Shown in pieces: positions 1-64,000 of a stretch of 64,000 nucleotides of DNA. The notes below the pieces were generated by a model. The model was not told the DNA's origin. It ran no database searches and saw nothing but the letters and a program-made list of their open reading frames with translations. Source of the DNA: Prosthecobacter sp. (GTDB lineage: Bacteria > Verrucomicrobiota > Verrucomicrobiia > Verrucomicrobiales > Verrucomicrobiaceae); contig JAIPJY010000011.1 in NCBI GenBank assembly GCA_021733925.1, positions 84,756 through 148,755 on the forward strand, given 5' to 3'. Position numbers and translations under genes: made by a program. How positions within the stretch are numbered: the stretch's first letter is position 1; each line of letters begins with the position of its first letter.

Positions 1-881
1 TGATCGACTATCTGCCGGAATCTCCGGTCATTCGTGAGCATGAAGCCGTGGAACGCCGCCGCCGTGGCTTTCGCACCGCCATGTGGCTGATCACCGCGAT
101 GATCGTCGTCGGCATCGGCTGGGTCACGTGGCATGAAGCGCTGGAAAAGAACTCGCAGTTCATGCTGAAAACCGTGGAGGTGAACACGGAGGGCACCCTC
201 ACGCGGCAGCAGCTCGTGGCCGCCACCGGCCTCACCGAAGCAACCAACCTGCTCACCATGAATCTGCGCGAAGTGCGCGCAAAGATCGAACGCCTGCCTC
301 AGGTGAAGTCGGCGGTGATTCAGCGCGACTACCACGGCAAGCTCACACTCGATGTCGTGCAGCGCATGCCGGTGGCCTGGATGGAATGCCCCAAGCACAA
401 GCTCATGGGTCCTCTGAGCGGCAAGGGCTGCCTGATTGATGCCGAGGGTGCCCTGGTTCCCTGCAACGTCATCACCCGGGAATACCTCGCGATGCCCCGC
501 ATCCAATTCCCGGATCTCAGCGAAGCCATCCCCGGCAGCCCATCGACAGACATGCAGGTGCATGCTGCGCTGCGCTTGATGGGGAAGCTGCAAAGCCGCC
601 AGCAGGATGACCATCCCGCACTGGAAGTGATCGAAATTCCCAATTCATGGTCGCTGGTCGCACATTTCAACGGAGACACCAAGATCACCTTCGGCGTCGA
701 TGACCTCGATCCCCAGCTGGCGCGCTTTGATCGCGTCATGTATGAAGCACGCGCGCGCAAATGGCGCGTCGCCACGCTGAACCTGATCGCCAGCATCAAC
801 ACTCCCGTCACTTTTCATGAAACGCCGGATGTCACCGGGCTGAACTTGGCGGATACCGCCTCCACTCCACCCGCACGCTGA
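1..881 (+). CDS. ftsQ: Cell division protein FtsQ, 5' end outside window
   Basis: FtsQ/DivIB is a single-pass inner-membrane protein that links the FtsBL subcomplex to the divisome. The frame is open from base 3 of the window, so the GTG at 48 is only an internal candidate and the true start lies upstream. After a basic stretch (ERRRRGFR) there is one hydrophobic segment (about bases 78-123), then a periplasmic POTRA-like domain (from KTVEVNTEG through LPQVKSAVIQR) and a beta-rich C-terminal domain. Position directly before ftsA and ftsZ supports the call more than sequence, because FtsQ is poorly conserved. The stop is 5 bp before ftsA, so the two are probably cotranscribed. Confidence 0.85.
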   Translation, partial: IDYLPESPVIREHEAVERRRRGFRTAMWLITAMIVVGIGWVTWHEALEKNSQFMLKTVEVNTEGTLTRQQLVAATGLTEATNLLTMNLREVRAKIERLPQVKSAVIQRDYHGKLTLDVVQRMPVAWMECPKHKLMGPLSGKGCLIDAEGALVPCNVITREYLAMPRIQFPDLSEAIPGSPSTDMQVHAALRLMGKLQSRQQDDHPALEVIEIPNSWSLVAHFNGDTKITFGVDDLDPQLARFDRVMYEARARKWRVATLNLIASINTPVTFHETPDVTGLNLADTASTPPAR

Positions 882-886
882 ATCTC

Positions 887-2104
887 ATGGCCAAAAGCAC
901 CATTTACGCAGGTCTTGAAATCGGAACGCACAAGATCTGTGTCGTCGTGGGTGAAGCCAAGCGCGATGGAGCCATCAAGATTCTCGGCGTCGGCCAGGCT
1001 CCTTCCCGTGGCGTGCGCAAAGGCGAGATCGTGGATTTCGAAAAGGTCCAGACCTGCGTGAACGATGCACTCGTACGTGCAGAGGACCGCAGCGATGTGA
1101 TGATCCGCAATGTCTTCCTCGGCGTCACCGGTGCTCACATCGAGAGCTTGAACAACCGCGGCCGTCACCGCCTGCCGGACGAGCAGACGGAAATCAGCGA
1201 GGACGATGTGGAAGAGGCAAAGGAGATCGCCCGCAGCGTCTCGATCCCCCAGTCGAATGTCTTTCTTCACAGCGTCACACGGCAGTACATCGTGGATGGC
1301 CAGGAGGCCGTGCGCCAGCCCATCGGGCGTGAGGGCCGCGTGCTGGAGGCGGACTACCACATCATCCACGGCGTGCGTGGCCGTGTACAGAATGCGATCC
1401 GCTGTGTGCGTGAAATTCCTCTCGAAGTGGAGGACGTCGTCTTCAATCCCGTCGCAGCGGCACAGGTCGTGCTGACACGTGAGGCAAAAATGCAGGGTGC
1501 GCTCATGATCGACTTCGGTGCCGGCACTTGTGACTACGTCTTGTACGAAGACGGCATGATCACCGCCTCCGGCTGCGTCCCCCTCGGCGGCGATCACATC
1601 ACCAATGACGTCTCGATGGCGCTGCAGATCCCGAACGGTCGCGCCGAACGCCTCAAGGTCGAGGAAGGCAGCGTCTTGTATGACGAGGTCCCTGAAGGCG
1701 AGATGCTCAGCATCGAAGACGACACCGGCTTGATTCTCGGCGAGATCGAACGGGCGTTTTTGAATGAGGTCATGAACCTCCGCACTAAAGAAATACTTAT
1801 CCAGGTGCGGGTGCGGGTGGAGGATCACCTCGGCCGTCTCGGAGCAGGCATTTATCTCACAGGCGGGGTCAGCATGATGAAAGGGATTGACGTGGTGGCC
1901 CGTGAAGTGTTTGGAATCAAAGTCACGCGCGCAGGTTCGGCTCCCGTCAGCGGCATCACCGCCACTTTCGAGAATCCGCAATACTCCGCTCCAATCGGCC
2001 TCATTCGTTATGCGCAGATTCTGGACAGCGAGAAGCCCTTTCTCTCCCCCCTGAAGCGCCTTGGCAGACGCATGCAGGAACTCCTCTCATCCGTCACCCT
2101 TTAA
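887..2104 (+). CDS. ftsA: Cell division protein FtsA
   Basis: Actin-like ATPase (405 aa) that tethers FtsZ to the membrane and recruits late divisome proteins. Seen in sequence: the N-terminal phosphate-1 strand (GLEIGTHKICVVVGE), the inserted 1C subdomain with a GVTGAHI motif, phosphate-2 region MIDFGAGTCDYVLYEDG, the adenosine motif LTGGVSMMKG, and a C-terminal amphipathic tail (LKRLGRRMQELLS) of the kind that binds membrane. Length is typical of the family. It sits between ftsQ (5 bp upstream) and ftsZ (36 bp downstream), the usual end of the dcw cluster. Confidence 0.97.
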   Translation: MAKSTIYAGLEIGTHKICVVVGEAKRDGAIKILGVGQAPSRGVRKGEIVDFEKVQTCVNDALVRAEDRSDVMIRNVFLGVTGAHIESLNNRGRHRLPDEQTEISEDDVEEAKEIARSVSIPQSNVFLHSVTRQYIVDGQEAVRQPIGREGRVLEADYHIIHGVRGRVQNAIRCVREIPLEVEDVVFNPVAAAQVVLTREAKMQGALMIDFGAGTCDYVLYEDGMITASGCVPLGGDHITNDVSMALQIPNGRAERLKVEEGSVLYDEVPEGEMLSIEDDTGLILGEIERAFLNEVMNLRTKEILIQVRVRVEDHLGRLGAGIYLTGGVSMMKGIDVVAREVFGIKVTRAGSAPVSGITATFENPQYSAPIGLIRYAQILDSEKPFLSPLKRLGRRMQELLSSVTL

Positions 2105-2140
2105 GTAAAGACAGCAGCCCAGCCCTAACCACCCACGATT

Positions 2141-3832
2141 ATGGTAGAATACGACCGCTCCCAATCTCCCGAAGGTGCCAGCACGGCGGCACCTCGCATC
2201 TGCATCGTCGGCATCGGCGGCGCAGGTTCCAACGTTGTCGATCGCATCACTCTGGACCGCATCGTCGATGCCACCCTGGTCTGCGCGCACACAGACGTAC
2301 GTGTCCTCGGCCACTCGATGGCACCGGTGAAAATCCAGCTGGGTGCCGAGCTCATGAAGGGCATTGGTGCCGGTGGCGATCCCGATCTCGGACGTGAGGC
2401 CGCGCTCTTCTCGCGCGATCAGATCCGTCAGGCCATCGAAAATCACGACATCATTTTTATCAGCGCCGGACTCGGCGGCGGCACCGGCAGCGGAGCGGCT
2501 CCTGTCATTGCTGAAATCGCCAAAAACACCGGTGCTCTGGTCCTCGTCGTCGCCACCATGCCCTTCAGCTTCGAAGGCCGCCGTCGTCTCGCCCAGGCCG
2601 AGGAGGCGCTCGAACTGCTGCAAAAGCGTGCGGATGCCCTCGTGCTGTTTGAAAACAACCGCATGGGCGAGCTCATCCTGCCAAAGGATGGCATTCAGAA
2701 AGCCTTCAATCAGGCCGATCAGCTCATTGCCCAGAGCCTGCGCGCCATCTCCACCATCACCATCACTCCCGGTCTGGTGAAGCTCGGTCTCGACGACCTC
2801 ACTTCCGCTCTGGCCAATGCCAACGGCCGCTGCCTCTTTGGCTTCGGCGAAGCCCGCGGTCAGAACCGTGGTTCCGAGGCGCTCAAGAAAGCTCTCAAGA
2901 GCCCGCTCATCGACTCCGGCCGTCTCCTTCATCAAACCAAGAACCTCTTGGTCCACGTCGCCGGTGGCGAATCGCTCACTCTGGTCGAAGTCGAGGGTGT
3001 CATGAAGCAGCTGGGACGTCACGTGCCGGATCAGACCCACATTCTCTTCGGCCTCGGCGTCGATGCGAAGCTGGGAGACGCCATTGCCGTCACACTCATC
3101 AGTTCGCTCGGACTCAACCAGCTCAACGCTCACGCCACCGCAGCACCGCCTTCGGAAATGCTCCAGCCCCGCGCTGAAGCACCGGCTCCCGCCCCTGCCC
3201 CGGCTCCCAAACGCGAGATCCCGGTGAAGAAAGCCCCTTCACCCTATGCCCCTCCGGCCGAGTCGGCGCCTGATCTGCTCTTCAAGTCCGACGAGTTCGC
3301 CTCAGTCCCTGCAGCTGGCGATGCATTCCCTTTGAACAGCCTCCAGGCGGAAGCAGCGAAAGCCCCCACCCTGGAGCAGCCCGTGGCACATGTCGAAGAG
3401 CCGCCTCCCTTTGACACTTTTGAGGAGCCTGCTCCTCCCCCAGTGCTCGCTCCCGCTCCTGAAACAGCCCGCATTCCCGTGCGCACCCCTGCCGCTAAGG
3501 AACTTGCTGATGCCGCTCGCAGCAACAGCAAGGAATCCACCCTCGCCGCCGTCGTGGCCCGCAGCGTCACCTTGCAGACCGAAGCCGCTGAAGCCCAGGA
3601 TGACCTCATTTCCTTCGACGAACCCGAGCCCGAGTTCGAATCCCAGCCAGCATCCTCAGGGTCGAGCGCTACCGCCGTCCTCTCCCGCAAATCCACAGCC
3701 GAAAGCCAGCAGACCTTCAGCCTCGGCGAAGAAGACCGTGGCCGCTTCAAGGACACCGAACCTTCCATCGTGCAAGGTGAGGACCTCGACGTCCCAACCT
3801 GGATGCGCCTGAAGAAAAAGCTCCGCCGCTAA
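2141..3832 (+). CDS. ftsZ: Cell division protein FtsZ, long linker and altered T7 loop
   Basis: Tubulin-like GTPase forming the Z ring. The N-terminal GTP-binding fold shows [11 protein letters not shown] (about 24-34), the T3 loop region [15 protein letters not shown], and the tubulin signature GGGTGSG (112-118; usual form GGGTGTG). The T7 synergy loop, normally N-x-D-F-A-D, reads K214-L-G-L-D-D219 in my alignment, so two of three catalytic positions appear replaced. A proline/alanine-rich linker of roughly 200 residues follows, then a conserved C-terminal peptide (DVPTWMR) and a basic tail (KKKLRR) for FtsA/membrane contact. At 563 aa it is much longer than the usual ~380-400. Divergent FtsZ is known in Verrucomicrobiota. 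Confidence 0.95.
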
Positions 3833-3863
3833 AACTCCGGCTCAGGCGCGTTTGTTCTCACAC

Positions 3864-5183
3864 ATGAACGCCCCTTTCACGCGCCGTCGCCTTCTTCAAA
3901 CACTGCCCCTCGCCGCATGCGCGGGCAGTTTCCACATCCATGTTCGCTCCCAGGAGTCGAAAAAATCATGGATCACCGGCAATCCGGCCATCGACAAGCC
4001 TCGTGAAGTCGCCCTCAGCCTCCTGAAGCCCACACAGGCCCAGATCGAGCACGCCTGGGAGCTCCATTTCGGCTCCGTCGTCTTTGAAAGCTACGGCTTC
4101 GCCCCCCGCTGCGCCATCGATGCCGAGGCGATGAACGAAGCCATCAAATCCGGCATGGGTGCCGACGAGATCACCGACCTCCGCGAGTCCATGTCCATGA
4201 ACCGCAACGCGACCAATGAACGCGAGCGCAAGGAATTCCTCGATGCCTTCCACGCCGCCGGCGTGACCTGCATTTTCCAAAACACCGGCGAAGAAGGCAG
4301 CGACCCGCTGCGCCTCATCAAACGCCTCGCGCATTTCACCAAAGCCACAGACTTGCTGAATCCGACACTCTCAAAGGTCGTTTTGTCCGAGGAAATTGTA
4401 GCCCTCAAGAAGTCAGGAAACGTCGGCCTCTGCTTCACCACCAACGGTGTCCCCCTGATGCAAGACTGGGAAAGCGTGCGCAACGAGCTGCGCTACGTAC
4501 GCATTTTCCACGAACTCGGCACCCGCATGATGCACCTGACCTACAACCGCCGCAATCCCATCGGCGATGGTGCCGGCGAACCCCACGACGGCGGCCTGAG
4601 TGATTTCGGCCACGCCGCCGTCGCCGAGATGAACAAAATCGGCGTCATCGTCGATGTGGCACACAGTGGCTGGAAGACGGCCTACGATGCAGCCAAGAGC
4701 AGCACGCGCCCCATGGTCGCCAGCCACACCACCTGCTGCGGCGTTTACGAGCACTTCCGCGGCAAGCCGGACGATACCATCAAGGCCATCTGCGACACCG
4801 ACGGCCTCGTCGGCATCTGCTGCATCCCCCGCTTCCTCGGCGGCAAAGGCGACATCACCACCCTGCTCGATCACCTCGACCATCTCATCAAAAAATTCGG
4901 CGCCAAGCACGCCGCCATCGGCTGCGATGTGGCCTACACCTCCCGTTTTGACAAAGAAGAGCGCGCCAAGCTGCTCAAAGCCCCCGGCGGCAAGGCCGAC
5001 AAATGGGAGCATCTCTGGCCCAAGGACGACTATGTGACGAGCATCGAGGCAGAGCAGAGCATCGCCTGGTCCAACTGGCCGCTTTTCACCCTCGGCATGA
5101 TCATGCGAGGCCATAGCGACGAGGCCATTAAGCAGGTCATCGGAGGCAATATGCTGCGGGTGCTGAAGGCGAACCAGGTCTGA
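3864..5183 (+). CDS. Membrane dipeptidase (peptidase M19) family, Tat-type signal
   Basis: Resembles renal-dipeptidase-type zinc dipeptidases. I chose the ATG at 3864 rather than the TTG at 3852 because it places a twin-arginine signal (FTRRRLLQTLPLA) at the N terminus. The TIM-barrel shows the bridging Glu-Gly (TGEEG, about 141-145) and two later histidines (VDVAHSG and ASHTTC) typical of M19. The N-terminal HxD metal pair normally found in DGHxD is not obvious; the corresponding stretch reads VVFESYGFAP. It may therefore bind metal differently or be a non-peptidase member. It follows ftsZ by 31 bp but is functionally unrelated as far as can be seen. Confidence 0.75.
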   Translation: MNAPFTRRRLLQTLPLAACAGSFHIHVRSQESKKSWITGNPAIDKPREVALSLLKPTQAQIEHAWELHFGSVVFESYGFAPRCAIDAEAMNEAIKSGMGADEITDLRESMSMNRNATNERERKEFLDAFHAAGVTCIFQNTGEEGSDPLRLIKRLAHFTKATDLLNPTLSKVVLSEEIVALKKSGNVGLCFTTNGVPLMQDWESVRNELRYVRIFHELGTRMMHLTYNRRNPIGDGAGEPHDGGLSDFGHAAVAEMNKIGVIVDVAHSGWKTAYDAAKSSTRPMVASHTTCCGVYEHFRGKPDDTIKAICDTDGLVGICCIPRFLGGKGDITTLLDHLDHLIKKFGAKHAAIGCDVAYTSRFDKEERAKLLKAPGGKADKWEHLWPKDDYVTSIEAEQSIAWSNWPLFTLGMIMRGHSDEAIKQVIGGNMLRVLKANQV

Positions 5184-5285
5184 GGATGTGAAAAAACGGC
5201 ACTTTGCTGTCTGCAAGGTGGCACGTGTGCTGCGCGTATGGATTTTGGAGGGATTTGATGTAGAATCACCTCTCCGAACCCCCAC

Positions 5286-8200
5286 ATGACCCTGCGTTTC
5301 CAGTTTCCCTCTCTCGTTTTGGGCGGCCTTGCCGTCGCAACTTCCCTTGTGTCAGCGGCCGAGACATTTCCGCCCGACCAGATCGAGTTTTTTGAGAAAA
5401 ACATCCGTCCCGTGCTCGCGGAGCGCTGCTACGAGTGCCATGGCGCGCATAAGCATCAAAACGGGCTGCGGCTCGACTCACGCGCAGCGATTTTGCAGGG
5501 CAGCGAGTATGGCAAGGTCGTCGAACCCGGCAACCCGAGCGCCAGTAAGCTGATTAAGGCGATCAATCACGTCGCTGGTGTCGAGTCGATGCCCAAGAAG
5601 GGTGACAAGCTGCCTGCGCCGCAGATCGCCGCGATTGAAAAATGGATCAGCATGGGTCTGCCCTGGCCAGTGGAGGCCGCCGTGGCTGAGCATGCTAAAG
5701 CGGACCCGATGCAGCATTGGGCCTTCAAGCCGGTGCAAAAGCCCGCGCTTCCAGCCGGTTTTTCAGGCAATCCAATCGATGCGTTTGTCGGAGCCAAGCT
5801 CAAGGCTGCGGGACTTGATTTCGCCGCGCCTGCTGACCCGGCCACGGTGACGCGTCGCATCTACCTAACCCTTACCGGATTGCCGCCAACCTTTGAGGAA
5901 GTGAAGAAGAATCCTGCGCCGCAGGCGCTGGTCTCTCAACTGCTCGCCCAACCCGCCTATGGCGAGAGATGGGCGCGTGTGTGGCTGGATGTGGTTCGCT
6001 ATGCTGATACGAATGGGTATCAGGTGGCGGGACGCAGCAATTTCTACCCCTATGCCTATACGTATCGCGACTGGATCGTGAAGGCCCTGAATGATGACAT
6101 GCCCTATGACCAGTTTGTGAGCTATCAGCTTGCGGCGGATCGCATGACCGAAGCCACGCCGAATTCGCCCAACCTTGCGGCGCTGGGCTTCTACAATGTC
6201 GGCGAGCGTTTCATCAATGACCGCCTGCTGATCGCTGATGACCGCATTGATGTCATTGGCCGAGGCCTCCTCGGTCTCACGATTGCCTGCGCGCGCTGTC
6301 ACGATCACAAATTCGATCCGATCCCTAGCCGTGACTACTATGCGATTTACAGCATCCTGAACAGCAGCGATGAGCCGGATGACACCGTGATGCCCATCAT
6401 CGGCAAGGCGGCGAATGAGAAGGATGGGCTGGACTACGATGCGAAGGTGGCTGAGATCGCGAAGAAGGAACTCGATTTCAAACGCACCGTCTATGACGAG
6501 TTCCGCAAACCGGAGCGTCTGGCTGAATACCTCGCTTTCGCCCAGGACTCGGTGGAGATTAAAGACAGTACCGTATTCAAAGGCAAGGCAGGCCAGATAA
6601 AGCTGCGTGACCGTGTGGCCAGCCAGTGGCGCGATTTCCTCAAGCGCTATGCCCTCACTGCCAAGCCTCACGCGGCCATGGTTGCCTGGAATCGCTTTGC
6701 CAAAGTTCCTGAGGCGGAGTTTGCCGCGAAATCAGCCGCCATTGTGCAGGAGCTGGCCAAGCCGGAAAGCGGCTGCACGCCTGAGATCGCCGCCGCCTTT
6801 GCGCAGACGCCGCCGAAGTCGATGAAGGACGTCGCCCTGGCGTACGCACACATCATTCTCGACAGCAAAGTGGAGCCGATGCGCGAGTTGATGCAGGACA
6901 AGCTCTCGCCCATGTCGGTGCCGGTGGAAGGAGCAAACGCCTTCTTCACCCGCAAGGACAGCGAGACCGTGGTGCGCCTCAACAACGAACGCACGAAGCT
7001 CGACAGCACGCATCCTGGTGCGCCGCCGCGCGCCATGGTGATGGTGGACAAACCGAAGCCGCAGGATGTGCGCGTCTTCATCCGTGGCAATCCGGGTCGG
7101 CAGGGTGATCCCGCGCCACGTGCCTGGCTCACGATGTTCGGCGGCGAAAAGTTCACCGAAGGCAGCGGTCGTCTCGAACTCGCCAAGCACATCGCTAGCA
7201 AAGACAATCCGCTGACCGCACGCGTCATTGTGAACCGCGTGTGGCTGCAGCATTTCGGCAAGCCCCTCGTCTCCCAGCCCAGTGACTTCGGAGTGCAGAC
7301 CGCGAAGCCCGTGCAGGCAGATCTGCTGGACTACCTGGCCGCCACCTTCATGGAAAATGGGTGGAGCTTGAAGAAGCTGCACACGCTCATCCTCACCTCC
7401 CGCACCTTCCAGCAGAGCAGCCACGCCACGCCGGAAAAGCTCACGAAGGACGCTGAGAACGATCTGCTCAGCCGCTTCAATCGCCAGCGCCTGGATTATG
7501 AAACGATGCGCGATGCCATCCTCTCCGCCACCGGCGAATTGAACACCCACAGGCATGGCGGACGCGCCACAGAGCTGAATGCCAAGGATGCCGACACCCT
7601 GCGCACTGTTTATCTCAAGGTGGACCGCTATGATCAGGCCAGCGTGCCGGCGATGTTTGACTTCGCCAATCCAGACGGCCACAGCCCGCAGCGTTTCAAC
7701 ACCACCGTGCCGCAGCAGGCGCTGTTTTTGATGAACAGCCCCTTCATGCGGGCCCGTGCCGATGCCATCGCCAAAGAAACGCCGCTCGCGGGGACCACGC
7801 TCGATTCCGAAGCGATCAGCGCGATGTACCACCGCATCCTCGCCCGCGATCCGAAGCCTGATGAAGTCGAACTGGCCCAGCGCTTCGCCGCCGATGCCAC
7901 CGCGCTCAATGCTGAGAAGCCCTTCCGCTGGAGCTACGGCACGATGAAGTTTGCACGCAGTCCCGAAGGCAAGCCGTCCTTCGCCGAGTTCCAGGCCTTC
8001 ACGCAGCTGACGGATCGTGGCGGTGGTGGCCAGAAAGTCTGGAGCCCTGCAGCCAAAATCCCGGATCCTAAATGGGGTCATGCCTTCTGGGCCAACTACG
8101 GCGCCCACGCCGCTCCAAGTGAATACATCGTCACTGCCCGCTGGCACGTGCCGACCGACATGAAGATCTCCATCGACAGTGTCTTGAGCCGCAGCAGCGA

Positions 8201-8546
8201 TCGTGGCGATGGCGTCCGTGCCTGGATCTACAATGCCCGCACCGGCATTCTGGCCGAACAGCTTTGCACCCCGCAGAATAAAAAGATCCCCATCAAGCTC
8301 ACCACCGATGTGAAGCGCGGCGACATCCTCTGCTTCATCGTTCACAACGAAGGCGGCACCGACAGCGACAGCTTCGACTGGGAGCCCACCCTCAGCCGCG
8401 CCGACACCGGCGAAGTGCTCACCAACGCCAAGGACGACTTCTGCGACGCCAGCCGCTGGCCCTTCGGCCGAGCCAAGCCCCAAAGCGCCCTCAGCCAGCT
8501 CGCGCAAGTGCTGCTCATGAGCAATGAGTTCATGTTTGAGGATTGA
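5286..8546 (+). CDS. PSD1-type secreted cytochrome protein (DUF1549/DUF1553)
   Basis: 1086-aa exported protein of the planctomycete/verrucomicrobial cytochrome C family. A signal peptide (to about residue 25, LVSAAE) is followed by a PSCyt1 haem-c motif CYECH (48-52), a DUF1549 region (about 155-370) and a DUF1553 region (about 620-870, beginning GRLELAKHIASKDNPLTARV). A beta-rich segment (about 940-1040) sits near the C terminus before the family's usual ending (LSQLAQVLLMSNEFMFED). These proteins are normally encoded next to a DUF1501 protein and are thought to act in periplasmic breakdown of complex carbon, but the reaction is unknown. Here the nearest DUF1501 gene lies 6.8 kb away. Confidence 0.9.
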   Translation: MTLRFQFPSLVLGGLAVATSLVSAAETFPPDQIEFFEKNIRPVLAERCYECHGAHKHQNGLRLDSRAAILQGSEYGKVVEPGNPSASKLIKAINHVAGVESMPKKGDKLPAPQIAAIEKWISMGLPWPVEAAVAEHAKADPMQHWAFKPVQKPALPAGFSGNPIDAFVGAKLKAAGLDFAAPADPATVTRRIYLTLTGLPPTFEEVKKNPAPQALVSQLLAQPAYGERWARVWLDVVRYADTNGYQVAGRSNFYPYAYTYRDWIVKALNDDMPYDQFVSYQLAADRMTEATPNSPNLAALGFYNVGERFINDRLLIADDRIDVIGRGLLGLTIACARCHDHKFDPIPSRDYYAIYSILNSSDEPDDTVMPIIGKAANEKDGLDYDAKVAEIAKKELDFKRTVYDEFRKPERLAEYLAFAQDSVEIKDSTVFKGKAGQIKLRDRVASQWRDFLKRYALTAKPHAAMVAWNRFAKVPEAEFAAKSAAIVQELAKPESGCTPEIAAAFAQTPPKSMKDVALAYAHIILDSKVEPMRELMQDKLSPMSVPVEGANAFFTRKDSETVVRLNNERTKLDSTHPGAPPRAMVMVDKPKPQDVRVFIRGNPGRQGDPAPRAWLTMFGGEKFTEGSGRLELAKHIASKDNPLTARVIVNRVWLQHFGKPLVSQPSDFGVQTAKPVQADLLDYLAATFMENGWSLKKLHTLILTSRTFQQSSHATPEKLTKDAENDLLSRFNRQRLDYETMRDAILSATGELNTHRHGGRATELNAKDADTLRTVYLKVDRYDQASVPAMFDFANPDGHSPQRFNTTVPQQALFLMNSPFMRARADAIAKETPLAGTTLDSEAISAMYHRILARDPKPDEVELAQRFAADATALNAEKPFRWSYGTMKFARSPEGKPSFAEFQAFTQLTDRGGGGQKVWSPAAKIPDPKWGHAFWANYGAHAAPSEYIVTARWHVPTDMKISIDSVLSRSSDRGDGVRAWIYNARTGILAEQLCTPQNKKIPIKLTTDVKRGDILCFIVHNEGGTDSDSFDWEPTLSRADTGEVLTNAKDDFCDASRWPFGRAKPQSALSQLAQVLLMSNEFMFED

Positions 8547-8607
8547 GGCTCTTCCTCCCAAAATTCGCTCTCGACACTGATCTACTCATCCGAGTAGCAT
8601 TCAGGGC

Positions 8608-8841
8608 ATGAAATCGCCCCGTGCTCGTTTCTGCCTGCGTTGTGCCGCCGTCTGCTCTTCGCTGGGGCTGTTGATCGGCTGCGCGTGGTTCGCCCACAAG
8701 CAGGCCAATCCGGCCATGATGCCTGGCTCCAAAAGCGGTCCCATTCTCATGCCTGGCAGCAAATCGTTCACCGGTGGTACCACGATCACCTCAGGTGCTT
8801 TGCAGACCGACAAGCCGCTGCTGCCGCCTGTGAAGCCATGA
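8608..8841 (+). CDS. Small lipoprotein with repeated MPGSKS motif
   Basis: 77-aa predicted lipoprotein: basic N terminus, hydrophobic core and lipobox LLIGC (cleavage before the Cys near residue 25). The mature part carries the hexapeptide MPGSKS twice (MMPGSKSGPILMPGSKS) and ends PPVKP. No catalytic domain is visible. It is the first of four genes joined by overlaps: its stop overlaps the next start as ATGA at 8838. The third gene of the operon encodes another 77-aa peptide with a related MLPSSKA motif, so the two may be paralogues. Function unknown. Confidence 0.75.
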   Translation: MKSPRARFCLRCAAVCSSLGLLIGCAWFAHKQANPAMMPGSKSGPILMPGSKSFTGGTTITSGALQTDKPLLPPVKP

Positions 8842-9449
8842 AAAGGGCATCCACACGCTCTCGTGACGCCTTGCTGGCATGCGCGTTTGCACTACTCGCA
8901 AGTGATTTGCCAGAGCAGGCTATGGCAGCATCCACCAAGGACTACGGCGATATTGTGAGCTGGATAGATGCAGGAACGGATGAGGTTGGTGCTCTGGCTT
9001 CCCCATTACCACAGTTGCTCTTTTCACTGCCTCCTTCAAGAATTCGAACGAGTTCGTTGCATCTCTCATGGCTGTCCGACACAGAACTTCACCCTTTTCA
9101 AGAATGTGTGAATCCTGATGCTCGGCTCATTGACCTCACCAACCAAGTGGAAGTCCTTGATCCGGCTTTCTGGGAACTGGTATCAACTGACGGTTTGATT
9201 ATTGATATCACGGCACGACCTAAAGACCCCATCCCGGGTGGTCACGTCATTTACAGCCCCCTCTTCAATGACAAACCACGGTGGGAAGCCTTCTGGAAAA
9301 ACAGTCTGCCTGTGCCTAGCTCCTTACGTTCCATGGCATTCACACGAGAGTTATTGCAGGAAGATGACAAACTGTCCAGGAGTGCAGCGAGGAGATTCTG
9401 CCGTTCTTCCTGGAACTGTCTTTGCATCAGCCATGAAGACGACATCTAA
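8838..9449 (+). CDS. Unknown exported protein, apparent frameshift near the 3' end
   Basis: 203 aa as read, with a probable signal peptide (RDALLACAFALLASDLPEQAMA) and no recognised domain. ATG overlaps the upstream stop (ATGA). Around base 9369-9371 (AAA) the better frame changes: shifting by -1 gives a continuation KTVQECSEEILPFFLELSL that ends in a TGA at 9434-9436, which overlaps the next gene's ATG at 9433 exactly as the other two junctions of this operon do. The frame as read instead uses several AGG/AGA codons and runs 16 bp into the next gene. A lost base, a sequencing error or a slip are all possible. The intended product would be about 199 aa. Confidence 0.6.
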   Translation: MKRASTRSRDALLACAFALLASDLPEQAMAASTKDYGDIVSWIDAGTDEVGALASPLPQLLFSLPPSRIRTSSLHLSWLSDTELHPFQECVNPDARLIDLTNQVEVLDPAFWELVSTDGLIIDITARPKDPIPGGHVIYSPLFNDKPRWEAFWKNSLPVPSSLRSMAFTRELLQEDDKLSRSAARRFCRSSWNCLCISHEDDI

Positions 9450-9666
9450 ACTCTTCCGCATCGGGGTACTGGCGTCATCTCTCACGCTGCTGACAACCTA
9501 TGTGATCCATTCGCAATCCAGAGGCAGAATAGCGTCTCCTCAAGCGGAGGAAAAATTCATGCTGCCAAGCTCCAAGGCTCTGACCCAGCCCGTCTTTTCA
9601 ACTCGAAAGGTTGAGTCAACCACCCCGGCTGCCGATCCTTCCGCACCTCCAGCGCAAAAGCCATGA
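9433..9666 (+). CDS. Small signal-anchored peptide, MLPSSKA motif
   Basis: 77-aa protein with an N-terminal hydrophobic segment (IGVLASSLTLLTTYVI) and a short polar, proline-rich tail ending APPAQKP. It contains MLPSSKALTQPVFS, similar in layout to the MPGSKS repeats of the lipoprotein at 8608, and has the same length. I place the start at ATG 9433, inside a longer open frame, because it carries the hydrophobic signal and fits the overlap pattern. Its stop overlaps the start of the downstream hydroxylase-family gene (ATGA at 9663). Function unknown. Confidence 0.65.
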   Translation: MKTTSKLFRIGVLASSLTLLTTYVIHSQSRGRIASPQAEEKFMLPSSKALTQPVFSTRKVESTTPAADPSAPPAQKP

Positions 9667-10445
9667 ACCAGCCAGCCGTCATTCTCTCCACCGGCCTGAG
9701 CTTGCTCTTTCTCGTAGCGCTGTTCCGTCCGCTGGAGAAGCTGTTTCCTGCGCAGGAAGGACAGAAATTTTTCCGCCCGGCATTCTGGACGGACCTGTGT
9801 TTCCTCCTCGGCCAGTACTTGCTCTGGAGCGGTCTCGTATTCTGGGCGCTGAACCACTTCCGAGGCTGGCTGGATGGCATCGTGCCTGCTCATTTCCGGG
9901 CCGGTGTCGCGGCGCAGTCGTGGTGGCTGCAGGCCCTTGAGATGATCGTGCTGAGTGACTTCCTCATCTACTGGGCTCATCGGCTGCAGCACACGGTTCC
10001 CTTCCTCTGGCGCTTTCACTCGATCCATCACAGTGCGGAGCATCTGGACTGGCTGGCGGCGCACCGGGAGCATCCGCTGGATACGATCTACACGGTGGGA
10101 ATCATCAATCTGCCTGCGTTCATCCTGGGCTTTCCGCTGGAGACGCTGGCGGGGTTCCTCGCGTTTCGTGGACTGTGGGCCATCTTCATTCATTCGAACG
10201 TGCGCCTGCCGATCGGTCCGCTGGGCATGATCCTTGGCGCGCCGGCATTGCATCACTGGCACCATGACAAGGCACGAGACGCGGGAAATTATGCGAACAT
10301 TTCGCCGTTCATGGACATCCTTTTTGGCACTTACCGCTGCCCCGATCATGAGCCTGAGGCTTTCGGCATTCACGAGCCGATTTCCAAACACTACCTGGGG
10401 CAGCTCTGGCATCCGTTTCGCCGCCGGAAGAGGGATGCAGCATGA
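9663..10445 (+). CDS. Sterol desaturase / fatty acid hydroxylase family protein
   Basis: 260-aa integral membrane di-iron oxygenase family member. Three histidine clusters are visible: HRLQH, HSIHHS and HHWHHD, the ligand set of the fatty-acid-hydroxylase superfamily, set among hydrophobic segments. Members hydroxylate or desaturate lipid-like substrates using O2; the substrate here cannot be told. It is the last gene of the four-gene overlapping operon 8608-10445, so the two small signal-bearing peptides and the unknown protein may act with it. Confidence 0.88.
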   Translation: MNQPAVILSTGLSLLFLVALFRPLEKLFPAQEGQKFFRPAFWTDLCFLLGQYLLWSGLVFWALNHFRGWLDGIVPAHFRAGVAAQSWWLQALEMIVLSDFLIYWAHRLQHTVPFLWRFHSIHHSAEHLDWLAAHREHPLDTIYTVGIINLPAFILGFPLETLAGFLAFRGLWAIFIHSNVRLPIGPLGMILGAPALHHWHHDKARDAGNYANISPFMDILFGTYRCPDHEPEAFGIHEPISKHYLGQLWHPFRRRKRDAA

Positions 10446-10692
10446 TCCCCGCCCCAGGCATGTGCCAGCCGACATGAAAATCTCCATCGACAGTGTCTGC
10501 CCCGCAACACCGTGTGCGACGGCTGCGACTGAAGCAGCCGGTAGGAGAACATGGCCCGAAGCAGCAGGAGGCGCTCTTCGCCTTCCGAGCCAGGCTCCAC
10601 GCGGCTCTCCATTCCCCTGGCCGCAATGAGATCGGCGGGCGGCCTGCGGGAAGGTGAGAAATCATTGTCCCATCAGTCCCGCCTGGACATGA
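10446..10692. other. Non-coding stretch between convergent genes
   Basis: About 250 bp with no convincing gene. It contains the PSD1-like scar reported separately (10458-10530) and otherwise unassigned sequence. Short open frames cross it on both strands but have no recognisable product. Confidence 0.5.
10458..10530 (+). pseudogene. Fragment of a PSD1-type gene (C-terminal part)
   Basis: The translation HVPADMKISIDSV encoded at about 10460-10498 matches HVPTDMKISIDSV in the C-terminal part of the PSD1 protein at 5286-8546 (about bases 8145-8183). At the DNA level about 41 bp align with only four mismatches, then the match decays. No start, stop or remaining domain is present, so this is the scar of a deleted or recombined second copy rather than a gene. 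Confidence 0.6.
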
Positions 10693-10726
10693 AATGACCC
10701 GGCAGAGCGAGTTCCGCCGGGTCATT
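10693..10726 (-). terminator. Hairpin downstream of the phosphatase operon
   Basis: Perfect 11-bp inverted repeat (AATGACCCGGC / GCCGGGTCATT) with a 12-nt loop, starting 17 bp beyond the stop of the minus-strand PEP-CTERM gene. There is no strong T-run on the minus strand, so it may be a weak or factor-assisted terminator. Confidence 0.55.
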
Positions 10727-10743
10727 CCGTAGTGACAGATCAA

Positions 10744-11376
10744 TCAAGCCCGGCGGCGGCGGAACACCGCCACGCCAGCGAACAGCCCCATGAGCAGAAC
10801 TCGTGAAGGCTCCGGCACGGCGGACGCCGCGACGGTCAGGCTGGCGTTGTCATAGAACGCGCCCGATGGCAGCACCACCTTGCTGACACCCATGAGTGAA
10901 AGCGCCTGGTTCACCGAGAAGCCGGACACGGTCTGATCCACCAGGATGCTGTATAATAGCGCGTCTTGGGAGTCGTAGAACTCCACATTGGTGCCAAAGG
11001 GCGTGCCAAGAGTGCTGTTGTCCAGAGTCAGGGCGAAAGACGAGATGTCCTGCGGAGCCGAAAAGCTGAACAACACAGCCTGATCCACGGCGTCCAAGGC
11101 ATTACCGGAGATGGCAGCGCCATAGCCTCGAGCGGAGGGATCTCCGACTGTGATCGCGGGAGCGGTCAAGTCAGGACGGAAACTGGGAAGCGGCAACGGG
11201 TCGCCGTTCGCATCGACCGTCTCAATGTAGGCGTAGGCCGCCGAGACTGTCCCGGCCAAGGAATCACCCGAGAAGGAAGGGGTGGCGTCGCTGGTGAAGG
11301 AATAGCTCAACACGGTCGCAGCCTGCGAGCTGGCGCACATGGCGGCAACCATCAGGAATGGAATTAATTGTTTCAT
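10744..11376 (-). CDS. PEP-CTERM sorting domain protein
   Basis: 210-aa exported protein with a signal peptide (ending SSQAA), a beta-rich body similar in feel to carbohydrate-binding or jelly-roll folds, and a C-terminal PEP-CTERM signal: VPEP (about 187-190), a hydrophobic stretch (VLLMGLFAGVAVF) and RRRRA. Such proteins are cut by an exosortase and sent to the cell surface or matrix. It lies 23 bp downstream of the alkaline phosphatase gene on the same strand and probably belongs to its operon. Confidence 0.8.
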   Translation of the reverse strand: MKQLIPFLMVAAMCASSQAATVLSYSFTSDATPSFSGDSLAGTVSAAYAYIETVDANGDPLPLPSFRPDLTAPAITVGDPSARGYGAAISGNALDAVDQAVLFSFSAPQDISSFALTLDNSTLGTPFGTNVEFYDSQDALLYSILVDQTVSGFSVNQALSLMGVSKVVLPSGAFYDNASLTVAASAVPEPSRVLLMGLFAGVAVFRRRRA

Positions 11377-11399
11377 GGGAAACGGAGATGGGCTGTGGA

Positions 11400-13325
11400 T
11401 TACTTCGAACCGCCGATCGCGGCCTGCATGGCCTTGAAGAACGCGTCCGTGTTGTCGAACACACCGGTGAAGGCTGCAGCGCCACGACCACCTGCGGAGA
11501 GCGGGATGTCGGAAGCGGTGTGGACGGCGCTTTGCACGCCGGTGCCGGGCTGCTGGCCGGTAACCAAGTAGCCGGTGGTGGTGTTACGTGCCTGGGGAGA
11601 CACGTTGTAGCTGGGGCTGGAGCGCCAGGTTTCGTAACGGTCGGAGTTGCCAGCGTAGCCAATGATCATGCGGTAGTCCACGTCCATCGTGGTCGGGTAG
11701 CCGTCGCCTGCGATCGTGTAGGCGGGGAACTTGGCGTTATCGTAAGTGCCGACGATGCCTTTGAGGCTGCCCACGGCCGTGCTCTGCAGAGCGGCGTCGG
11801 TGACAGTGCTGCCGCCACTGATGGCAATACCAGCGCACTCATGGTCAGCGGTGACGATGATAAGCGTGTCCGGATTGGCCGCCTGGAAGGCGATGCACTT
11901 AGCGACGGCCTTGTCGAACTCAATGGCGTCATGCACCCAGCGCTCAGTGTCCATGTTGTGGGCCTGCTTGTCGATGGAGGCACCTTCGATCATCATGACG
12001 AAACCGTTGGCGTTTTTGCTGAGCACCGTGAGGGCCTTGTCGGTCATTTCTTCCAACAGGGGCTGGTCAGGATAGGTGGCGATGAGGCTGCCGGGAGCGA
12101 TGGTGGCAGCATTGCGGCGATGCGCGATTTTGTCGTAGCTGACGTCCATGTGGCCGGAGTTGAAGAGGCCGAGGAGCTTGGTTTCGCTGCCGGTCATGGC
12201 GTTGAGGCCTGCAAGGTCAGGGGCGTAGTAGAAGCCTGCGGTCTGGAAGTCGGCGATCAGGTTGCGATTAGGATCCACCGCACCGGCGGGGACGCTCCAG
12301 CCTGCCTGCACGTCCGAAGGAACGACATAATCACCACCGCTTGAAGTGGAGCTGTTCACACGGCCGCTGCCGGCACCTGCGCTGCCATCGAGAGGCAGGA
12401 ACCACTTGCGGCCACCGCCCATCAGGACGTGGAGGTTGTGATTGGCGACGGCTTCGTCGAGATACATGTCACAGATGCCGGTGCCAGCGCCGCGGTCCTG
12501 GGTGGACACAGCGAAGGCGGCCGGAGTGGCGTCTTCCACGTCAGCCGTGGACACGATGCCGAGCCATTTGCCCTGAGTGCGGGCGAGGTAGCTGCCCATG
12601 TGCTCGATGCGAGGATTGTCCCACTTGTCAGTGGTGTCATCCGGGAAAACGCCTTCCTGGCCATTGTTGGCCTTGTTGCCCGTGGAATAGCAATGAGCGC
12701 CAGGTGCGGAGTCCGTCACGATGGAGTTCAGGGAGTGGGTGACCACGATGCCGGTGACCGGCAGAGTGTCGATGGCGAGAGGCTCGTTCGACTTGCCAAG
12801 GGATGCGCCCTTGGAGACGATGCGGGCCGCGGTGCGGTGGGCGATGCCCGTGCCGTCACCGATGAGCCAGATGATGTTCTTCGCCTTGCGACCAGCATTG
12901 AGCGTGATGCTGGCGATTTCGAAGTTGCCCGTGCCGGTTGCGACCAAGCTATCGCTCTGAGTGGCCTCGACGACGAGTGTTTTCACACCAGCTGTTGAGT
13001 TGGAGTATCCACGAATCGTGGCGCTGAACTTGTCACCACCGATGGAGGTGATGGCGGAGGCACCGCCGGCTGCTGTGACAGGGGTGCCGTTGACCTTGAA
13101 AACGACACTGGTGATCGTCTTGCCTGCATCCGCCTGGATGGTGGCCTGGAGGTCAAAACGCTGCGCGGGAAGAAAACGCGAGATGTAGGGAGGGGTGGCA
13201 TCGGCGTAGGTGAACAGCGCGCTGGGGGGATTGAGGCGTGTCACGGTGGGGGCAGCGAAGGCGTTGCCAAGGGCGAAAAGCCCGGTGATGGCGGCAATTA
13301 ATTTGCCTGAGTTTTGTAACTTCAT
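11400..13325 (-). CDS. Alkaline phosphatase with N-terminal Ig-like domain
   Basis: 641-aa secreted phosphomonoesterase of the PhoA family. Signal peptide to about residue 24, then a beta-rich Ig-like domain (about 25-145), then the catalytic domain: metal Asp in IGDG (D157), nucleophile motif TDSAPGA (S206), later metal ligands in MIEGASIDKQAH and TADHE. It releases phosphate from organic esters in the periplasm or outside the cell. The start was set at the ATG at 13325 (MKLQNSGKL), which overlaps the upstream gene's stop by 4 bp (ATGA). A PHO-box-like array lies upstream of the operon. Confidence 0.9.
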   Translation of the reverse strand: MKLQNSGKLIAAITGLFALGNAFAAPTVTRLNPPSALFTYADATPPYISRFLPAQRFDLQATIQADAGKTITSVVFKVNGTPVTAAGGASAITSIGGDKFSATIRGYSNSTAGVKTLVVEATQSDSLVATGTGNFEIASITLNAGRKAKNIIWLIGDGTGIAHRTAARIVSKGASLGKSNEPLAIDTLPVTGIVVTHSLNSIVTDSAPGAHCYSTGNKANNGQEGVFPDDTTDKWDNPRIEHMGSYLARTQGKWLGIVSTADVEDATPAAFAVSTQDRGAGTGICDMYLDEAVANHNLHVLMGGGRKWFLPLDGSAGAGSGRVNSSTSSGGDYVVPSDVQAGWSVPAGAVDPNRNLIADFQTAGFYYAPDLAGLNAMTGSETKLLGLFNSGHMDVSYDKIAHRRNAATIAPGSLIATYPDQPLLEEMTDKALTVLSKNANGFVMMIEGASIDKQAHNMDTERWVHDAIEFDKAVAKCIAFQAANPDTLIIVTADHECAGIAISGGSTVTDAALQSTAVGSLKGIVGTYDNAKFPAYTIAGDGYPTTMDVDYRMIIGYAGNSDRYETWRSSPSYNVSPQARNTTTGYLVTGQQPGTGVQSAVHTASDIPLSAGGRGAAAFTGVFDNTDAFFKAMQAAIGGSK

Positions 13326-14029
13326 AGTTTGTCGGGATGGTGGGTGGTGCTGTTTCTGTTTCTTCGTGGGTTGAAGAAAGGGGGTGGGGTGGTCGAGGGG
13401 GGCAGTGCGCCGAGATCGTTCGGGATCGGAATGGCCCTGCCGAGCTGCAGCGCGACTGGTTTTCGAAGCTCTAGCGGAACCCCCGTGGCGGCATCCGTGA
13501 CCGCATCGCATTGAAGGCGTATGTGGGAGACGCGTCCGCTCTGCTCCTGCCTTGGTCCGAGTTCCAGCGTGCCGTAAAGAGTCAATTTCTCCTGCCGCCA
13601 TGCAGGTGCGCTGTTCTTTTTCACCGGCAGGATGACCTGGACCAGGCTGGGCGGCAGACTGTCCGCGAGTCCTTCTTCGCGTTCATCATAAGCGTGCTGT
13701 GTTTCACAGAAGAAAAAAATGGCAGGGTCAATGTTGTCGTTGCGCAGCATGAACCCCGTGAGAGCCACTCGTTTGCCAGCAAGCGCCCAGGCTTTGGCGG
13801 TGTATTCCAGCCCTTTCGGTCCTGCGGGCATCACAAAAATCTCTTCAAACTTCAAGGCGACACTCGAAGAGTCTTCATACGGCACGACAGGAGACGCAAC
13901 CGCTGAAGCAGCGGCGTCCGAATCACGGTTTTGCGCCACCGTTGCCGCATCTTTGCCAGCCAGCATGAGCAACCCCAATCCGGTCAGGAGGATCACTGGC
14001 AAAACGAATGATAGCGACTTCAAATTCAT
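13322..14029 (-). CDS. Unknown exported protein, first gene of phosphatase operon
   Basis: 235 aa with an N-terminal signal/anchor (LSFVLPVILLTGLGLLMLAG). The middle (KAWALAGKRVALTGFML ... LTLYGTLELG) looks like an OB-type beta barrel resembling DUF3299-like secreted proteins, but I cannot assign it firmly. The C-terminal tail is proline- and asparagine-rich. Its stop overlaps the start of the alkaline phosphatase (ATGA), so the two are translationally coupled and may work on the same substrate or at the same site. Confidence 0.65.
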   Translation of the reverse strand: MNLKSLSFVLPVILLTGLGLLMLAGKDAATVAQNRDSDAAASAVASPVVPYEDSSSVALKFEEIFVMPAGPKGLEYTAKAWALAGKRVALTGFMLRNDNIDPAIFFFCETQHAYDEREEGLADSLPPSLVQVILPVKKNSAPAWRQEKLTLYGTLELGPRQEQSGRVSHIRLQCDAVTDAATGVPLELRKPVALQLGRAIPIPNDLGALPPSTTPPPFFNPRRNRNSTTHHPDKL

Positions 14030-14182
14030 GAGTCACGATTCGAGCATCCAGCTGCTGACCCAGCAAACGAACTAATTAAACGCTTTCGTTGATGATTCGA
14101 AACCGTTGCAATTTAGCACCCGCCTTTGGCATAGATTACAATAACTTCAGACTATCTTCTTCTAATGCAGACAACACATGCC

Positions 14183-14220
14183 TGTAAGTTGATGTAACTT
14201 CATTGTTAACTTTGTGTCAC
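14183..14220 (+). promoter_or_regulatory. PHO-box-like direct repeat array
   Basis: Four TGT-led hexamers occur in register: TGTAAG (14183), TGTAAC (14193), TGTTAA (14204) and TGTCAC (14215), spaced 10, 11 and 11 bp. The last two units resemble the PhoB-binding pho box of E. coli phoA (two CTGTCAT-like repeats 11 bp apart). GACAAT at 14231-14236 lies 10 nt after the last unit, the spacing seen between pho box and -10 there. It lies in the AT-rich 288-bp gap between the alkaline phosphatase operon (minus) and the secreted-protein gene (plus). The orientation points to the plus-strand gene; control of both sides is possible. Confidence 0.5.
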
Positions 14221-14317
14221 TTGCCAATCGGACAATTATATTTATCCAGACTCAGTGAGTTCATCTTATCCGCAAATCAAAGCAGCAGCAGACAATTCGC
14301 GGCATTTGACCGCCTTG

Positions 14318-15208
14318 ATGTTTTCGCAATTTAAAACGTCAATCCGGGAGCCGCTTCAGTCCAGGAGGTGCGCCCGTACGTTGGGAGCTCACTATTTCAC
14401 CAGGTTAGTCCCGTTTGTCCTCACTCTCACAGGAAGTCTGAGCTGGGCGCAGGAGCACTCGGCGTTCCTTCCCCCGAGGGCCTACGCAGCAGAGCGCTAT
14501 GAGGCAGGGTGGAACAAAAATCCATTCACACTGAAGACAGCTCCTGCTTTGGTGCCGCAGGCTTCTTTTGCCAAAGATTTTGCCATTGCCTCCATCTATG
14601 GTGAAAGGCGTGATCCAACTGTCTCCATCGTGAACGTCAAGACCCATGAGCGGTTCCTGCTTAAAGCTGGAAAGCCAAACGCACATGGAATCGAACTCAA
14701 AGAAACAAGCGTCGGAATTAGGCGCAAAGATACAGTCGTTCGTATCGCGAAGGGTGATGAACTCTGCGAGGTGCATTATGACAACGGTTACTTGATGCAG
14801 CTCGCCGCCTCCGCAGGCGCACGAGCAGACACTGCCACCCTGCAACTCAGGCAGCAAATCATGCAGCAGCAACCGGGACAGCCAACAACACCACAGCAGC
14901 AGCAGTCCTTTGTTCGTGGCATCAACCCAAACCCTGGCGCGCCGGGATTCGCTCGAACGCCTTTGCCGAACAGCCAGCCTGCATATGCCAACGGCTCAAT
15001 CGCACCGCAGTACTCCGGCTCATCGTATGCCTCAGTTGGTGGCGAACCGAACGCAGGCGGTGACCACTCGTTGCCAACGAGCAGCGGTAGCGGCAAAAAA
15101 ACAGCTTCTTTGGCCGATCAAATTGCTGGTATGTCGATGCTCCCTCCAAGGCGTTATACGTTCAGGACAGGAAATGAGCCCCTCATTCCTCACCTCGATC
15201 CCCAGTGA
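14318..15208 (+). CDS. Unknown exported protein with Gln/Pro-rich region
   Basis: 296 aa from ATG 14318; a GTG at 14255 would add 21 residues and is less likely. A hydrophobic signal (LVPFVLTLTGSLSWAQ) is preceded by basic residues. The body contains a small beta-rich region (VSIVNVKTHERFLLKAG ... DELCEVHYDNGYLMQL) followed by a low-complexity stretch rich in Gln, Pro, Ser and Gly (QQIMQQQPGQPTTPQQQQ). No family recognised. The PHO-box-like repeats lie 100-135 bp upstream in the correct orientation, so phosphate-dependent expression is a reasonable guess. Confidence 0.65.
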   Translation: MFSQFKTSIREPLQSRRCARTLGAHYFTRLVPFVLTLTGSLSWAQEHSAFLPPRAYAAERYEAGWNKNPFTLKTAPALVPQASFAKDFAIASIYGERRDPTVSIVNVKTHERFLLKAGKPNAHGIELKETSVGIRRKDTVVRIAKGDELCEVHYDNGYLMQLAASAGARADTATLQLRQQIMQQQPGQPTTPQQQQSFVRGINPNPGAPGFARTPLPNSQPAYANGSIAPQYSGSSYASVGGEPNAGGDHSLPTSSGSGKKTASLADQIAGMSMLPPRRYTFRTGNEPLIPHLDPQ

Positions 15209-15378
15209 ACTGAATTTCACAGGAGTGAGAGCCACAGGCTGTGAGTGAGCAGGATTCCCGCCCCCGGCATGGACTTTCCTGCCCAACCTGGACGAACTTC
15301 CCCCAAAATGGCAAGATCAGCCCTTCCTTGTCGTAGATGCACCCGATATTGACCTTCCATTTTAACCCCTAGCACACC

Positions 15379-16848
15379 ATGTTCCGCATCCCAGGCGTTC
15401 CCGGCAAAGACCTTTGCGACAAAAATCTCGGCTTCTCGCGCCGTGACATTCTGCGCGTGGGCGGTGGTTCCATGATGGGCCTCACGCTCAACAATGTGCT
15501 CCGTGGCCAGGCCATGGCGGCGAACTCTCCAAACGCAGGCCGTGCGGGATGGGGCAAGGCCAAGCATGTGCTCATGATTTATCTGCAGGGCGGCCCCAGC
15601 CATCTGGACTTGTGGGACCCGAAGGAAAACGTGCCGGACAAGGTGCGCAGTGCTTTCAAAACGATCCCGACGAAGGTTCCAGGCAAGCACTTCACGGAGA
15701 TCCTTCCGGGCCTCGCGAAAGTGAACGACAAGTTCACCATGATCAATTCGATGAGCTACACGCCGAATGGTCTCTTCAATCACACGGCGGCGATTTATCA
15801 GATCATGACCGGCTACACGACGGACAAGGTCAGCCCTTCCGGTCAGCTGGAGCCGCCGAATGCGAAGGACTTCCCGAACTTCGGCAGCAACATTGTGCGC
15901 CTGAAGCCGCTGAAGGAGCCGATGCTTCCCTTCGTGCAGCTTCCACGTCCGTTGCAGGAATCCAACGTCGTCGGCAAAGGCGGCGGTGCAGGTTTCCTTG
16001 GCAAGGCCTACGAGCCCTACACGCTCTTCCCGGATGGCGATGACCTCGACATGGGCAAGATGGACCGCATCAAGATCGACGATCTCCAACTGCGCCCCGA
16101 CCTCTTCAGCGTGCGCCTTGAGCGCCGTGCGAAGCTGCGCGATGCCATCAATGACCAGATGCCGCAAATCGAAGCTGCGGTGAAGGACATGAGCCTGGAC
16201 AGCTACTACAGCCAGGCTTTGAACCTCATCTCCAGCGGCCGTGCGCGCGATGCCTTCGCCCTTGACCGTGAGCCTGAGAAACTGCGTGATCGCTATGGCC
16301 GCAACACCTTTGGTCAGAGCTGTCTGCTCGCCCGCCGCCTGCTCGAAGCCGGCACTCGCGTGGTCGAAGTCATCTGGCCCAAGGTCGCGAACTCTGATAA
16401 CCATTCATGGGACCACCACGTGGGCCTGACCGAGCGTATGAAGAACAAGTCCGGCCCGATGCTGGACCAGGGTCTCAGCGCTTTGTTTGACGATCTGGAT
16501 GCCAGCGGCCTGCTCGATGAAACCATCGTCGTCGCGCTCGGCGAATTCGGTCGCAGCCCGGAAAAGGGCGTGTCCACCAGCGGCAATGGCAACAGCGCCG
16601 ACGGTCGTGACCACTGGCCTTACTGCTACACCGCCATCGTCGGTGGTGCCGGCATCAAGCGCGGCTACATCCACGGCAAATCAGACGCCACCGGCTCCGC
16701 CCCTGCCGAAGACGCCGTGCATCCGACCGAACTCCTCGCCACCATTTACCACGCCGTGGGCATCGACCCCGAGACGATTGTTTACAATCATCTCAACCAG
16801 CCGCGTGAGCTGGTGAAGGCCAAGCCGGTGACGAAGCTGTTTGCTTGA
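15379..16848 (+). CDS. DUF1501 domain protein, Tat-exported
   Basis: 489-aa member of the DUF1501 family, distantly related to sulfatase/phosphatase folds and abundant in Planctomycetota and Verrucomicrobiota. A twin-arginine signal ([10 protein letters not shown], residues 20-29) is set back from the N terminus, as is typical. Family features seen: [17 protein letters not shown], the [13 protein letters not shown] block, [17 protein letters not shown] and the C-terminal [15 protein letters not shown]. Usually paired with a PSD1 cytochrome gene, but the only intact one here is 6.8 kb upstream. A strong terminator follows 13 bp after the stop. Confidence 0.92.
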
Positions 16849-16861
16849 TCTAATCGTAATC

Positions 16862-16894
16862 AAAGAGGCAGGGCGAAAGTCCTGCCTCTTTTTT
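16862..16894. terminator. Intrinsic terminator after the DUF1501 gene, probably bidirectional
   Basis: Stem AAAGAGGCAGG (16862-16872) pairs with CCTGCCTCTTT (16881-16891), loop of 8 nt, followed by a run of T on the plus strand. It sits between the stop of the DUF1501 gene and the stop of the convergent lipocalin gene, so it can serve both. Confidence 0.9.
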
Positions 16895-16895
16895 G

Positions 16896-17435
16896 TTACT
16901 CTGACTTCTGCGGCACCTTCGCCAGCAAGCTTGTATCGTATCCCTGCTTCGCCATCCGCTCCAGAATGCCGCGATAAGTGGCTTCATCGAGCACCGGCTT
17001 GCGGCTGAGAACCCAGGCCATTTTGCGGTTGGGATAGCCAATCACGCTCCACTGGTAGTCCTTGTCGAGGTCGATGATGAGATAAGGCACCCGCAGCGGC
17101 CAGACGAACTGCACGCGCCACTCGGCGTTGGTGGCTTTGTTGTGAACCCAGGCCACACCTTTCCACTGCTCCAGCGGTGCATCGAGGCTGCCGCGACGGA
17201 ACAGGAAGATGTTGTCCATCTTGCCGTCTGGGCGCAGCGCGTAGCGGTCCAGCGTGCCCACCTTGCCCTTTTCCAGGGAGTACGGAATGTTCGCAAAGAC
17301 GTACCAGTCGCCCATGTAGTGCTTCAGATCGACGTGAGGCACCGTTAGCAGCGGAGCTTGTTTTATGGAACTGCAGGAGTTGAGGCTGAGCAACGAAAGC
17401 AGCAGACAGCCGAGGGCCGATGATCGAAAGGACAT
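16896..17435 (-). CDS. Outer-membrane lipocalin (Blc-like lipoprotein)
   Basis: 179 aa from the ATG at 17435; an upstream in-frame start at 17486 would add 17 residues before the signal. Lipobox LSLNSC gives a lipoprotein. The lipocalin signature appears as DLKHYMGDWYVFANIPYSLEKGK (first conserved region around GDWY) and a later block (AWVLSRKPVLDEATYRGILER). Bacterial lipocalins bind fatty acids or lysophospholipids at the outer membrane and are linked to envelope stress. Convergent with the DUF1501 gene, sharing a terminator. Confidence 0.88.
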   Translation of the reverse strand: MSFRSSALGCLLLSLLSLNSCSSIKQAPLLTVPHVDLKHYMGDWYVFANIPYSLEKGKVGTLDRYALRPDGKMDNIFLFRRGSLDAPLEQWKGVAWVHNKATNAEWRVQFVWPLRVPYLIIDLDKDYQWSVIGYPNRKMAWVLSRKPVLDEATYRGILERMAKQGYDTSLLAKVPQKSE

Positions 17436-17492
17436 GCCTGATGAACGAATCCGAACGGTGCCTGGGCGCATATTCAGGCGTATCATCTCGGC

Positions 17493-18230
17493 ATGGCTTT
17501 CACACCCACACTCGAATCACGCCTCGCCGTCCGTGAGCAGCCATCGCGCTCGCATGTGATGCCGCAACGTTGGGAGAAGCTTGCCTTTTTACACTGGCGC
17601 TGGGATGTGGCGGAGATTCAGCGCACGCTACCTCCCGGATTGTTCGTGGATACATTTCAAGGCGACGCCTGGCTTGCCATCGTGCCGTTTTACATGCGCG
17701 GCATTCGTCCGCGTTTCTGCCCGCCTGTGCCCGGCATCAGCGACTTCCTTGAGCTCAATGTGCGCACCTACGTGCATGATGCGCAGGGTCGGCCAGGCGT
17801 GTGGTTTTACTCGCTGGATTGCAATCAACCTCTGGCGGTGTGGACCGCGCGGAACTTCTTCCATCTGCCCTATCAGCATGCCCGAATGAGCGCAAAGGTC
17901 AGCGATGGCTGCATTGACTACCGCTGCCAGCGGCGCGGAGAGGTGGCCGAGTCACGCTTTCGCTATCGCATCGCCACAGATTCGCAGGCTGCGGTGCCAG
18001 GCTCACTCGCATTTTTCCTCGCCGAACGATATCTGCTCTTCTCCCAGACGCCACGCGGCATCCGCTGCGGTCAGGTGCATCACACGCCCTACCCGCTCGC
18101 AGAGGTTGAGCTGGAGACATGGGATGTGAATCCGCTGCTGCAGGCCGGATTCGCTGACCCACAGCGACAGCCTGATCACATTATTGGCTCGTCAGGTGTC
18201 AGGGTGGTGGTGTATCCGCTCACCGCATGA
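17493..18230 (+). CDS. DUF2071 (YqjF-like) protein
   Basis: 245-aa cytoplasmic protein matching the DUF2071/YqjF family: the conserved opening WEKLAFLHWRWDVAEIQRTLPPGL, then AWLAIVPFYMRGIRPR and ELNVRTYV, plus the FSLDCN-type block (WFYSLDCNQPLAV). The biochemical role of the family is not established; an acetoacetate-decarboxylase-like beta-barrel fold has been suggested. Its 3' end overlaps the convergent gene by 11 bp. Confidence 0.85.
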   Translation: MAFTPTLESRLAVREQPSRSHVMPQRWEKLAFLHWRWDVAEIQRTLPPGLFVDTFQGDAWLAIVPFYMRGIRPRFCPPVPGISDFLELNVRTYVHDAQGRPGVWFYSLDCNQPLAVWTARNFFHLPYQHARMSAKVSDGCIDYRCQRRGEVAESRFRYRIATDSQAAVPGSLAFFLAERYLLFSQTPRGIRCGQVHHTPYPLAEVELETWDVNPLLQAGFADPQRQPDHIIGSSGVRVVVYPLTA

Positions 18231-18807
18231 AGACCGAGATACCTTTGTCAACAAGGGGCTTGGCGGCGCGCAGCTTTTTGTCGGTGGATGAGAGCTGCTT
18301 GTCGCCTATGAGATACTCCGGAACGTTTTCCGTGGAAGGACTGAAACGGATGCTCACTTTTCCATCGAGTTTGCCGCCTTCAAAGTTCGCATAGCCGCCG
18401 TAGTCCCAATCAAACCCGGCGATCTTGAAGGGCTTGCCGTTGATCTTCTCGATTTCTTCGACGGTCATTCCCGACTTGAGACCGTTGTCAAACTTCCAGG
18501 CCTTGCCCAGGACGCGGATGTCGAACACGACCTGCTTCTTGTCAGTGTCCGGATCCCACACGATCTCCAGTTCGCGATCCGTGCCCGCAAACAGTTTCGC
18601 GCCATCAATTTCCTCGCCTTCAGCGCCGGGAATTTTCTGCAGTTTGAGATTCTGCCTCCCATAGACACGCTCGATGTCCGTGGCGGTCATGCCCGGCTTG
18701 ATCAGGCCCACGCGCTTCCCGAGCACGATCGAGTTGTTCTTGGCATCGACCTCTTCGGCATGAAGAAAGGCGGTGAACAGCAGCAGGCAGGTGAGGATTC
18801 GGTGCAT
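18220..18807 (-). CDS. Unknown periplasmic protein with two SmpA/BLIP-like repeats
   Basis: 195 aa with a cleavable signal peptide (LTCLLLFTAFLHAEE). Two segments resemble the SmpA/OmlA-BLIP helix motif: VGLIKPGMTATDIERVYG and NGLKSGMTVEEIEKINGKPF, each GMT followed by a short helix, suggesting a duplicated small alpha-beta domain. Such domains occur in envelope proteins and inhibitors. No catalytic motif. Overlaps the convergent DUF2071 gene by 11 bp. Confidence 0.7.
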   Translation of the reverse strand: MHRILTCLLLFTAFLHAEEVDAKNNSIVLGKRVGLIKPGMTATDIERVYGRQNLKLQKIPGAEGEEIDGAKLFAGTDRELEIVWDPDTDKKQVVFDIRVLGKAWKFDNGLKSGMTVEEIEKINGKPFKIAGFDWDYGGYANFEGGKLDGKVSIRFSPSTENVPEYLIGDKQLSSTDKKLRAAKPLVDKGISVFMR

Positions 18808-18899
18808 GCCTCAAATACATCGGTGGGAGGTTTCTAAATCAAGCGCCATTTCCCGCAGAGGCGGGACTTCCGGGTCAATGTGCCACACCGAGTGCGCGG

Positions 18900-19655
18900 T
18901 CAGACGGAGTCTTTGCCGCGCCGCCAGCAGCGCCACCAAAGCTGCTTGACGGTTTCGACCGCATTGATCAGACGGACGTGCAATCCCACCCAGGTGCCGG
19001 CGTAGTGATGGATCGCATAGGAGTTCAGCCTCCTGGCAAGCACGCGACGTTCGTCCTTAAATCGCATGGATGGAGGGGCCGGATAAAACGGTTCGTGCGA
19101 ATGGATGATGATGTCGTCGTGATCGCGTGCGTAAGTCTCTGCCAGTTCGTCGAAGATCTGGATGGTCATGCGGATGACGTGAAAAGCATGCGGTTCGAAA
19201 CGTCGACGCTGACGGAACCGGTCAGTCATGGCCTGCATGATTTGCAGCAACAACGGGTGACCCACAGGTGAGGCAATGAACGCATTGAGGATGAACGGAC
19301 GTCCGCGCATGGGAATGCCGATGCCGCCATTCTCCACACCGATGGTGAGGCGGTCGTCCGAGAGGAGGGAGTCCAAAGGACGGAGCGCCTCGAAATCCAC
19401 GTCTGTGTAAAGACCGCCGAAACAGTGAACGTAAGCGAGGCGAATGAAGTCAATTTTGACGATTGGTGGAGAGAATCGGTGAAAGGCTTCCTCAAACTGC
19501 GGATAGTGTTCGTGGATCAGGCGATCATTGTCAGCATCGCTCCAAAGTCGATACTCCCAGCCAGGATGGTGCCTGATCCAGGAATCTTGGAATTCGAGCA
19601 TGGACGTAGGAACGTCAGCGGTCTTCCAGGACTGATGGATAATGCGGGGGATCAT
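18900..19655 (-). CDS. GT32-type glycosyltransferase with DXD motif
   Basis: 251 aa from the ATG at 19655 (MIPRIIHQSWKT), chosen because it overlaps the upstream gene's stop (ATGA) and matches the usual family start. It has the Gly_transf_sug/OCH1-like pattern: IPRIIHQSWK, then WSDADNDRLI, then IDFIRLAYVHCFGGLYTDVDFEAL with the metal-binding DXD (D85-V-D87). Such enzymes transfer a sugar from a nucleotide donor, with divalent metal. It is the last gene of a six-gene overlapping operon with three GT1-type enzymes, so it may add a terminal sugar to the same acceptor. Confidence 0.85.
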   Translation of the reverse strand: MIPRIIHQSWKTADVPTSMLEFQDSWIRHHPGWEYRLWSDADNDRLIHEHYPQFEEAFHRFSPPIVKIDFIRLAYVHCFGGLYTDVDFEALRPLDSLLSDDRLTIGVENGGIGIPMRGRPFILNAFIASPVGHPLLLQIMQAMTDRFRQRRRFEPHAFHVIRMTIQIFDELAETYARDHDDIIIHSHEPFYPAPPSMRFKDERRVLARRLNSYAIHHYAGTWVGLHVRLINAVETVKQLWWRCWRRGKDSV

Positions 19656-20917
19656 GGTTTGAGCATGGGCTTCATGCGATGTTCGAGCCATTCCATGAGC
19701 GCATCGACCGACGGACGGCCGCCCACCAAGAGCTCGGTGCATGCTGCGGCCTTTTGATGGATAGCGACGTCCTCCAGACAACGTCGCAGCAGTGGCAGCG
19801 CACGTTTGACGTTGAACTGACGAATGTCGATACTCACACCGGCACCAAATCGTTTCACGCGTTCGGCATTGTCAGGCTGGTCAAAAGCCATCGATACGAT
19901 GAACTGGGGAAGTCCCGCTCTGAAGCACTGGGACAGAGTGCCAATGCCACCGTGATGCACACAAGCACTGGCGCGCGGGAGCAGCACGCTGAATGGCGCG
20001 TACTGAACTGCCATAATGGATGCTGGCAGATTGTCGGGAATTTGAGCTGGATCACGACTTACAAATACCCCTCGGCAGCCGAGCTGAGAACAAAGCTCCA
20101 CGGCTGTTTCAAAAAATGGTCTGGCGTGCACATGTCCTGTTCCAAGAGTGAACACGACCGGTTTGCTTCCTGCCTCCAGAAACGCCTCGAACTCGGGAGA
20201 GAGAGCGGTTTCAGTGCGGAGGTCCTCCAAAGGGAAGTCCCACTGAAAGTAATTCACCGGCCAGTCTGGCTGGGGTTTGCCGTACCATTCCGGGAAGAGC
20301 GCCAAGGTCCCGTCCGGCGACGACCACCAGTCACGCCGGAGGTTTTTTGGGGGCTTCACCTTGTGCAGCGCGCACTGTTTCCGTATCTGCGGCATGGCAA
20401 AACGGTCATAGGGTCGTATGGCCGAAAGGAAAAAGCTGCGTGCGAACACTGGAAGCATTCTCAGCAAACGCCAGCAAGGGATGCAGCAGGAGATCTCGTG
20501 AGCGCTGATGAAAGCCAGGGGATGAAGCACCACGGAAACCAGAGGCAGGCCGTGCTTTTCCCGCAGCAGCGGCGCAACGAAGTTGTTCTGCGGTGAAATC
20601 AGCAAGTCTGGCAAACCTTCTCGCTCCACATAGGTGGCAAAGGCATCCGTGTAACTGCCGATGCAGTCGCCAGCGTAGGCAAAGCCCGCCTGAAAGCCTT
20701 TGTGTGCATCCCACAGCATTGAGTTGCTCAAGAACTCTTCATACTTGGCGTTCACCATTGGCACGTATTCAAGGCCTGCTTTTTCAGCCAACAACTGGAA
20801 GGCATCGACCCAGATCATGGTCACTTGGTGCCCACGCTGCATGAGTTGCCGGCCCAGCCAGATGTAAGGCAGCACATCACCCGCAGTGCCGTGAGGAAGC
20901 AGGATGATTTTACTCAT
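19652..20917 (-). CDS. GT1-type glycosyltransferase, copy 3
   Basis: 421 aa from the ATG at 20917 (MSKIILLPHGTAGDV); a longer in-frame start at 20959 is less likely. N-terminal GT28/UGT-like fold with HGTAGDVLPYIWLGRQLMQRGH, and the C-terminal nucleotide-sugar motif CVHHGGIGTLSQCFRAGLPQ with DQPDNAERV, like sterol/lipid 3-glucosyltransferases. One of three tandem paralogues. Overlaps its upstream neighbour by 8 bp and its downstream one by 4 bp, so it is cotranscribed. Acceptor unknown; the neighbouring LplT-like transporter suggests a lipid. Confidence 0.85.
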   Translation of the reverse strand: MSKIILLPHGTAGDVLPYIWLGRQLMQRGHQVTMIWVDAFQLLAEKAGLEYVPMVNAKYEEFLSNSMLWDAHKGFQAGFAYAGDCIGSYTDAFATYVEREGLPDLLISPQNNFVAPLLREKHGLPLVSVVLHPLAFISAHEISCCIPCWRLLRMLPVFARSFFLSAIRPYDRFAMPQIRKQCALHKVKPPKNLRRDWWSSPDGTLALFPEWYGKPQPDWPVNYFQWDFPLEDLRTETALSPEFEAFLEAGSKPVVFTLGTGHVHARPFFETAVELCSQLGCRGVFVSRDPAQIPDNLPASIMAVQYAPFSVLLPRASACVHHGGIGTLSQCFRAGLPQFIVSMAFDQPDNAERVKRFGAGVSIDIRQFNVKRALPLLRRCLEDVAIHQKAAACTELLVGGRPSVDALMEWLEHRMKPMLKP

Positions 20918-22187
20918 GCAGTTTTGGTTTTTCGCTGCCGGGGGTGATTTTTTCTTCAAGCCATGCCAGCAATGTGCCGATGTCTCTGGTGGCTCCGGTC
21001 CGGGCCATCATTTGCTTCGCGTTTTGCCGCATCTGCTGATCTGAAAGGCAGCGCTGCAGCAAGGGCAGGGCCTGCTCAGGTGAAAAGCGGCTGGAGCGGA
21101 TGCTCAGGCCAACACCGAGGCGCTCCAGGCGCTCCGCGTTGTCGTGCTGGTCCAGCGCCATGTCCACCACGAGCTGCGGCACTCCAGCCGCCAGACTTTG
21201 CGCGATGGTGCCGATGCCTCCATGATGCACAAACGCGCTGGCATGTGGCAGCAGCGCGCTAAATGGGGCGTAGGCAGCCACGAAAATGGAGGGCGGGAGA
21301 TCGGCGGGCACCTGCGCCGTTTTTAAAGTCAGAAAAACAGCGCGGCATCCGAGTTTTTCCGTCAACGAGACTGCGGTTTCAAAAAAACGTTGGGCGTGGT
21401 GGTGCCCCGTGCCCGGCGTGAAGACCACGGGGGGCTCACCTGCATCCAAAAATGCTTTCAGTTCCGGATCCAGCGGGTGCTCTGCCGCCATGTCTTCCAG
21501 CGGGAAATCCCATTGCAGCAGGTTTTGCGGCCAGTCGGGCTGCGGCGCTGCAAACCAAGCGGGGAACAGGACGAGAACGCCGTCGGGCGAGTGCCACCAC
21601 TGGCGCCAAAGACTCCACGGCTTGGTGACGCCATTTTTGGCACAGCATCTCCTCACCGCAAACAGAGCAAAGAAATCGAGCGGGTTTGGAAAAGCGAGAA
21701 CCGCCTTGCGCAGCCATATGGGCAATATACGCAGCCAGCGAAACGCCGGAATAACCAGCGGCACATCGTGCGGACTCACGAACATCATCGGATAGAGATG
21801 CACGCTCACCAGTGGAAGGCGCCGCTTTTCGCGCAGCAGCCTGGCACCGAAACAGATCATCGGTGCCAGCATCAAATCAGGCATGCCTTCCCTGGCGATG
21901 ATGGACTCAACCGCTTCGACATAATCACAGGTGGCATGACCCGCGTGCTGATAGGCCACCTTTGAGCCATGGCCTGGCCGCCACAAATTCGGGTCCTGCA
22001 ACATCTGCTCCGTGGCATCATTGCCAACGGCCACAAAATTCAGTCCGGCACTGATGACCCGCTTCTCGTGAATGCGCGCCGTGATCATGGTCACACGATG
22101 TCCCCGGCGCTTCAGCAACCGGCCAAGCCAGATAAATGGGAAAACGCTGCCTGAAGTGCCAAAGGGCAGCAGCAGGACATGGCTCAT
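20910..22187 (-). CDS. GT1-type glycosyltransferase, copy 2
   Basis: 425 aa from ATG 22187 (MSHVLLLPFGTSGSV), the start that overlaps the upstream stop (ATGA). Same two-domain GT-B architecture as its neighbours: PFGTSGSVFPFIWLGRLLKRRGH at the N terminus, WRQWWHSPDGVLVLFPAWFA in the linker, and FVHHGGIGTIAQSLAAGVPQ plus DQHDNAERL in the donor-binding domain. The shared WHSPDG-LFP-W-QPDWP-QWDFPLED block is common to all three copies, so the array arose by tandem duplication. Confidence 0.85.
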   Translation of the reverse strand: MSHVLLLPFGTSGSVFPFIWLGRLLKRRGHRVTMITARIHEKRVISAGLNFVAVGNDATEQMLQDPNLWRPGHGSKVAYQHAGHATCDYVEAVESIIAREGMPDLMLAPMICFGARLLREKRRLPLVSVHLYPMMFVSPHDVPLVIPAFRWLRILPIWLRKAVLAFPNPLDFFALFAVRRCCAKNGVTKPWSLWRQWWHSPDGVLVLFPAWFAAPQPDWPQNLLQWDFPLEDMAAEHPLDPELKAFLDAGEPPVVFTPGTGHHHAQRFFETAVSLTEKLGCRAVFLTLKTAQVPADLPPSIFVAAYAPFSALLPHASAFVHHGGIGTIAQSLAAGVPQLVVDMALDQHDNAERLERLGVGLSIRSSRFSPEQALPLLQRCLSDQQMRQNAKQMMARTGATRDIGTLLAWLEEKITPGSEKPKLHE

Positions 22188-23440
22188 GCGACGTGAATAG
22201 AGGGCTTCATGGTTGATTCGATCCACGTCAGCAGCAGTTCAAAGGAAGGTGCTTGACGCAGTTTGGCCGCACATCCTAGCGCAGCCTGACGAACCGTAAC
22301 ACCCTGCAGCAGTTGTTTCAACTCATGAGCCACGCGCTCGGGTGTGAACTGCCGCACGCTGAGACCTGTACCAGCGCCGAGGCGCTCCAAACGATTCGCA
22401 TTGTCGGGCTGATCATGGGCCATCGCCATGATGAGTTGCGGCACAGCGGCGGCGAAGCCCTGTGACATGGTGCCGATGCCGCCGTGATGTACAAACACTG
22501 CGGCATATTTCAGCAGCGTACTGAACGGCGCGTATTCGACGGTGAGAATGTCCGCAGGCAGATTCGGTGGCACCTGTTTCGGCTCACGCGTGACAAAGAC
22601 AGCACGACAGCCGATGCGCTTTACGGCTTCCGCAGCGACGGCAAAAAAGCGTGATGCCTGCACATTGGCGCTGCCAGGGGTGAAGACGACCGGACGCTCA
22701 CCGGACGCGAGAAATGCCTGCAACTCTGGCTGAAGCGCCTGTTCACTCGCGAGATCTTCAAGTGGGAAGGTCCATTGCAGCAGGTTCGCCGGCCAGTCGG
22801 GCTGCGGCTGCGCAAACCATGCGGGAAAGAGCGCAAGCACGCCATCAGGCGAATCCCACCACTCACGCCACAAACTGCGCGGTGGTTTGACGCCGTTCGC
22901 TTCACAGATGCGGCGGACTTTGGGAAGCGCGAAGAGATCGACGGGGTTCGGCAGTGAGAAGACCAGCTTTTTGAACCATATCGGAAGCATGTTGAAAAGG
23001 CGCATGGCCGGATGCAGCAGCGGCGTCTCATGCACACTCAGAAAAACTGCTGGCTGCAGATGCACGGTGATCAGCGGGATGCCGTGTTTTTCGCGGGCTA
23101 GACGCCCCGCGAATGCGGTGACAGGGGCCAGCATCAGATCGACCTTCCCGCAGCTTTCGATGGCCGCGAGATAGGGCACCACGGATTTGGCAGCGAAATC
23201 AAACACGACCTTGGTGCCAATGCCGGACTTCCAGATGCGCGGGTCGCGGATCATGGCCTCGAACTCGTCCCTATCCCCCAGCGAAATGAATTCGATGCCG
23301 GCTTTGCGCGCCTGCTCCTCAAACAGACATGCCGTGATCATTCTCACACGATGTCCACGTGCCATGAGCTGTCGTCCCAGCCAGATGAAAGGGAACACAT
23401 CGCCGGCACTGCCGAAGGGAAGCAGAAGGATCTCAGCCAT
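22184..23440 (-). CDS. GT1-type glycosyltransferase, copy 1
   Basis: 418 aa, first of the three tandem paralogues in transcription order. GT-B fold: LPFGSAGDVFPFIWLGRQL (N-terminal acceptor domain) and VHHGGIGTMSQGFAAAVPQ (HHGG at 318-321) with DQPDNANRL (donor domain). The start overlaps the stop region of the LplT-like transporter gene by 8 bp. Cytoplasmic-face enzyme using a nucleotide-activated sugar, by family analogy; specificity cannot be inferred. Confidence 0.85.
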   Translation of the reverse strand: MAEILLLPFGSAGDVFPFIWLGRQLMARGHRVRMITACLFEEQARKAGIEFISLGDRDEFEAMIRDPRIWKSGIGTKVVFDFAAKSVVPYLAAIESCGKVDLMLAPVTAFAGRLAREKHGIPLITVHLQPAVFLSVHETPLLHPAMRLFNMLPIWFKKLVFSLPNPVDLFALPKVRRICEANGVKPPRSLWREWWDSPDGVLALFPAWFAQPQPDWPANLLQWTFPLEDLASEQALQPELQAFLASGERPVVFTPGSANVQASRFFAVAAEAVKRIGCRAVFVTREPKQVPPNLPADILTVEYAPFSTLLKYAAVFVHHGGIGTMSQGFAAAVPQLIMAMAHDQPDNANRLERLGAGTGLSVRQFTPERVAHELKQLLQGVTVRQAALGCAAKLRQAPSFELLLTWIESTMKPSIHVA

Positions 23441-24722
23441 GCCTGCTATTCAGACTGCCGTGTACCCAGCGTTTCAGCAATGCAGGCAGCGCCTGCGGAC
23501 GTGACATGGTCACATAAATGCCGCCGACCACCGCACTGGCTCCGCAAAACCAGAAGATGTCTCCCGGCGTCCAGCCCAGGCGGGTGTTCAGCTCTTTTTG
23601 CAGCACAGCGGCAGCGCTGATGCCCACCCATGACAGCCATGAGGCCGCACCCTGCACCGAGCCTTTGCGATCTGCTGGCGGCCTATGCTGCAGCACTGCG
23701 GCCAATGGCACGATGAACATGCCACCGCCGATGCCCAGCAGGGTGAGGCATACGGTGAATGCCGATTTGGAGATGTCTGCCAGCCCAAGTGCGAAACCCA
23801 TCGCAGCCATGAGGAAGGCCCCGAGCGGGATGAGGCCATACTCCACATGATCCCCGCTCAATTTCCCCGCGAGCATGCTGCCCGCCGCCATGCCGATGGC
23901 GAGTGCGACCTGCAGCGCGCTGTTTTCCATCGGCTTGATGTGCAGCACCTGCTCCGCATAGAGCACCAGATTCATCTGAATGAGCACGGCGATGAAAAAG
24001 AAACCCGTGTTGCCGAGATTCGCCCGCCACAGATCGCGATCCTTGCGCATCCATTTAAACTCGCGCCACAAGTCGCCGAGGAAGTTGAGGCGCAGCGGCT
24101 TGTCCGGGCTCGCGGCAGGCACTCGCGTGATGCCCAGGCTCATGAACCAGCCGATGATTGCCAGAGCCAGCAGAATACCGCCCGCCCATGCCGGTTTGCC
24201 CGCAAAGCTTTCCGCCAGCCATGCTGCGGCCAGAGTGCCGAAGATCGCCGCCAGGAAAGTGAGCATCTCGATCACGCCATTGGCCCAAGAGAGCTTGGCA
24301 GCGGGCACCACTTCTGGCAGCGAGCCGTACTTGGATGCCGCAAAGAACGCGCTATGCACGCCCATGAGGCAGATGCTGATGAGCTGAAGGGCCATCCTGC
24401 CGGAGGCCAGTGCATAGGTGGCGAAGATCATGATGCCGATCTCCATCGTCTTCACGCCGATCATCACGTGCCGTTTGCTGAACCTGTCCGCCATCCAGCC
24501 GCCCAGCATGGAGAGCAGCAGAAATGGAATGGCAAAGTACATCCCGGAATCTGACACCAGAGCGTCGAGCTGCTCCTTTGGCAGCTTCTGCGCGATCACC
24601 AGATAGATGACCAGCCATTTGAGCACGTTGTCAGAAAAAGCCCCCTGAAACTGCGTGCCCATCAGGCTCCAGAAGCCGCGCTGCCAGCCGGATGTATTGG
24701 TCGGAGAGGAAGAATCGTTCAT
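23433..24722 (-). CDS. MFS transporter of the LplT/Aas type
   Basis: 429 aa from ATG 24722 (MNDSSSPTNTSGW), which overlaps the upstream stop (ATGA). About 12 hydrophobic segments. The early motif GAFSDNVLKWLVIYLV and GGWMADRFSKRHV are typical of the lysophospholipid flippase LplT and the MFS domain of Aas-like proteins. Such carriers move lysophospholipids across the inner membrane. In an operon with four glycosyltransferases it may flip a glycolipid or its precursor; this is inference from context. Confidence 0.8.
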   Translation of the reverse strand: MNDSSSPTNTSGWQRGFWSLMGTQFQGAFSDNVLKWLVIYLVIAQKLPKEQLDALVSDSGMYFAIPFLLLSMLGGWMADRFSKRHVMIGVKTMEIGIMIFATYALASGRMALQLISICLMGVHSAFFAASKYGSLPEVVPAAKLSWANGVIEMLTFLAAIFGTLAAAWLAESFAGKPAWAGGILLALAIIGWFMSLGITRVPAASPDKPLRLNFLGDLWREFKWMRKDRDLWRANLGNTGFFFIAVLIQMNLVLYAEQVLHIKPMENSALQVALAIGMAAGSMLAGKLSGDHVEYGLIPLGAFLMAAMGFALGLADISKSAFTVCLTLLGIGGGMFIVPLAAVLQHRPPADRKGSVQGAASWLSWVGISAAAVLQKELNTRLGWTPGDIFWFCGASAVVGGIYVTMSRPQALPALLKRWVHGSLNSRHG

Positions 24723-25402
24723 GCGCGTTTGGCGGCGGCTTGTTCGGGCGTGGGGCAGATTTTCTTCAACGCGAAGTGCGTCGGCACAAAGACCACGAAA
24801 GTAAGCAGTGCAAGCCACGTCACCAGATAAAGTTCCGGGCTCATCCATGTCTGCGGCTGGGCATCGTCCATGCCGAAGACGTAGTTCACATTGCGCGGCA
24901 GATTGGGGTCTGAAAGACTGGCACCAGCCTTTGGCAGCCAAAAGTAGGCCACGAGACACAAGCCCGACGCCAGGGCCGTCCAGCCTTTGAGCGCACGTTT
25001 GTCATAGCCCAGCCTGAACACGAGGAAGGCCAGCAGGAACGGCAGCCAGCCATGGAAGAGCGACAAGCCGCGCAGGAACAGCGGCTTGGTGCCATCAAAC
25101 ATGTAGGCCGTCATACCCGTCATTTTGAAGCCGCAGAGCTGCACGCCATAATCCAAGCACCAAAGCGCCTGCGGCATCAGGATTCCCACAGCTGGCAGCG
25201 AGATGAGCAGCGGGCTTTCCAACCACACTCCGGCAAGCGTGAGCAGCAGGGCGATGTCGCAGAAATAGAGAAAGTTCGTCAGGCCGTAATGGTACCAATA
25301 AACAGGAATCAAAGCCGCCATGAAAGCGGTGTAGGCGAGCTTGAGCCAGCGCGGGATCGCGGAGGAAGTGGGTGGTTTCATGCGAATGGACCTTCCCGCC
25401 AT
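24719..25402 (-). CDS. Unknown integral membrane protein, first gene of glycosyltransferase operon
   Basis: 227 aa (ATG at 25381 is an alternative, 7 residues shorter). Six or so hydrophobic segments, including LAYTAFMAALIPVYWYHYG, FLYFCDIALLLTLAGVWLES and LYLVTWLALLTFVVFVP. Aromatic-rich motif YWYHYGLTNFLYFCD is striking. I know of no assigned function. It heads the operon and overlaps the LplT-like gene by 4 bp, so it probably takes part in the same lipid pathway. Confidence 0.65.
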   Translation of the reverse strand: MAGRSIRMKPPTSSAIPRWLKLAYTAFMAALIPVYWYHYGLTNFLYFCDIALLLTLAGVWLESPLLISLPAVGILMPQALWCLDYGVQLCGFKMTGMTAYMFDGTKPLFLRGLSLFHGWLPFLLAFLVFRLGYDKRALKGWTALASGLCLVAYFWLPKAGASLSDPNLPRNVNYVFGMDDAQPQTWMSPELYLVTWLALLTFVVFVPTHFALKKICPTPEQAAAKRA

Positions 25403-25465
25403 TTGTTCAGACTGACCAATCGACCCTCTGTAAGCTTGTATTGAGAAAATGCATGAACCGGCGCG

Positions 25466-26641
25466 CTACTGGACGGCCAGGCAGACCATGTCGCCAGCGG
25501 CATTCCGCACGTAGATGTGACCGTTGGCAAGCACCGGCACGCTCCAGCAACGTCCGGTGAGCACCGAGGTGCGGGAGAGAGGCTCAAATTTGGCCGCGCT
25601 GGCCTTGGCGATGATGAGTTCGCCCTTGGCGGTCAGGATGATGAGCTTGCCGTCGGCAGCCATGAGCGAGCAGAAACCGACGTCTGCGGCGCTCCATTTC
25701 TCGGTCCCTGTGGCGAAGTCGATGCACTTTAGGCTGGCGGATTTGTCTGCATCGCCATCGCTGCCATACAGATGGCCGTCGATCAGCACGCTGGAGTTGA
25801 ACTGGTTTTTCATCACACGGCTGCGCCAGATCTCCTTGGGTTCGGCGGAGGCAAGATCAAGCAGGGCGCAGCCCTTGTTGTAGCCAGAGGAGATGAAAAG
25901 CTGGGTGCCGCTGAGGATGGGATCCGCCGCATTTACCCCGTAGCTGGTGGACCAGGTGTGCTCCCACAAAACGCTGCCATTGCTGGGATCGACGCCTTTG
26001 TAGGCGCGGCCAGAACTCAACACAACCTGCGCCTTGCCGTTTAACGTGATCGGATAGGGCGTGCAGTAGCCTGAGTTGGCCTTGTCGCTGGTCCATACAG
26101 TTTTGCCCGTGGCCTTCTCGACCGCCGTGCCGGCTTTGCCGACGTTCACGATGAGAAGCTTGCCCTCGACGAGCGGTGACCCTGCGAAACCCCAGTCCGG
26201 AATGTCGGCCTCGGTTTCCTTCTGGATGTTTTTCTGCCAGACGATCTTTCCTGTGGCTGCCTCAAAACACATCAGATCTCCCCAGCGGCTCAAATGGTAC
26301 GCCTTACCGTCTTCAATCGTCGGCGTGGCCGAGGTGCCGCCTTCGTAATACTTGTCCCCCAGATCGGCGGCGTAAGCGTGCTTCCACACCTGCTTGCCGC
26401 TCACGGCGTCGAAGCAGAAGACCGTGTCCTTGCCATCCGCATGCCCCGTGGTGTACACACGACCGGCAGCCACGGTGAAGGAGGCAAAGCCGATGCCAAT
26501 CTGTGCTTCCCAGACTTTTTTGACCGTCGTTCCGGCCAGTTTCTCATTCGAAATGCCGTCATGATTGGGTCCGCGCCAGATCGGCCAGTCGGCGGCTTGC
26601 AGGGTGGTGGCGGCAGCAAGGAGAAGGAGAGCGAGTTTCAT
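25466..26641 (-). CDS. Secreted PQQ-like beta-propeller protein
   Basis: 391 aa from ATG 26641; earlier in-frame starts would place extra residues before the signal peptide (LALLLLAAATTLQAA). The mature protein opens with WPIWRGPNHDGIS, a signature of planctomycete/verrucomicrobial PQQ-repeat proteins, and carries several beta-propeller blades (CFDAVSGKQVWKH, CFEAATGKIVWQK, EKATGKTVWTS, CIDFATGTEKWSA). Such proteins may bind PQQ or serve as scaffolds; no dehydrogenase active site is clear. Divergent from the TrhO-RluA gene. Confidence 0.85.
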   Translation of the reverse strand: MKLALLLLAAATTLQAADWPIWRGPNHDGISNEKLAGTTVKKVWEAQIGIGFASFTVAAGRVYTTGHADGKDTVFCFDAVSGKQVWKHAYAADLGDKYYEGGTSATPTIEDGKAYHLSRWGDLMCFEAATGKIVWQKNIQKETEADIPDWGFAGSPLVEGKLLIVNVGKAGTAVEKATGKTVWTSDKANSGYCTPYPITLNGKAQVVLSSGRAYKGVDPSNGSVLWEHTWSTSYGVNAADPILSGTQLFISSGYNKGCALLDLASAEPKEIWRSRVMKNQFNSSVLIDGHLYGSDGDADKSASLKCIDFATGTEKWSAADVGFCSLMAADGKLIILTAKGELIIAKASAAKFEPLSRTSVLTGRCWSVPVLANGHIYVRNAAGDMVCLAVQ

Positions 26642-26771
26642 GCGCAGGAATGGAGCGGGAACGGCCTGAAATGGCAAGCTTGATCTCGATTGCGCCCCAC
26701 TGTTCCATTCCTGCGCTGGAAGTGCTGTTTGCACTCGCCGTCCGCCTGTTCATGTGCTTTTTCAACCGCCC

Positions 26772-28565
26772 ATGCCCGCCGCCGCCACGATCACCAACAT
26801 CTCCTGCTATCAATTCGCCGAACTTTCCGGATTGAAGGACCTGCGCGCACAACTGCTGGAGCACTGCAAAGGCTGGGGGCTCAAGGGCACGATTTTGCTG
26901 AGCACGGAAGGCATCAACATGTTCGTGGCCGGGGTGCGGGAGAATGTGGATGCACTCGTGGATGAGCTGCGCGGCATTCCGGGGCTGGCAGGACTGAAGC
27001 CGAAATACAGCGAGAGCGCGGAGCAGCCGTTCCGCCGCATGCTGGTGCGCATCAAGCAGGAGATCATCGCCTTCGGGGTCGAGGGCATCGAACCAGCGAA
27101 GTACACCTCGCCACGCTTGGAGCCCAAGGTCCTGAAACAGTGGCTGGATGAAGGCCGCCCGGTGATTCTGTATGACACACGCAATGATTACGAAGTGAAG
27201 CTTGGCACCTTCAAAGGTGCCGTCGTGGCAGGGGTCGATTCCTTCCGCCAATTCCCCGAGGCCGTGCGCAAGCTGCCACCGGAGATGAAGAAGGCGGAGA
27301 TCGTATCTTTCTGCACCGGCGGCATCCGCTGCGAAAAAGCCGCCCCCTTCATGGAGCGTGAGGGCTTTGAGCATGTGTGGCAGCTTGAAGGCGGCATTTT
27401 GAAGTACTTCGAGGAATGCGGCAGCGCTCACTATGACGGCGAATGCTTTGTCTTCGACCAACGCGTAGGCGTCGATCCCGGCCTGCATGAGACGGCCTCC
27501 TCACAGTGCTTCGCCTGTCAGACACCTCTCACAGCCGAAGAGCAGGCAGATCCTCGCTATGTGGAGCACGTCTCCTGCCCGTACTGCTTCAAAACCTCCG
27601 AAGAACAGCAGCGCGAGAATCTGGCGCAGCGCCATGCGGCGATCCGCCAGGCGGTAACACCGCTGCCGGGCAGTGTGCCTTATGATCAAACGCGGCCGCT
27701 GAACGTGCCGGAGGCCTGCGATCACGGCACGATCTTGGACTGCCTCTGCCATGTGATGCCGCACATCCCGCGTGAGCAATGGCTCGCGGTCTGCGAAGAA
27801 GGACGCATCGTGACGGATGATCAGGTGATCGTGCCGGCACATCAAATCGTGCGTGCCGGAGAGCGCTACCTGCACCTGAAGCCTGCGCAGCGTGAGCCGG
27901 ATGTGAATGCGGACATCCGCGTGCTGTTTGAAGATGAGGCGATCATCGTGCTCAACAAACCCGCGCCGCTGCCTGTGCATGTGGGCGGCAGGTTCAACCG
28001 CAACACGCTGCAGTTCATCCTCAACACCGTCTGGCATCCGCTGAAACCTCGTAGCGTCCATCGATTGGATGCCAACACGACTGGCGTGACCGTGCTGTGC
28101 AAGACGCGGCACTTCGCCAGCTTTGTGCAGCCGCAGTTTGAGCGTGGCGAAGTCGAAAAACTCTATCTCGCCCGCGTGAAGGGGCACCCGCCGCAGGATG
28201 CCTTCGTCTGCGATGCTCCCATCAGCGGCGAAGCTGGCAAACTGGGTGGGCGCAACGTCGATGCCGAAGGACAAGAGGCCAAAACCGAGTTCCGCGTGCT
28301 GCGACGTGACGCCGATGGCACCGCACTCCTTGAGGCGCGTCCGCTCACCGGGCGGACGAATCAAATCCGCATCCACCTCTGGCATCTCGGATTCCCGATC
28401 ATTGGTGATGCCGCCTATCTGGCCGATGGCGCAGTCGGCGAGACACAGACCCTGGCTGTGGGCGATCCGCCGCTCTGCCTGCATGCCCTGCGCATCGTGT
28501 TCACACATCCTTTGACGAAGGAACGCGTGACGTTTGCCACGGAGCCGCCAGAATGGGCGGCATGA
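26772..28565 (+). CDS. TrhO-RluA fusion: tRNA U34 hydroxylase plus pseudouridine synthase
   Basis: 597 aa from ATG 26772 (a GTG at 26754 would add 6 residues). N-terminal half: TrhO/YceA, with an acylphosphatase-like domain (1-100), a rhodanese domain with active site C181 in CTGGIRCEKA, and a zinc-ribbon-like pair CFAC (246-249) and CPYC (269-272). C-terminal half: S4-like segment (about 318-372) and an RluA-type pseudouridine synthase with catalytic HRLDANTTG (D433) and GRTNQIRIHLWHLG. TrhO hydroxylates U34 of tRNA; RluA-type enzymes isomerise uridines in tRNA or rRNA. The frame is continuous. Next gene overlaps its stop (ATGA). Confidence 0.9.
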   Translation: MPAAATITNISCYQFAELSGLKDLRAQLLEHCKGWGLKGTILLSTEGINMFVAGVRENVDALVDELRGIPGLAGLKPKYSESAEQPFRRMLVRIKQEIIAFGVEGIEPAKYTSPRLEPKVLKQWLDEGRPVILYDTRNDYEVKLGTFKGAVVAGVDSFRQFPEAVRKLPPEMKKAEIVSFCTGGIRCEKAAPFMEREGFEHVWQLEGGILKYFEECGSAHYDGECFVFDQRVGVDPGLHETASSQCFACQTPLTAEEQADPRYVEHVSCPYCFKTSEEQQRENLAQRHAAIRQAVTPLPGSVPYDQTRPLNVPEACDHGTILDCLCHVMPHIPREQWLAVCEEGRIVTDDQVIVPAHQIVRAGERYLHLKPAQREPDVNADIRVLFEDEAIIVLNKPAPLPVHVGGRFNRNTLQFILNTVWHPLKPRSVHRLDANTTGVTVLCKTRHFASFVQPQFERGEVEKLYLARVKGHPPQDAFVCDAPISGEAGKLGGRNVDAEGQEAKTEFRVLRRDADGTALLEARPLTGRTNQIRIHLWHLGFPIIGDAAYLADGAVGETQTLAVGDPPLCLHALRIVFTHPLTKERVTFATEPPEWAA

Positions 28566-29782
28566 ACCGCACGCTTGCTGATCCCACTTATCGCCAGAGC
28601 CTGAAGACGCTCTACCGCGACACGTTGCTGCACGACGTGATGCCGTTCTGGATGCGGCATGGCATGGATCCTGAGTTTGACGGCATCATCACCTCACTGG
28701 ACCGCGATGGATCGATTTTGGACACGGACAAGAGCATCTGGTTCCAGGGACGTGCCGCGTGGACACTGGCAACGCTGTACAACACCGTGGAGAAACGCAG
28801 CGACTGGATCGAGGCGGCGGGATCGTGCCTGGCGTTTCTGGAGAAGCACGGCTACGCGACGGATGGCAAAATGTTCTTCACCGTGACACGCGAAGGCAGG
28901 CCGCTGCGGATGCGGCGCTATGTGTTCAGTGAAGCGTTTGCGGCCATTGCCCATGCAGCCTATGCGAAGGCCACTGGCGATGAAAGCTATGCCGAGCGAG
29001 CCAAGAAGGACTTCGCCACTTATTTGAAATTCTCCTTCGAGAAAGGTCTCATGCACCCGAAGATCGAGCCGAACACGCGGCCCATGATGAGCATCGGCGC
29101 AGTGATGATCGGCATCGCCACAGCGCAAGAACTTCGCGCCAACCTGGGTGATGTGAAGATTTCAGGGCATAGCTGCTCCGAGTGGGCGGACCGCTTCATT
29201 TTGGAGATCCAGCAGTTCTTCTTCAAACCGGACATCGGTGCATTGATGGAGGTCGTTTCACCAGATGGATCTCTCATAGACCATTTCGACGGGCGCACGC
29301 TGAATCCGGGCCATGCCCTGGAGTGTGCGTGGTTCATCCTGCATGAGGGTCGCTGGCGCGGTGAAAAAAGCTACCTCAAGCTTGGTCTGGAGATCCTCGA
29401 CTGCATGTGGCAGCGCGGCTGGGACGAGGAACACGGCGGACTCTTCCATTTCCGCGATGTGCAGGGCAAACCGGTGCAGGAATACTGGCACGACATGAAA
29501 TTCTGGTGGCCGCACAACGAGGCCATCATCGCCACGCATCTGGCCTGGCACATCACGGGGGATGCCAAGTACGCGCAGTGGCACCAGCAAGTGCATGACT
29601 GGAGCTTCGCGCATTTCCCCGACCCGACACACGGCGAATGGTTCGGCTATCTGCATCGTGATGGCACACCTTCGTCCCAGCTGAAGGGCAACATGTGGAA
29701 GGGGCCGTTCCATCTTCCGCGCATGCTTTGGTATTGCGGGCAATTGCTGGAAGAACACGGCACCCCGTCAGAATCCCTGTAA
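28562..29782 (+). CDS. AGE-family sugar epimerase
   Basis: 406 aa from the ATG at 28562, which overlaps the previous stop; an ATG at 28553 would add 3 residues. N-acylglucosamine 2-epimerase/mannose-type (alpha/alpha)6 barrel: FWMRHGMDPEFDGI, KSIWFQGRAAWTLATLY, RRYVFSEAFAAIAHA, LNPGHALECAWFILHE and KFWWPHNEAIIATHLAW, with the conserved histidines used for epimerisation. Substrate could be N-acetylmannosamine, mannose or cellobiose; sequence alone does not decide. Coupled to the tRNA-modification gene, with no obvious shared function. Confidence 0.88.
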   Translation: MNRTLADPTYRQSLKTLYRDTLLHDVMPFWMRHGMDPEFDGIITSLDRDGSILDTDKSIWFQGRAAWTLATLYNTVEKRSDWIEAAGSCLAFLEKHGYATDGKMFFTVTREGRPLRMRRYVFSEAFAAIAHAAYAKATGDESYAERAKKDFATYLKFSFEKGLMHPKIEPNTRPMMSIGAVMIGIATAQELRANLGDVKISGHSCSEWADRFILEIQQFFFKPDIGALMEVVSPDGSLIDHFDGRTLNPGHALECAWFILHEGRWRGEKSYLKLGLEILDCMWQRGWDEEHGGLFHFRDVQGKPVQEYWHDMKFWWPHNEAIIATHLAWHITGDAKYAQWHQQVHDWSFAHFPDPTHGEWFGYLHRDGTPSSQLKGNMWKGPFHLPRMLWYCGQLLEEHGTPSESL

Positions 29783-29840
29783 CAATAGCCTGAGAGCGGG
29801 GTTGAGCACCTGAGCGGCGCCCGCTAGATTCATCCCACCC

Positions 29841-30893
29841 ATGGCCATTTCCATCGACGACATCCTCCAAGCCGCCGAAGAGCATCAGGCGAGCGATATT
29901 TTCCTGCAGGAGGGCGAGGTGCCGCGAATGAAGATCGCCGAACAGCTCATGATTTTTGGCGACGAGCCGCTGCTGCTGCCACAGATGGCCGGGCTCTGGC
30001 AGGCCTGCGGCGGGGATACGCTCAATGATACGGACCGTGACTCCGGACTGGTCTCCCGCACCCACGTGCGCTTCCGTGTCAATCTGCACAAAGTACTGGG
30101 CCGCATGGCGGCTGTACTGCGCCGCATCCGCACGGATATTCCAGCCCTGAACACTCTGGGCGCGCCGGACTGGCTGCTGCAACGCTGGGCGCAGAAACAA
30201 AACGGCATGATTCTCGTCACCGGTGCCACGGGTCAGGGCAAGTCAACCACGCTGGCGGCGCTGTTGCAGTGGATGAATGAAAACATCGCCCGTCACGTGG
30301 TGACGATCGAGGATCCCGTGGAGTACATTTTTTCCAATAACCGCTGCCTGTTTACGCAGCGTGAGGTGGGCCGCGACACGCCGAACTTTGCCCGCGGGCT
30401 GCGCAGTGCCATGCGTCAGGCGCCGGATGTGATCTTTGTGGGGGAAATCCGCGACCAGGAAACGGCCCTCACCGCGCTCCAGGCCTGCGAGACCGGCCAT
30501 CTCGTGCTCGCCTCGTTGCATTCCGCCAACGTCTCCGAAACTATGGAGCGTTTTGTGAATCTCTTCCCGCAGGATCAGATCGGCATGGGTCTGCACATGC
30601 TGGCACACCAACTGGTCGGAGTTTTGTGTCAAAAACTCGTCCAAAATGTCCATGGCAAGCTCTTCATGCTGACAGAATACATGGAAAATGGCGGAGCAGC
30701 ACGTGACTGGATCGCGAAGCGCAGCATGGCAAACATCACGGACTACATGAGCCGTGGCAGCGACCCCAACACGCGCACATTCCTGCAGTCCACCGTTGCA
30801 GCCTTCCAGAGCGGCATCATCTCCGAAGAAGAAGCGGTCGCCTCCACCGGCAACGAGGCTGAATTCCGCCGCGCTGCCCGTGGCATTTCCTGA
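29841..30893 (+). CDS. PilT-family type IV pilus ATPase, first copy
   Basis: 350-aa secretion ATPase of the PilT/PilU branch that powers pilus retraction (twitching). Walker A GATGQGKST, Asp box region TIEDPVEYIF, Walker B VIFVGEIRD, His box TGHLVLASLHSAN. The C terminus (DYMSRGSDPNTRTFLQS) is family-like. It lies 15 bp upstream of a second PilT-type gene; such pairs commonly encode PilT and PilU. No pilin or platform genes are in the window. Confidence 0.9.
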   Translation: MAISIDDILQAAEEHQASDIFLQEGEVPRMKIAEQLMIFGDEPLLLPQMAGLWQACGGDTLNDTDRDSGLVSRTHVRFRVNLHKVLGRMAAVLRRIRTDIPALNTLGAPDWLLQRWAQKQNGMILVTGATGQGKSTTLAALLQWMNENIARHVVTIEDPVEYIFSNNRCLFTQREVGRDTPNFARGLRSAMRQAPDVIFVGEIRDQETALTALQACETGHLVLASLHSANVSETMERFVNLFPQDQIGMGLHMLAHQLVGVLCQKLVQNVHGKLFMLTEYMENGGAARDWIAKRSMANITDYMSRGSDPNTRTFLQSTVAAFQSGIISEEEAVASTGNEAEFRRAARGIS

Positions 30894-30907
30894 CCCCCTG
30901 ATTTAAC

Positions 30908-32002
30908 ATGCGCTCTCACGACCTCATTGAATACCTTGCCATGGTCACAGATCAGGGCGGCTCGGATCTGCACCTCAGCGTGGGTGCCGCGCCCACGGCG
31001 CGCATCTTCGGCCAGCTCCAGCCGCTGACGGATGAGATCCTCGACATCGGCGACGTTCGCGACCTGGTTTTTGGTGTCCTCAAGGAAACCCAACGCGCCA
31101 AACTGGAGCAGGACTGGGAGCTGGATTTCGCCATTCAGGTGGAAAACCTCGGACGCTTCCGTGGCAATGCCTGCTACGTGGTCGGCCGCGTCGAAGCCTC
31201 CTTTCGCTTCATTCCTGAGGTGATCCCTGAACTGCGTGATCTTGGACACGGCCCGACGGTGGAAAGCCTGTGCAACCTGCGCGACGGCCTGATCCTCGTC
31301 ACCGGTACCAGCAACTCCGGCAAAACGACCACGCTGAGCTCGATGACGCAGCAGATCTCACGGGAGCGGCAAGTTAACATCGTCAGCATCGAAGACCCCA
31401 TCGAGTACGTGTTCAAACATTCGCGCAGCCTCATACGGCAGCGCCAGGTGGGCAGTGACACACACTCCTTTGCGCAGGCCCTGCGCAGCGCGCTGCGTCA
31501 GGATGCGAATGTCATCATCATCAGCGAACTGCGTGATCTCGAGACCATCAGCACCGCCCTTACCGCCGCCGAGACAGGCCACCTCGTGATCAGCACCCTG
31601 CACACCCAGGACGCTCCTTCGACCGTCATGCGTGTGATGGATGCCTTCCCGGAAGATCAGCAGGACTTTGTGGCCTCACAGCTGGCCAACTGCCTGCAAG
31701 GCGTGATCTGTCAGAACCTGATGCCGCGGCTTGATCAAGAGGGACGGGTGATGGCCTCGGAAATCATGGTCAACAACCCGGGCATCGCCTCCTGCATCCG
31801 CTCCCGCCGGCTCCAGCAGCTTCCCAGCCTGATTCAAATCGGTGCCAACGACGGCATGCACACCATTGATGACAGCGTGACCCATCTCGCGATTCACGGC
31901 TTCATTTCACTCGACGATGCGCTGCTGCGTGCACGTGACAAAAATTTTGTAACCACCAGCTACGAGCGCAAGATGCGGGAGCGTGAAGCTCGGCAGCGCT
32001 GA
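30908..32002 (+). CDS. PilT-family type IV pilus ATPase, second copy
   Basis: 364-aa PilT/PilU homologue. N-terminal region GGSDLHLSVGAAPTARIFGQL is the classic PilT opening. Walker A reads GTSNSGKTTT (usual GPTGSGKSTT) and Walker B VIIISELRD (usual ILxGEMRD), so both are slightly non-standard although the key Lys, Glu and Asp remain. His box TGHLVISTLHTQDA is intact. Cotranscribed with the first copy; the operon ends at a strong terminator 11 bp downstream. Confidence 0.9.
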   Translation: MRSHDLIEYLAMVTDQGGSDLHLSVGAAPTARIFGQLQPLTDEILDIGDVRDLVFGVLKETQRAKLEQDWELDFAIQVENLGRFRGNACYVVGRVEASFRFIPEVIPELRDLGHGPTVESLCNLRDGLILVTGTSNSGKTTTLSSMTQQISRERQVNIVSIEDPIEYVFKHSRSLIRQRQVGSDTHSFAQALRSALRQDANVIIISELRDLETISTALTAAETGHLVISTLHTQDAPSTVMRVMDAFPEDQQDFVASQLANCLQGVICQNLMPRLDQEGRVMASEIMVNNPGIASCIRSRRLQQLPSLIQIGANDGMHTIDDSVTHLAIHGFISLDDALLRARDKNFVTTSYERKMREREARQR

Positions 32003-32013
32003 AGCACAAAAAA

Positions 32014-32043
32014 GCGGAACCCGTTTCCCGGTTCCGCCTTTTC
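32014..32043 (+). terminator. Intrinsic terminator after the pilT pair
   Basis: Stem GCGGAACC (32014-32021) with GGTTCCGC (32030-32037), 8-nt loop, then CTTTTC; preceded by a run of A. It may also help terminate the convergent minus-strand gene at 32073. Confidence 0.85.
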
Positions 32044-32072
32044 AAACGCTGAGCGAGTCAGCAACGTGGTCA

Positions 32073-32252
32073 TTACTTGTTCTTGGCGTCGAACTTGGCT
32101 TTGCATTTTTCGCAGCAGAAGGCGACGGTTTTGCCGTCTTTGCCGGTGCTGGTGATGCTGGAGTCAGCAGGCTTGCCGCTGATCGGGCATTTGTCGGCGG
32201 CCATGGCGATCGAAGTGATTGAGAGGGCGCAGATGGTGAGCAGTGTTTTCAT
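32073..32252 (-). CDS. Small secreted YHS/TRASH-like metal-binding protein
   Basis: 59 aa from ATG 32252, with a signal peptide (LLTICALSITSIAMA) leaving about 40 residues. The mature peptide has CPISGKPAD near its start and FCCEKCKAKF near its end, the layout of TRASH/YHS-type heavy-metal-binding domains (paired cysteines plus aromatic). Likely binds copper or another soft metal in the periplasm; this is by motif only. An 8-bp perfect palindrome lies 21 nt upstream of the start. Confidence 0.7.
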   Translation of the reverse strand: MKTLLTICALSITSIAMAADKCPISGKPADSSITSTGKDGKTVAFCCEKCKAKFDAKNK

Positions 32253-32273
32253 CGAGGTATGTGGGTATGGGTG

Positions 32274-32295
32274 TGGCCGGTGAAATGACCGGCCA
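32274..32295. repeat. 8-bp palindrome upstream of the YHS-like gene
   Basis: TGGCCGGT and ACCGGCCA (32274-32281 and 32288-32295) form a perfect inverted repeat with a 6-nt loop, just upstream of the start of the minus-strand metal-binding peptide gene. It could be an operator or a 5'-UTR hairpin. Confidence 0.4.
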
Positions 32296-32394
32296 GTGCT
32301 CGAAACGTATGAAACCGGGCGTTTCTTATAGGTCTTCGATCTTTCCCTGACCAACCGCCGTGGCACCAGCCGCGCTCTTTCAATACGTCCAGCC

Positions 32395-33738
32395 ATGAGT
32401 TTCCTCTCCCGTGAAGCCACCGTCGCCAGCCCCGGATTCAGCCGCTGGCTCGTCCCGCCCTCCGCCATTGCTGTTCACATGTGCATCGGACAGGTGTATG
32501 GTTTCAGTGTGTTCAAGAAGCCGCTGGCCAGGGCGCTGGGCATCACCGCACCCATTCCCGGTGACTGGAGCGTGGCCGAAATTGGCGTGGCGTACTCGAT
32601 CGCGCTCGCCCTGCTCGGGCTGTCTGCAGCGTTCTTTGGCAAGTGGGTCGAACGCAGCGGGCCGCGTAAAACGATGCTCGCCAGTTTGCTCTTCTTTTGC
32701 GGTGGTTTGGTGCTTACCGCGCTGGCCGTGCACTGGCACCAGCTCTGGCTGCTGTATGCGGGTTATGGGTTGATCGGCGGCATCGGACTGGGCCTGGGTT
32801 ACATTGCACCCGTCTCCACCCTGATGAAATGGTTCCCTGACCGCCCCGGCATGGCCACCGGCATGGCGATCATGGGCTTTGGCGGCGGCGCGCTCATCGG
32901 CGGCCCGCTGGCTGAGGAGTTGATGAAGTACTTTGCCACCGACGTCTCCGTCGGGGCCATTGAGGCGCTGCTGGTGATGGCGGGGCTCTATGCCGTCTCG
33001 ATGCTGTTTGGTGCTATGATCGTCCGTGTGCCGCCGGAAGGCTGGAAACCCGCAGGCTGGGTGCCGACGGAACATGTCTCAAAACTAGTGACAACAGCAA
33101 ATGTCTCCGTGGACACAGCCTGGAAGACACCGCAGTTCTGGCTGCTCTGGGTTGTGCTCTGCATGAATGTGAGCGCCGGCATTGGCATTCTCGGCCAGGC
33201 CTCGCCCATGATTCAGGACATGTTCAAGGTCACGCCTGAGGCTGCGGCCGGATACGTCGGCCTGCTTTCACTCTGCAATCTCGGCGGCCGGTTTTTCTGG
33301 TCCTCCATGTCCGACTTCATCGGGCGCAAGGGCATCTACTGCATCTACTTCATTCTCGGGGCCGCCTTGTATGCCAGCGTACCATGGATTCAGGGCCAGG
33401 GCAGCGTGACGCTCTTCGTCGTGGCCACCGGGTTGATCCTCACGATGTATGGCGGTGGTTTTGCCACGATCCCGGCGTACCTGCGCGATCTCTTTGGCAG
33501 CTATCAGGTCGGCGCGATCCATGGCCGTCTCATCACCGCCTGGTCGGTGGCGGCGATTCTTGGGCCCCAGCTCATGGACCGCCTTTCCATGGCCAACAAA
33601 AAAGTCATGCCGCCGGAACAGGCTTACAACTCGATCTTTCACCTCATGGTCGGCCTGCTCGTCGTCGGTTTGATCTCCAACCTGCTCGTCCGCCCCGTCG
33701 ATCCCAAGCACCACCTCGCTGAAAACGCCCAAGCCTGA
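32395..33738 (+). CDS. OFA-type MFS transporter
   Basis: 447-aa, 12-TM major facilitator of the oxalate/formate antiporter branch. Features: VHMCIGQVYGFSVFKKPL in the first helix, GKWVERSGPRKTM loop (motif A-like), GLGLGYIAPVSTLMKWFPDRPGMATG (typical OFA signature), and the second-half motif SDFIGRKGIY. Substrate is probably a small carboxylate, not determinable here. A 39-residue partner gene follows 6 bp after the stop. Confidence 0.85.
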   Translation: MSFLSREATVASPGFSRWLVPPSAIAVHMCIGQVYGFSVFKKPLARALGITAPIPGDWSVAEIGVAYSIALALLGLSAAFFGKWVERSGPRKTMLASLLFFCGGLVLTALAVHWHQLWLLYAGYGLIGGIGLGLGYIAPVSTLMKWFPDRPGMATGMAIMGFGGGALIGGPLAEELMKYFATDVSVGAIEALLVMAGLYAVSMLFGAMIVRVPPEGWKPAGWVPTEHVSKLVTTANVSVDTAWKTPQFWLLWVVLCMNVSAGIGILGQASPMIQDMFKVTPEAAAGYVGLLSLCNLGGRFFWSSMSDFIGRKGIYCIYFILGAALYASVPWIQGQGSVTLFVVATGLILTMYGGGFATIPAYLRDLFGSYQVGAIHGRLITAWSVAAILGPQLMDRLSMANKKVMPPEQAYNSIFHLMVGLLVVGLISNLLVRPVDPKHHLAENAQA

Positions 33739-33744
33739 CTCACC

Positions 33745-33864
33745 ATGAAAGCCCTCACCCTTCTCCTCGCCTGGACATGGATCACCGTGCCGCTCGGCTG
33801 GGGCGTGTATCAGTCTGTGCAGAAATCGTTGCCGCTGTTTGGCATCACGGCAGTTGCGAAGTAG
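33745..33864 (+). CDS. Small MFS-associated subunit (39 aa)
   Basis: Single predicted transmembrane helix: starts MKALTLLLAWTWITVPLGWG and ends PLFGITAVAK. The WxxVPLGWGVYxSxxKxLPLF pattern matches the small-subunit peptides found just after OFA-type MFS genes in many bacteria. It starts 6 bp after the transporter stop, so it is cotranscribed and probably binds the transporter. Confidence 0.7.
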   Translation: MKALTLLLAWTWITVPLGWGVYQSVQKSLPLFGITAVAK

Positions 33865-33891
33865 TGCAGGCATCGCTTTGTTGCGCCCCAC

Positions 33892-35190
33892 ATGCTTTCG
33901 AACGTTACTTTCTTTCTCGCCCGCCGCTACCTGCGCGCGAAGCGTTCGTTTGTCTCGGTCATCACCGTTATCTCCATCCTCGGTGTCGCGGTCGGCGTGC
34001 TGATGATGATCGTGGTCAGTTCGGTCATGAAGGGTTTCGAAGGTGAGTTCCGCAAAACGCTCATCGGTTCAGAGCCGCACATGCTGCTGCATCCGCTGGA
34101 TAATAAGCCCACCGATGCCAAATCCGCAGCCGACGTGCTCGCCAAGGTGCGCCTGCAGCCGGATGTGCTCGCCGCCAGCAGTTACATCGGCAGCTCGATG
34201 TTTGCGGAGCGCGATGGCCTGCAGTCCGGCATGGATGTCCTGGGACTGCCGGAGGATGGCGCGAAATTTTACATGGCCAAGGTCGCCAAACACAAGGGCG
34301 AAGGCTCACTGGAGCTCACTCCCGGCGGTGTGGTCAGTGCCGATTACGTGGCGGGCGGACTCAATGCGCATCCCGGAGACATGATCAGCGTCTATGCCTC
34401 CAGCAATGTCACCAGCGCGGTGAAACGTTTCCGCATCGCCTCAGATGAGCAGGATGAAACGAAGCGCCATGCCGCCTATGAGGAGATCAAGCTGAATCCC
34501 AGGGAGATCAAGCTGCTGGGCACCACGCGGATGGAATCCGCCGGCACCTACGGCTACGTCACCCTCGAAACAGCGCAGGAGATCTTCGGCTTTGGCGATC
34601 AGGTCAGCGGTGTGCTTATCGAATTAAAACAGCCGGGCGAGGTTAAGGAAGTGATCAATCGCTTCACTGCTGCGGGAGTTGTTCCCGCCACATGGACAGC
34701 CTCGCTGTGGACCGATGCTGGAGATGCGCGCCTGGCCGCGATGAGCAATGAACGTGTGATGATGTGGATCGTGCTTCTGATCATCGCCGTCGTCGCCGCA
34801 TTCTCGGTGATGAACACGACGATCACCGTCACGACGCAGAAAAGGCGTGAGATTGGTGTGCTGACCGCGCTCGGCTCGCGGCAGAGTCAGATCATTGGCA
34901 TCTTTGTTTCACAGGCCGCCTTCGTTGGCATTCTCGGAACGCTGGTGGGACTTGTGCTCAGTGGACTTGTGCTGCAGTTCCGTGATGACATTCGCATGGG
35001 CATTGCGGTCTTGAGTGGCGGCAGTGCCAACGCCGACTCCGGCATGTTCCTCGCCACCATCCCGGCCCAGATCGAACCTTGGTTCATCGTCGTCACCTGC
35101 CTGGGATCCATCACATTCTGCCTGCTCGCCGCTCTGCCACCTGCATGGCTGGCATCTCGCGTGGACCCTGCGGTGGCGCTGCGGGACTGA
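33892..35190 (+). CDS. LolC/LolE-type lipoprotein-releasing ABC permease, copy 1
   Basis: 432 aa, MacB/FtsX-like permease: an N-terminal helix after FLARRYLRAKRSFVSVITVISILGV, a large periplasmic MacB-PCD-like domain, and three C-terminal helices (MMWIVLLIIAVVAAFSVMNTT, ITVTTQKRREIGVLTALGSR). LolCE with the ATPase LolD extracts lipoproteins from the inner membrane. A second copy follows 39 bp downstream, consistent with a LolC-LolE heterodimer. No lolD gene lies in the window. Confidence 0.88.
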   Translation: MLSNVTFFLARRYLRAKRSFVSVITVISILGVAVGVLMMIVVSSVMKGFEGEFRKTLIGSEPHMLLHPLDNKPTDAKSAADVLAKVRLQPDVLAASSYIGSSMFAERDGLQSGMDVLGLPEDGAKFYMAKVAKHKGEGSLELTPGGVVSADYVAGGLNAHPGDMISVYASSNVTSAVKRFRIASDEQDETKRHAAYEEIKLNPREIKLLGTTRMESAGTYGYVTLETAQEIFGFGDQVSGVLIELKQPGEVKEVINRFTAAGVVPATWTASLWTDAGDARLAAMSNERVMMWIVLLIIAVVAAFSVMNTTITVTTQKRREIGVLTALGSRQSQIIGIFVSQAAFVGILGTLVGLVLSGLVLQFRDDIRMGIAVLSGGSANADSGMFLATIPAQIEPWFIVVTCLGSITFCLLAALPPAWLASRVDPAVALRD

Positions 35191-35229
35191 TCGCAAGCGT
35201 CCTCCATCCTAACGATTTCCAAGCCTCTC

Positions 35230-36624
35230 ATGACCAGCGCCCCCCTCTTCCTCGCCTTGCGCTACCTGCGGCCCACGCGCTCGTTCATCTCGGTCATCAC
35301 CGTGATTTCGATGCTCGGGGTCATGCTTGGCGTCGGCGTGCTGGTCTTTGTGATGTCTGTGTTCAGTGGCTGGCAGCGTGAGTACCGGCAGATGCTCATC
35401 GGCTTTGAGCCGCATGCCATGGTGGAGCCTTTGGGTGCGCTGGACAGCGAGCCCGGCGGCCCGAAACCCGTCGATTGGCGCGAGCTGCGAAAAACCCTCG
35501 CGCAGCGACCCGAAGTCGTTTCCGCCGTGCCTGTGGCCGAAAGAACAAAGGAGGGTCACACAGGCATCCTCGTCGTCGAAAACTCCGGCAGTCTGCAAGG
35601 TGTCAGCGTCATCGGCATGACCGACGACAAAGACAACGCACTGCTGCAAAAGCTCAAAAAGCACATCAAGACGGATGCGCTGGGAGACACTGAAAGCATT
35701 GATGAAAAAGGTGAGAAAGTGTACCGACAAGGAAAATTCGACCTCATAGACGACACGATCGTCCTCAGCGACAAATTCGCGAAGGAACTCGGGGCGAAGG
35801 TTGGCGACACGCTCGTCGTGCATGCCGCTGAGAGCGTGAACCAGTTCATCCAAAAGTACCGTGAGATCCCCGAAAATGAAGACAGGAAAAAGCGTGCCGC
35901 AGCTCTCGACGACGTCACTATCCTGTCAAAGGACCTCACACTCGTTGCCACGCTGCGTGCTGACACCGCCGGAGAACGTGGCTACGTGCCGCTGCATGTC
36001 GCTCAGGAGTACTTCAATCTCGACAGTGACATCAGCGGGATCGAGCTGGAACTGAAAGACCCGGACAATGCAGAAAACATCATGATCAAGATGTACAAGT
36101 CCGGAGTACTGCCGGAGAGCTGGGGCTATCGCACCTGGGAGCAGGAGCACGGCCTGATGCTGGAGTCCGTCGAGAACCAGCGCACGATGATGTGGTTCCT
36201 GCTGCTGTTCATCATGCTCGTCGCCGCCATCTGCGTGATGAACACCACCATCACCGTCACGGTGAAAAAGCGCCGGGAGATCGGCATCCTCACCGCGCTG
36301 GGCACGCGGGCGTGGCAGATCGTCGCCATCTTTGTCTCGCAGGCCGGCATCGTCGCCCTTGTCGGTGTCGTGGCCGGGCTCGCGAGCGGCTTCTTCGTCC
36401 TCAGCATTCGCAACTGGATCCGCGATCAAATCTCCAGCGCCACCGGCCGGGACATCTTCCCGCAGGACATCTACTTCCTCTCCAGCATCCCCGCCCATAC
36501 CAGCCTCAGCGACCTACTCATCATCTGCACCACCGCCGTCGCCCTCTGCCTCCTGGCAGCGCTGGTTCCTGCATGGTTCGCCGCACGTGTGGATCCTGCA
36601 GTGGCCTTGCGGGATGGAGGCTAG
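35230..36624 (+). CDS. LolC/LolE-type lipoprotein-releasing ABC permease, copy 2
   Basis: 464 aa; paralogue of the preceding gene with the same four-helix FtsX-type topology (FLALRYLRPTRSFISVITVISMLGV ... TITVTVKKRREIGILTALGTR). The periplasmic domain is longer and includes a charged segment (KAQKLKKHIKTD-like stretch, DEKGEKVYRQGK). By order it could be the LolE partner. Whether the pair acts in lipoprotein release or another MacB-like export needs the ATPase, which is not present here. Confidence 0.88.
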   Translation: MTSAPLFLALRYLRPTRSFISVITVISMLGVMLGVGVLVFVMSVFSGWQREYRQMLIGFEPHAMVEPLGALDSEPGGPKPVDWRELRKTLAQRPEVVSAVPVAERTKEGHTGILVVENSGSLQGVSVIGMTDDKDNALLQKLKKHIKTDALGDTESIDEKGEKVYRQGKFDLIDDTIVLSDKFAKELGAKVGDTLVVHAAESVNQFIQKYREIPENEDRKKRAAALDDVTILSKDLTLVATLRADTAGERGYVPLHVAQEYFNLDSDISGIELELKDPDNAENIMIKMYKSGVLPESWGYRTWEQEHGLMLESVENQRTMMWFLLLFIMLVAAICVMNTTITVTVKKRREIGILTALGTRAWQIVAIFVSQAGIVALVGVVAGLASGFFVLSIRNWIRDQISSATGRDIFPQDIYFLSSIPAHTSLSDLLIICTTAVALCLLAALVPAWFAARVDPAVALRDGG

Positions 36625-36627
36625 GGT

Positions 36628-37119
36628 TCAGTCTGGTTGATCCCTGAACAAATCTCCCAACCACCGAACCATCCCCTTTCGGCGTCCGCTGTTTTTAACC
36701 TGGTCCATAGAATCTTGGGAATTGGGCGATGGGTACTTAGCCTCATCGGGCTGGAACAGGCGATGGAAAGGCAGGATATACGGAGAAGCGATCCAAGAGA
36801 TGCCATCATTTTCCTGCTTCACGTGCAAAGCATAACATCCATGAGTGTCGTGAGGGCCAGCACCAGCAAAGGGTGGCAGCCAAAGGATTTGGAACTCACC
36901 GTCCCCCTCCCACCCAAGCGCTTTGAGTTTGTCAGTAACCTTCGCAAGAAGACTCGGCGCGAACTTCCAATCACCGAACAAATCACGCGCCAATGGCATA
37001 AATGAAAGGTCATCCAGATATTCGTATGCGTAGCAGTGGTAATTTTGGACACACTCTGGTGTACCGAAACGCGCCTCCCAGAACTCGCTGGTTTGCCTAC
37101 CGGATGATGACACGCTCAT
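36628..37119 (-). CDS. Hypothetical protein, possibly acquired
   Basis: 163 aa from ATG 37119. No signal peptide or recognised domain; the sequence is rich in Trp, Tyr and Phe (NYHCYAYEYLDDLSFMP, ISWIASPYILPFHRLF). Base composition here and in the adjacent 150-bp AT-rich gap (37120-37269) is clearly lower in GC than that of neighbours, suggesting a recent arrival. Stop lies 4 bp from the stop of the LolE-like gene on the other strand. Confidence 0.55.
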   Translation of the reverse strand: MSVSSSGRQTSEFWEARFGTPECVQNYHCYAYEYLDDLSFMPLARDLFGDWKFAPSLLAKVTDKLKALGWEGDGEFQILWLPPFAGAGPHDTHGCYALHVKQENDGISWIASPYILPFHRLFQPDEAKYPSPNSQDSMDQVKNSGRRKGMVRWLGDLFRDQPD

Positions 37120-37269
37120 ATGTAACAAACTGTTTGGATCATATGTGAATTTATTAACGTGTCAGTAAGCATATGTGCACAAAGGAACATGTAACCAACA
37201 CATTCAGCAAGACCACCAATTAGTCAGCATATATTCAATTAGCAAAAGTGGTATTCGACTGACCCGGTC

Positions 37270-39057
37270 TCATTTCGTCACCACGCGTTTGCGCCATTGC
37301 TCCAACCGCTTCGCCATCGTCTCCGCTGTGACGGATTCGACGACGCCGTCGATCAGGGTTTTCTTTTGATCGAAGATCGTCTCTCCCCGCACGCGGTAGT
37401 AGAACTGGCTCCCGGACTGCATGTTGGTGTCATGGACGAAGCCGACAAAATGGCGCGGCTCAAAGGTCTCGCGCCAGGAGTAAAACGGACCGATGCGGTT
37501 CAGGATGCGCAGTTCTCCCGAGTTGATTTCAACCCGACGGCTCTGCAGCAATGTCCACAGTCCCGTTCCAAGAATGAGCGGTGAGGTGATGCCCCAGATA
37601 AGCCGAAAGATCAGCGGAGCCCCCTGATACGTCATCACCACAAACGCCGCGAACCAGATGCTGCCAAACAGCAGCAGGAACCAGCTCGTGGAGCGGTTCC
37701 GGCCCGCCGGGCAGTCGAGGACAGTGGGTATGCCATCCGAATCAAATTCCGCATTGATGCCACGTGCCTGCAATCGCGAGACCAAGTCTTCCGTGCTCAA
37801 ATCAACGGTCACCACCGGGGCAATTGCGGTGGACTCCCCTCCCTCATCTTTGTCGGCAAACATGGGCAGCGGGAGGACCGACGGCTTGCCACCCTGGGAA
37901 GAACTGACCTCAAGCAACCACTCATGCCGCTCTCCATTGGTCGTGGTGAAGGAGGCTTGATCCTCGACAGAACCTGGTAATCCACGCGGAATCTCAATGC
38001 GCAGCGGCAGTGCAACACCGCTGCTGTCACGTCGTGCCTCGGCGGCGGATAGCGTCTCTTTGTGCTCCCAGATCGTTTCCTTGGACCACATCTGCGAATT
38101 CCCGCTTCTGCGTGTGATATGCCGCTGACAAAGCACACGCACAGAAATCGAGCTCATGGGCGAAAGCACACGATCGAAGCGCAGATCGCCTTCCAGCGCC
38201 GAGCCTGTTCCTGCCGGAAAGCGCTTGAGCTGCAAAGACGGATGCCCGAAGGCAAGGCGTGATTTCACCCGCTTCCAGGCGATGCGAAGTGGAATCAATG
38301 CAAGCAATGACGGCAACAGCGCAAACACGGCCAGCGCCGACTTCGCCAGCTCGCCGCCAAAAACCACCGCGAAAGCCAGCGGCAGCTGTATCGCCAAAAT
38401 CCAGCCCGCAATACCGAGAATGAAGGGCAGATAGTCCTTCGTGGAGTGAATCGTGTCACCCACCCACTCCGTCCGCCAGCGCCACGGTTCATCAGGATGC
38501 TGCGCTTTCAGCTTTTGGTTCAAGCGCTCCTTGCGCGAATGCAGCCAGCCCCCGATGGAAACCACAAATCCCACCAGCGGGAAGATCGTCGGGAAAATCG
38601 ATATGATAAGCAGCAGACCCCAACGAAGCTCGCGAAACAGCACGGCCTGCTCCGGCTTGGATGGATTGACAAAGCAGCGGAACGGCTGGTCCTTGCCCTC
38701 CAATGCCTTGATCTGCTGAAACGCCTGCTCCTGAAAGTCTCCGATATTGTCAGAACCGCCGAGGAAGCTCACTTCATCACCATGGTACCGACGCCGGTCA
38801 AAGTCATAGCGATAACTGGCTGTCACGCTGTAGCTCGTGCCGCCTTCGTCACTCGTGGAAGATTTGAGCTCTGCAGATTCAATCCAGCACGGCACCTCCT
38901 CCCAACCACGTGCCGACCACCACGAACCGATCGCCGGAAAATAAGTAAACGCGCCAATGGCCAGGCCAGCCAGGATGAAGGGCAGGCCAAACAGCACAGC
39001 ACAGCCGCCGCTGAACTTTTTCGCGGAGCGGGCCGAGGAACGAATGGGACGCAACAT
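37270..39057 (-). CDS. DUF3592 membrane protein
   Basis: 595 aa from ATG 39057 (MLRPIRSSARSAKKF); an upstream start at 39150 would cross the divergent gene. N-terminal TM helix (LPFILAGLAIGAFTYF), then the DUF3592 pattern WEEVPCWIESAELK ... SYSVTASYRYDFDRRRYHGDEVSF ... CFVNPSKPEQAVLFRELRW, two further TM regions, a long soluble part, and a C-terminal PH-like segment (GELRILNRIGPFYSWRETF). Function of the family is unknown; no enzyme motif seen. Confidence 0.75.
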   Translation of the reverse strand: MLRPIRSSARSAKKFSGGCAVLFGLPFILAGLAIGAFTYFPAIGSWWSARGWEEVPCWIESAELKSSTSDEGGTSYSVTASYRYDFDRRRYHGDEVSFLGGSDNIGDFQEQAFQQIKALEGKDQPFRCFVNPSKPEQAVLFRELRWGLLLIISIFPTIFPLVGFVVSIGGWLHSRKERLNQKLKAQHPDEPWRWRTEWVGDTIHSTKDYLPFILGIAGWILAIQLPLAFAVVFGGELAKSALAVFALLPSLLALIPLRIAWKRVKSRLAFGHPSLQLKRFPAGTGSALEGDLRFDRVLSPMSSISVRVLCQRHITRRSGNSQMWSKETIWEHKETLSAAEARRDSSGVALPLRIEIPRGLPGSVEDQASFTTTNGERHEWLLEVSSSQGGKPSVLPLPMFADKDEGGESTAIAPVVTVDLSTEDLVSRLQARGINAEFDSDGIPTVLDCPAGRNRSTSWFLLLFGSIWFAAFVVMTYQGAPLIFRLIWGITSPLILGTGLWTLLQSRRVEINSGELRILNRIGPFYSWRETFEPRHFVGFVHDTNMQSGSQFYYRVRGETIFDQKKTLIDGVVESVTAETMAKRLEQWRKRVVTK

Positions 39058-39102
39058 CCTCACACCATGGCACAATCCGACTGACTTCCGCAACAACCGC
39101 GT

Positions 39103-39792
39103 ATGATGCAGGCAATGCCTCCCGCCTTTCATCCCTACGGCCCATCCCACAAGGCGGTGCTCGCCATCACGCTGGCTCTGTTCATCGTGATGCTGCTGCT
39201 CTCCCGCACCCGCTGGGCGAAGCTCTCGCAGCGTGTGCTGGGAACCACTCTACTGGCTTTGTATCCGGTCGGCATGGTGGTGCATGCGTGGTACGGTTCG
39301 CTCACTGTGCTGACGGCACTGCCGTTGCAGTTCTGTGACATCGCCACACTGGCAGGCGGCATCGCTCTCTGGACGCGCCGCCCGTTTTTTTGCGAGGTGG
39401 TCTATTTTTTTGGCATCGCGGGCACCCTTCAGGGGCTGCTGACACCCGCACTGGTGTATGAGTTTCCGGATCCGCGTTTCATTTTGTTTTTCATCATGCA
39501 CGGCGGTGTGCCGATCACGGCGTTCTATGTCGTCACCGCCATGGGTGTGAGCCCGCGCCCCGGAGCCGTGCTGCGCATCTTGACCTTTTCCGTCGCCTGG
39601 TATGCCGTGATCGCTGTCGTGAACTACGCTCTGGGCGCAAACTACGCTTTTCAATGCTCAAAACCAGTGCAAGCCAGCCTGTTTGACCAGCTCGGGCCAT
39701 GGCCTTGGTACAATTTCAGCACAATCGGCCTTGGCCTCGTATTTTACACCCTTCTTTACCTCCCCTTTGCCTTCCTTAAGGCCAGAGACTGA
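39103..39792 (+). CDS. YwaF/TMEM164-family integral membrane protein
   Basis: 229 aa with about seven hydrophobic helices and the TIGR02206 pattern: LPLQFCDIATLAGGIALWTRR, then FFGIAGTLQGLLTPAL and FFIMHGGVPITAFY. The human homologue TMEM164 acts as an acyltransferase that makes ether phospholipids; bacterial YwaF is not well characterised. Start codons at 39103, 39106 and 39115 are all possible. Divergent from the DUF3592 gene. Confidence 0.8.
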   Translation: MMQAMPPAFHPYGPSHKAVLAITLALFIVMLLLSRTRWAKLSQRVLGTTLLALYPVGMVVHAWYGSLTVLTALPLQFCDIATLAGGIALWTRRPFFCEVVYFFGIAGTLQGLLTPALVYEFPDPRFILFFIMHGGVPITAFYVVTAMGVSPRPGAVLRILTFSVAWYAVIAVVNYALGANYAFQCSKPVQASLFDQLGPWPWYNFSTIGLGLVFYTLLYLPFAFLKARD

Positions 39793-39912
39793 GGCCTCGG
39801 CCAACTCCGGGCGTTTTACCCACCCGCCCCCGCTCCGAGATGTCGCTTTGCATTTCCAAATTTGCCCCCATAATCGCGGCCCTTGAAAGCCCCTCCAACC
39901 CCGCCCACGAAA

Positions 39913-41850
39913 ATGAAAAACCCCGCATGGACCACCGACGACAGCGCCGAGCTTTATGGCATCCACGAGTGGGGTCATGAGTATTTTGACATCGCGAAAA
40001 CCGGTGAAGTGGTGGTCAAACTCAAGGACGGCAAGAAGACGAAGTCCGTCTCACTCGCGTCCATCGTCAAAGGTCTGCGCGAGCGCGGCACCCAGCTGCC
40101 GCTGCTGATCCGTTTCGGCGATCTGCTGCGCTGGCGCATCGACGAACTGAACGAAGGCTTCGCCTCCGCGATCAAGGAAGGCAAATACCAGGGCGTCTAT
40201 CGTGGTGTTTACCCCATCAAGGTGAACCAGCAGCAGGAAGTCATCGAAGAAATCACCCGCTACGGCCGCAAGTATCACTACGGCCTCGAAGCCGGCAGCA
40301 AGCCGGAGCTTATCGCTGCGCTGAGCTACATGCACGATCCGGAGGCGTACATCGTGTGCAATGGCTACAAGGACGAAGAGTTCATCGACCTCGCGCTGTT
40401 TGCCCAAAAGATGGGCCTGCAGGTCATCCTGGTGCTCGAAATGCCAACAGAGCTGGACTTGATCCTGGAACGTTGTGAAAAAATGGGCGTGCGTCCGACA
40501 CTCGGCGTGCGTTTCCGCCTCAGCGCTGAAAGCGCCGGCCACTGGAGCGGCTCCGGCGGGGATGCCAGCATGTTCGGCCTGAACATCTCTCAGCTCATGC
40601 AAGTCGTCGATCAACTGCGCGACAAAGGCATGCTCGACTGCCTGCGCATGCTGCATTACCACCAGGGCTCACAGATTCCAAACATCCGTGCCATTCGCCA
40701 GGCGGTCACCGAAGCGACACGCGTTTACGTGGGTCTGGTGCAAGAAGGCGCGCGCATGGGCATTCTCGATCTCGGCGGCGGTCTCGCAATCAGCTATGAC
40801 GGACTCAAAGGCGCCAGCGAAGCCAGCAGCAACTACGGCACCAAGGAATACTGCGCCGACATCATCGAAGCGATCACCGAAGTGACCGCCGAGGCTGGTG
40901 TGCCGCACCCGGACCTCATCACCGAGTCTGGCCGCGCCATCGTGGCCTACTACTCCGTGTTGATCATCAACATCCTCGACATCAACCGCTTTGAGCCGCG
41001 CCAAGGAATCGCCGATGTCGAACTCGACAAGGACGCCCCTCCCCTGCTGCGCAATCTTCACGAGCTGCGCCTGGATGCGGAAAAGCATGCCTCCAAAACT
41101 TCCCGCGATCGTCTGCAGGAAATCTACAACGACGCCATCTACTACCGCGACAAGCTGCGCAGCGAATTCAACTACGGCAAAGTCAACCTGCGTGAACGTG
41201 CACACGGCGAGGAGCTTTACTGGGACATCCTCACCTGGGTTTCCAGCATGCTCGAACACTGTGACCACGACGGCAGCCAGATGGATCGTCTCGAAACGAT
41301 CATGACCGACTTCTACTACGGCAACTTCAGCGTCTTCCAGAGCCTGCCTGACCTTTGGGCCATCGACCAGATCTTCCCGGTCATGCCGATCCATCGCCTC
41401 AAGGAAAAGCCCACGCGCAATGCTGTGCTCTCCGACATCACGTGCGACAGCGACGGCAAGATCGACAAGTTTGCCCACTCCCATGGCATCAACTCCAGCC
41501 TCCCGCTGCACGATCCGCAAATCGAGAAGGGCCACGAGTACATGCTCGGCATCTTCCTCGTCGGCGCGTATCAGGAAACCCTCGGCGACCTTCACAACCT
41601 CCTCGGCGACACCAACGTCGTCAGTGTCCGTGTGGAAAACGGCAAGGTGAAATACAGCCGCGAACTCGAAGGCGACAGCGTCGCGGAAGTGCTCACTTAC
41701 GTCGAGTACGATCCCAAGGACATGCTCACCCGTTTCCGCAACCTTGCAGAAAGCGCCGTTGTTTCCAAGCGCATCACCGCCACCGAGCGCCGCGAGATCA
41801 TGGAAAGCTTCGAGGCCGGCCTGCGCGGCTACACGTATTTCGAAAGCTGA
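39913..41850 (+). CDS. speA: Biosynthetic arginine decarboxylase SpeA
   Basis: 645 aa from ATG 39913 (MKNPAWTTDDSAELYGI); a TTG at 39883 adds 10 residues. PLP-dependent fold-III decarboxylase turning arginine into agmatine for polyamine synthesis. Schiff-base lysine in GVYPIKVNQQQEV (K103), substrate/PLP region HYHQGSQIPNI, glycine loop LDLGGGLAISYDG, and the C-terminal catalytic block DITCDSDGKIDKF. Length is typical of SpeA. Confidence 0.96.
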   Translation: MKNPAWTTDDSAELYGIHEWGHEYFDIAKTGEVVVKLKDGKKTKSVSLASIVKGLRERGTQLPLLIRFGDLLRWRIDELNEGFASAIKEGKYQGVYRGVYPIKVNQQQEVIEEITRYGRKYHYGLEAGSKPELIAALSYMHDPEAYIVCNGYKDEEFIDLALFAQKMGLQVILVLEMPTELDLILERCEKMGVRPTLGVRFRLSAESAGHWSGSGGDASMFGLNISQLMQVVDQLRDKGMLDCLRMLHYHQGSQIPNIRAIRQAVTEATRVYVGLVQEGARMGILDLGGGLAISYDGLKGASEASSNYGTKEYCADIIEAITEVTAEAGVPHPDLITESGRAIVAYYSVLIINILDINRFEPRQGIADVELDKDAPPLLRNLHELRLDAEKHASKTSRDRLQEIYNDAIYYRDKLRSEFNYGKVNLRERAHGEELYWDILTWVSSMLEHCDHDGSQMDRLETIMTDFYYGNFSVFQSLPDLWAIDQIFPVMPIHRLKEKPTRNAVLSDITCDSDGKIDKFAHSHGINSSLPLHDPQIEKGHEYMLGIFLVGAYQETLGDLHNLLGDTNVVSVRVENGKVKYSRELEGDSVAEVLTYVEYDPKDMLTRFRNLAESAVVSKRITATERREIMESFEAGLRGYTYFES

Positions 41851-41857
41851 TTGCGGC

Positions 41858-42433
41858 TCACATAAACGTCGCCTTGCGCAAAACCGCCCGCTGCAGCAGT
41901 TCCAGGTACTGCGCGCAGGGAATCTCGTGCCCGCCAAACATGGCGAGATGAGGCGTCGTCCATTGGGTGTCGTGCAGCAGGTAGCCGCGCTCGTACAGGC
42001 GCCATTGCAGGTGCGTCAGCGCCACTTTGGAGGCCTGCGGCTCGCGGCTGAACATCGACTCGCCAAAAAAAGCCCCGCCGATGCTCACGCCATAGACGCC
42101 GCCACGCAGTTTGCCATCCCGCCAGACCTCCACGCAATGCGCAAAGCCAATGCGGTGAAGCTCCTCATACGTGTCCATGATGCTGTCAGTGATCCAGGTA
42201 CTCTCCCGGTCGGCACAGCCCCGGATCACATCGCCAAAGGCCGAGTTCCAGCGCAGCTCAAAGGGATGCTGTTTCAGGTAGCGCTCAAACCGGCGCGGCA
42301 CGTGAAACTCCGCCACTGGCAGGATGCCGCGCATCTTGGGCCGGTACCATGAGATGGAGCCATCGTCCTCCCCCATCGGGAAGGCTCCCTCGCAGTAGGC
42401 GTTCAAGAGATCCACGGGCTCGATTTGCGGCAT
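41858..42433 (-). CDS. aat: Leucyl/phenylalanyl-tRNA-protein transferase
   Basis: 191-aa Aat enzyme, which adds Leu or Phe to proteins beginning with Arg or Lys, marking them for ClpAP through the N-end rule. Motifs seen: NAYCEGAFPMG, SWYRPKMRGILP, ELHRIGFAHCVEVW, and GGVYGVSIGGAFFGESMFSR followed by ASKVALTHL. Convergent with speA, 7 bp apart. Confidence 0.95.
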   Translation of the reverse strand: MPQIEPVDLLNAYCEGAFPMGEDDGSISWYRPKMRGILPVAEFHVPRRFERYLKQHPFELRWNSAFGDVIRGCADRESTWITDSIMDTYEELHRIGFAHCVEVWRDGKLRGGVYGVSIGGAFFGESMFSREPQASKVALTHLQWRLYERGYLLHDTQWTTPHLAMFGGHEIPCAQYLELLQRAVLRKATFM

Positions 42434-42485
42434 GCCCTATTCTAAAGCGATCAAACTTCATGATTCAACCCTTGAACCGTGAACC

Positions 42486-43079
42486 GTGAAAAGCGAACGT
42501 AGCAGCGTGAACCTCGCCAATCAGATCACCATTTTCCGCATCCTGCTGATTCCCGTCTTCATCGGCCTGGTGATCTACTATGGCGACAGCGCCCGTGGTG
42601 CGCACCCCGACGAATCCCTGCGCCAATGGGCTGCTGCGGTCTTTGGCATCGCCTCGATCAGTGACGCGATCGACGGCTGGATCGCCCGCCGGTTCAATCA
42701 GCGCACCCGCTTCGGGGCCATTATGGATCCGCTCGCGGACAAGCTGCTTATGCTCTCCGCCATCATCCTGCTCAGTTTCACCTCCTGGCGGCAGCATTTC
42801 CCACTGTGGTTCCCAATCTTGGTGATCGGCCGCGACCTGCTTTCCATCGGCGGAGCCTTCCTGATCGACCATTTTGCGGGCAAATTCCAAATCCACACCC
42901 ACTGGACGGGTAAAACGGCTACTTTTGCCCAGATGGCGGCCATTTTATGGATTCTGCTCGATCTCAAGCCTGAGTGGCTCATCTGGCCCACCATCTTTGC
43001 CGCTACTTTCACCGCTCTGTCGGGTTTTCTCAACCTAGCCGACGGCGTCAAGCAGTTGCAGGCCGCTGGACATGATTGA
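42486..43079 (+). CDS. pgsA: Phosphatidylglycerophosphate synthase family (CDP-alcohol transferase)
   Basis: Membrane enzyme that joins CDP-diacylglycerol and an alcohol phosphate; most likely PgsA (glycerol-3-phosphate). The CDP-alcohol signature is complete: SDAIDGWIARRF ... RFGAIMDPLADK, following ANQITIFRILLIPVF. 197 aa with start GTG 42486; GTG 42507 (giving VNLANQITIFRI, a common PgsA opening) is equally plausible. A short tandem repeat (GAACCGTGAACCGTGAA) overlaps the start region. Followed by der after 29 bp. Confidence 0.88.
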   Translation: MKSERSSVNLANQITIFRILLIPVFIGLVIYYGDSARGAHPDESLRQWAAAVFGIASISDAIDGWIARRFNQRTRFGAIMDPLADKLLMLSAIILLSFTSWRQHFPLWFPILVIGRDLLSIGGAFLIDHFAGKFQIHTHWTGKTATFAQMAAILWILLDLKPEWLIWPTIFAATFTALSGFLNLADGVKQLQAAGHD

Positions 43080-43108
43080 CGCGGGGGGCTCACCGTGCTC
43101 TCTGAACA

Positions 43109-44488
43109 ATGCTCAAAACCGTTGCCATCGTCGGACGCCCCAATGTGGGGAAATCCGCACTCTTTAACCGCCTTGCCGGGAAAACCATCTCCATCGTCCA
43201 CGATCAGGCCGGGGTGACACGGGACCGCATCACGGCGCAATGCCGCCGCGGTCCGGCATGGTTTGAGATCATGGACACGGGCGGCATCGGCGCCAGCACC
43301 GAAGACGTTTTGACCGACCAGGTGCAGATCGAGGCCTCCATTGCCCTGGATGTGGCGGATCTGCTGCTGTTTGTCGTCGATGTCGTCGATGGCATCACCA
43401 CCATTGATCAAACCCTCGCCCGCGAGCTGCGCCGTACCAACAAGCCGGTCATTCTCGTCTGCAACAAAGCCGACTCCCCGAAGCGCAAGCTCAACGCCAG
43501 CGAGTTCAGCAAGTTCGGCTTCCCCGACACCGTCGAAGTCAGCGCCGCCCATGGCCACGGCATCGACGACCTCGTCGCGCTCGTCTCCGAGCGTCTCGAC
43601 CTGAAGGAATCCAGCGAAACGGAGGATGCCATCTCGCATCAAAACACGCGCCCGCTGAAACTCGCCATCGTGGGCCGCCCGAACGCAGGCAAATCCTCGC
43701 TCGTGAATGCCATTCTTGGCTCGGAGCGTGCCATCGTCAGCGATGTCCCCGGCACCACGCGGGATGCCCTGGACATCCAGGCTTCCTGGAATGGAAAGCA
43801 CTATCAGCTCATCGACACTGCCGGCATCCGCCGCCGCGCACATCTTGATACGGTCGTCGAAATTTCCAGCGTGGATCGCAGCCTGCAGAGCATCAAGCGC
43901 GCCGACCTTTGCCTTCTCGTCATCGACTGCGCCGCCGGGGCGAAGATGCAGGACCGCAAGATCGCCCAGTTCATTCTGGAAGAGCGCAAGCCCTGCATCC
44001 TCGTCATGAACAAGTGGGATCTCTTTCATCCCGATGGCAACCAGAAGGACCGCATCGAACATCTGGACGAACTGATGCGCCGCGAATTCTTCTTCCTGAA
44101 CTATGCACCGCTCGTTGCCATCTCGGCGAAGAACAATGACCACATCGGCAAACTCTTCGTGCAGATCGAAAAAGTGCGCAGCGGCTCGCAGAACCGCATC
44201 GGCACCGGCGCCCTGAACCGGCTGCTCTCCACCGCCATCGAGAACACCCCCGGTGCCCTGGGCCGCAGCACGCACAGCTTCAAGCTGCTCTATGCCACCC
44301 AGGTCAATGAGGCCGAAGGTTTCGCCATTCCCGTGCCGCACTTCGTTCTCTTCGCAAACCGTGCTTCAAAACTCACCGACAGCTACATGCGCTATCTGGA
44401 GAAAGTCATCCGCGACGAATGGAGCGCCCCCGGCGTGCCCTTCAAAATGAGCGTGCGCGGCAAAGGCCCGAAGAAACCGACAAGGTAA
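43109..44488 (+). CDS. der: GTPase Der (EngA)
   Basis: 459-aa double-GTPase needed for 50S ribosome maturation. Two complete G domains: GRPNVGKSALFNRL with DTGG and NKADSPKR, then GRPNAGKSSLVNAI with DTAG and NKWD; a C-terminal KH-like domain ends RGKGPKKPTR. Lengths and order match Der. Downstream of pgsA on the same strand. Confidence 0.97.
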   Translation: MLKTVAIVGRPNVGKSALFNRLAGKTISIVHDQAGVTRDRITAQCRRGPAWFEIMDTGGIGASTEDVLTDQVQIEASIALDVADLLLFVVDVVDGITTIDQTLARELRRTNKPVILVCNKADSPKRKLNASEFSKFGFPDTVEVSAAHGHGIDDLVALVSERLDLKESSETEDAISHQNTRPLKLAIVGRPNAGKSSLVNAILGSERAIVSDVPGTTRDALDIQASWNGKHYQLIDTAGIRRRAHLDTVVEISSVDRSLQSIKRADLCLLVIDCAAGAKMQDRKIAQFILEERKPCILVMNKWDLFHPDGNQKDRIEHLDELMRREFFFLNYAPLVAISAKNNDHIGKLFVQIEKVRSGSQNRIGTGALNRLLSTAIENTPGALGRSTHSFKLLYATQVNEAEGFAIPVPHFVLFANRASKLTDSYMRYLEKVIRDEWSAPGVPFKMSVRGKGPKKPTR

Positions 44489-44565
44489 CTTGTTGGATGC
44501 CTGCCTGCCTTTGGATTTTGGCACTCCCGACTTCCAAGGCCGGAGGATGCTGACTAGTCTGCCGC

Positions 44566-45564
44566 ATGGCCACCATCCAGACCACCACCGTCGGCTCCTA
44601 TCCTGTCCCCGAATGGCTCAGCGCACTTCCCAGCGAAGCCGCCGTCATTGATGCCACGCGCGTGGTGTTCGACACGCAGCGCCAGGCGGGCATTGACCTG
44701 CCTACGGATGGCGAGCTGTACCGCTTCGATGTGAATCATCCCGACACCAACGGCATGATCGAATACTTCGTCCACAAACTCGGCGGCATCGACAGCCGTG
44801 TGGGTCGTGCAGATACTGCCGCGTTTCGCTCCAAGCATGAGATGGCGTTCCGCAGCAAGCCAGCAGCTGTCGTGCGCGGCCCCATCACCGAAGGCGTGCT
44901 CAATCTGGCCGAGGACTGCGCCCGTGCGGGCAAAGTAGCCGGCGGCCCGTTCAAATTCACGCTCACCAGCCCCTACATGCTGGCCCGCACATTGCTGGAC
45001 ACGCACTACAAAGACTTCGCAGCGCTCAACATGGCCATCGCCGACGCCCTGGCCGCGCAGGCCGCCGATTTGCAATGCGACTGCGTGCAGGTCGATGAAG
45101 CGAACATTCCTGGCAACCCCGCCGACGCCCCCATCGCTGCCGCTGGCATCAATCGGGTGCTGGATGCGGTGAAAGGTACGAAAGCCGTGCACTTCTGCTT
45201 CGGCAATTACGGTGGCCAGACGATCCAAAAGGGCGAGTGGGCCGCGCTCATCACTTTCCTCAACTCCTTGCATTCGGATCACCTTGTGCTTGAACTCGCG
45301 CATCGTCCTGCCGCTGATCTCGATGCACTGAAGGAGCTCGATTCCAAAATCGGCGTCGGACTCGGTGTGGTGGACATCAAGGTGAACCACGTCGAATCCG
45401 CCGACGAAATCGCCCGTCGCATCGAAGCAGCGGAGAAAAAGCTCGGCGCGGGCCGGGTGAAATTCATCCATCCCGACTGCGGATTTTGGATGCTCAAACG
45501 CAGCATCGCCGACCGCAAGATCGAGGCGCTGGCGAAAGGACGTGATCGGTTTGAAGGACGTTAG
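44566..45564 (+). CDS. MetE-like (cobalamin-independent methionine synthase C-domain) protein
   Basis: 332 aa of the UROD/MetE barrel superfamily. Opening TTTVGSYPVPEWL and the zinc-site regions HFCFGNYGG and HPDCGFWML are those of the MetE catalytic domain, and the Cys in PDCGFW is one metal ligand. The full MetE N-terminal half is absent, as in archaeal MetE-like core enzymes, so the methyl donor may differ. The stop overlaps the stop of the anti-sigma gene on the other strand by 4 bp. Confidence 0.8.
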   Translation: MATIQTTTVGSYPVPEWLSALPSEAAVIDATRVVFDTQRQAGIDLPTDGELYRFDVNHPDTNGMIEYFVHKLGGIDSRVGRADTAAFRSKHEMAFRSKPAAVVRGPITEGVLNLAEDCARAGKVAGGPFKFTLTSPYMLARTLLDTHYKDFAALNMAIADALAAQAADLQCDCVQVDEANIPGNPADAPIAAAGINRVLDAVKGTKAVHFCFGNYGGQTIQKGEWAALITFLNSLHSDHLVLELAHRPAADLDALKELDSKIGVGLGVVDIKVNHVESADEIARRIEAAEKKLGAGRVKFIHPDCGFWMLKRSIADRKIEALAKGRDRFEGR

Positions 45565-46286
45565 ACGATCCCAAACAATTTCTTCAGCGCTGCTTCATCC
45601 GCCGTGGTGGCGAGGAGGAAGGTTTGGCTGCCATCGCTCCAACTGGCCATGTTCCAGTTTTTGCTGGCCTTGAACTGTGGCTGAAGCTGTGGCGGCAGGT
45701 CGGTGAGTCCAGTGTTGTCCATCACAACGAGATGCGCCTCTTTGCCCGGCTGAATTTCAAAGCAGATGATGGATGCTGCACGGCCCGCGATCTGGATGCG
45801 CTTGCAGGCCAGCACGGGCATCGTTCCCACCGTGCCAGGCAGGCGATTCGGCGTCGGAGACTGATGAGCCACGAGCATCTTTTTGATGGCTTCGAAGTCT
45901 CGCGACATGTGATCGACCTTGGACATGCCGTACTCGACTTTCGTCACGGCGGCGAGCGAATCAGCCTGCCAGCCGGGCATGCCGTTGCTCACCGGCCAGA
46001 GCATCGTCCAGCCGACCACCACAGCAGCAGCGGCGGCCAGTACAGGCAGGACCCAGCGGATGGAACGTTTGGCGGGCTTCCTGGCATTTTGCAGGATGCT
46101 CTCGCGCAGACCTGCTGGAATGGATGCTGCAAAGGCCCCGGCGACTTGCTCATCAAACGCGGTGCGTTGTTTCAGCCAGGCACCCAGTTCAGGATCGCTC
46201 TCCGCCATCGCACGCGCCTCAGGCGACGCATCCTGCGGGCGGAGCGTCGTGGCGTCGAGTTCGAGTCTGGCTTCTTCGCGGTTCAC
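45561..46286 (-). CDS. Membrane anti-sigma factor paired with ECF sigma
   Basis: 241 aa: cytoplasmic N-terminal domain (1-75), one transmembrane helix (about 76-97, IRWVLPVLAAAAAVVVGWTM), and an extracytoplasmic domain with two cysteines (VLACKRIQI, SIICFEI). No zinc-finger ASD is clear, but the position, overlapping the sigma factor stop by 4 bp (ATGA), and topology fit an anti-sigma factor. The periplasmic Cys pair could sense metal or redox; this is a guess. Confidence 0.75.
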   Translation of the reverse strand: MNREEARLELDATTLRPQDASPEARAMAESDPELGAWLKQRTAFDEQVAGAFAASIPAGLRESILQNARKPAKRSIRWVLPVLAAAAAVVVGWTMLWPVSNGMPGWQADSLAAVTKVEYGMSKVDHMSRDFEAIKKMLVAHQSPTPNRLPGTVGTMPVLACKRIQIAGRAASIICFEIQPGKEAHLVVMDNTGLTDLPPQLQPQFKASKNWNMASWSDGSQTFLLATTADEAALKKLFGIV

Positions 46287-46882
46287 GATACGTGGATGGG
46301 GATGATGTTGGCTGCGGCGGAATCTTCGAGGCGGCGCAGGATGGTGCGCAAGCTGTCTTTGGCACGGGAAAGGCGTGACATCACGGTGCCGATGGGTACA
46401 CCCAGCGTCTCGGCAATGTCACGGTAAGATAGCTCTTTGAGGTAAAAAAGCACCAGTGGAGCGCGGTAGTTCGGCTCGAGTTCTTCGAGAGCAATTTGCA
46501 GTGTGGCGCTGTCCACGCGGGGATTTTCGCCATCATCATGCTGCTGGGTGGCACCGTGCTGGTCGGGTTCAAATTCGACCTCCTCGTATTTTTTCTCGCG
46601 GCGAGCGATGCTGAGCCATTCACGGTAGATCGTGGTGAACAGCCAGGTTTTCACCTTTGAGGCATCCCGCAGCGTGTGCCCCTTCTTTGCCCATTGCAGG
46701 AAGGTCTGCTGCACGAGATCCTGCGCGGTGGCCTCGCGCCGGCACATGCTCATGGCAAATCGATAGAGGCCCTGGTAGTGGGCGTCCACGATCTGCTCGA
46801 AACTGGGCACAGAGTCAGTCACGCGACGAGGTATCGGGCGGGTTGCGGGCAGTTCAATGCCAAAATGAAGGGCGAGTTCCAT
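46283..46882 (-). CDS. ECF-type RNA polymerase sigma factor
   Basis: 199 aa: sigma region 2 (FEQIVDAHYQGLYRFAMSMCRREATAQDLVQQTFLQWAKKG) and region 4 (ALEELEPNYRAPLVLFYLKELSYRDIAETLGVPIGTVMSRLSRAKDSL). Extracytoplasmic-function sigma factors are held inactive by a cognate anti-sigma factor, here encoded immediately downstream with a 4-bp overlap. It starts 58 bp after the DoxX gene of the bufferin locus on the same strand, so it may be cotranscribed with it and control it. Confidence 0.92.
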   Translation of the reverse strand: MELALHFGIELPATRPIPRRVTDSVPSFEQIVDAHYQGLYRFAMSMCRREATAQDLVQQTFLQWAKKGHTLRDASKVKTWLFTTIYREWLSIARREKKYEEVEFEPDQHGATQQHDDGENPRVDSATLQIALEELEPNYRAPLVLFYLKELSYRDIAETLGVPIGTVMSRLSRAKDSLRTILRRLEDSAAANIIPIHVS

Positions 46883-46940
46883 GAATTCATGGGGCGTGTA
46901 TGCAGATGAGAGGCGTGGCGGCGGTGTTTATTCCCACGAT

Positions 46941-47399
46941 TCACGCTTTTTTTCGCCGAAGCAGCAGTTCATCCACTGAGAACCTGCCGGGACCAAAGAT
47001 GAAGACAATCACGCTGGCGAGTAGAAAGAGGAACGGCGGCGCACTGACGAAGGAGTCGGCGTCCGACCAGATCGTTTTGACGACATCAAGATGCGCTGTG
47101 CCATAAGCAACTAACATGGTAAAGATGAGGGGCACGCAGGTGACGCGGGAGAAGAGGCCGAGAAGCAGCAGCAATCCGCCAAAACACTCCGTGCAGCCAG
47201 CCATGTACGCATTGAGCTCTGGAAAGGGAATGCCGAGTTCGGTGAAGAAGGCGGTGGGGGCGCTGATGTCACTGAGCTTGCCTTTGCCGGTCTGGAAAAA
47301 CTGCCAGCCCCAGTAAAGGCGGATGCCGAGCAGGAAGGGATCTGCCAGGTAGCTGGCGGTGCGGTCGAGCAGGGAGTTAGCGAGGGTCCAGGGTTTCAT
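46941..47399 (-). CDS. DoxX-family membrane protein of the bufferin locus
   Basis: 152 aa with about four transmembrane helices (LGIRLYWGWQFFQTGKGKL, TECFGGLLLLLGLFSR, PLIFTMLVAYGTA, PPFLFLLASVIVFIFG). DoxX proteins often accompany MNIO/DUF692 modification genes (HvfD-type), where a redox or membrane role is supposed. The ATG overlaps the stop of the upstream DUF2063 gene (ATGA), marking one operon. Confidence 0.88.
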   Translation of the reverse strand: MKPWTLANSLLDRTASYLADPFLLGIRLYWGWQFFQTGKGKLSDISAPTAFFTELGIPFPELNAYMAGCTECFGGLLLLLGLFSRVTCVPLIFTMLVAYGTAHLDVVKTIWSDADSFVSAPPFLFLLASVIVFIFGPGRFSVDELLLRRKKA

Positions 47400-48268
47400 G
47401 ATTTGCGGGGAGATTTGGTGAACCAGCCAAGCTGGGAGAATTCAGTGAACCAGTCACGAATCTGCGCGGGCCAGTCGGTGTCCGGGCTGGCCTGGGCGAG
47501 AGCGAGCTCGATGGCATCCGCAAGGGTGAGGCCATCCCGCAATGCCGCGAGCATGGCGAAGGACTCCGGGGCGAGGCGCTTGAAGTAGAGAATGTTGTCG
47601 TGGCGATGAACGACCAGGTGCACACGCTCACGTTTTAATTTGGGTGCCTTGGCAAGGCTGGCGCGAGTGGGAGCCTCAGACATGGCCTGGCTGGCGGAAC
47701 CCCGCACGTCGGCGTCAGCTTTTTTCATCGCGGTGATGAAGTGATCCACGGCGTGGTCGATCTGCAAAAGCACAACGCAGGGCTGAAGCCCAAGATGAAG
47801 TGCGGATGGACCTGCGCCGAGGAGATCATTGATCCGCAGCGGCTTTTTCAATGCCTCGTCAAAGGCGAGCGTCTGCGCCCACTCGACGCGAGCCACATCA
47901 CGCGCTTTCAGATCCGTGATGAAGGCGGGGAGTCCGGAGCCGAGATTGCGCAAGGTCCAGGAGGTACTGGGATGCTGCGCGAGGTAGTCGCGGCAAAGTT
48001 TGTGGAAGCGGCGCTCGCCAAGGAAGACGCGCAGCGCGGGATAGTCGTCGTAGAGACAGTCAAGCAGGCGGAACCAGTACTGGCGGGCGTAGATTTCGAG
48101 ACGCTCGAAGCCGCTCATGCGGTCGTTCGGCGTGATGAAATCGACCTGCGTACTGGCGGGCATGCCATCCTGGCGCATGAGCGGCTGCATGAGTGCCGCA
48201 GCCATGGTGCGCTGCAATTGGCGCAGGTCGGCGTTGGTGCGGAGCTGGCTAGGCGTGGGTGTGCTCAT
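47396..48268 (-). CDS. bufC: DUF2063 (HvfC/BufC) MNIO partner protein
   Basis: 290 aa from ATG 48268 (MSTPTPSQLRTNADL); a 48313 start is unlikely because it would extend the overlap with bufB. The N-terminal DUF2063 domain is clear: LRQLQRTMAAALM, RMSGFERLEIYARQYWFRLLDCLYDDYPALRVFLGERRF and the C-terminal half DDFHxx-like winged part (VVHRHDNILYFKRLAPESFAMLAAL). BufC/HvfC binds the precursor and delivers it to the DUF692 enzyme. Overlaps bufB by 20 bp. Confidence 0.9.
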   Translation of the reverse strand: MSTPTPSQLRTNADLRQLQRTMAAALMQPLMRQDGMPASTQVDFITPNDRMSGFERLEIYARQYWFRLLDCLYDDYPALRVFLGERRFHKLCRDYLAQHPSTSWTLRNLGSGLPAFITDLKARDVARVEWAQTLAFDEALKKPLRINDLLGAGPSALHLGLQPCVVLLQIDHAVDHFITAMKKADADVRGSASQAMSEAPTRASLAKAPKLKRERVHLVVHRHDNILYFKRLAPESFAMLAALRDGLTLADAIELALAQASPDTDWPAQIRDWFTEFSQLGWFTKSPRKS

Positions 48269-49091
48269 GAAGGTAGCGGTTGGCTTTGAGCGCCTCGGCG
48301 TGGACGTCTTCAAAGCTGGGAATTTTGTCGTCCCATTCGAGGAGCGTGGCGGTGCTGCCGGAATTTTGGATGGCCTCAGCGTAGAGATCCCAGACGGGAT
48401 CGGGCACGGGATGATCGTGAGTGTCTAGAATGACGTGATCAAGCCGGGTGTGTCCAGCGATGTGTATCTGGCCGACCCGTTGATGCGGCACAGCGCGGAG
48501 GTATTCGAAGGGATCGAAACCGTGGTTCTGCGAGGAGACGTAGATGTTGTTTACATCCAGGAGGATGCCGCAATCGGCGCGCTCAACGACTTCGTTGAGG
48601 AATTCCCACTCGGTCATCTCGTTCTGCGTGAATTCGGCGTAGCTGCTCACATTTTCCACGCAGATGGGCACTTCGAGGAAATCACGGGCCTGCCTGATCT
48701 TCTCGGCAGTGTGCCTGGCCACGCTCATGGTGTAGGGCATGGGCAGAAGATCGTGCGAGCAACGACCATCCACACTGCCCCAGCAGAGGTGGTCAGATAG
48801 CCAGGGTGTGTTGGTGCGCTTGACCAGGCGCTTGAGTTTTTTGAGGTGATCGCGGTTCAGCGGGTCGGCATTGCCGAAGTACATCGCCACCCCGTGCTGG
48901 ACGACGCGGTACTGCTCCAGAATGCTGTCCAGCACCTCAAGTGGACGGCCACCATCGACCATGAAATTTTCGGAGATGATCTCGAACCAGTCACAGACGG
49001 GCTTCTTCTCCAGAATGTGCCGGTAATGCGGCACGCGGAGGCCGAGACCGATGCCGAGATCGGTGTGACCGTTGTGGGGGTTGGCGGGCAT
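48249..49091 (-). CDS. bufB: MNIO (DUF692) bufferin maturase
   Basis: 280-aa TIM-barrel multinuclear non-haem iron oxidase. Metal-site motifs: VVQHGVAMYFG, WLSDHLCWG, CVENVSSYAEF, LLDVNNIYVSSQNHGFD, IHIAGH, DTHDHPV and LEWDDKIP. These enzymes modify cysteines of a precursor peptide into oxazolone/thioamide groups that bind copper. The adjacent six-Cys peptide (49175-49432) is the expected substrate. Between them lies an intrinsic terminator. Confidence 0.93.
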   Translation of the reverse strand: MPANPHNGHTDLGIGLGLRVPHYRHILEKKPVCDWFEIISENFMVDGGRPLEVLDSILEQYRVVQHGVAMYFGNADPLNRDHLKKLKRLVKRTNTPWLSDHLCWGSVDGRCSHDLLPMPYTMSVARHTAEKIRQARDFLEVPICVENVSSYAEFTQNEMTEWEFLNEVVERADCGILLDVNNIYVSSQNHGFDPFEYLRAVPHQRVGQIHIAGHTRLDHVILDTHDHPVPDPVWDLYAEAIQNSGSTATLLEWDDKIPSFEDVHAEALKANRYLHEHTHA

Positions 49092-49126
49092 GTGCTGAAG
49101 TTCAAGGTCTACGGATTAAAGGAAAA

Positions 49127-49161
49127 CCGCAGCCACACGCGGGGGTGTCGTGTGGCTGCGG
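49127..49161 (-). terminator. Intrinsic terminator/attenuator between bufA and bufB
   Basis: Perfect 13-bp stem (CCGCAGCCACACG at 49127-49139, CGTGTGGCTGCGG at 49149-49161) with a 9-nt loop, starting 13 nt beyond the bufA stop. Read on the minus strand, the stem is followed by TTTTCCTTTAA. Partial read-through would give far more precursor than enzyme transcript. Confidence 0.88.
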
Positions 49162-49174
49162 AAATCGATTCGGC

Positions 49175-49432
49175 TTACTTCTTCGGCATGGTGTTGCAGC
49201 CGCCTTTGCCTTTGCAGGAGTTCTTGCCTTTGCAGCCGTTGTCGCTGGACTTGCAGCCGCCCTGTCCCTTGCAGTCGTTGTGTCCTTTGCAGGTGTGCTG
49301 ACCTTTGTCTGCCATCTTCTCGATGGAGACGCCGAGGTTGGCGGCCTTCTGGGTGCTGGTGCTCTGTGCGGCGTAAGCGCCGGAAAGGAGACCGGTGAAG
49401 GCTGCGACGGCGATGATGTGCTTGGTGCTCAT
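49175..49432 (-). CDS. bufA: BufA2-type bufferin precursor peptide (85 aa)
   Basis: Signal peptide (HIIAVAAFTGLLSGAYAA), a short linker, then six cysteines at 48, 54, 60, 67, 73 and 79, in repeats CKGHND, CKGQGG, CKSSDNG, CKGKNS, CKGKGG, C. Start was set at ATG 49432 because it gives the signal peptide; the frame remains open far upstream without meaning. The CKGxxxCKG array matches the BufA2 family, which is modified on Cys by DUF692 enzymes to bind copper in the periplasm. First gene of the operon bufA-bufB-bufC-doxX and probably sigma/anti-sigma. Confidence 0.88.
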   Translation of the reverse strand: MSTKHIIAVAAFTGLLSGAYAAQSTSTQKAANLGVSIEKMADKGQHTCKGHNDCKGQGGCKSSDNGCKGKNSCKGKGGCNTMPKK

Positions 49433-49603
49433 GATAGGTGTGATGTGCTTTGGTATGTTTGTTAGTTCTGGCTGGCTGCGGGATTCGAGCCATCGCAACA
49501 TGTGAGCTCCTGCCGGTGCGATTATTCCCGCCGAACTGAACTTTCTTTTAGCAGGGGGCAAAAAGCGCTGCTTTAGTTCACGCCTGCGCTTGGAATTTGA
49601 GCC

Positions 49604-51001
49604 ATGCGCGTACCTTCCATGGCATCTCCAAAGCACATTCATTTCATCGGCATCTGCGGCACCGCAATGGGTTCCACTGCAGTCGCGTTGCGCGCCCTCG
49701 GTCACACCATCAGCGGCTCCGACAATCAAGTCTATCCACCGATGAGCGATGTGCTGCGTGATGCAGGCATCACCGTGACAGAAGGCTACAATCCGGAAAA
49801 TCTGCCACTGCAGGCGGATGTGTTTGTGGTGGGCAACGCAATCTCTCGTGGCAATTCCGAACTCGAAGCGCTGCTGGAAAAAAAGCTGCCTTACGTCTCC
49901 ATGGCAGAGATGCTGAAGCGCGAAGTGATTCAGGGCAAACGCAGCTTTGTGGTGAGTGGCACGCACGGCAAGACAACGACCACAACGATGCTGGCATGGA
50001 TCTACGAGCACGCAGGCAAAAACCCCGGCTTCATGATCGGCGGTGTGCCGGAGAATTTCGAATCGGGCGCGCGCTTCACCCATTCGGACCTGTTTGTGAT
50101 CGAAGGGGATGAATACGACACGGCCTACTTCGACAAACGCAGCAAATTCCTGCACTACCTGCCGGAGTGCGCGATCGTGAACAACATTGAGTTCGACCAC
50201 GCGGACATCTTCCGCGACCTCGACGAAATCCTGCTCTCCTTTCAGCGCTTTCTCAACACGGTGCCGCGCAACGGCCTCGTACTGATCAACGGAGACGATC
50301 CCAACTGCCTCACCCTGCGCGCCAAATGCCCTGCGCCGCTCAAAACGGTGGGTCTGGGGCCGACCTGTGACTATCGCATCACGATCACCGGCGTGACTCC
50401 TGAAACCACTCAGTTTGAAATCAACGGCGCGGCTTTCGAAGTGCCCATGGTCGGTGAATTCAATGCGCGCAATGCAGCGATGTGCGTGTGTGCGGCCCGT
50501 TTTGCCGGTCTGAGTGACGAAGAAATCCGCGCCGGCCTGTCCAGTTTCCGCGGCATTCGCCGCCGTCAGCAGGAGTGTGGCACAGCCCACGGCATCACGA
50601 TCATCGACGACTTCGGTCATCACCCGACCGCCATTCGCGAGACCCTGCGCGGTCTGCGCCAGCGCTATGAGGGTCGCCGCTTGTGGGCATTGTTCGAGCC
50701 TCGCTCAAACACCAGCCGTCGCAATGTACTGCAGAATGAATTGATCGAAGCGCTGACCGAGGCCGACGGCTCAGTCATCGCGGCGGTGGCCAATCCTGAG
50801 AAGGTCGCGGCAGATCAACGCCTGGACACCGCCAAGGTCGCGCAGTCTGTCACTGCACGTGGCAAACCCTGCTGGTTTGAATCCAGCACCGATGACATCG
50901 TCAATCGCCTGAAGCAGGAAACGCACAGCGGAGATGTGATCGTGGTGTTCAGCAACGGTGGTTTCGATGGCATCCACGACAAGCTGCTGAAATCGCTTTA
51001 A
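49604..51001 (+). CDS. mpl: Mpl: UDP-N-acetylmuramate:tripeptide ligase
   Basis: 465-aa Mur-ligase-family enzyme that reattaches the recycled tripeptide L-Ala-gamma-D-Glu-mDAP to UDP-MurNAc. N-terminal Rossmann region HFIGICGTAMGSTAVAL, P-loop SGTHGKTTTTTML, the Mpl-specific block EGDEYDTAYFDKRSKFLHYLP, then NNIEFDHADIF and IIDDFGHHPTAI. Start ATG 49604 or 49619 (MASPKHIHFIG). Its stop overlaps the convergent L,D-transpeptidase stop by 4 bp; both act on peptidoglycan. Confidence 0.95.
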   Translation: MRVPSMASPKHIHFIGICGTAMGSTAVALRALGHTISGSDNQVYPPMSDVLRDAGITVTEGYNPENLPLQADVFVVGNAISRGNSELEALLEKKLPYVSMAEMLKREVIQGKRSFVVSGTHGKTTTTTMLAWIYEHAGKNPGFMIGGVPENFESGARFTHSDLFVIEGDEYDTAYFDKRSKFLHYLPECAIVNNIEFDHADIFRDLDEILLSFQRFLNTVPRNGLVLINGDDPNCLTLRAKCPAPLKTVGLGPTCDYRITITGVTPETTQFEINGAAFEVPMVGEFNARNAAMCVCAARFAGLSDEEIRAGLSSFRGIRRRQQECGTAHGITIIDDFGHHPTAIRETLRGLRQRYEGRRLWALFEPRSNTSRRNVLQNELIEALTEADGSVIAAVANPEKVAADQRLDTAKVAQSVTARGKPCWFESSTDDIVNRLKQETHSGDVIVVFSNGGFDGIHDKLLKSL

Positions 51002-52347
51002 TAAACGATCTCCACCTCGTCCCCCACGCACACCTGGCTGAAGAATTCTTTCGCCTTCGCGTAGGGGAGACGGATGCAGCCGTGAGAGGCGGGCTGACCC
51101 GTGACATACCCGCTGTGCAGGCCGATGGCCCCACAGTTCAAGCGCATGAACCAGGGCATGTCGACATGGTAGAGCGTGGAAACATGTGAGGTGTGCTTGT
51201 CGGTGATGACATAGCGCCCTGCCGGTGTGCCGTAGCCTTCACGTCCGGTGGAAACCATGGTGTGGTTGATGATGCGGCCCTGTTTCGTCACCCATGCACG
51301 CTGACTGGAGAGATCGACGGTCACGAGCGTGTCCGGCTCCGACTCAGGATCACGACCCAGCAGGACGCGCATGAGGAACAGATACCCCTGGGTGGCGGCA
51401 AAATTGATGGGGTAACGGTGATAGCGTGTGGTGCCCATTCCAGGCCTGCCTCCTGCACGCATCAGAGTGACCGCGCCTTCCACATCTCCACGTGCAGAAC
51501 AACAGATCAGGGGCGTGATCCCTCGGTCACTTTCCATGGCGTTGCGCAGATCCTTGATGGTGCAGCGGTCAATGACCTGCTTCTGAATCGGCATGTTGAA
51601 GCGCGTGTTGGGATCAACGCCAAAATCCAGCAGCGCCTGCAACACAGGTGCATTCCGGCGCAGGGAGGCAATCGCGATCGGAGGCTGCTTTTCATGCGCA
51701 GGCTGGTTCATGTTCACTCCCGAGAGCGCCAACACGTACACACAATCCGCACGTCCCATGCGCACGGCGGCGAACAGCGGCGTATCTCCGCCCAAGGTCA
51801 TTTCGTTGGGGGAAATGCCCATCCCGATGATTTTTGCGAGATGCGCGGCATCATCGTTGAGCACGGCCTGGTAGGCCTGCGGCAGCGCATCCGTGCGCGG
51901 CATCAGACGTGTCCAGTGATCGGTGATCGGATCAAGGATCGGACGCCAGACAGACTCTTGGATGGCAATAACAGGAGCAGGCTTGTCCGACTTGGCGGCT
52001 GCCACCCCGGAGTCCACGTTGGAGGGTTTCGTTGGAATGACCGGCTTCGCCTTCGCGGCCTCAGCGGCACGTCTGAGGGCGGCTTTCTCCGCATTCGGCG
52101 GCACTGGCAGCGGACGCACCTGGTCGAATGTCGCATCAACAGGCAACGCGGCACGGATCTCAGCGCCGGTCTCGCTCAGCTTGCCCTGACGCACTTTGCC
52201 GACTGCGGCTGTGGGTGGCGCGACAGCATCCACACGAAACATTTCATGGTTCTTCAAAAGCTGGATCATACCCCAGCAAATCCCCACGCCGACAAGCGGC
52301 GGGAGCACGCAGGCACCCAGCATGTTGATGAATGAACCTTTTTTCAT
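50998..52347 (-). CDS. L,D-transpeptidase (YkuD) with ankyrin-like repeats
   Basis: 449 aa: N-terminal membrane anchor (MLGACVLPPLVGVGICWGMIQLL), a low-complexity Ala/Lys/Pro linker, then ankyrin-like repeats (ALPQAYQAVLNDDAAHLAKII, GGDTPLFAAVRMGRADCVYVL, NAPVLQALLDFGVDPNTR), then a YkuD domain with the active-site motif ASHGCIRL (C424) and H411. It forms 3-3 peptidoglycan cross-links or attaches proteins. The ankyrin-catalytic combination is unusual. Convergent with mpl. Confidence 0.88.
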   Translation of the reverse strand: MKKGSFINMLGACVLPPLVGVGICWGMIQLLKNHEMFRVDAVAPPTAAVGKVRQGKLSETGAEIRAALPVDATFDQVRPLPVPPNAEKAALRRAAEAAKAKPVIPTKPSNVDSGVAAAKSDKPAPVIAIQESVWRPILDPITDHWTRLMPRTDALPQAYQAVLNDDAAHLAKIIGMGISPNEMTLGGDTPLFAAVRMGRADCVYVLALSGVNMNQPAHEKQPPIAIASLRRNAPVLQALLDFGVDPNTRFNMPIQKQVIDRCTIKDLRNAMESDRGITPLICCSARGDVEGAVTLMRAGGRPGMGTTRYHRYPINFAATQGYLFLMRVLLGRDPESEPDTLVTVDLSSQRAWVTKQGRIINHTMVSTGREGYGTPAGRYVITDKHTSHVSTLYHVDMPWFMRLNCGAIGLHSGYVTGQPASHGCIRLPYAKAKEFFSQVCVGDEVEIVY

Positions 52348-52522
52348 TTTTGCGTCACAAGCTTGCCACCCATAACAAAAATGATCCGTGTGTCGAGCAT
52401 GAATTCACTGAGCGGAGTTCCTGCTATTTCCAAAATGGACTTTGATGATGCCCGCAGGGACAAAATTAAGGCAAATCAGCAGAGATTTATGGTAATTCAG
52501 AAACCGGGTGAGACATTACTTG

Positions 52523-53527
52523 ATGTTAGTGGCCTCCAAAGCATCTGCATCCATGTGCTCGCGCATCCTGTGCGCAACGTTTGCACTGTTGTGCCTGAGC
52601 CTCGCACCCTGTCGTGCAATCGTGTTTGAAGCCACCGCTGATCCCACCCACAACACCACGGCGCCTACTGGCATCTATGCGGATTCAGGCTGGCAATATG
52701 AGGGCACCTACGGGGCTTATCTCGGCACCATGATCGCGCCCCAGTATTTTATTACTGCACAACATTTCGGCACTCAGGGCACCACCTTCACCCAAAACGG
52801 CATTTTCAGCGGCGGCGCGGATGTGACCTACAATATCGACACCGCTGCCAACAGTGGAGTCGGCTACTGGGACATCGCGGGTACAGACCTGCGCATCTTC
52901 AAAATTCAGGAAACGTTTTCCACTTATGCCCCTCTTTACACGGGATCTTCTGAAACGGGCCTGACCCTGGAGGTCAACGGCAGAGGCGGTCCACGCGGGG
53001 CGGAGGTCCTCGTCAGTGGAATTCTGCATGGCTGGAAGGACACCAGCCCTGATGGTTCCGCACGCTGGGGCACCAACACGGTCAGCGGCATTTATTCGAG
53101 CGCCATCGGCGATCTTCTCACAGCATCCTTCAGTGCCAGTGGCACCGCCGAAGAAGCCACGCTCTCCAATGGAGATTCCGGCGGCGGCGTCTTCGTCAAT
53201 GATGGCGGCATCTGGAAACTGGCAGGCGTGAACTACAGCATTGATGGCATGTTCGACACCAACAACGTCGTCAACGATGGCAGCGATTTTAATGCGGCTT
53301 TGTTTGATCGCGGCGGCCTCTACCAAGGGTCTGACTCATTTGGCTGGACGCTCATTCCCGATCTGCCGCTGGACAATCCCTCCAGCATGTACGCCTCACG
53401 CATTTCCACCAGCGCAGCCTCCATCATGTCCATTACCATGGTTCCTGAGCCGCAATCGGCTTTCCTAATCATGATAGCCCTGTCGTTGGGCTTGCTGCAG
53501 CGCAGGCGCATCACGCGGCCGGTTTGA
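52523..53527 (+). CDS. Trypsin-like serine protease with PEP-CTERM signal
   Basis: 334 aa from ATG 52523 (ATG 52553 and GTG 52508 are alternatives). After a signal peptide (LLCLSLAPCRA) comes a chymotrypsin-type domain with triad H81 (TAQHF), D122 (DLRIFK) and S219 in NGDSGGGVF. The C terminus is a PEP-CTERM signal: VPEP, a hydrophobic segment (AFLIMIALSLGLL) and RRR. The mature protease would be placed on the cell surface by exosortase. Overlaps the convergent PIN/TRAM gene by 17 bp. Confidence 0.85.
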   Translation: MLVASKASASMCSRILCATFALLCLSLAPCRAIVFEATADPTHNTTAPTGIYADSGWQYEGTYGAYLGTMIAPQYFITAQHFGTQGTTFTQNGIFSGGADVTYNIDTAANSGVGYWDIAGTDLRIFKIQETFSTYAPLYTGSSETGLTLEVNGRGGPRGAEVLVSGILHGWKDTSPDGSARWGTNTVSGIYSSAIGDLLTASFSASGTAEEATLSNGDSGGGVFVNDGGIWKLAGVNYSIDGMFDTNNVVNDGSDFNAALFDRGGLYQGSDSFGWTLIPDLPLDNPSSMYASRISTSAASIMSITMVPEPQSAFLIMIALSLGLLQRRRITRPV

Positions 53528-54533
53528 TCTCAGCAAAAATCAACCGCCCTGCACTCGTCGGCAGGGTGCCGGAAACCACCACATCCACCGTCTGACCGAT
53601 CTGTGATGCGGCGTTGTTCACAACGATCATGGCACCGTCAGGCAGATAACCCACAGCCTGGTTTTTGTCCTTGCCTGGCTTGGTAAGCGGCAGCCGTAGT
53701 TCATCACCCACACTGAGTTCTGGATTCAGGGCTGCGACCAGTTCGCGCATGCTGAGTACGGTGATGCCACGCAACCGGGCCACCTTGGCAAGATTGTCAT
53801 CACTGGTCAGCAGGCGGGCGTTCAGTTCACGCGCCAGTGTCACGAGACGCACTTCCACCGGAGCATCTGAGGTGCCGTCTTCATGAATGGAAACCTTCAT
53901 CTCCGGCCTTGCCCGCAGTTTTTCCATCATCTCCAAACCTCGCTTGCCGCGCAGAGATTGCGCGACCTCGGAGGAGTCTGCCAGATGCTGGAGCCCGTCT
54001 AAAACGCAGCGCGGCACCACAACGGCACCGCTGAGAAATCCGGTGGCAAACACACCTGGCAGCCGGGCGTCCATGACCACGTTCGTGTCCAGCAGCAGCG
54101 GTTCACCTTCAGAACCGTCACGGCGGAACCGGATGTACGGAATCAGAAAGGCAAACTGGTCCCGATCACTGCGCAGCGCAAACGTGACACCGAAAAACGC
54201 CAGCGTGCCGTAGATGCAGATCTCCGCGACGTTCTGCAGCGCCACGCCTTCCTCATGATTTTGAAAATAGGCGAGCTGGAACACGCCGACGCGCGTGATC
54301 AGCCAGGCACAGAAGAGTCCCACCGCCAGCCCCAGCGTGGCGTGGGAAAAATCGCGCAGGGTGAAGTGCGCCAGCATCGCATCCAGCACCATCAGCATTC
54401 CCATGAACACCGCTCCGCTCACCGCTCCGACCCAGGCATCCTGGTCCAAGCCTAAGGCGATCGCGATGCCAATGAAAACGGAGAACGCAAAGAACAGCGC
54501 ACGCACAAGGCGTATGGGCCAGGAAGTTTTCAT
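53511..54533 (-). CDS. PIN/TRAM-domain integral membrane protein (YacL-like)
   Basis: 340 aa: four N-terminal helices (LVRALFFAFSVFIGIAIALG, AVFMGMLMVLDAML, GLAVGLFCAWLIT, IYGTLAFFGVTFAL), then a PIN-type nuclease domain (LLLDTNVVMDARL, LLTSDDNL with acidic residues) and a TRAM-like RNA-binding end (GKDKNQAVGYLPDGAMIVVNNA). Similar to YacL of firmicutes; likely an RNase tied to the membrane. Substrate unknown. Confidence 0.82.
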   Translation of the reverse strand: MKTSWPIRLVRALFFAFSVFIGIAIALGLDQDAWVGAVSGAVFMGMLMVLDAMLAHFTLRDFSHATLGLAVGLFCAWLITRVGVFQLAYFQNHEEGVALQNVAEICIYGTLAFFGVTFALRSDRDQFAFLIPYIRFRRDGSEGEPLLLDTNVVMDARLPGVFATGFLSGAVVVPRCVLDGLQHLADSSEVAQSLRGKRGLEMMEKLRARPEMKVSIHEDGTSDAPVEVRLVTLARELNARLLTSDDNLAKVARLRGITVLSMRELVAALNPELSVGDELRLPLTKPGKDKNQAVGYLPDGAMIVVNNAASQIGQTVDVVVSGTLPTSAGRLIFAEIKPAA

Positions 54534-54596
54534 GGGGATGCTCAGGGATTAAAGGCAAAAGCCAGACCGGGCAAAAGGATTCTCCCCCGGAATTCA

Positions 54597-55427
54597 TCAC
54601 GGCCTCATGGCCAGACCACCACGCCGCATAAACTGCAGCTCCACCCCGGCATCCGCAAACACCTGTCCCATCTGACGTTCCAATTCCGCCACACTGCGCC
54701 CAGCCAGGATGAACTCCCGCACAGCGCTCTCCTCAGACATGCCATGCTCCATGGCATCCAGCAGTGCTTTCACACCCGCCCCGTCCCCAGCACGATCAAG
54801 ATAGGTAAGATAGAACGTCAGCAGCATCGCCGAGGCGCGGTTCTCGGTCGCTACCAGCGTGTCCAAACTCGCCGTCCACGTTCTGGAATCCATGGCCAGC
54901 AGTTCGGACAGGTTCAGCATGCCAAAACGCACCGCCTGCCCCATCTGCCGCGCACCAGACTCACGCAGGCTTTGCCGCAGCTGCTCAATCGTCTGAGCAG
55001 GAGACAGCCCGCCATTCTTCGCATCTGCAAATTCGGGTATGTCAGTGAGCAGCCACACCGGCAGCGCAGGGCTCACGACCGGTTCTTGGACCGGTGGCTG
55101 CAGCACCACCGCAGGAGCGGGCACCGGCACGGGATTTTTCTTCATCGCATAGGCCGCCAGCGCGGATGACTGCACAGTCTTCAATGGCGACTTCAAACTC
55201 CGCGCCTGAACCAAAGGTGATTCCCGAACGGCAACCGCGGCACTGGGGTGAGGCGTCTCCTCCTTCAACCACAGCACAAACACAGTGACTCCCAAGGCAG
55301 CCGCAGAAACAATGGCCAAACGCAGCACCGTGACAAAGCTCGGCCTGCCACGCCGACGCCGCTTGCGAACGATTTCGGTTTGGTCAGCCAGCGCTACGGG
55401 CGCGCAACTGGGTGCAATAGGATGCAT
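54597..55427 (-). CDS. Unknown membrane-anchored protein
   Basis: 276 aa from ATG 55427 (ATG at 55466 would add 13). Basic stretch RKRRRRGR precedes one TM helix (FVTVLRLAIVSAAALGVTVFVLWL), then a Pro/Ala/Val-rich linker and a helical domain (SPAQTIEQLRQSLRESGARQMG ... RSVAELERQMGQVFADAGVELQF). No recognised family. Upstream of recG in gene order on the same strand but 85 bp from its stop; probably not coupled. Confidence 0.6.
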   Translation of the reverse strand: MHPIAPSCAPVALADQTEIVRKRRRRGRPSFVTVLRLAIVSAAALGVTVFVLWLKEETPHPSAAVAVRESPLVQARSLKSPLKTVQSSALAAYAMKKNPVPVPAPAVVLQPPVQEPVVSPALPVWLLTDIPEFADAKNGGLSPAQTIEQLRQSLRESGARQMGQAVRFGMLNLSELLAMDSRTWTASLDTLVATENRASAMLLTFYLTYLDRAGDGAGVKALLDAMEHGMSEESAVREFILAGRSVAELERQMGQVFADAGVELQFMRRGGLAMRP

Positions 55428-55512
55428 GACACTTGGTACTGACCGGGTAAAAGCTTCAATCGTCAAGCTCCCTTAACTAAACCTTCCTTCAAACAAGGTT
55501 AAGCAATACGAA

Positions 55513-58179
55513 TCATTGCATCATCGCCTGCGCCTTTTCCGCCACCACCGCCTCGTCCCGAAATACCGCCAGAGCCGGACGCAACAGCTGCGGATCTTCG
55601 TCCAGCGTACGTTCGGCCAGCTGCCGCGCCAGGCGCACCAGCCGCGTATCTGCCAGCAGTTCTCCAAACAGCAGGGGGGCCTGCCCGCTCTGCGCATGGC
55701 CCAGCACATCCCCCGGACCACGCCGCCGCAGGTCTTCCTCGGCGATCTGAAAGCCATCGCTCGTTTCCTCCATGATCGCCAGCCGCTGGCGGTTTTCCTC
55801 GTCCTTATCGTCCACAAAAAGCACGCAGTAGCTCGTATTCTCCCCACGGCCGATGCGGCCCCGCAGCTGATGCAACTGCGCCAGCCCGAAGCGGCCCGCG
55901 TCATGAATGAACATCACCGTCGCATTGGGTACGTCGATCCCCACTTCGATCACCGTGGTCGAAACCAGCGCGTCCAGCTTGCCCGCACGGAAGCGTTTCA
56001 TCACCTCTTCCTTCTCCTCCGCGCTCATCCGGCCATGCAGCAGCCCCACCTCGCACGGTGCAAGCAGCTTGGACCACTCCTCGTGTCCCTTCGTCGCCGC
56101 GCCAGCATCCAGTTTTTCCGATTCATCGATCAGCGCATAGACAATGTACCCCTGCCGGCCCTCCTCGATCTGCTCCCGCAGAAATTTCGCCGCATCCTTC
56201 AGCTTGGTCTTCGGCCTCACTTTCGTAATGATCTTCACCCCATCGCGGGGCTTCTGGTCGATCGTGGAGACCTCCAGATCCCCGTAGATCGTCAGCGTCA
56301 GCGTGCGTGGAATCGGCGTGGCCGTCATCACCAGCACATCCGGCGTATCCCCTTTGCGGATCAGCTTCGCCCGCTGCGCCACGCCAAACTTATGCTGCTC
56401 ATCAATGACGACGATCCCCGTGTTGTGCATCAGCTCCGCGTCATGCAGCAGCGCATGCGTGCCAATGACGATTTCCGGGCCACGCACGGCAGGAGCGCAC
56501 GCGTCCCGCGTGCTGTGCTCTGCGTCTCGCGGAGCACCGTCCCCAGAGCTCCATGACCAAGGATAATCTTCCTCCGGTCCCACCAGCCCCGCCTCCATCG
56601 GGTTACCGAAGATGTACTCAAACTTTTCCCGCAAGTCCGCCTCCGAACGGATCAGCCGGTCAAACGACTCTTTCTCCCACACCCTCCCGTCCGGCCAGCC
56701 AGCCTTCACAATCTCATGCGCAGTGAAGGATTTGAGCGAATGCAAGATGTCCGTCAGTTTGTGAAACACCGGTGCATCGGTTCCCGGCTCGCTTTCGCAA
56801 ATCGCCGGTTCAATAAGCATGTGCACATGTTCGGGCATCACGCACACCGCATACAAATGGTAGCGATTCCCGTGAAAATGCCGGACCGCATCCAGCACAA
56901 TCTTCCGCGCATGTTCAGGCAGCTCACGGCGCGCCGCAGTACTAAAAGTGATGAAATACTTCGCCCAAGGACGCTCAAAGTGCGGCAGTCGTCTGCGGGA
57001 GTAGCGAGTTTCTTGCGGGGACGCTGGGTGCGTTTCCCGCGAGACGCGGGAAACAGCACGCGAGACGCGTGCGCTCCTCTCGATCAGTTCCATCCCATCC
57101 CCATCCTCCCGCTTCGATCCCGTGCGCAGCGCCACGCGCAGGCCCAGCGGCTCCAGCCACTTGCGTGCATTGCGCGCATGCTGCTCGGCCAGAATCTGCG
57201 TCGGCGCCATCAGGACCGCCTGCCTGCCTGATTCAACTGCGCGCAGCATCGCGGCAAAGGCCACCACCGTTTTACCGCTGCCCACATCGCCATGCAGCAG
57301 GCGGTTCATCGGATTGCCCGAGGCCATGTCACGATGAATTTCATCCAGACAACGCTGCTGTGCCGTGGTGAGCTGAAACGGCAGCTCGTTGAAAAAGTCC
57401 CGCAGCAATTCGCCCGTGCCCACCTGCTTGCGCCCGCCAGATTCGATCACCCGCCGCTTCCGCCGTGCCACCCGCAACTGGTAGCCGTAGAACTCCTGAA
57501 GCGCGAGGTAGCGCCGCGCCTGCTCCAGTTTTTCCATGCTGGCAGGGAAATGCACCTCCCTCAGCGCTTTGGAACGCGATAAACCCGCAAACTCCCCTTC
57601 CCCGCTCGGTGCTGGCAGCAGATCTTCAATAAACGACTCTGGCAGCACCTGCATCACATGCCAGGCCGCCACGCGCAGCGCCTTCTGCGTCATCGCCCCT
57701 TTAAGCCGGTAGATCGGCGTGATGCGCCCCGTGTGAATCTGCCCCGCATCATCATCCGCGCCGCCTTTGACGATCTCATACTCGGGATGCGCCATGCTCA
57801 GGCGGCCCTTCGTGTCCTTGATGATGCCATAGACGATCAGTTCCTGCCCCTCCGCCAGCACCCGGCTCATGAACGGCATGTTCCACCACTTCAGCGTGAG
57901 CTGCTGCCCCAGCAGCCCCGTCGCGTGCCGTACCACCGCCTCAAACACGCCAGCCCTGCCGAAAAACTTGTTCCCCGTCTTCGTGATCAACACGTGATGA
58001 CACGTCGGCAACAGCCCCGCCTGAAACGCCAGCGCCTGCATCTGCCTCCGGTCCTCATGCCGGGATGGCATCAGAGAGACTACATCCGCCACCGTCTTCA
58101 CCCCCTCCTTGCCCAGCAGCCGCGCCGCATGCGCAGGCATGCCGGGAACTTCAGCGAGGGATAGGTCGAGTGGGATCAC
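55513..58179 (-). CDS. recG: ATP-dependent DNA helicase RecG with in-frame RAYT insertion
   Basis: 888-aa open frame. RecG unwinds stalled forks and Holliday junctions; usual length is about 690, matching this protein minus an insert of roughly 197 residues. Normal RecG parts: wedge/OB domain (1-265), Walker A GDVGSGKT (297-304), MAPTQILAEQHA, RTGSKREDG, then after the insert GPEIVIGTHALL, DEQH box (593-596), TATPIPRTL and the TRCF-like C terminus ending KAQAMMQ. The insert (about 369-566) encodes a REP-associated tyrosine transposase, between helicase motifs Ia and II. The frame is not broken, so the fused protein could be made; activity is uncertain. Confidence 0.9.
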   Translation of the reverse strand: MIPLDLSLAEVPGMPAHAARLLGKEGVKTVADVVSLMPSRHEDRRQMQALAFQAGLLPTCHHVLITKTGNKFFGRAGVFEAVVRHATGLLGQQLTLKWWNMPFMSRVLAEGQELIVYGIIKDTKGRLSMAHPEYEIVKGGADDDAGQIHTGRITPIYRLKGAMTQKALRVAAWHVMQVLPESFIEDLLPAPSGEGEFAGLSRSKALREVHFPASMEKLEQARRYLALQEFYGYQLRVARRKRRVIESGGRKQVGTGELLRDFFNELPFQLTTAQQRCLDEIHRDMASGNPMNRLLHGDVGSGKTVVAFAAMLRAVESGRQAVLMAPTQILAEQHARNARKWLEPLGLRVALRTGSKREDGDGMELIERSARVSRAVSRVSRETHPASPQETRYSRRRLPHFERPWAKYFITFSTAARRELPEHARKIVLDAVRHFHGNRYHLYAVCVMPEHVHMLIEPAICESEPGTDAPVFHKLTDILHSLKSFTAHEIVKAGWPDGRVWEKESFDRLIRSEADLREKFEYIFGNPMEAGLVGPEEDYPWSWSSGDGAPRDAEHSTRDACAPAVRGPEIVIGTHALLHDAELMHNTGIVVIDEQHKFGVAQRAKLIRKGDTPDVLVMTATPIPRTLTLTIYGDLEVSTIDQKPRDGVKIITKVRPKTKLKDAAKFLREQIEEGRQGYIVYALIDESEKLDAGAATKGHEEWSKLLAPCEVGLLHGRMSAEEKEEVMKRFRAGKLDALVSTTVIEVGIDVPNATVMFIHDAGRFGLAQLHQLRGRIGRGENTSYCVLFVDDKDEENRQRLAIMEETSDGFQIAEEDLRRRGPGDVLGHAQSGQAPLLFGELLADTRLVRLARQLAERTLDEDPQLLRPALAVFRDEAVVAEKAQAMMQ
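56492..56537 (-). repeat. REP element, left end of the RAYT insertion
   Basis: Two adjacent hairpins: GCACGCG-tcc-CGCGTGC (56497-56513) and GTGCTCtGCG-tct-CGCgGAGCAC (56515-56537, one G-T pair). Its first 25 bp are the inverted copy of the right end with one mismatch. Confidence 0.85.
57032..57077 (-). repeat. REP element, right end of the RAYT insertion
   Basis: Two adjacent hairpins: GTTTCCCGCG-aga-CGCGGGAAAC (57032-57054, perfect 10-bp stem) and GCACGCG-aga-CGCGTGC (57056-57072), followed by GCTCC. Inverted relative to the left element; terminal 25 bp match with one difference. Confidence 0.85.
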
Positions 58180-58226
58180 TTGGTGAAATGGAATGCCTGG
58201 TCAGGAGTGTCAAAGGCGATCTCAAA

Positions 58227-59300
58227 TCACACCGCCTTCTCCATCACATAATCATCCATCACAAACCCGCTGCCGATGTCACTGACAATGTCTTCGGTGA
58301 AGCGAAATCCAGCGCGCAGGTAGGAGCGGATGGCGGGGACGTTGCGTTTGTTCACGCGGAGGCGCACGACTTTGCAGCGCATTTCGCGAGCGCGGTCCTC
58401 CGTCCAGCGCAAGGTCATGCCGCCGAGTCCGTGACCGTGCACCTCGGGCAGGAGGTAGAGCTTGTTGATGAAGAGCACCGGTTCGAAGAGGAGCTTCTCA
58501 AAGGAAATGTAGCCGACAGGCTTCGGCCCGGCGGTCTCGACGAGCGCATACCACACATCCCGCGCCTGCATCTCATGCGCCATGGAGCCGGGCTGATACC
58601 AGATGGAGAGCATGTAGCGGATCTGCTCCTCGCTGATGATGCCAGGATAATACGCATTCCAGATTTCATGGCCAAGACGCTGCACCGTGGGCAACTCGTG
58701 GACGCCGATGCGGCGGATGCGGGCGGTGAGCGATTCGCGGTGGGTTTGAACCGTGCTCAAAGCATGCCTCCACGTGTCTTCATCCCGCGCCGGTGAGAGT
58801 CGATGCAAGTGGGAGGCTATCTGATCCTGCGTGGGCTCCACGACCTGCTCCTCTCGAATTTGCTTTTGATCCGAGGGAAATTCCACCTCCGGCAGGATCA
58901 ACTGCGCAAGATACCAGCAGGCCCAGGCACGCCAGGTGCGCAGCTCCTTGTTCGGCTCCACCATGCGCGTGGCCAGATGCTGCCAGTGACGGCGCGGATT
59001 GCCCATGAACTGGCCTTCGACCCGATGCTGCATGATCCACACCAGCGCCAGATACGGCAGCGGCCATTTCGCGAGGATGGGTTCATCGGCACTCAGCGGC
59101 AGCGATAGCGCACGGTTGATGATGAGGATGCTCTTGGCCGGAAAGCCTTCGCGCCATAGGCTCTGGGCATAGTGCAGCGCCGTTTCATAAAACAGCGGCC
59201 CTCGCTCGTGGTTCAACGCCTCGATGTCCGTGTGATCGTAGTGCCGGTTTTCCTCCGGCAGCAGCGGGCAGGGCGGGTTGATCCACGCGGTGTGTTTCAC
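58227..59300 (-). CDS. GNAT acetyltransferase with unknown N-terminal domain
   Basis: 357 aa if the GTG at 59300 is used; it overlaps the glpK stop as GTGA. ATG 59318 is an alternative. The N-terminal ~190 residues ([28 protein letters not shown] ... [17 protein letters not shown]) are helical and unassigned. The C-terminal GNAT fold starts at [21 protein letters not shown] and has the acetyl-CoA loop [16 protein letters not shown] and [16 protein letters not shown]. Probably cotranscribed with glpK; acceptor unknown. Confidence 0.8.
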
Positions 59301-60787
59301 GCTGATTTTTCCTCCCATGCCTTGGAGCGGCCCAGCGCCCGGTTCCAGCCATGCGTGATCTGGGCACGGGCGGCGGCTTTCATGCTTGGCTTGAATTTGC
59401 GGTCCACCTGCCAGTGCTTTGCAATATCTGCGAGATTTTTCCAATAGCCCACAGCAAGTCCTGCGAGGCAGGCTGCGCCGAGCGCGGTGGTTTCATTCAC
59501 CTTGGGACGCACCACAGGAACACCGAGCAGATCGCACTGCATCTGCATGAGGAGATTGTTCACGCTGGCACCGCCATCGACACGCAGTTCCTTCAGTTTG
59601 ATGCCCGCATCGGCCTCCATGGCCTTCAAGATGTCCATGACCTGCAAGGCGATGCCTTCCAGTGTCGCGCGTGCGATGTGAGCCGCCGTGGTACCGCGCG
59701 TCAAGCCCAGAAGTGTGCCGCGCGCATAAGCATCCCAATGCGGTGCCCCGAGACCGGCAAACGCAGGTACCAGATAGACGCCGCCGGTGTCAGGCACGCT
59801 CGCGGCCAGTGCCTCGACATCTGCCGACTGGCGGATGATGCCCAAACCATCGCGCAGCCACTGAATCGCCGCACCGGCAATGAACACACTGCCTTCCAGC
59901 GCGTATTCGGTACGTCCATTGATGCGCCAGGCCACGGTGGTGAGCAGTTTGTTTTTGGAGGTGATCGGCTTGGTGCCGGTGTTCATCAGCATGAAGCAGC
60001 CCGTGCCATAGGTGTTTTTCACCATGCCGGGCTTTGTGCAGATCTGGCCGAAGAGGGCTGACTGCTGATCTCCAGCGATGCCTGCGATGGGAATCGAACC
60101 GCCAAGCAGCGACGTAACGCCAAATTCACCGCTCGAATCCCTCACCTCCGGCAGCATCGAGCGCGGCACGCCAAAGATTTTCAGCAGTTCGTCATCCCAA
60201 GTGCCTTTGCGAATGTCATAAAGCATGGTGCGGGAAGCATTGGTGACATCGGTGGCATGCACCTTGCCGCCAGTGAGGTTCCACAGCAGCCAGGAGTCGA
60301 TGGTGCCAAAGGCGAGTTCGCCCCTGGCCGCACGGGCTTTGGCCCCTTTCACGTTTTGCAGCATCCACTGCACCTTCGTGGCGGAGAAATAGGCGTCCAC
60401 GATGAGGCCGGTCTTGCGCTGGATCAGCTTGTCCAGCTTCTGCGCGCGCAGCTTGTCGCAGATCGAAGCCGTGCGGCGGTCCTGCCACACGATGGCGTTG
60501 CAGATCGGCTTCCCGGTCTTGCGATCCCACACCACAGCGGTCTCGCGCTGGTTCGTGATGCCAATGGCTGCCACGTCCGCCGCAGTCGCATGCGCCTTGT
60601 GCAGCACCTCAGAAGCCACCCCGGCCTGTGTGGCCCAGATTTCCTGCGCGTCATGCTCCACCCAGCCCGGTTTCGGGAAAATCTGTGGAAACTCCTTCTG
60701 GGCCGTCGCCACGATGCCACCGTCGTGGTTGAAGAGAATCGCACGTGAGCTTGTGGTGCCTTGATCGAGAGCGAGGATGTATTTCAT
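59297..60787 (-). CDS. glpK: Glycerol kinase GlpK
   Basis: 496 aa from ATG 60787 ([17 protein letters not shown]). FGGY kinase phosphorylating glycerol to sn-glycerol 3-phosphate. Motifs: [77 protein letters not shown] and [15 protein letters not shown]. Length is typical. Downstream GNAT gene overlaps its stop. Confidence 0.96.
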
Positions 60788-60914
60788 GGTTATTTCAGAT
60801 GTTCCCAAGCCCGGCGTGCGGAGTCAATGCCTTACAAACTTCCGGACAACATGTAGGTGGCATTTTTTCGCCAGAATGAATACTCTTGCCTGAAAAGCAT
60901 CCAAGCTCACCACC

Positions 60915-61559
60915 ATGCAAACCATCCCTGAAACCGCAGCGCCCGCCGCACCGCGTGCGCGTTCCACCAAGAAAATCATTCTCATCACCCTCGCGGTCAT
61001 TCTTGGCTGCGCGGGCATTGCCGCCGCCACCGGCGCAATCTGGGTCAAACAGAACTTCTACCCCTCTGCCATGACGCCCGTGAGCCTGACCGCCAAGGAG
61101 CAGGCCGAGTACGACAGCAAGCTGCAAGCCCTGAACAATCCTGCCGCCATTCCACCCGATGAGGCAAACCGCACCATCGTCGTCAGCGAGCGTGAAGTGA
61201 ACGCCTACCTCGCCCAGCAGCAGCTAGGAGAGAGCGTGCAGGTGAAATTTGGCGAGGGCCAGGTCTCTGCTGCGATCATTTTCACCGCTCCTGAAGACTT
61301 TCCGATCATGCCCAATCAAAAGATTCGCCTGCGCTTCACCTTTGGCACCAGCCTCTCGGCGGAGCACAAGCTGTCGCTGAAACTGGACGATCTGAGCCTC
61401 GGCGGCATCTCCCTGCCCAACAGCTGGATTGGCGACATCAAGGGCGTCGACCTCGTGGCTGAAAACGTGGAGTCCGATCCTGCCCTGCAGAAATTCATCG
61501 CCGGCATCCAGTCGCTGGACATCCACGACGGCACGCTGCGCCTCGTGCTGAACAAGTAA
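60915..61559 (+). CDS. Unknown membrane-anchored protein
   Basis: 214 aa. One N-terminal TM helix (KIILITLAVILGCAGIAAATGAI) follows a short basic cytoplasmic part; the periplasmic portion is mixed alpha/beta (VSEREVNAYLAQQQLGESVQVKFGEGQVSAAIIF). The VSEREVNAYL motif recalls LolB/LptA-type or YpmS-like lipid-binding envelope proteins, but not strongly enough to assign. Divergent from glpK; a bidirectional terminator follows 16 bp after the stop. Confidence 0.65.
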   Translation: MQTIPETAAPAAPRARSTKKIILITLAVILGCAGIAAATGAIWVKQNFYPSAMTPVSLTAKEQAEYDSKLQALNNPAAIPPDEANRTIVVSEREVNAYLAQQQLGESVQVKFGEGQVSAAIIFTAPEDFPIMPNQKIRLRFTFGTSLSAEHKLSLKLDDLSLGGISLPNSWIGDIKGVDLVAENVESDPALQKFIAGIQSLDIHDGTLRLVLNK

Positions 61560-61574
61560 CCGGTTCGGAAAATC

Positions 61575-61610
61575 AAAAAGCCGCAGAGGTGATCCCTCTG
61601 CGGCTTTTTT
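61575..61610. terminator. Bidirectional intrinsic terminator
   Basis: Stem GCCGCAGAGG (61580-61589) with CCTCTGCGGC (61595-61604), 5-nt loop, flanked by AAAAA before and TTTTTT after, so it works on both strands: for the gene ending at 61559 and the convergent DUF1080 gene ending at 61628. Confidence 0.92.
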
Positions 61611-61627
61611 CGTTTGGATTCAGCGGT

Positions 61628-62362
61628 TCACTTCTTCGCGTCGGCCTCGGCGAGGATCTTCTTCCCCTCCTCTGCGCCGATCTCGCGCACCTGCAAATTG
61701 CGCCAGCGGATCTCGCCGCCATGGGTTTGCAGCATGATCGGGCCTTTGGCGGGCAGCGGCTGGGTCCTGTCATAGTAGTTTTCCATCACGTTGCCATCGA
61801 CGACGAGTTTGTCGTTCAGCCACACCCACGTGCGTGCGCCGATCTGGCGAATGCGGAAACTGTTCCACTCACCCAAGGGCTTGTCAGCCACCACCAGTGG
61901 ATCGCGGCCAGGAGTGTCCGGCGTGTTGTTAAACAGCCCTCCGGAGCCGAGATGCGGCCTGCGAGTCGGTTTAGCTGGATCAAAGACCTGGCTCTTGTCC
62001 CAGATCTGTACCTGGGGTACGCCACGCAGATAGATGCCGCTGTCGGCACCAGCCACGGTTTTGTACTCGATGAGCAATTCGATGTCGCCGAATTCCTCTT
62101 CGGTGGTGGCATAGGGCCCGTGGCCATCGTTGACCAGTTCGCCGTTCTCCGCCTTCCAGTCCGCAGCGAATTCGTCGCGCATCTTCTTGAGCGCTTCGGT
62201 TTTCTTTTCGTCCTTGAGTTTGACGACAGAGTGCGGATTCAGGCCGTACCAGCCGCTGAGGTCCTTGCCGTTGAAGATCGGCCGGAAGGCGGAGTCTTCA
62301 GCCTGGGAGACAAGACAAACAGCCAGCACAAGGCCGCCGAGAATGAGTGGATTGAGTTTCAT
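61628..62362 (-). CDS. DUF1080 (3-keto-disaccharide hydrolase) secreted protein
   Basis: 244 aa with signal peptide (LILGGLVLAVCLVSQA). DUF1080 concanavalin-like fold: FRPIFNGKDLSGWYG, GDIELLIEYKTVAGADSGIYLRG, EWNSFRIRQIGARTWVWLND and GPIMLQTHGGEIRWRNLQVREI. Family members hydrolyse 3-keto-glycosides and are numerous in Planctomycetota and Verrucomicrobiota. Next to tandem esterase genes on the same strand. Confidence 0.92.
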   Translation of the reverse strand: MKLNPLILGGLVLAVCLVSQAEDSAFRPIFNGKDLSGWYGLNPHSVVKLKDEKKTEALKKMRDEFAADWKAENGELVNDGHGPYATTEEEFGDIELLIEYKTVAGADSGIYLRGVPQVQIWDKSQVFDPAKPTRRPHLGSGGLFNNTPDTPGRDPLVVADKPLGEWNSFRIRQIGARTWVWLNDKLVVDGNVMENYYDRTQPLPAKGPIMLQTHGGEIRWRNLQVREIGAEEGKKILAEADAKK

Positions 62363-62389
62363 GATTATTTCGGTGAATGTTAGGTTCCA

Positions 62390-63346
62390 TCACTTTGCTT
62401 CCTTGAGCTTGGCAATCAGGTATTCGTTGATCGTTTTGTACTTCACATCCGTGGCACCGGGATAGACGACCGTGCAGGACACACCCTTTTCTTTGCAATG
62501 CTCCTGTAGTTTCACGCCAAAGTTTGCGGTGTGCGTCGGGTCTTTCTGCTCCTGGCCGATGGCCGGAGGGGCACCGAACAAGCAGTACACCGGCGGATCG
62601 TCAGAAGACACGAGCGCGTAGGGCGAGTATTCATTGATCCAGGGCAGGATGCGCTCCCGCGCCGCCACGAACTCATCGAAGTTTTTGAACTCACCCGCCT
62701 TGCTGAAGGCATGGCCGCCGTACTTGCTGTTCGGCGTCCACTCGCGCATCTGCTTGGGATCGAGTGTTGTCTGCGGACCATTCACAGCAGCCGTGTAAAG
62801 ACGGGTCGATTCACGCGCGATGGGATCGCTGCTCTTTGGGTCAGCCATGTCGTCATGGAAAGCCAGCCACAGGCTGCTGCACGCACCTGCGGAACCACCG
62901 CTCGCACCGATGCGCGTCTTGTCGATGTTCCACTCCGCCGCCTTGCTGCGCACGGTCTGCAATGCCAGCGCCGCATCCGTCAGAGGGGCCTTTACCGGGG
63001 GCACCACATCCTGCGCCTGCGAGATGTAGCGGTAGTTGATCGAAACGACAGAAATGCCCTCCTTCAAGAACGGTTCCACGGCGATCCCAGCCTTGTCCCC
63101 GCCCATCCAGCCGCCGCCATGGATGTAAAACAGCAGCGGCGTCGGCTTGTCCGACTTTGCCTGCCAGAAATCGAGCACATCCCGCTCAGCCGGCCCGTAC
63201 TTCAGATTCGCCACCGTCGGCGGCGGGTTCTTCGGATAGACTTTCTTGGCCGGTGCCTTTTTTGCCGGGGCTTCAGCCTTCTTCGCCGGTGTGTCGGCTG
63301 CGAAGGCGATGGAGGTGAGTAAGAGGAGGGAGAGAGCGAGTTTCAT
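62390..63346 (-). CDS. Secreted alpha/beta-hydrolase esterase
   Basis: 318 aa: signal peptide (LALSLLLLTSIAFA), a Lys/Ala/Pro-rich linker (AKKAEAPAKKAPAKK), then a BD-FAE/esterase-type domain with oxyanion motif YIHGGGW, nucleophile GASGGSAGA, and a late Asp/His region (DPTHTANFG). Likely cleaves carboxyl esters such as acetyl groups on polysaccharides. A close paralogue follows upstream in transcription order (63458 onward). Confidence 0.88.
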   Translation of the reverse strand: MKLALSLLLLTSIAFAADTPAKKAEAPAKKAPAKKVYPKNPPPTVANLKYGPAERDVLDFWQAKSDKPTPLLFYIHGGGWMGGDKAGIAVEPFLKEGISVVSINYRYISQAQDVVPPVKAPLTDAALALQTVRSKAAEWNIDKTRIGASGGSAGACSSLWLAFHDDMADPKSSDPIARESTRLYTAAVNGPQTTLDPKQMREWTPNSKYGGHAFSKAGEFKNFDEFVAARERILPWINEYSPYALVSSDDPPVYCLFGAPPAIGQEQKDPTHTANFGVKLQEHCKEKGVSCTVVYPGATDVKYKTINEYLIAKLKEAK

Positions 63347-63422
63347 GGAGCAGGTAGAACGCGCTCAAACCGGCTTATCTGGCTGTAATCATGAGTCTTC
63401 ATGTCCCTCGCTAATCAAACCC

Positions 63423-63441
63423 GCAGCCTTAGGCAGGCTGC
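63423..63441 (-). terminator. Possible terminator hairpin between the two esterases
   Basis: GCAGCCT (63423-63429) pairs with AGGCTGC (63435-63441), loop of 5. Located 16 bp after the stop of the upstream esterase on the minus strand; no strong T-run, so weak or only a hairpin. Confidence 0.35.
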
Positions 63442-63457
63442 AGGGCTGCATGTCATT

Positions 63458-64000
63458 TCACTTCTTCAGCGTCTCGATCAAAAACTCTGAAATGCTCTTG
63501 TGCTTCACGTCCGGTGCACCGGGATAAACAAGCTCGCATTCGTCACCGATTTCACGGCAGTGCTCCTGAAGTTTGACACCGTAGTTCGAGGTGTGGGTGG
63601 GGTCTTTCTGCTGCTGACCGATGCCTGGGGGGCTGCTGTAGTGGAGATAAACGGGCGGATCGTCCTTGCTGACGAGCTCATAGGGCGAGTACATCTTGAT
63701 CCACTTCAGCACGGACTCGCGCTTTTCCAAAAACTCGGCAAACCGGGTGTCGCGGGTCTTGCGCTCTTTCGGGTCCATGAAGCCGAAGGCGTGACCGCCG
63801 TAGCGGCTGTTCGGGGTCCATTCCTTGAGCTGTTTGGGATCCAGCGAGGTCTGCGCACCGCTGACCGCCGCGCACCAGAGACGCGTGGATTCATGGGAAA
63901 TGGGATCGCTGCTCTTGGGATCAGCCATGTCGTCGTGGAAGGCCAGGTAGAGACTGGAGCATGCCCCGGCAGAGCCGCCGCTGGCACCGATGCGCTGCTT
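63458..64000 (-). CDS. Second secreted esterase paralogue, 5' end outside window
   Basis: Frame open to the window edge; about 180 residues of the C-terminal part are present. Nucleophile region IGASGGSAGA starts near the edge, followed by LAFHDDMADPKSSDPISHESTRLW, nearly identical to the neighbour at 62390, and EQKDPTHT-like DPTHTSNYG. Recent tandem duplicate; the paralogues differ in loop sequences (YSSPPGIGQQQ versus FGAPPAIGQEQ), so substrates may differ. Start codon lies outside. Confidence 0.85.
   Translation of the reverse strand, partial: KQRIGASGGSAGACSSLYLAFHDDMADPKSSDPISHESTRLWCAAVSGAQTSLDPKQLKEWTPNSRYGGHAFGFMDPKERKTRDTRFAEFLEKRESVLKWIKMYSPYELVSKDDPPVYLHYSSPPGIGQQQKDPTHTSNYGVKLQEHCREIGDECELVYPGAPDVKHKSISEFLIETLKK

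Follow-up and report, generated by a model that had tools for sequence, protein, structure and literature searches.

A REP-flanked RAYT transposase in frame within recG of Prosthecobacter and the occurrence of its relatives inside host genes

RAYT transposases (TnpAREP) and their flanking REPs together make up REPtrons, and the transposase is usually encoded as a gene of its own, a feature that is not part of the RAYT definition. Inteins are in-frame elements that occupy fixed sites in essential enzymes and have a patchy distribution. Palindromic repeats lying in frame within genes have been described as Rickettsia palindromic elements and as intragenic REPs (PMC3733652 and PMC10969869, each consulted in part), and the Rickettsia elements were reviewed in the consulted part of PMC10969869. 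According to the same parts of these two sources, many intragenic REPs are found in DNA repair genes and some in tRNA synthetases, and Rickettsia conorii is also among those with the highest numbers of intragenic palindromic repeats. In the consulted part of PMC3733652, GTAG repeats were most numerous in Opitutus terrae, a verrucomicrobium, and the peptides encoded by intragenic REPs were short (20-30, at most 82 aa). For TnpAREP subclass 2.4, the consulted part of PMC6006769 describes REPs inserted inside tnpAREP genes with the frame preserved; over-long TnpAY1 proteins were discarded there as fusions or annotation errors.

The window analysed here is a stretch of 64,000 nucleotides from the genome of a Prosthecobacter sp. 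(7.3 Mb, 127 contigs, 93% complete). One gene on its minus strand forms a single frame of 888 codons with a GTG start and no internal stop, and its features are listed in Table 1. The wedge, the helicase domains and domain 3 of RecG were all present in the protein, with the Pfam families RecG wedge, DEAD, Helicase_C and RecG domain 3 flanking an insert on its two sides, and the NCBIfam RecG model NF008168 scored 739.9 bits (cut-off 718). When compared with Thermotoga RecG (1gm5) by phmmer, residues 11-356 and 569-856 were aligned and the insert was left unaligned. This insert is a RAYT of 195 residues, located in the RecG loop between motif Ia and GTHAL, 3' of APTQILAEQ (from residue 325) and 5' of GTHALL and DEQH.

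Table 1. Features of the interrupted recG gene in window coordinates
Feature	Position	Strand	Basis or remark
recG frame with internal RAYT (888 codons + stop)	55513..58179	-	frame + Pfam/NCBIfam
RecG N-terminal part, with wedge domain	57079..58179	-	Pfam, phmmer
Walker A	57291-57268	-	in RecG N-terminal part
APTQILAEQ / motif Ia	57207-57181	-	in RecG N-terminal part
REP, insert 5' end	57032..57078	-	GGAG tag 57077-57074 and two hairpins; read as (R)SARVSRAVSRVSRET
RAYT core domain (residues 391-543)	56551..57009	-	HMM, NCBIfam
EHVH, with HUH motif HVH	56821..56832	-	HVH = residues 451-453
Presumed catalytic tyrosine, in YIFGNP	56614..56616	-	residue 522, nt 56616
REP, insert 3' end, inverted	56491..56537	+	GGAG tag 56492-56495 and two hairpins
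RecG C-terminal part, with helicase domain 2 and RecG domain 3	55513..56490	-	
GTHALL (residue 573)	56463-56446	-	in RecG C-terminal part
DEQH (residue 593)	56403-56392	-	in RecG C-terminal part

The inserted domain was matched at residues 400-542 by NF047646 (REP_Tyr_transpos; E 2.5e-21, 76.1 bits with a cut-off of 80) over profile positions 4-146 of 146. Pfam Y1_Tnp gave 14.6 bits only, below its cut-off of 23, and the nearest solved sequence was E. coli TnpArep (4er8, E 0.0029). AlphaFold was weak for the insert in a model of the whole protein (ten-residue means of 37-73 over residues 411-500) and poor when the insert was modelled alone (51.5 overall, 4 sequences); a fold search with the latter model returned no match at E 0.001, and the assignment of a Y1 fold therefore rests on sequence.

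Inverted repeats of 42 nt that are 88% complementary (56491-56532 and 57037-57078) flank the insert. On the strand that carries the GGAG tag, each end consists of the tag followed by two hairpins with 3-nt loops, and both ends fold more stably than shuffled sequence (z -4.0 and -5.0). The REP motif occurs twice in the window (0.01 expected). The REP hairpins, in protein reading, supply the terminal residues of the insert (SARVSRAVSRVS..., ...RDAEHSTRDACAP), the 3' REP being read on the minus strand as about RDAEHSTRDACAP. A sequence-only reading of this DNA had reported a RAYT inside recG with the 888-residue frame unbroken, intact HUH and catalytic tyrosine motifs, bounding inverted REP hairpins, a position in a loop between motifs Ia and II and no start codon of its own; the features above confirm this description, and in eight of the nine congeneric recG copies described below the first 28 insert codons contain no in-frame ATG, GTG or TTG. 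In the ninth (G015) there is no in-frame start between repeat and core.

The element is like a REPtron in its HUH and Y...NP motifs, in its inverted REP ends with tag tetranucleotide and hairpins, and in having REP copies elsewhere in the genome. It differs in its compact N-terminal part (judged by eye) and in that its members are internal domains of host enzymes, none of the 50 described below being a free-standing gene. Palindromic repeats in frame within genes are shared with the Rickettsia elements and intragenic REPs, which, as presented in the consulted part of PMC3733652, lack a transposase, whereas a whole transposase is in frame here. Rickettsia palindromic elements are short and without transposase; the present insert encodes a transposase domain. 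Frame-preserving insertion is likewise shared with TnpAREP subclass 2.4, with the nesting reversed (PMC6006769, consulted part). The likeness to inteins lies in the in-frame residence at fixed enzyme sites and the patchy distribution, and the difference in that no splicing domain was detected and the element is apparently retained in the protein.

In the genus, a single recG match was obtained from each of 47 of the 48 congeneric genomes, G009 being the one without any. The gene was read across the insertion site in 45 genomes, excluding the fragments in G006 and G021, and a RAYT was present in nine, in frame every time, and absent from 36. The nine inserts are 62-100% identical to that of the window, and the other RAYT matches listed reach at most 51%. 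With all candidates scored, this RAYT was seen once in each of the nine genomes, which gives no sign of recent copying. The sequence-only reading had named a frameshift or misassembly at the junctions, or a second intact recG with the present copy unexpressed, as findings that would refute it. There was no frameshift, the same in-frame insert was found in eight congeneric species besides that of the window, and no second recG was found in the window's genome at its 93% completeness, in which the other helicase-like matches (36 and 42% identity) fall in one 1091-aa frame on contig C47 that we take to be mfd. Y1_Tnp matches in the same genome numbered 35 at E up to 1, some being two pieces of one gene, and all except the recG match lie in frames of at most 404 codons. 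REP copies outside recG averaged 6.2 in the nine insert genomes versus 1.15 in the 39 others (p 0.0011, in a test that ignores kinship). No pair of filled and empty recG genes with otherwise identical flanks was found. One of the 36 genes counted as lacking the RAYT (L168, G047:C718) has the left REP only, in frame and followed by host sequence, and is likely the scar of a lost RAYT.

Relatives were searched with the insert as query in a phylum scan (E 1e-22, 387 genomes) and a class scan (E 1e-20, 384 genomes), with the best 8 or fewer first-look candidates per genome being scored in each; free-standing members could have escaped both scans for this reason. At least 10 matches were found in 10 of the 387 genomes, all 10 in frames of 730-1479 codons, and at least 49 in 39 of the 384 genomes, all 49 in stop-free frames of 698-1513 codons. 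Host genes were identified by blastp against reference pieces together with inspection by eye, Pfam was used to check nine representatives covering all loci, and the short matches of one reference piece (MetH_C2), which held part of a RAYT, were disregarded. The hosts of the 49 class matches were AlaRS (21, of which 17 at one loop and 4 at another), RecG (14), ThrRS (5), MetH (4), IspG (2) and, by eye only, one each of a PglX-like protein, a PLD/DEAD helicase and a DUF1156-type methylase.

An HMM built from the nine genus recG inserts recovered 50 near full-length domains at 146.8 bits or more, the next match being partial at 80.4 bits. These 50 comprise 43 of the class matches, six further genus recG genes and G122; of the class matches not included, five fall outside the group and one is cut by a contig end. 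The sequence-only reading had thus seen a single instance of what are at least 50. Every one of the 50 is located within a host frame of at least 698 codons (AlaRS 22, RecG 20, ThrRS 5, MetH 3), and no member with a gene of its own was among those found. In a midpoint-rooted tree, for which two weak domains (L138, L011) of 94 had been dropped beforehand, the 50 are set apart by a branch of length 1.09 with support 100. On the other side are 42 RAYT domains, a comparison set chosen partly for long frames, of which 30 occupy ordinary short frames and the remaining 12 host frames. Host labels cluster on this tree (23 changes for 16 labels; minimum 15, shuffles 54.8), and starred branches force at least four changes for AlaRS and at least two for ThrRS, from which it follows that the element has at times switched genes.

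The anatomy seen in the window recurs throughout the group. The HUH motif and Y...NP with a single presumed catalytic tyrosine are present in all 50 members. The 19 RecG copies with a recognised upstream anchor all have the insert in the same interval before GTHAL, and 11 recG genes of other families carry it in the same loop and frame. An inverted-repeat score of at least 18 was obtained for 47 of the 50, with no clear repeat in three, and the median of 32 compares with 12.75 when the same flanks are scored in direct orientation and with 15 when flanks are cross-paired; because related elements have REPs in common, only 26 of the 50 lie above the 95th percentile of the cross-paired flanks. 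Tags were read by eye as GGAG, GTAG or GTGG. Between left repeat and core, 31 of the 50 have no ATG, GTG or TTG. In the other 19 a GTG or TTG is present in frame, accompanied in one case by an ATG, so that these 19 may have an internal start.

Selection was estimated over the 36 pairs of the nine genus copies. Median dN/dS was 0.19 and 0.09 in the N and C parts of RecG (34 and 33 pairs usable), 0.10 in the RAYT core (20 pairs usable, the rest saturated) and 0.51 in the ends (36 pairs), where synonymous divergence was low (pS 0.08-0.49 vs 0.36-0.87 in the core). The RAYT core is under protein constraint; the ends, which are short, may be constrained as DNA. That the arrangement is an assembly error or a decaying pseudogene, an explanation to which the MAG origin of the named insert records (L070-L072) lends some colour, is scarcely credible and in effect refuted by independent genomes: the loop and frame are shared by nine congeneric species and by recG genes of other families, G582, which is listed with one contig, has the insert in alaS, and dN/dS is well below 1 on both RecG and RAYT core.

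Fifteen genomes were scanned for the AlaRS family. The 14 genomes tested that have an interrupted alaS show no other alaS, and in the fifteenth (G653) alaS is uninterrupted and RAYTs are elsewhere. AlaRS is indispensable, and the interrupted enzyme therefore presumably works; by analogy, RecG would be functional with its insert as well. One alaS frame of 1398 codons (L271, G490:C141) holds two RAYTs of the group.

A working enzyme would also be obtained if the insert were spliced out as an intein or intron, and the fixed sites in important enzymes do recall inteins, with essential hosts escaping harm. Removal before function is nevertheless very improbable, as no intein or intron family was found: neither the window protein (E up to 0.1) nor nine hosts (E up to 1e-5) matched a Hint/intein family in Pfam, and Rfam returned no group I or II intron around the insert (E up to 1). 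An insert spliced from RNA, moreover, need not keep the host frame.

The sequence-only reading had offered two interpretations, a transposase-helicase fusion and a mobile element that hitch-hikes on host translation. In the former, a domesticated RAYT would be kept for the benefit of the host, for example because its link with RecG would bring ssDNA nicking or REP binding to stalled forks. The constraint on the core, the close tracking of RecG distances by insert distances (r 0.95), the share of RecG among the hosts (20 of 50) and the single copy per genus genome are in line with such a role. The same group is, however, also found in AlaRS, ThrRS and MetH, 36 of 45 congeneric recG genes do without the domain, and the REP ends, not obviously needed for host function, are retained; domestication thus appears unlikely, and this half of the earlier interpretation is weakened. 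The hitch-hiking half fits better, all found members of the group being inside host genes. We consider it likely that the insert is a mobile REP/RAYT element that resides in host genes, is translated within them and is not spliced out.

The history of the element in recG was examined on a RecG tree of 48 rows with the loop left out. Insert state changes eight times on this tree, six of the changes being forced by starred branches, and its scatter is close to random (shuffled mean 8.6; 166 of 500 shuffles as low). Such scattered presence is at odds with simple descent. A single gain would require 20 losses, which is many for an element supposedly shielded by its host gene and counts against the hitch-hiker reading. 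Among the nine genus copies, insert distances follow RecG distances (r 0.946, p 5e-5), and on the RAYT tree these copies form one cluster (support 99) whose main split is that of RecG, which makes recent lateral spread unlikely. A better fit would be an old insert that was lost repeatedly, or alleles exchanged between relatives. The left flank of G015, which reads LRTGSKREDGG... versus LLTSQ... in its sisters, may be a conversion tract.

Recent homing between species was considered for the genus copies and is unsupported, given this correlation of distances and a synonymous divergence that is higher in the RAYT core than in flanking RecG (0.93 versus 0.53 and 0.64 for G000-G012; 0.50 versus 0.27 and 0.24 for G018-G037). 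A virus, phage or plasmid as vector was likewise rejected: no relative was confirmed in the viral contigs scanned, phages gave no match at E 1e-5, and five of 72,556 plasmid records matched at 27-34% identity, annotated 'transposase'.

For the preferred mobile element, a mechanism can be proposed. A compact Y1 (HUH) transposase and the two inverted REP ends between which it lies form one open frame, mostly without a start of its own. When the element lands in the sense direction, in frame and in a tolerant loop of an important enzyme (in RecG, motif Ia-GTHAL), the host protein would acquire an extra domain of about 195 residues and bring the transposase with it, and would be expected to remain folded and functional. 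As inexact loss would disrupt a gene that the cell needs, the element would tend to be shielded, and losing it would require an in-frame deletion or a swap for an allele without the insert. The transposase presumably acts on single-stranded REP DNA, where its cleavage activity would rarely move the element itself and would move short REP copies in trans.

In-frame REPs in genes have been published and a RAYT with REPs is of a known kind; what is new is the residence of all found members of the group in host genes. No report of a RAYT inside a host gene, or of a RAYT lineage confined to host genes, was found in the largely open-access main texts searched, and the consulted part of PMC3733652 makes no mention of RAYT genes inside host genes. 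We lean, with some reserve, towards a new class of mobile elements: transposons whose sole form is an internal domain read in frame with an essential enzyme and whose REP ends double as DNA recognition sites and protein linkers, with translation by the host gene only and with protection by host essentiality, like inteins without splicing.

Transposases are expected to own a start and to damage the genes that they enter. Here a class-wide lineage appears to have dropped independent expression and to persist in RecG, AlaRS, ThrRS and MetH, and its in-gene residence suggests a mobile element surviving through translation within needed proteins. This makes the maintenance of long-lived RAYTs testable and points to protein loops that can house an entire catalytic domain. 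Such elements will be overlooked where annotation and family surveys drop over-long proteins.

Outside the group of 50, the 12 in-frame RAYTs of the tree, five of which are also among the 49 class matches, reside in IspG (2), an ADH-GFO/IDH fusion (2), a GT4-like glycosyltransferase (3), ClpB (1), an HmaA-like helicase (1) and, by eye, a PglX-like protein, a PLD/DEAD helicase and a DUF1156-type methylase. In the clpB gene (L136, G018:C6:98663) a distinct RAYT lies in frame ahead of the second AAA domain, and the clpB of sister genome G037, 97% identical to it, has none. In the ADH-GFO/IDH fusions of two species (L142, L143) the RAYT separates the two enzyme domains and is flanked on either side by REP-coded peptides, and in three species (L171, L172, L173) the N-terminal part of a GT4-like glycosyltransferase contains an in-frame RAYT. 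A defence helicase (L229, G404:C83; PADLOC HmaA, 1645 bits) has a RAYT in frame together with several GSAGVPPAS-type peptides, also in frame and REP-coded by eye.

Within the window, Rfam gave a match to the Yersinia sRNA Ysr141 antisense to recG (57100-57359, plus strand; E 3.3e-10), which at 44 bits is far below the gathering score of 196 and probably reflects merely recG conservation. Elsewhere in the window's own genome, a REP without transposase is in frame in a gene with a frame of at least 667 codons (L178, G000:C10:6756), with a second, inverted REP and an FG-GAP/dehydrogenase-like protein recognised by eye. A REP pair is in frame in a methylase-like gene (by eye; L179, G000:C27:1297), and a third REP pair (L180) lies between open frames.
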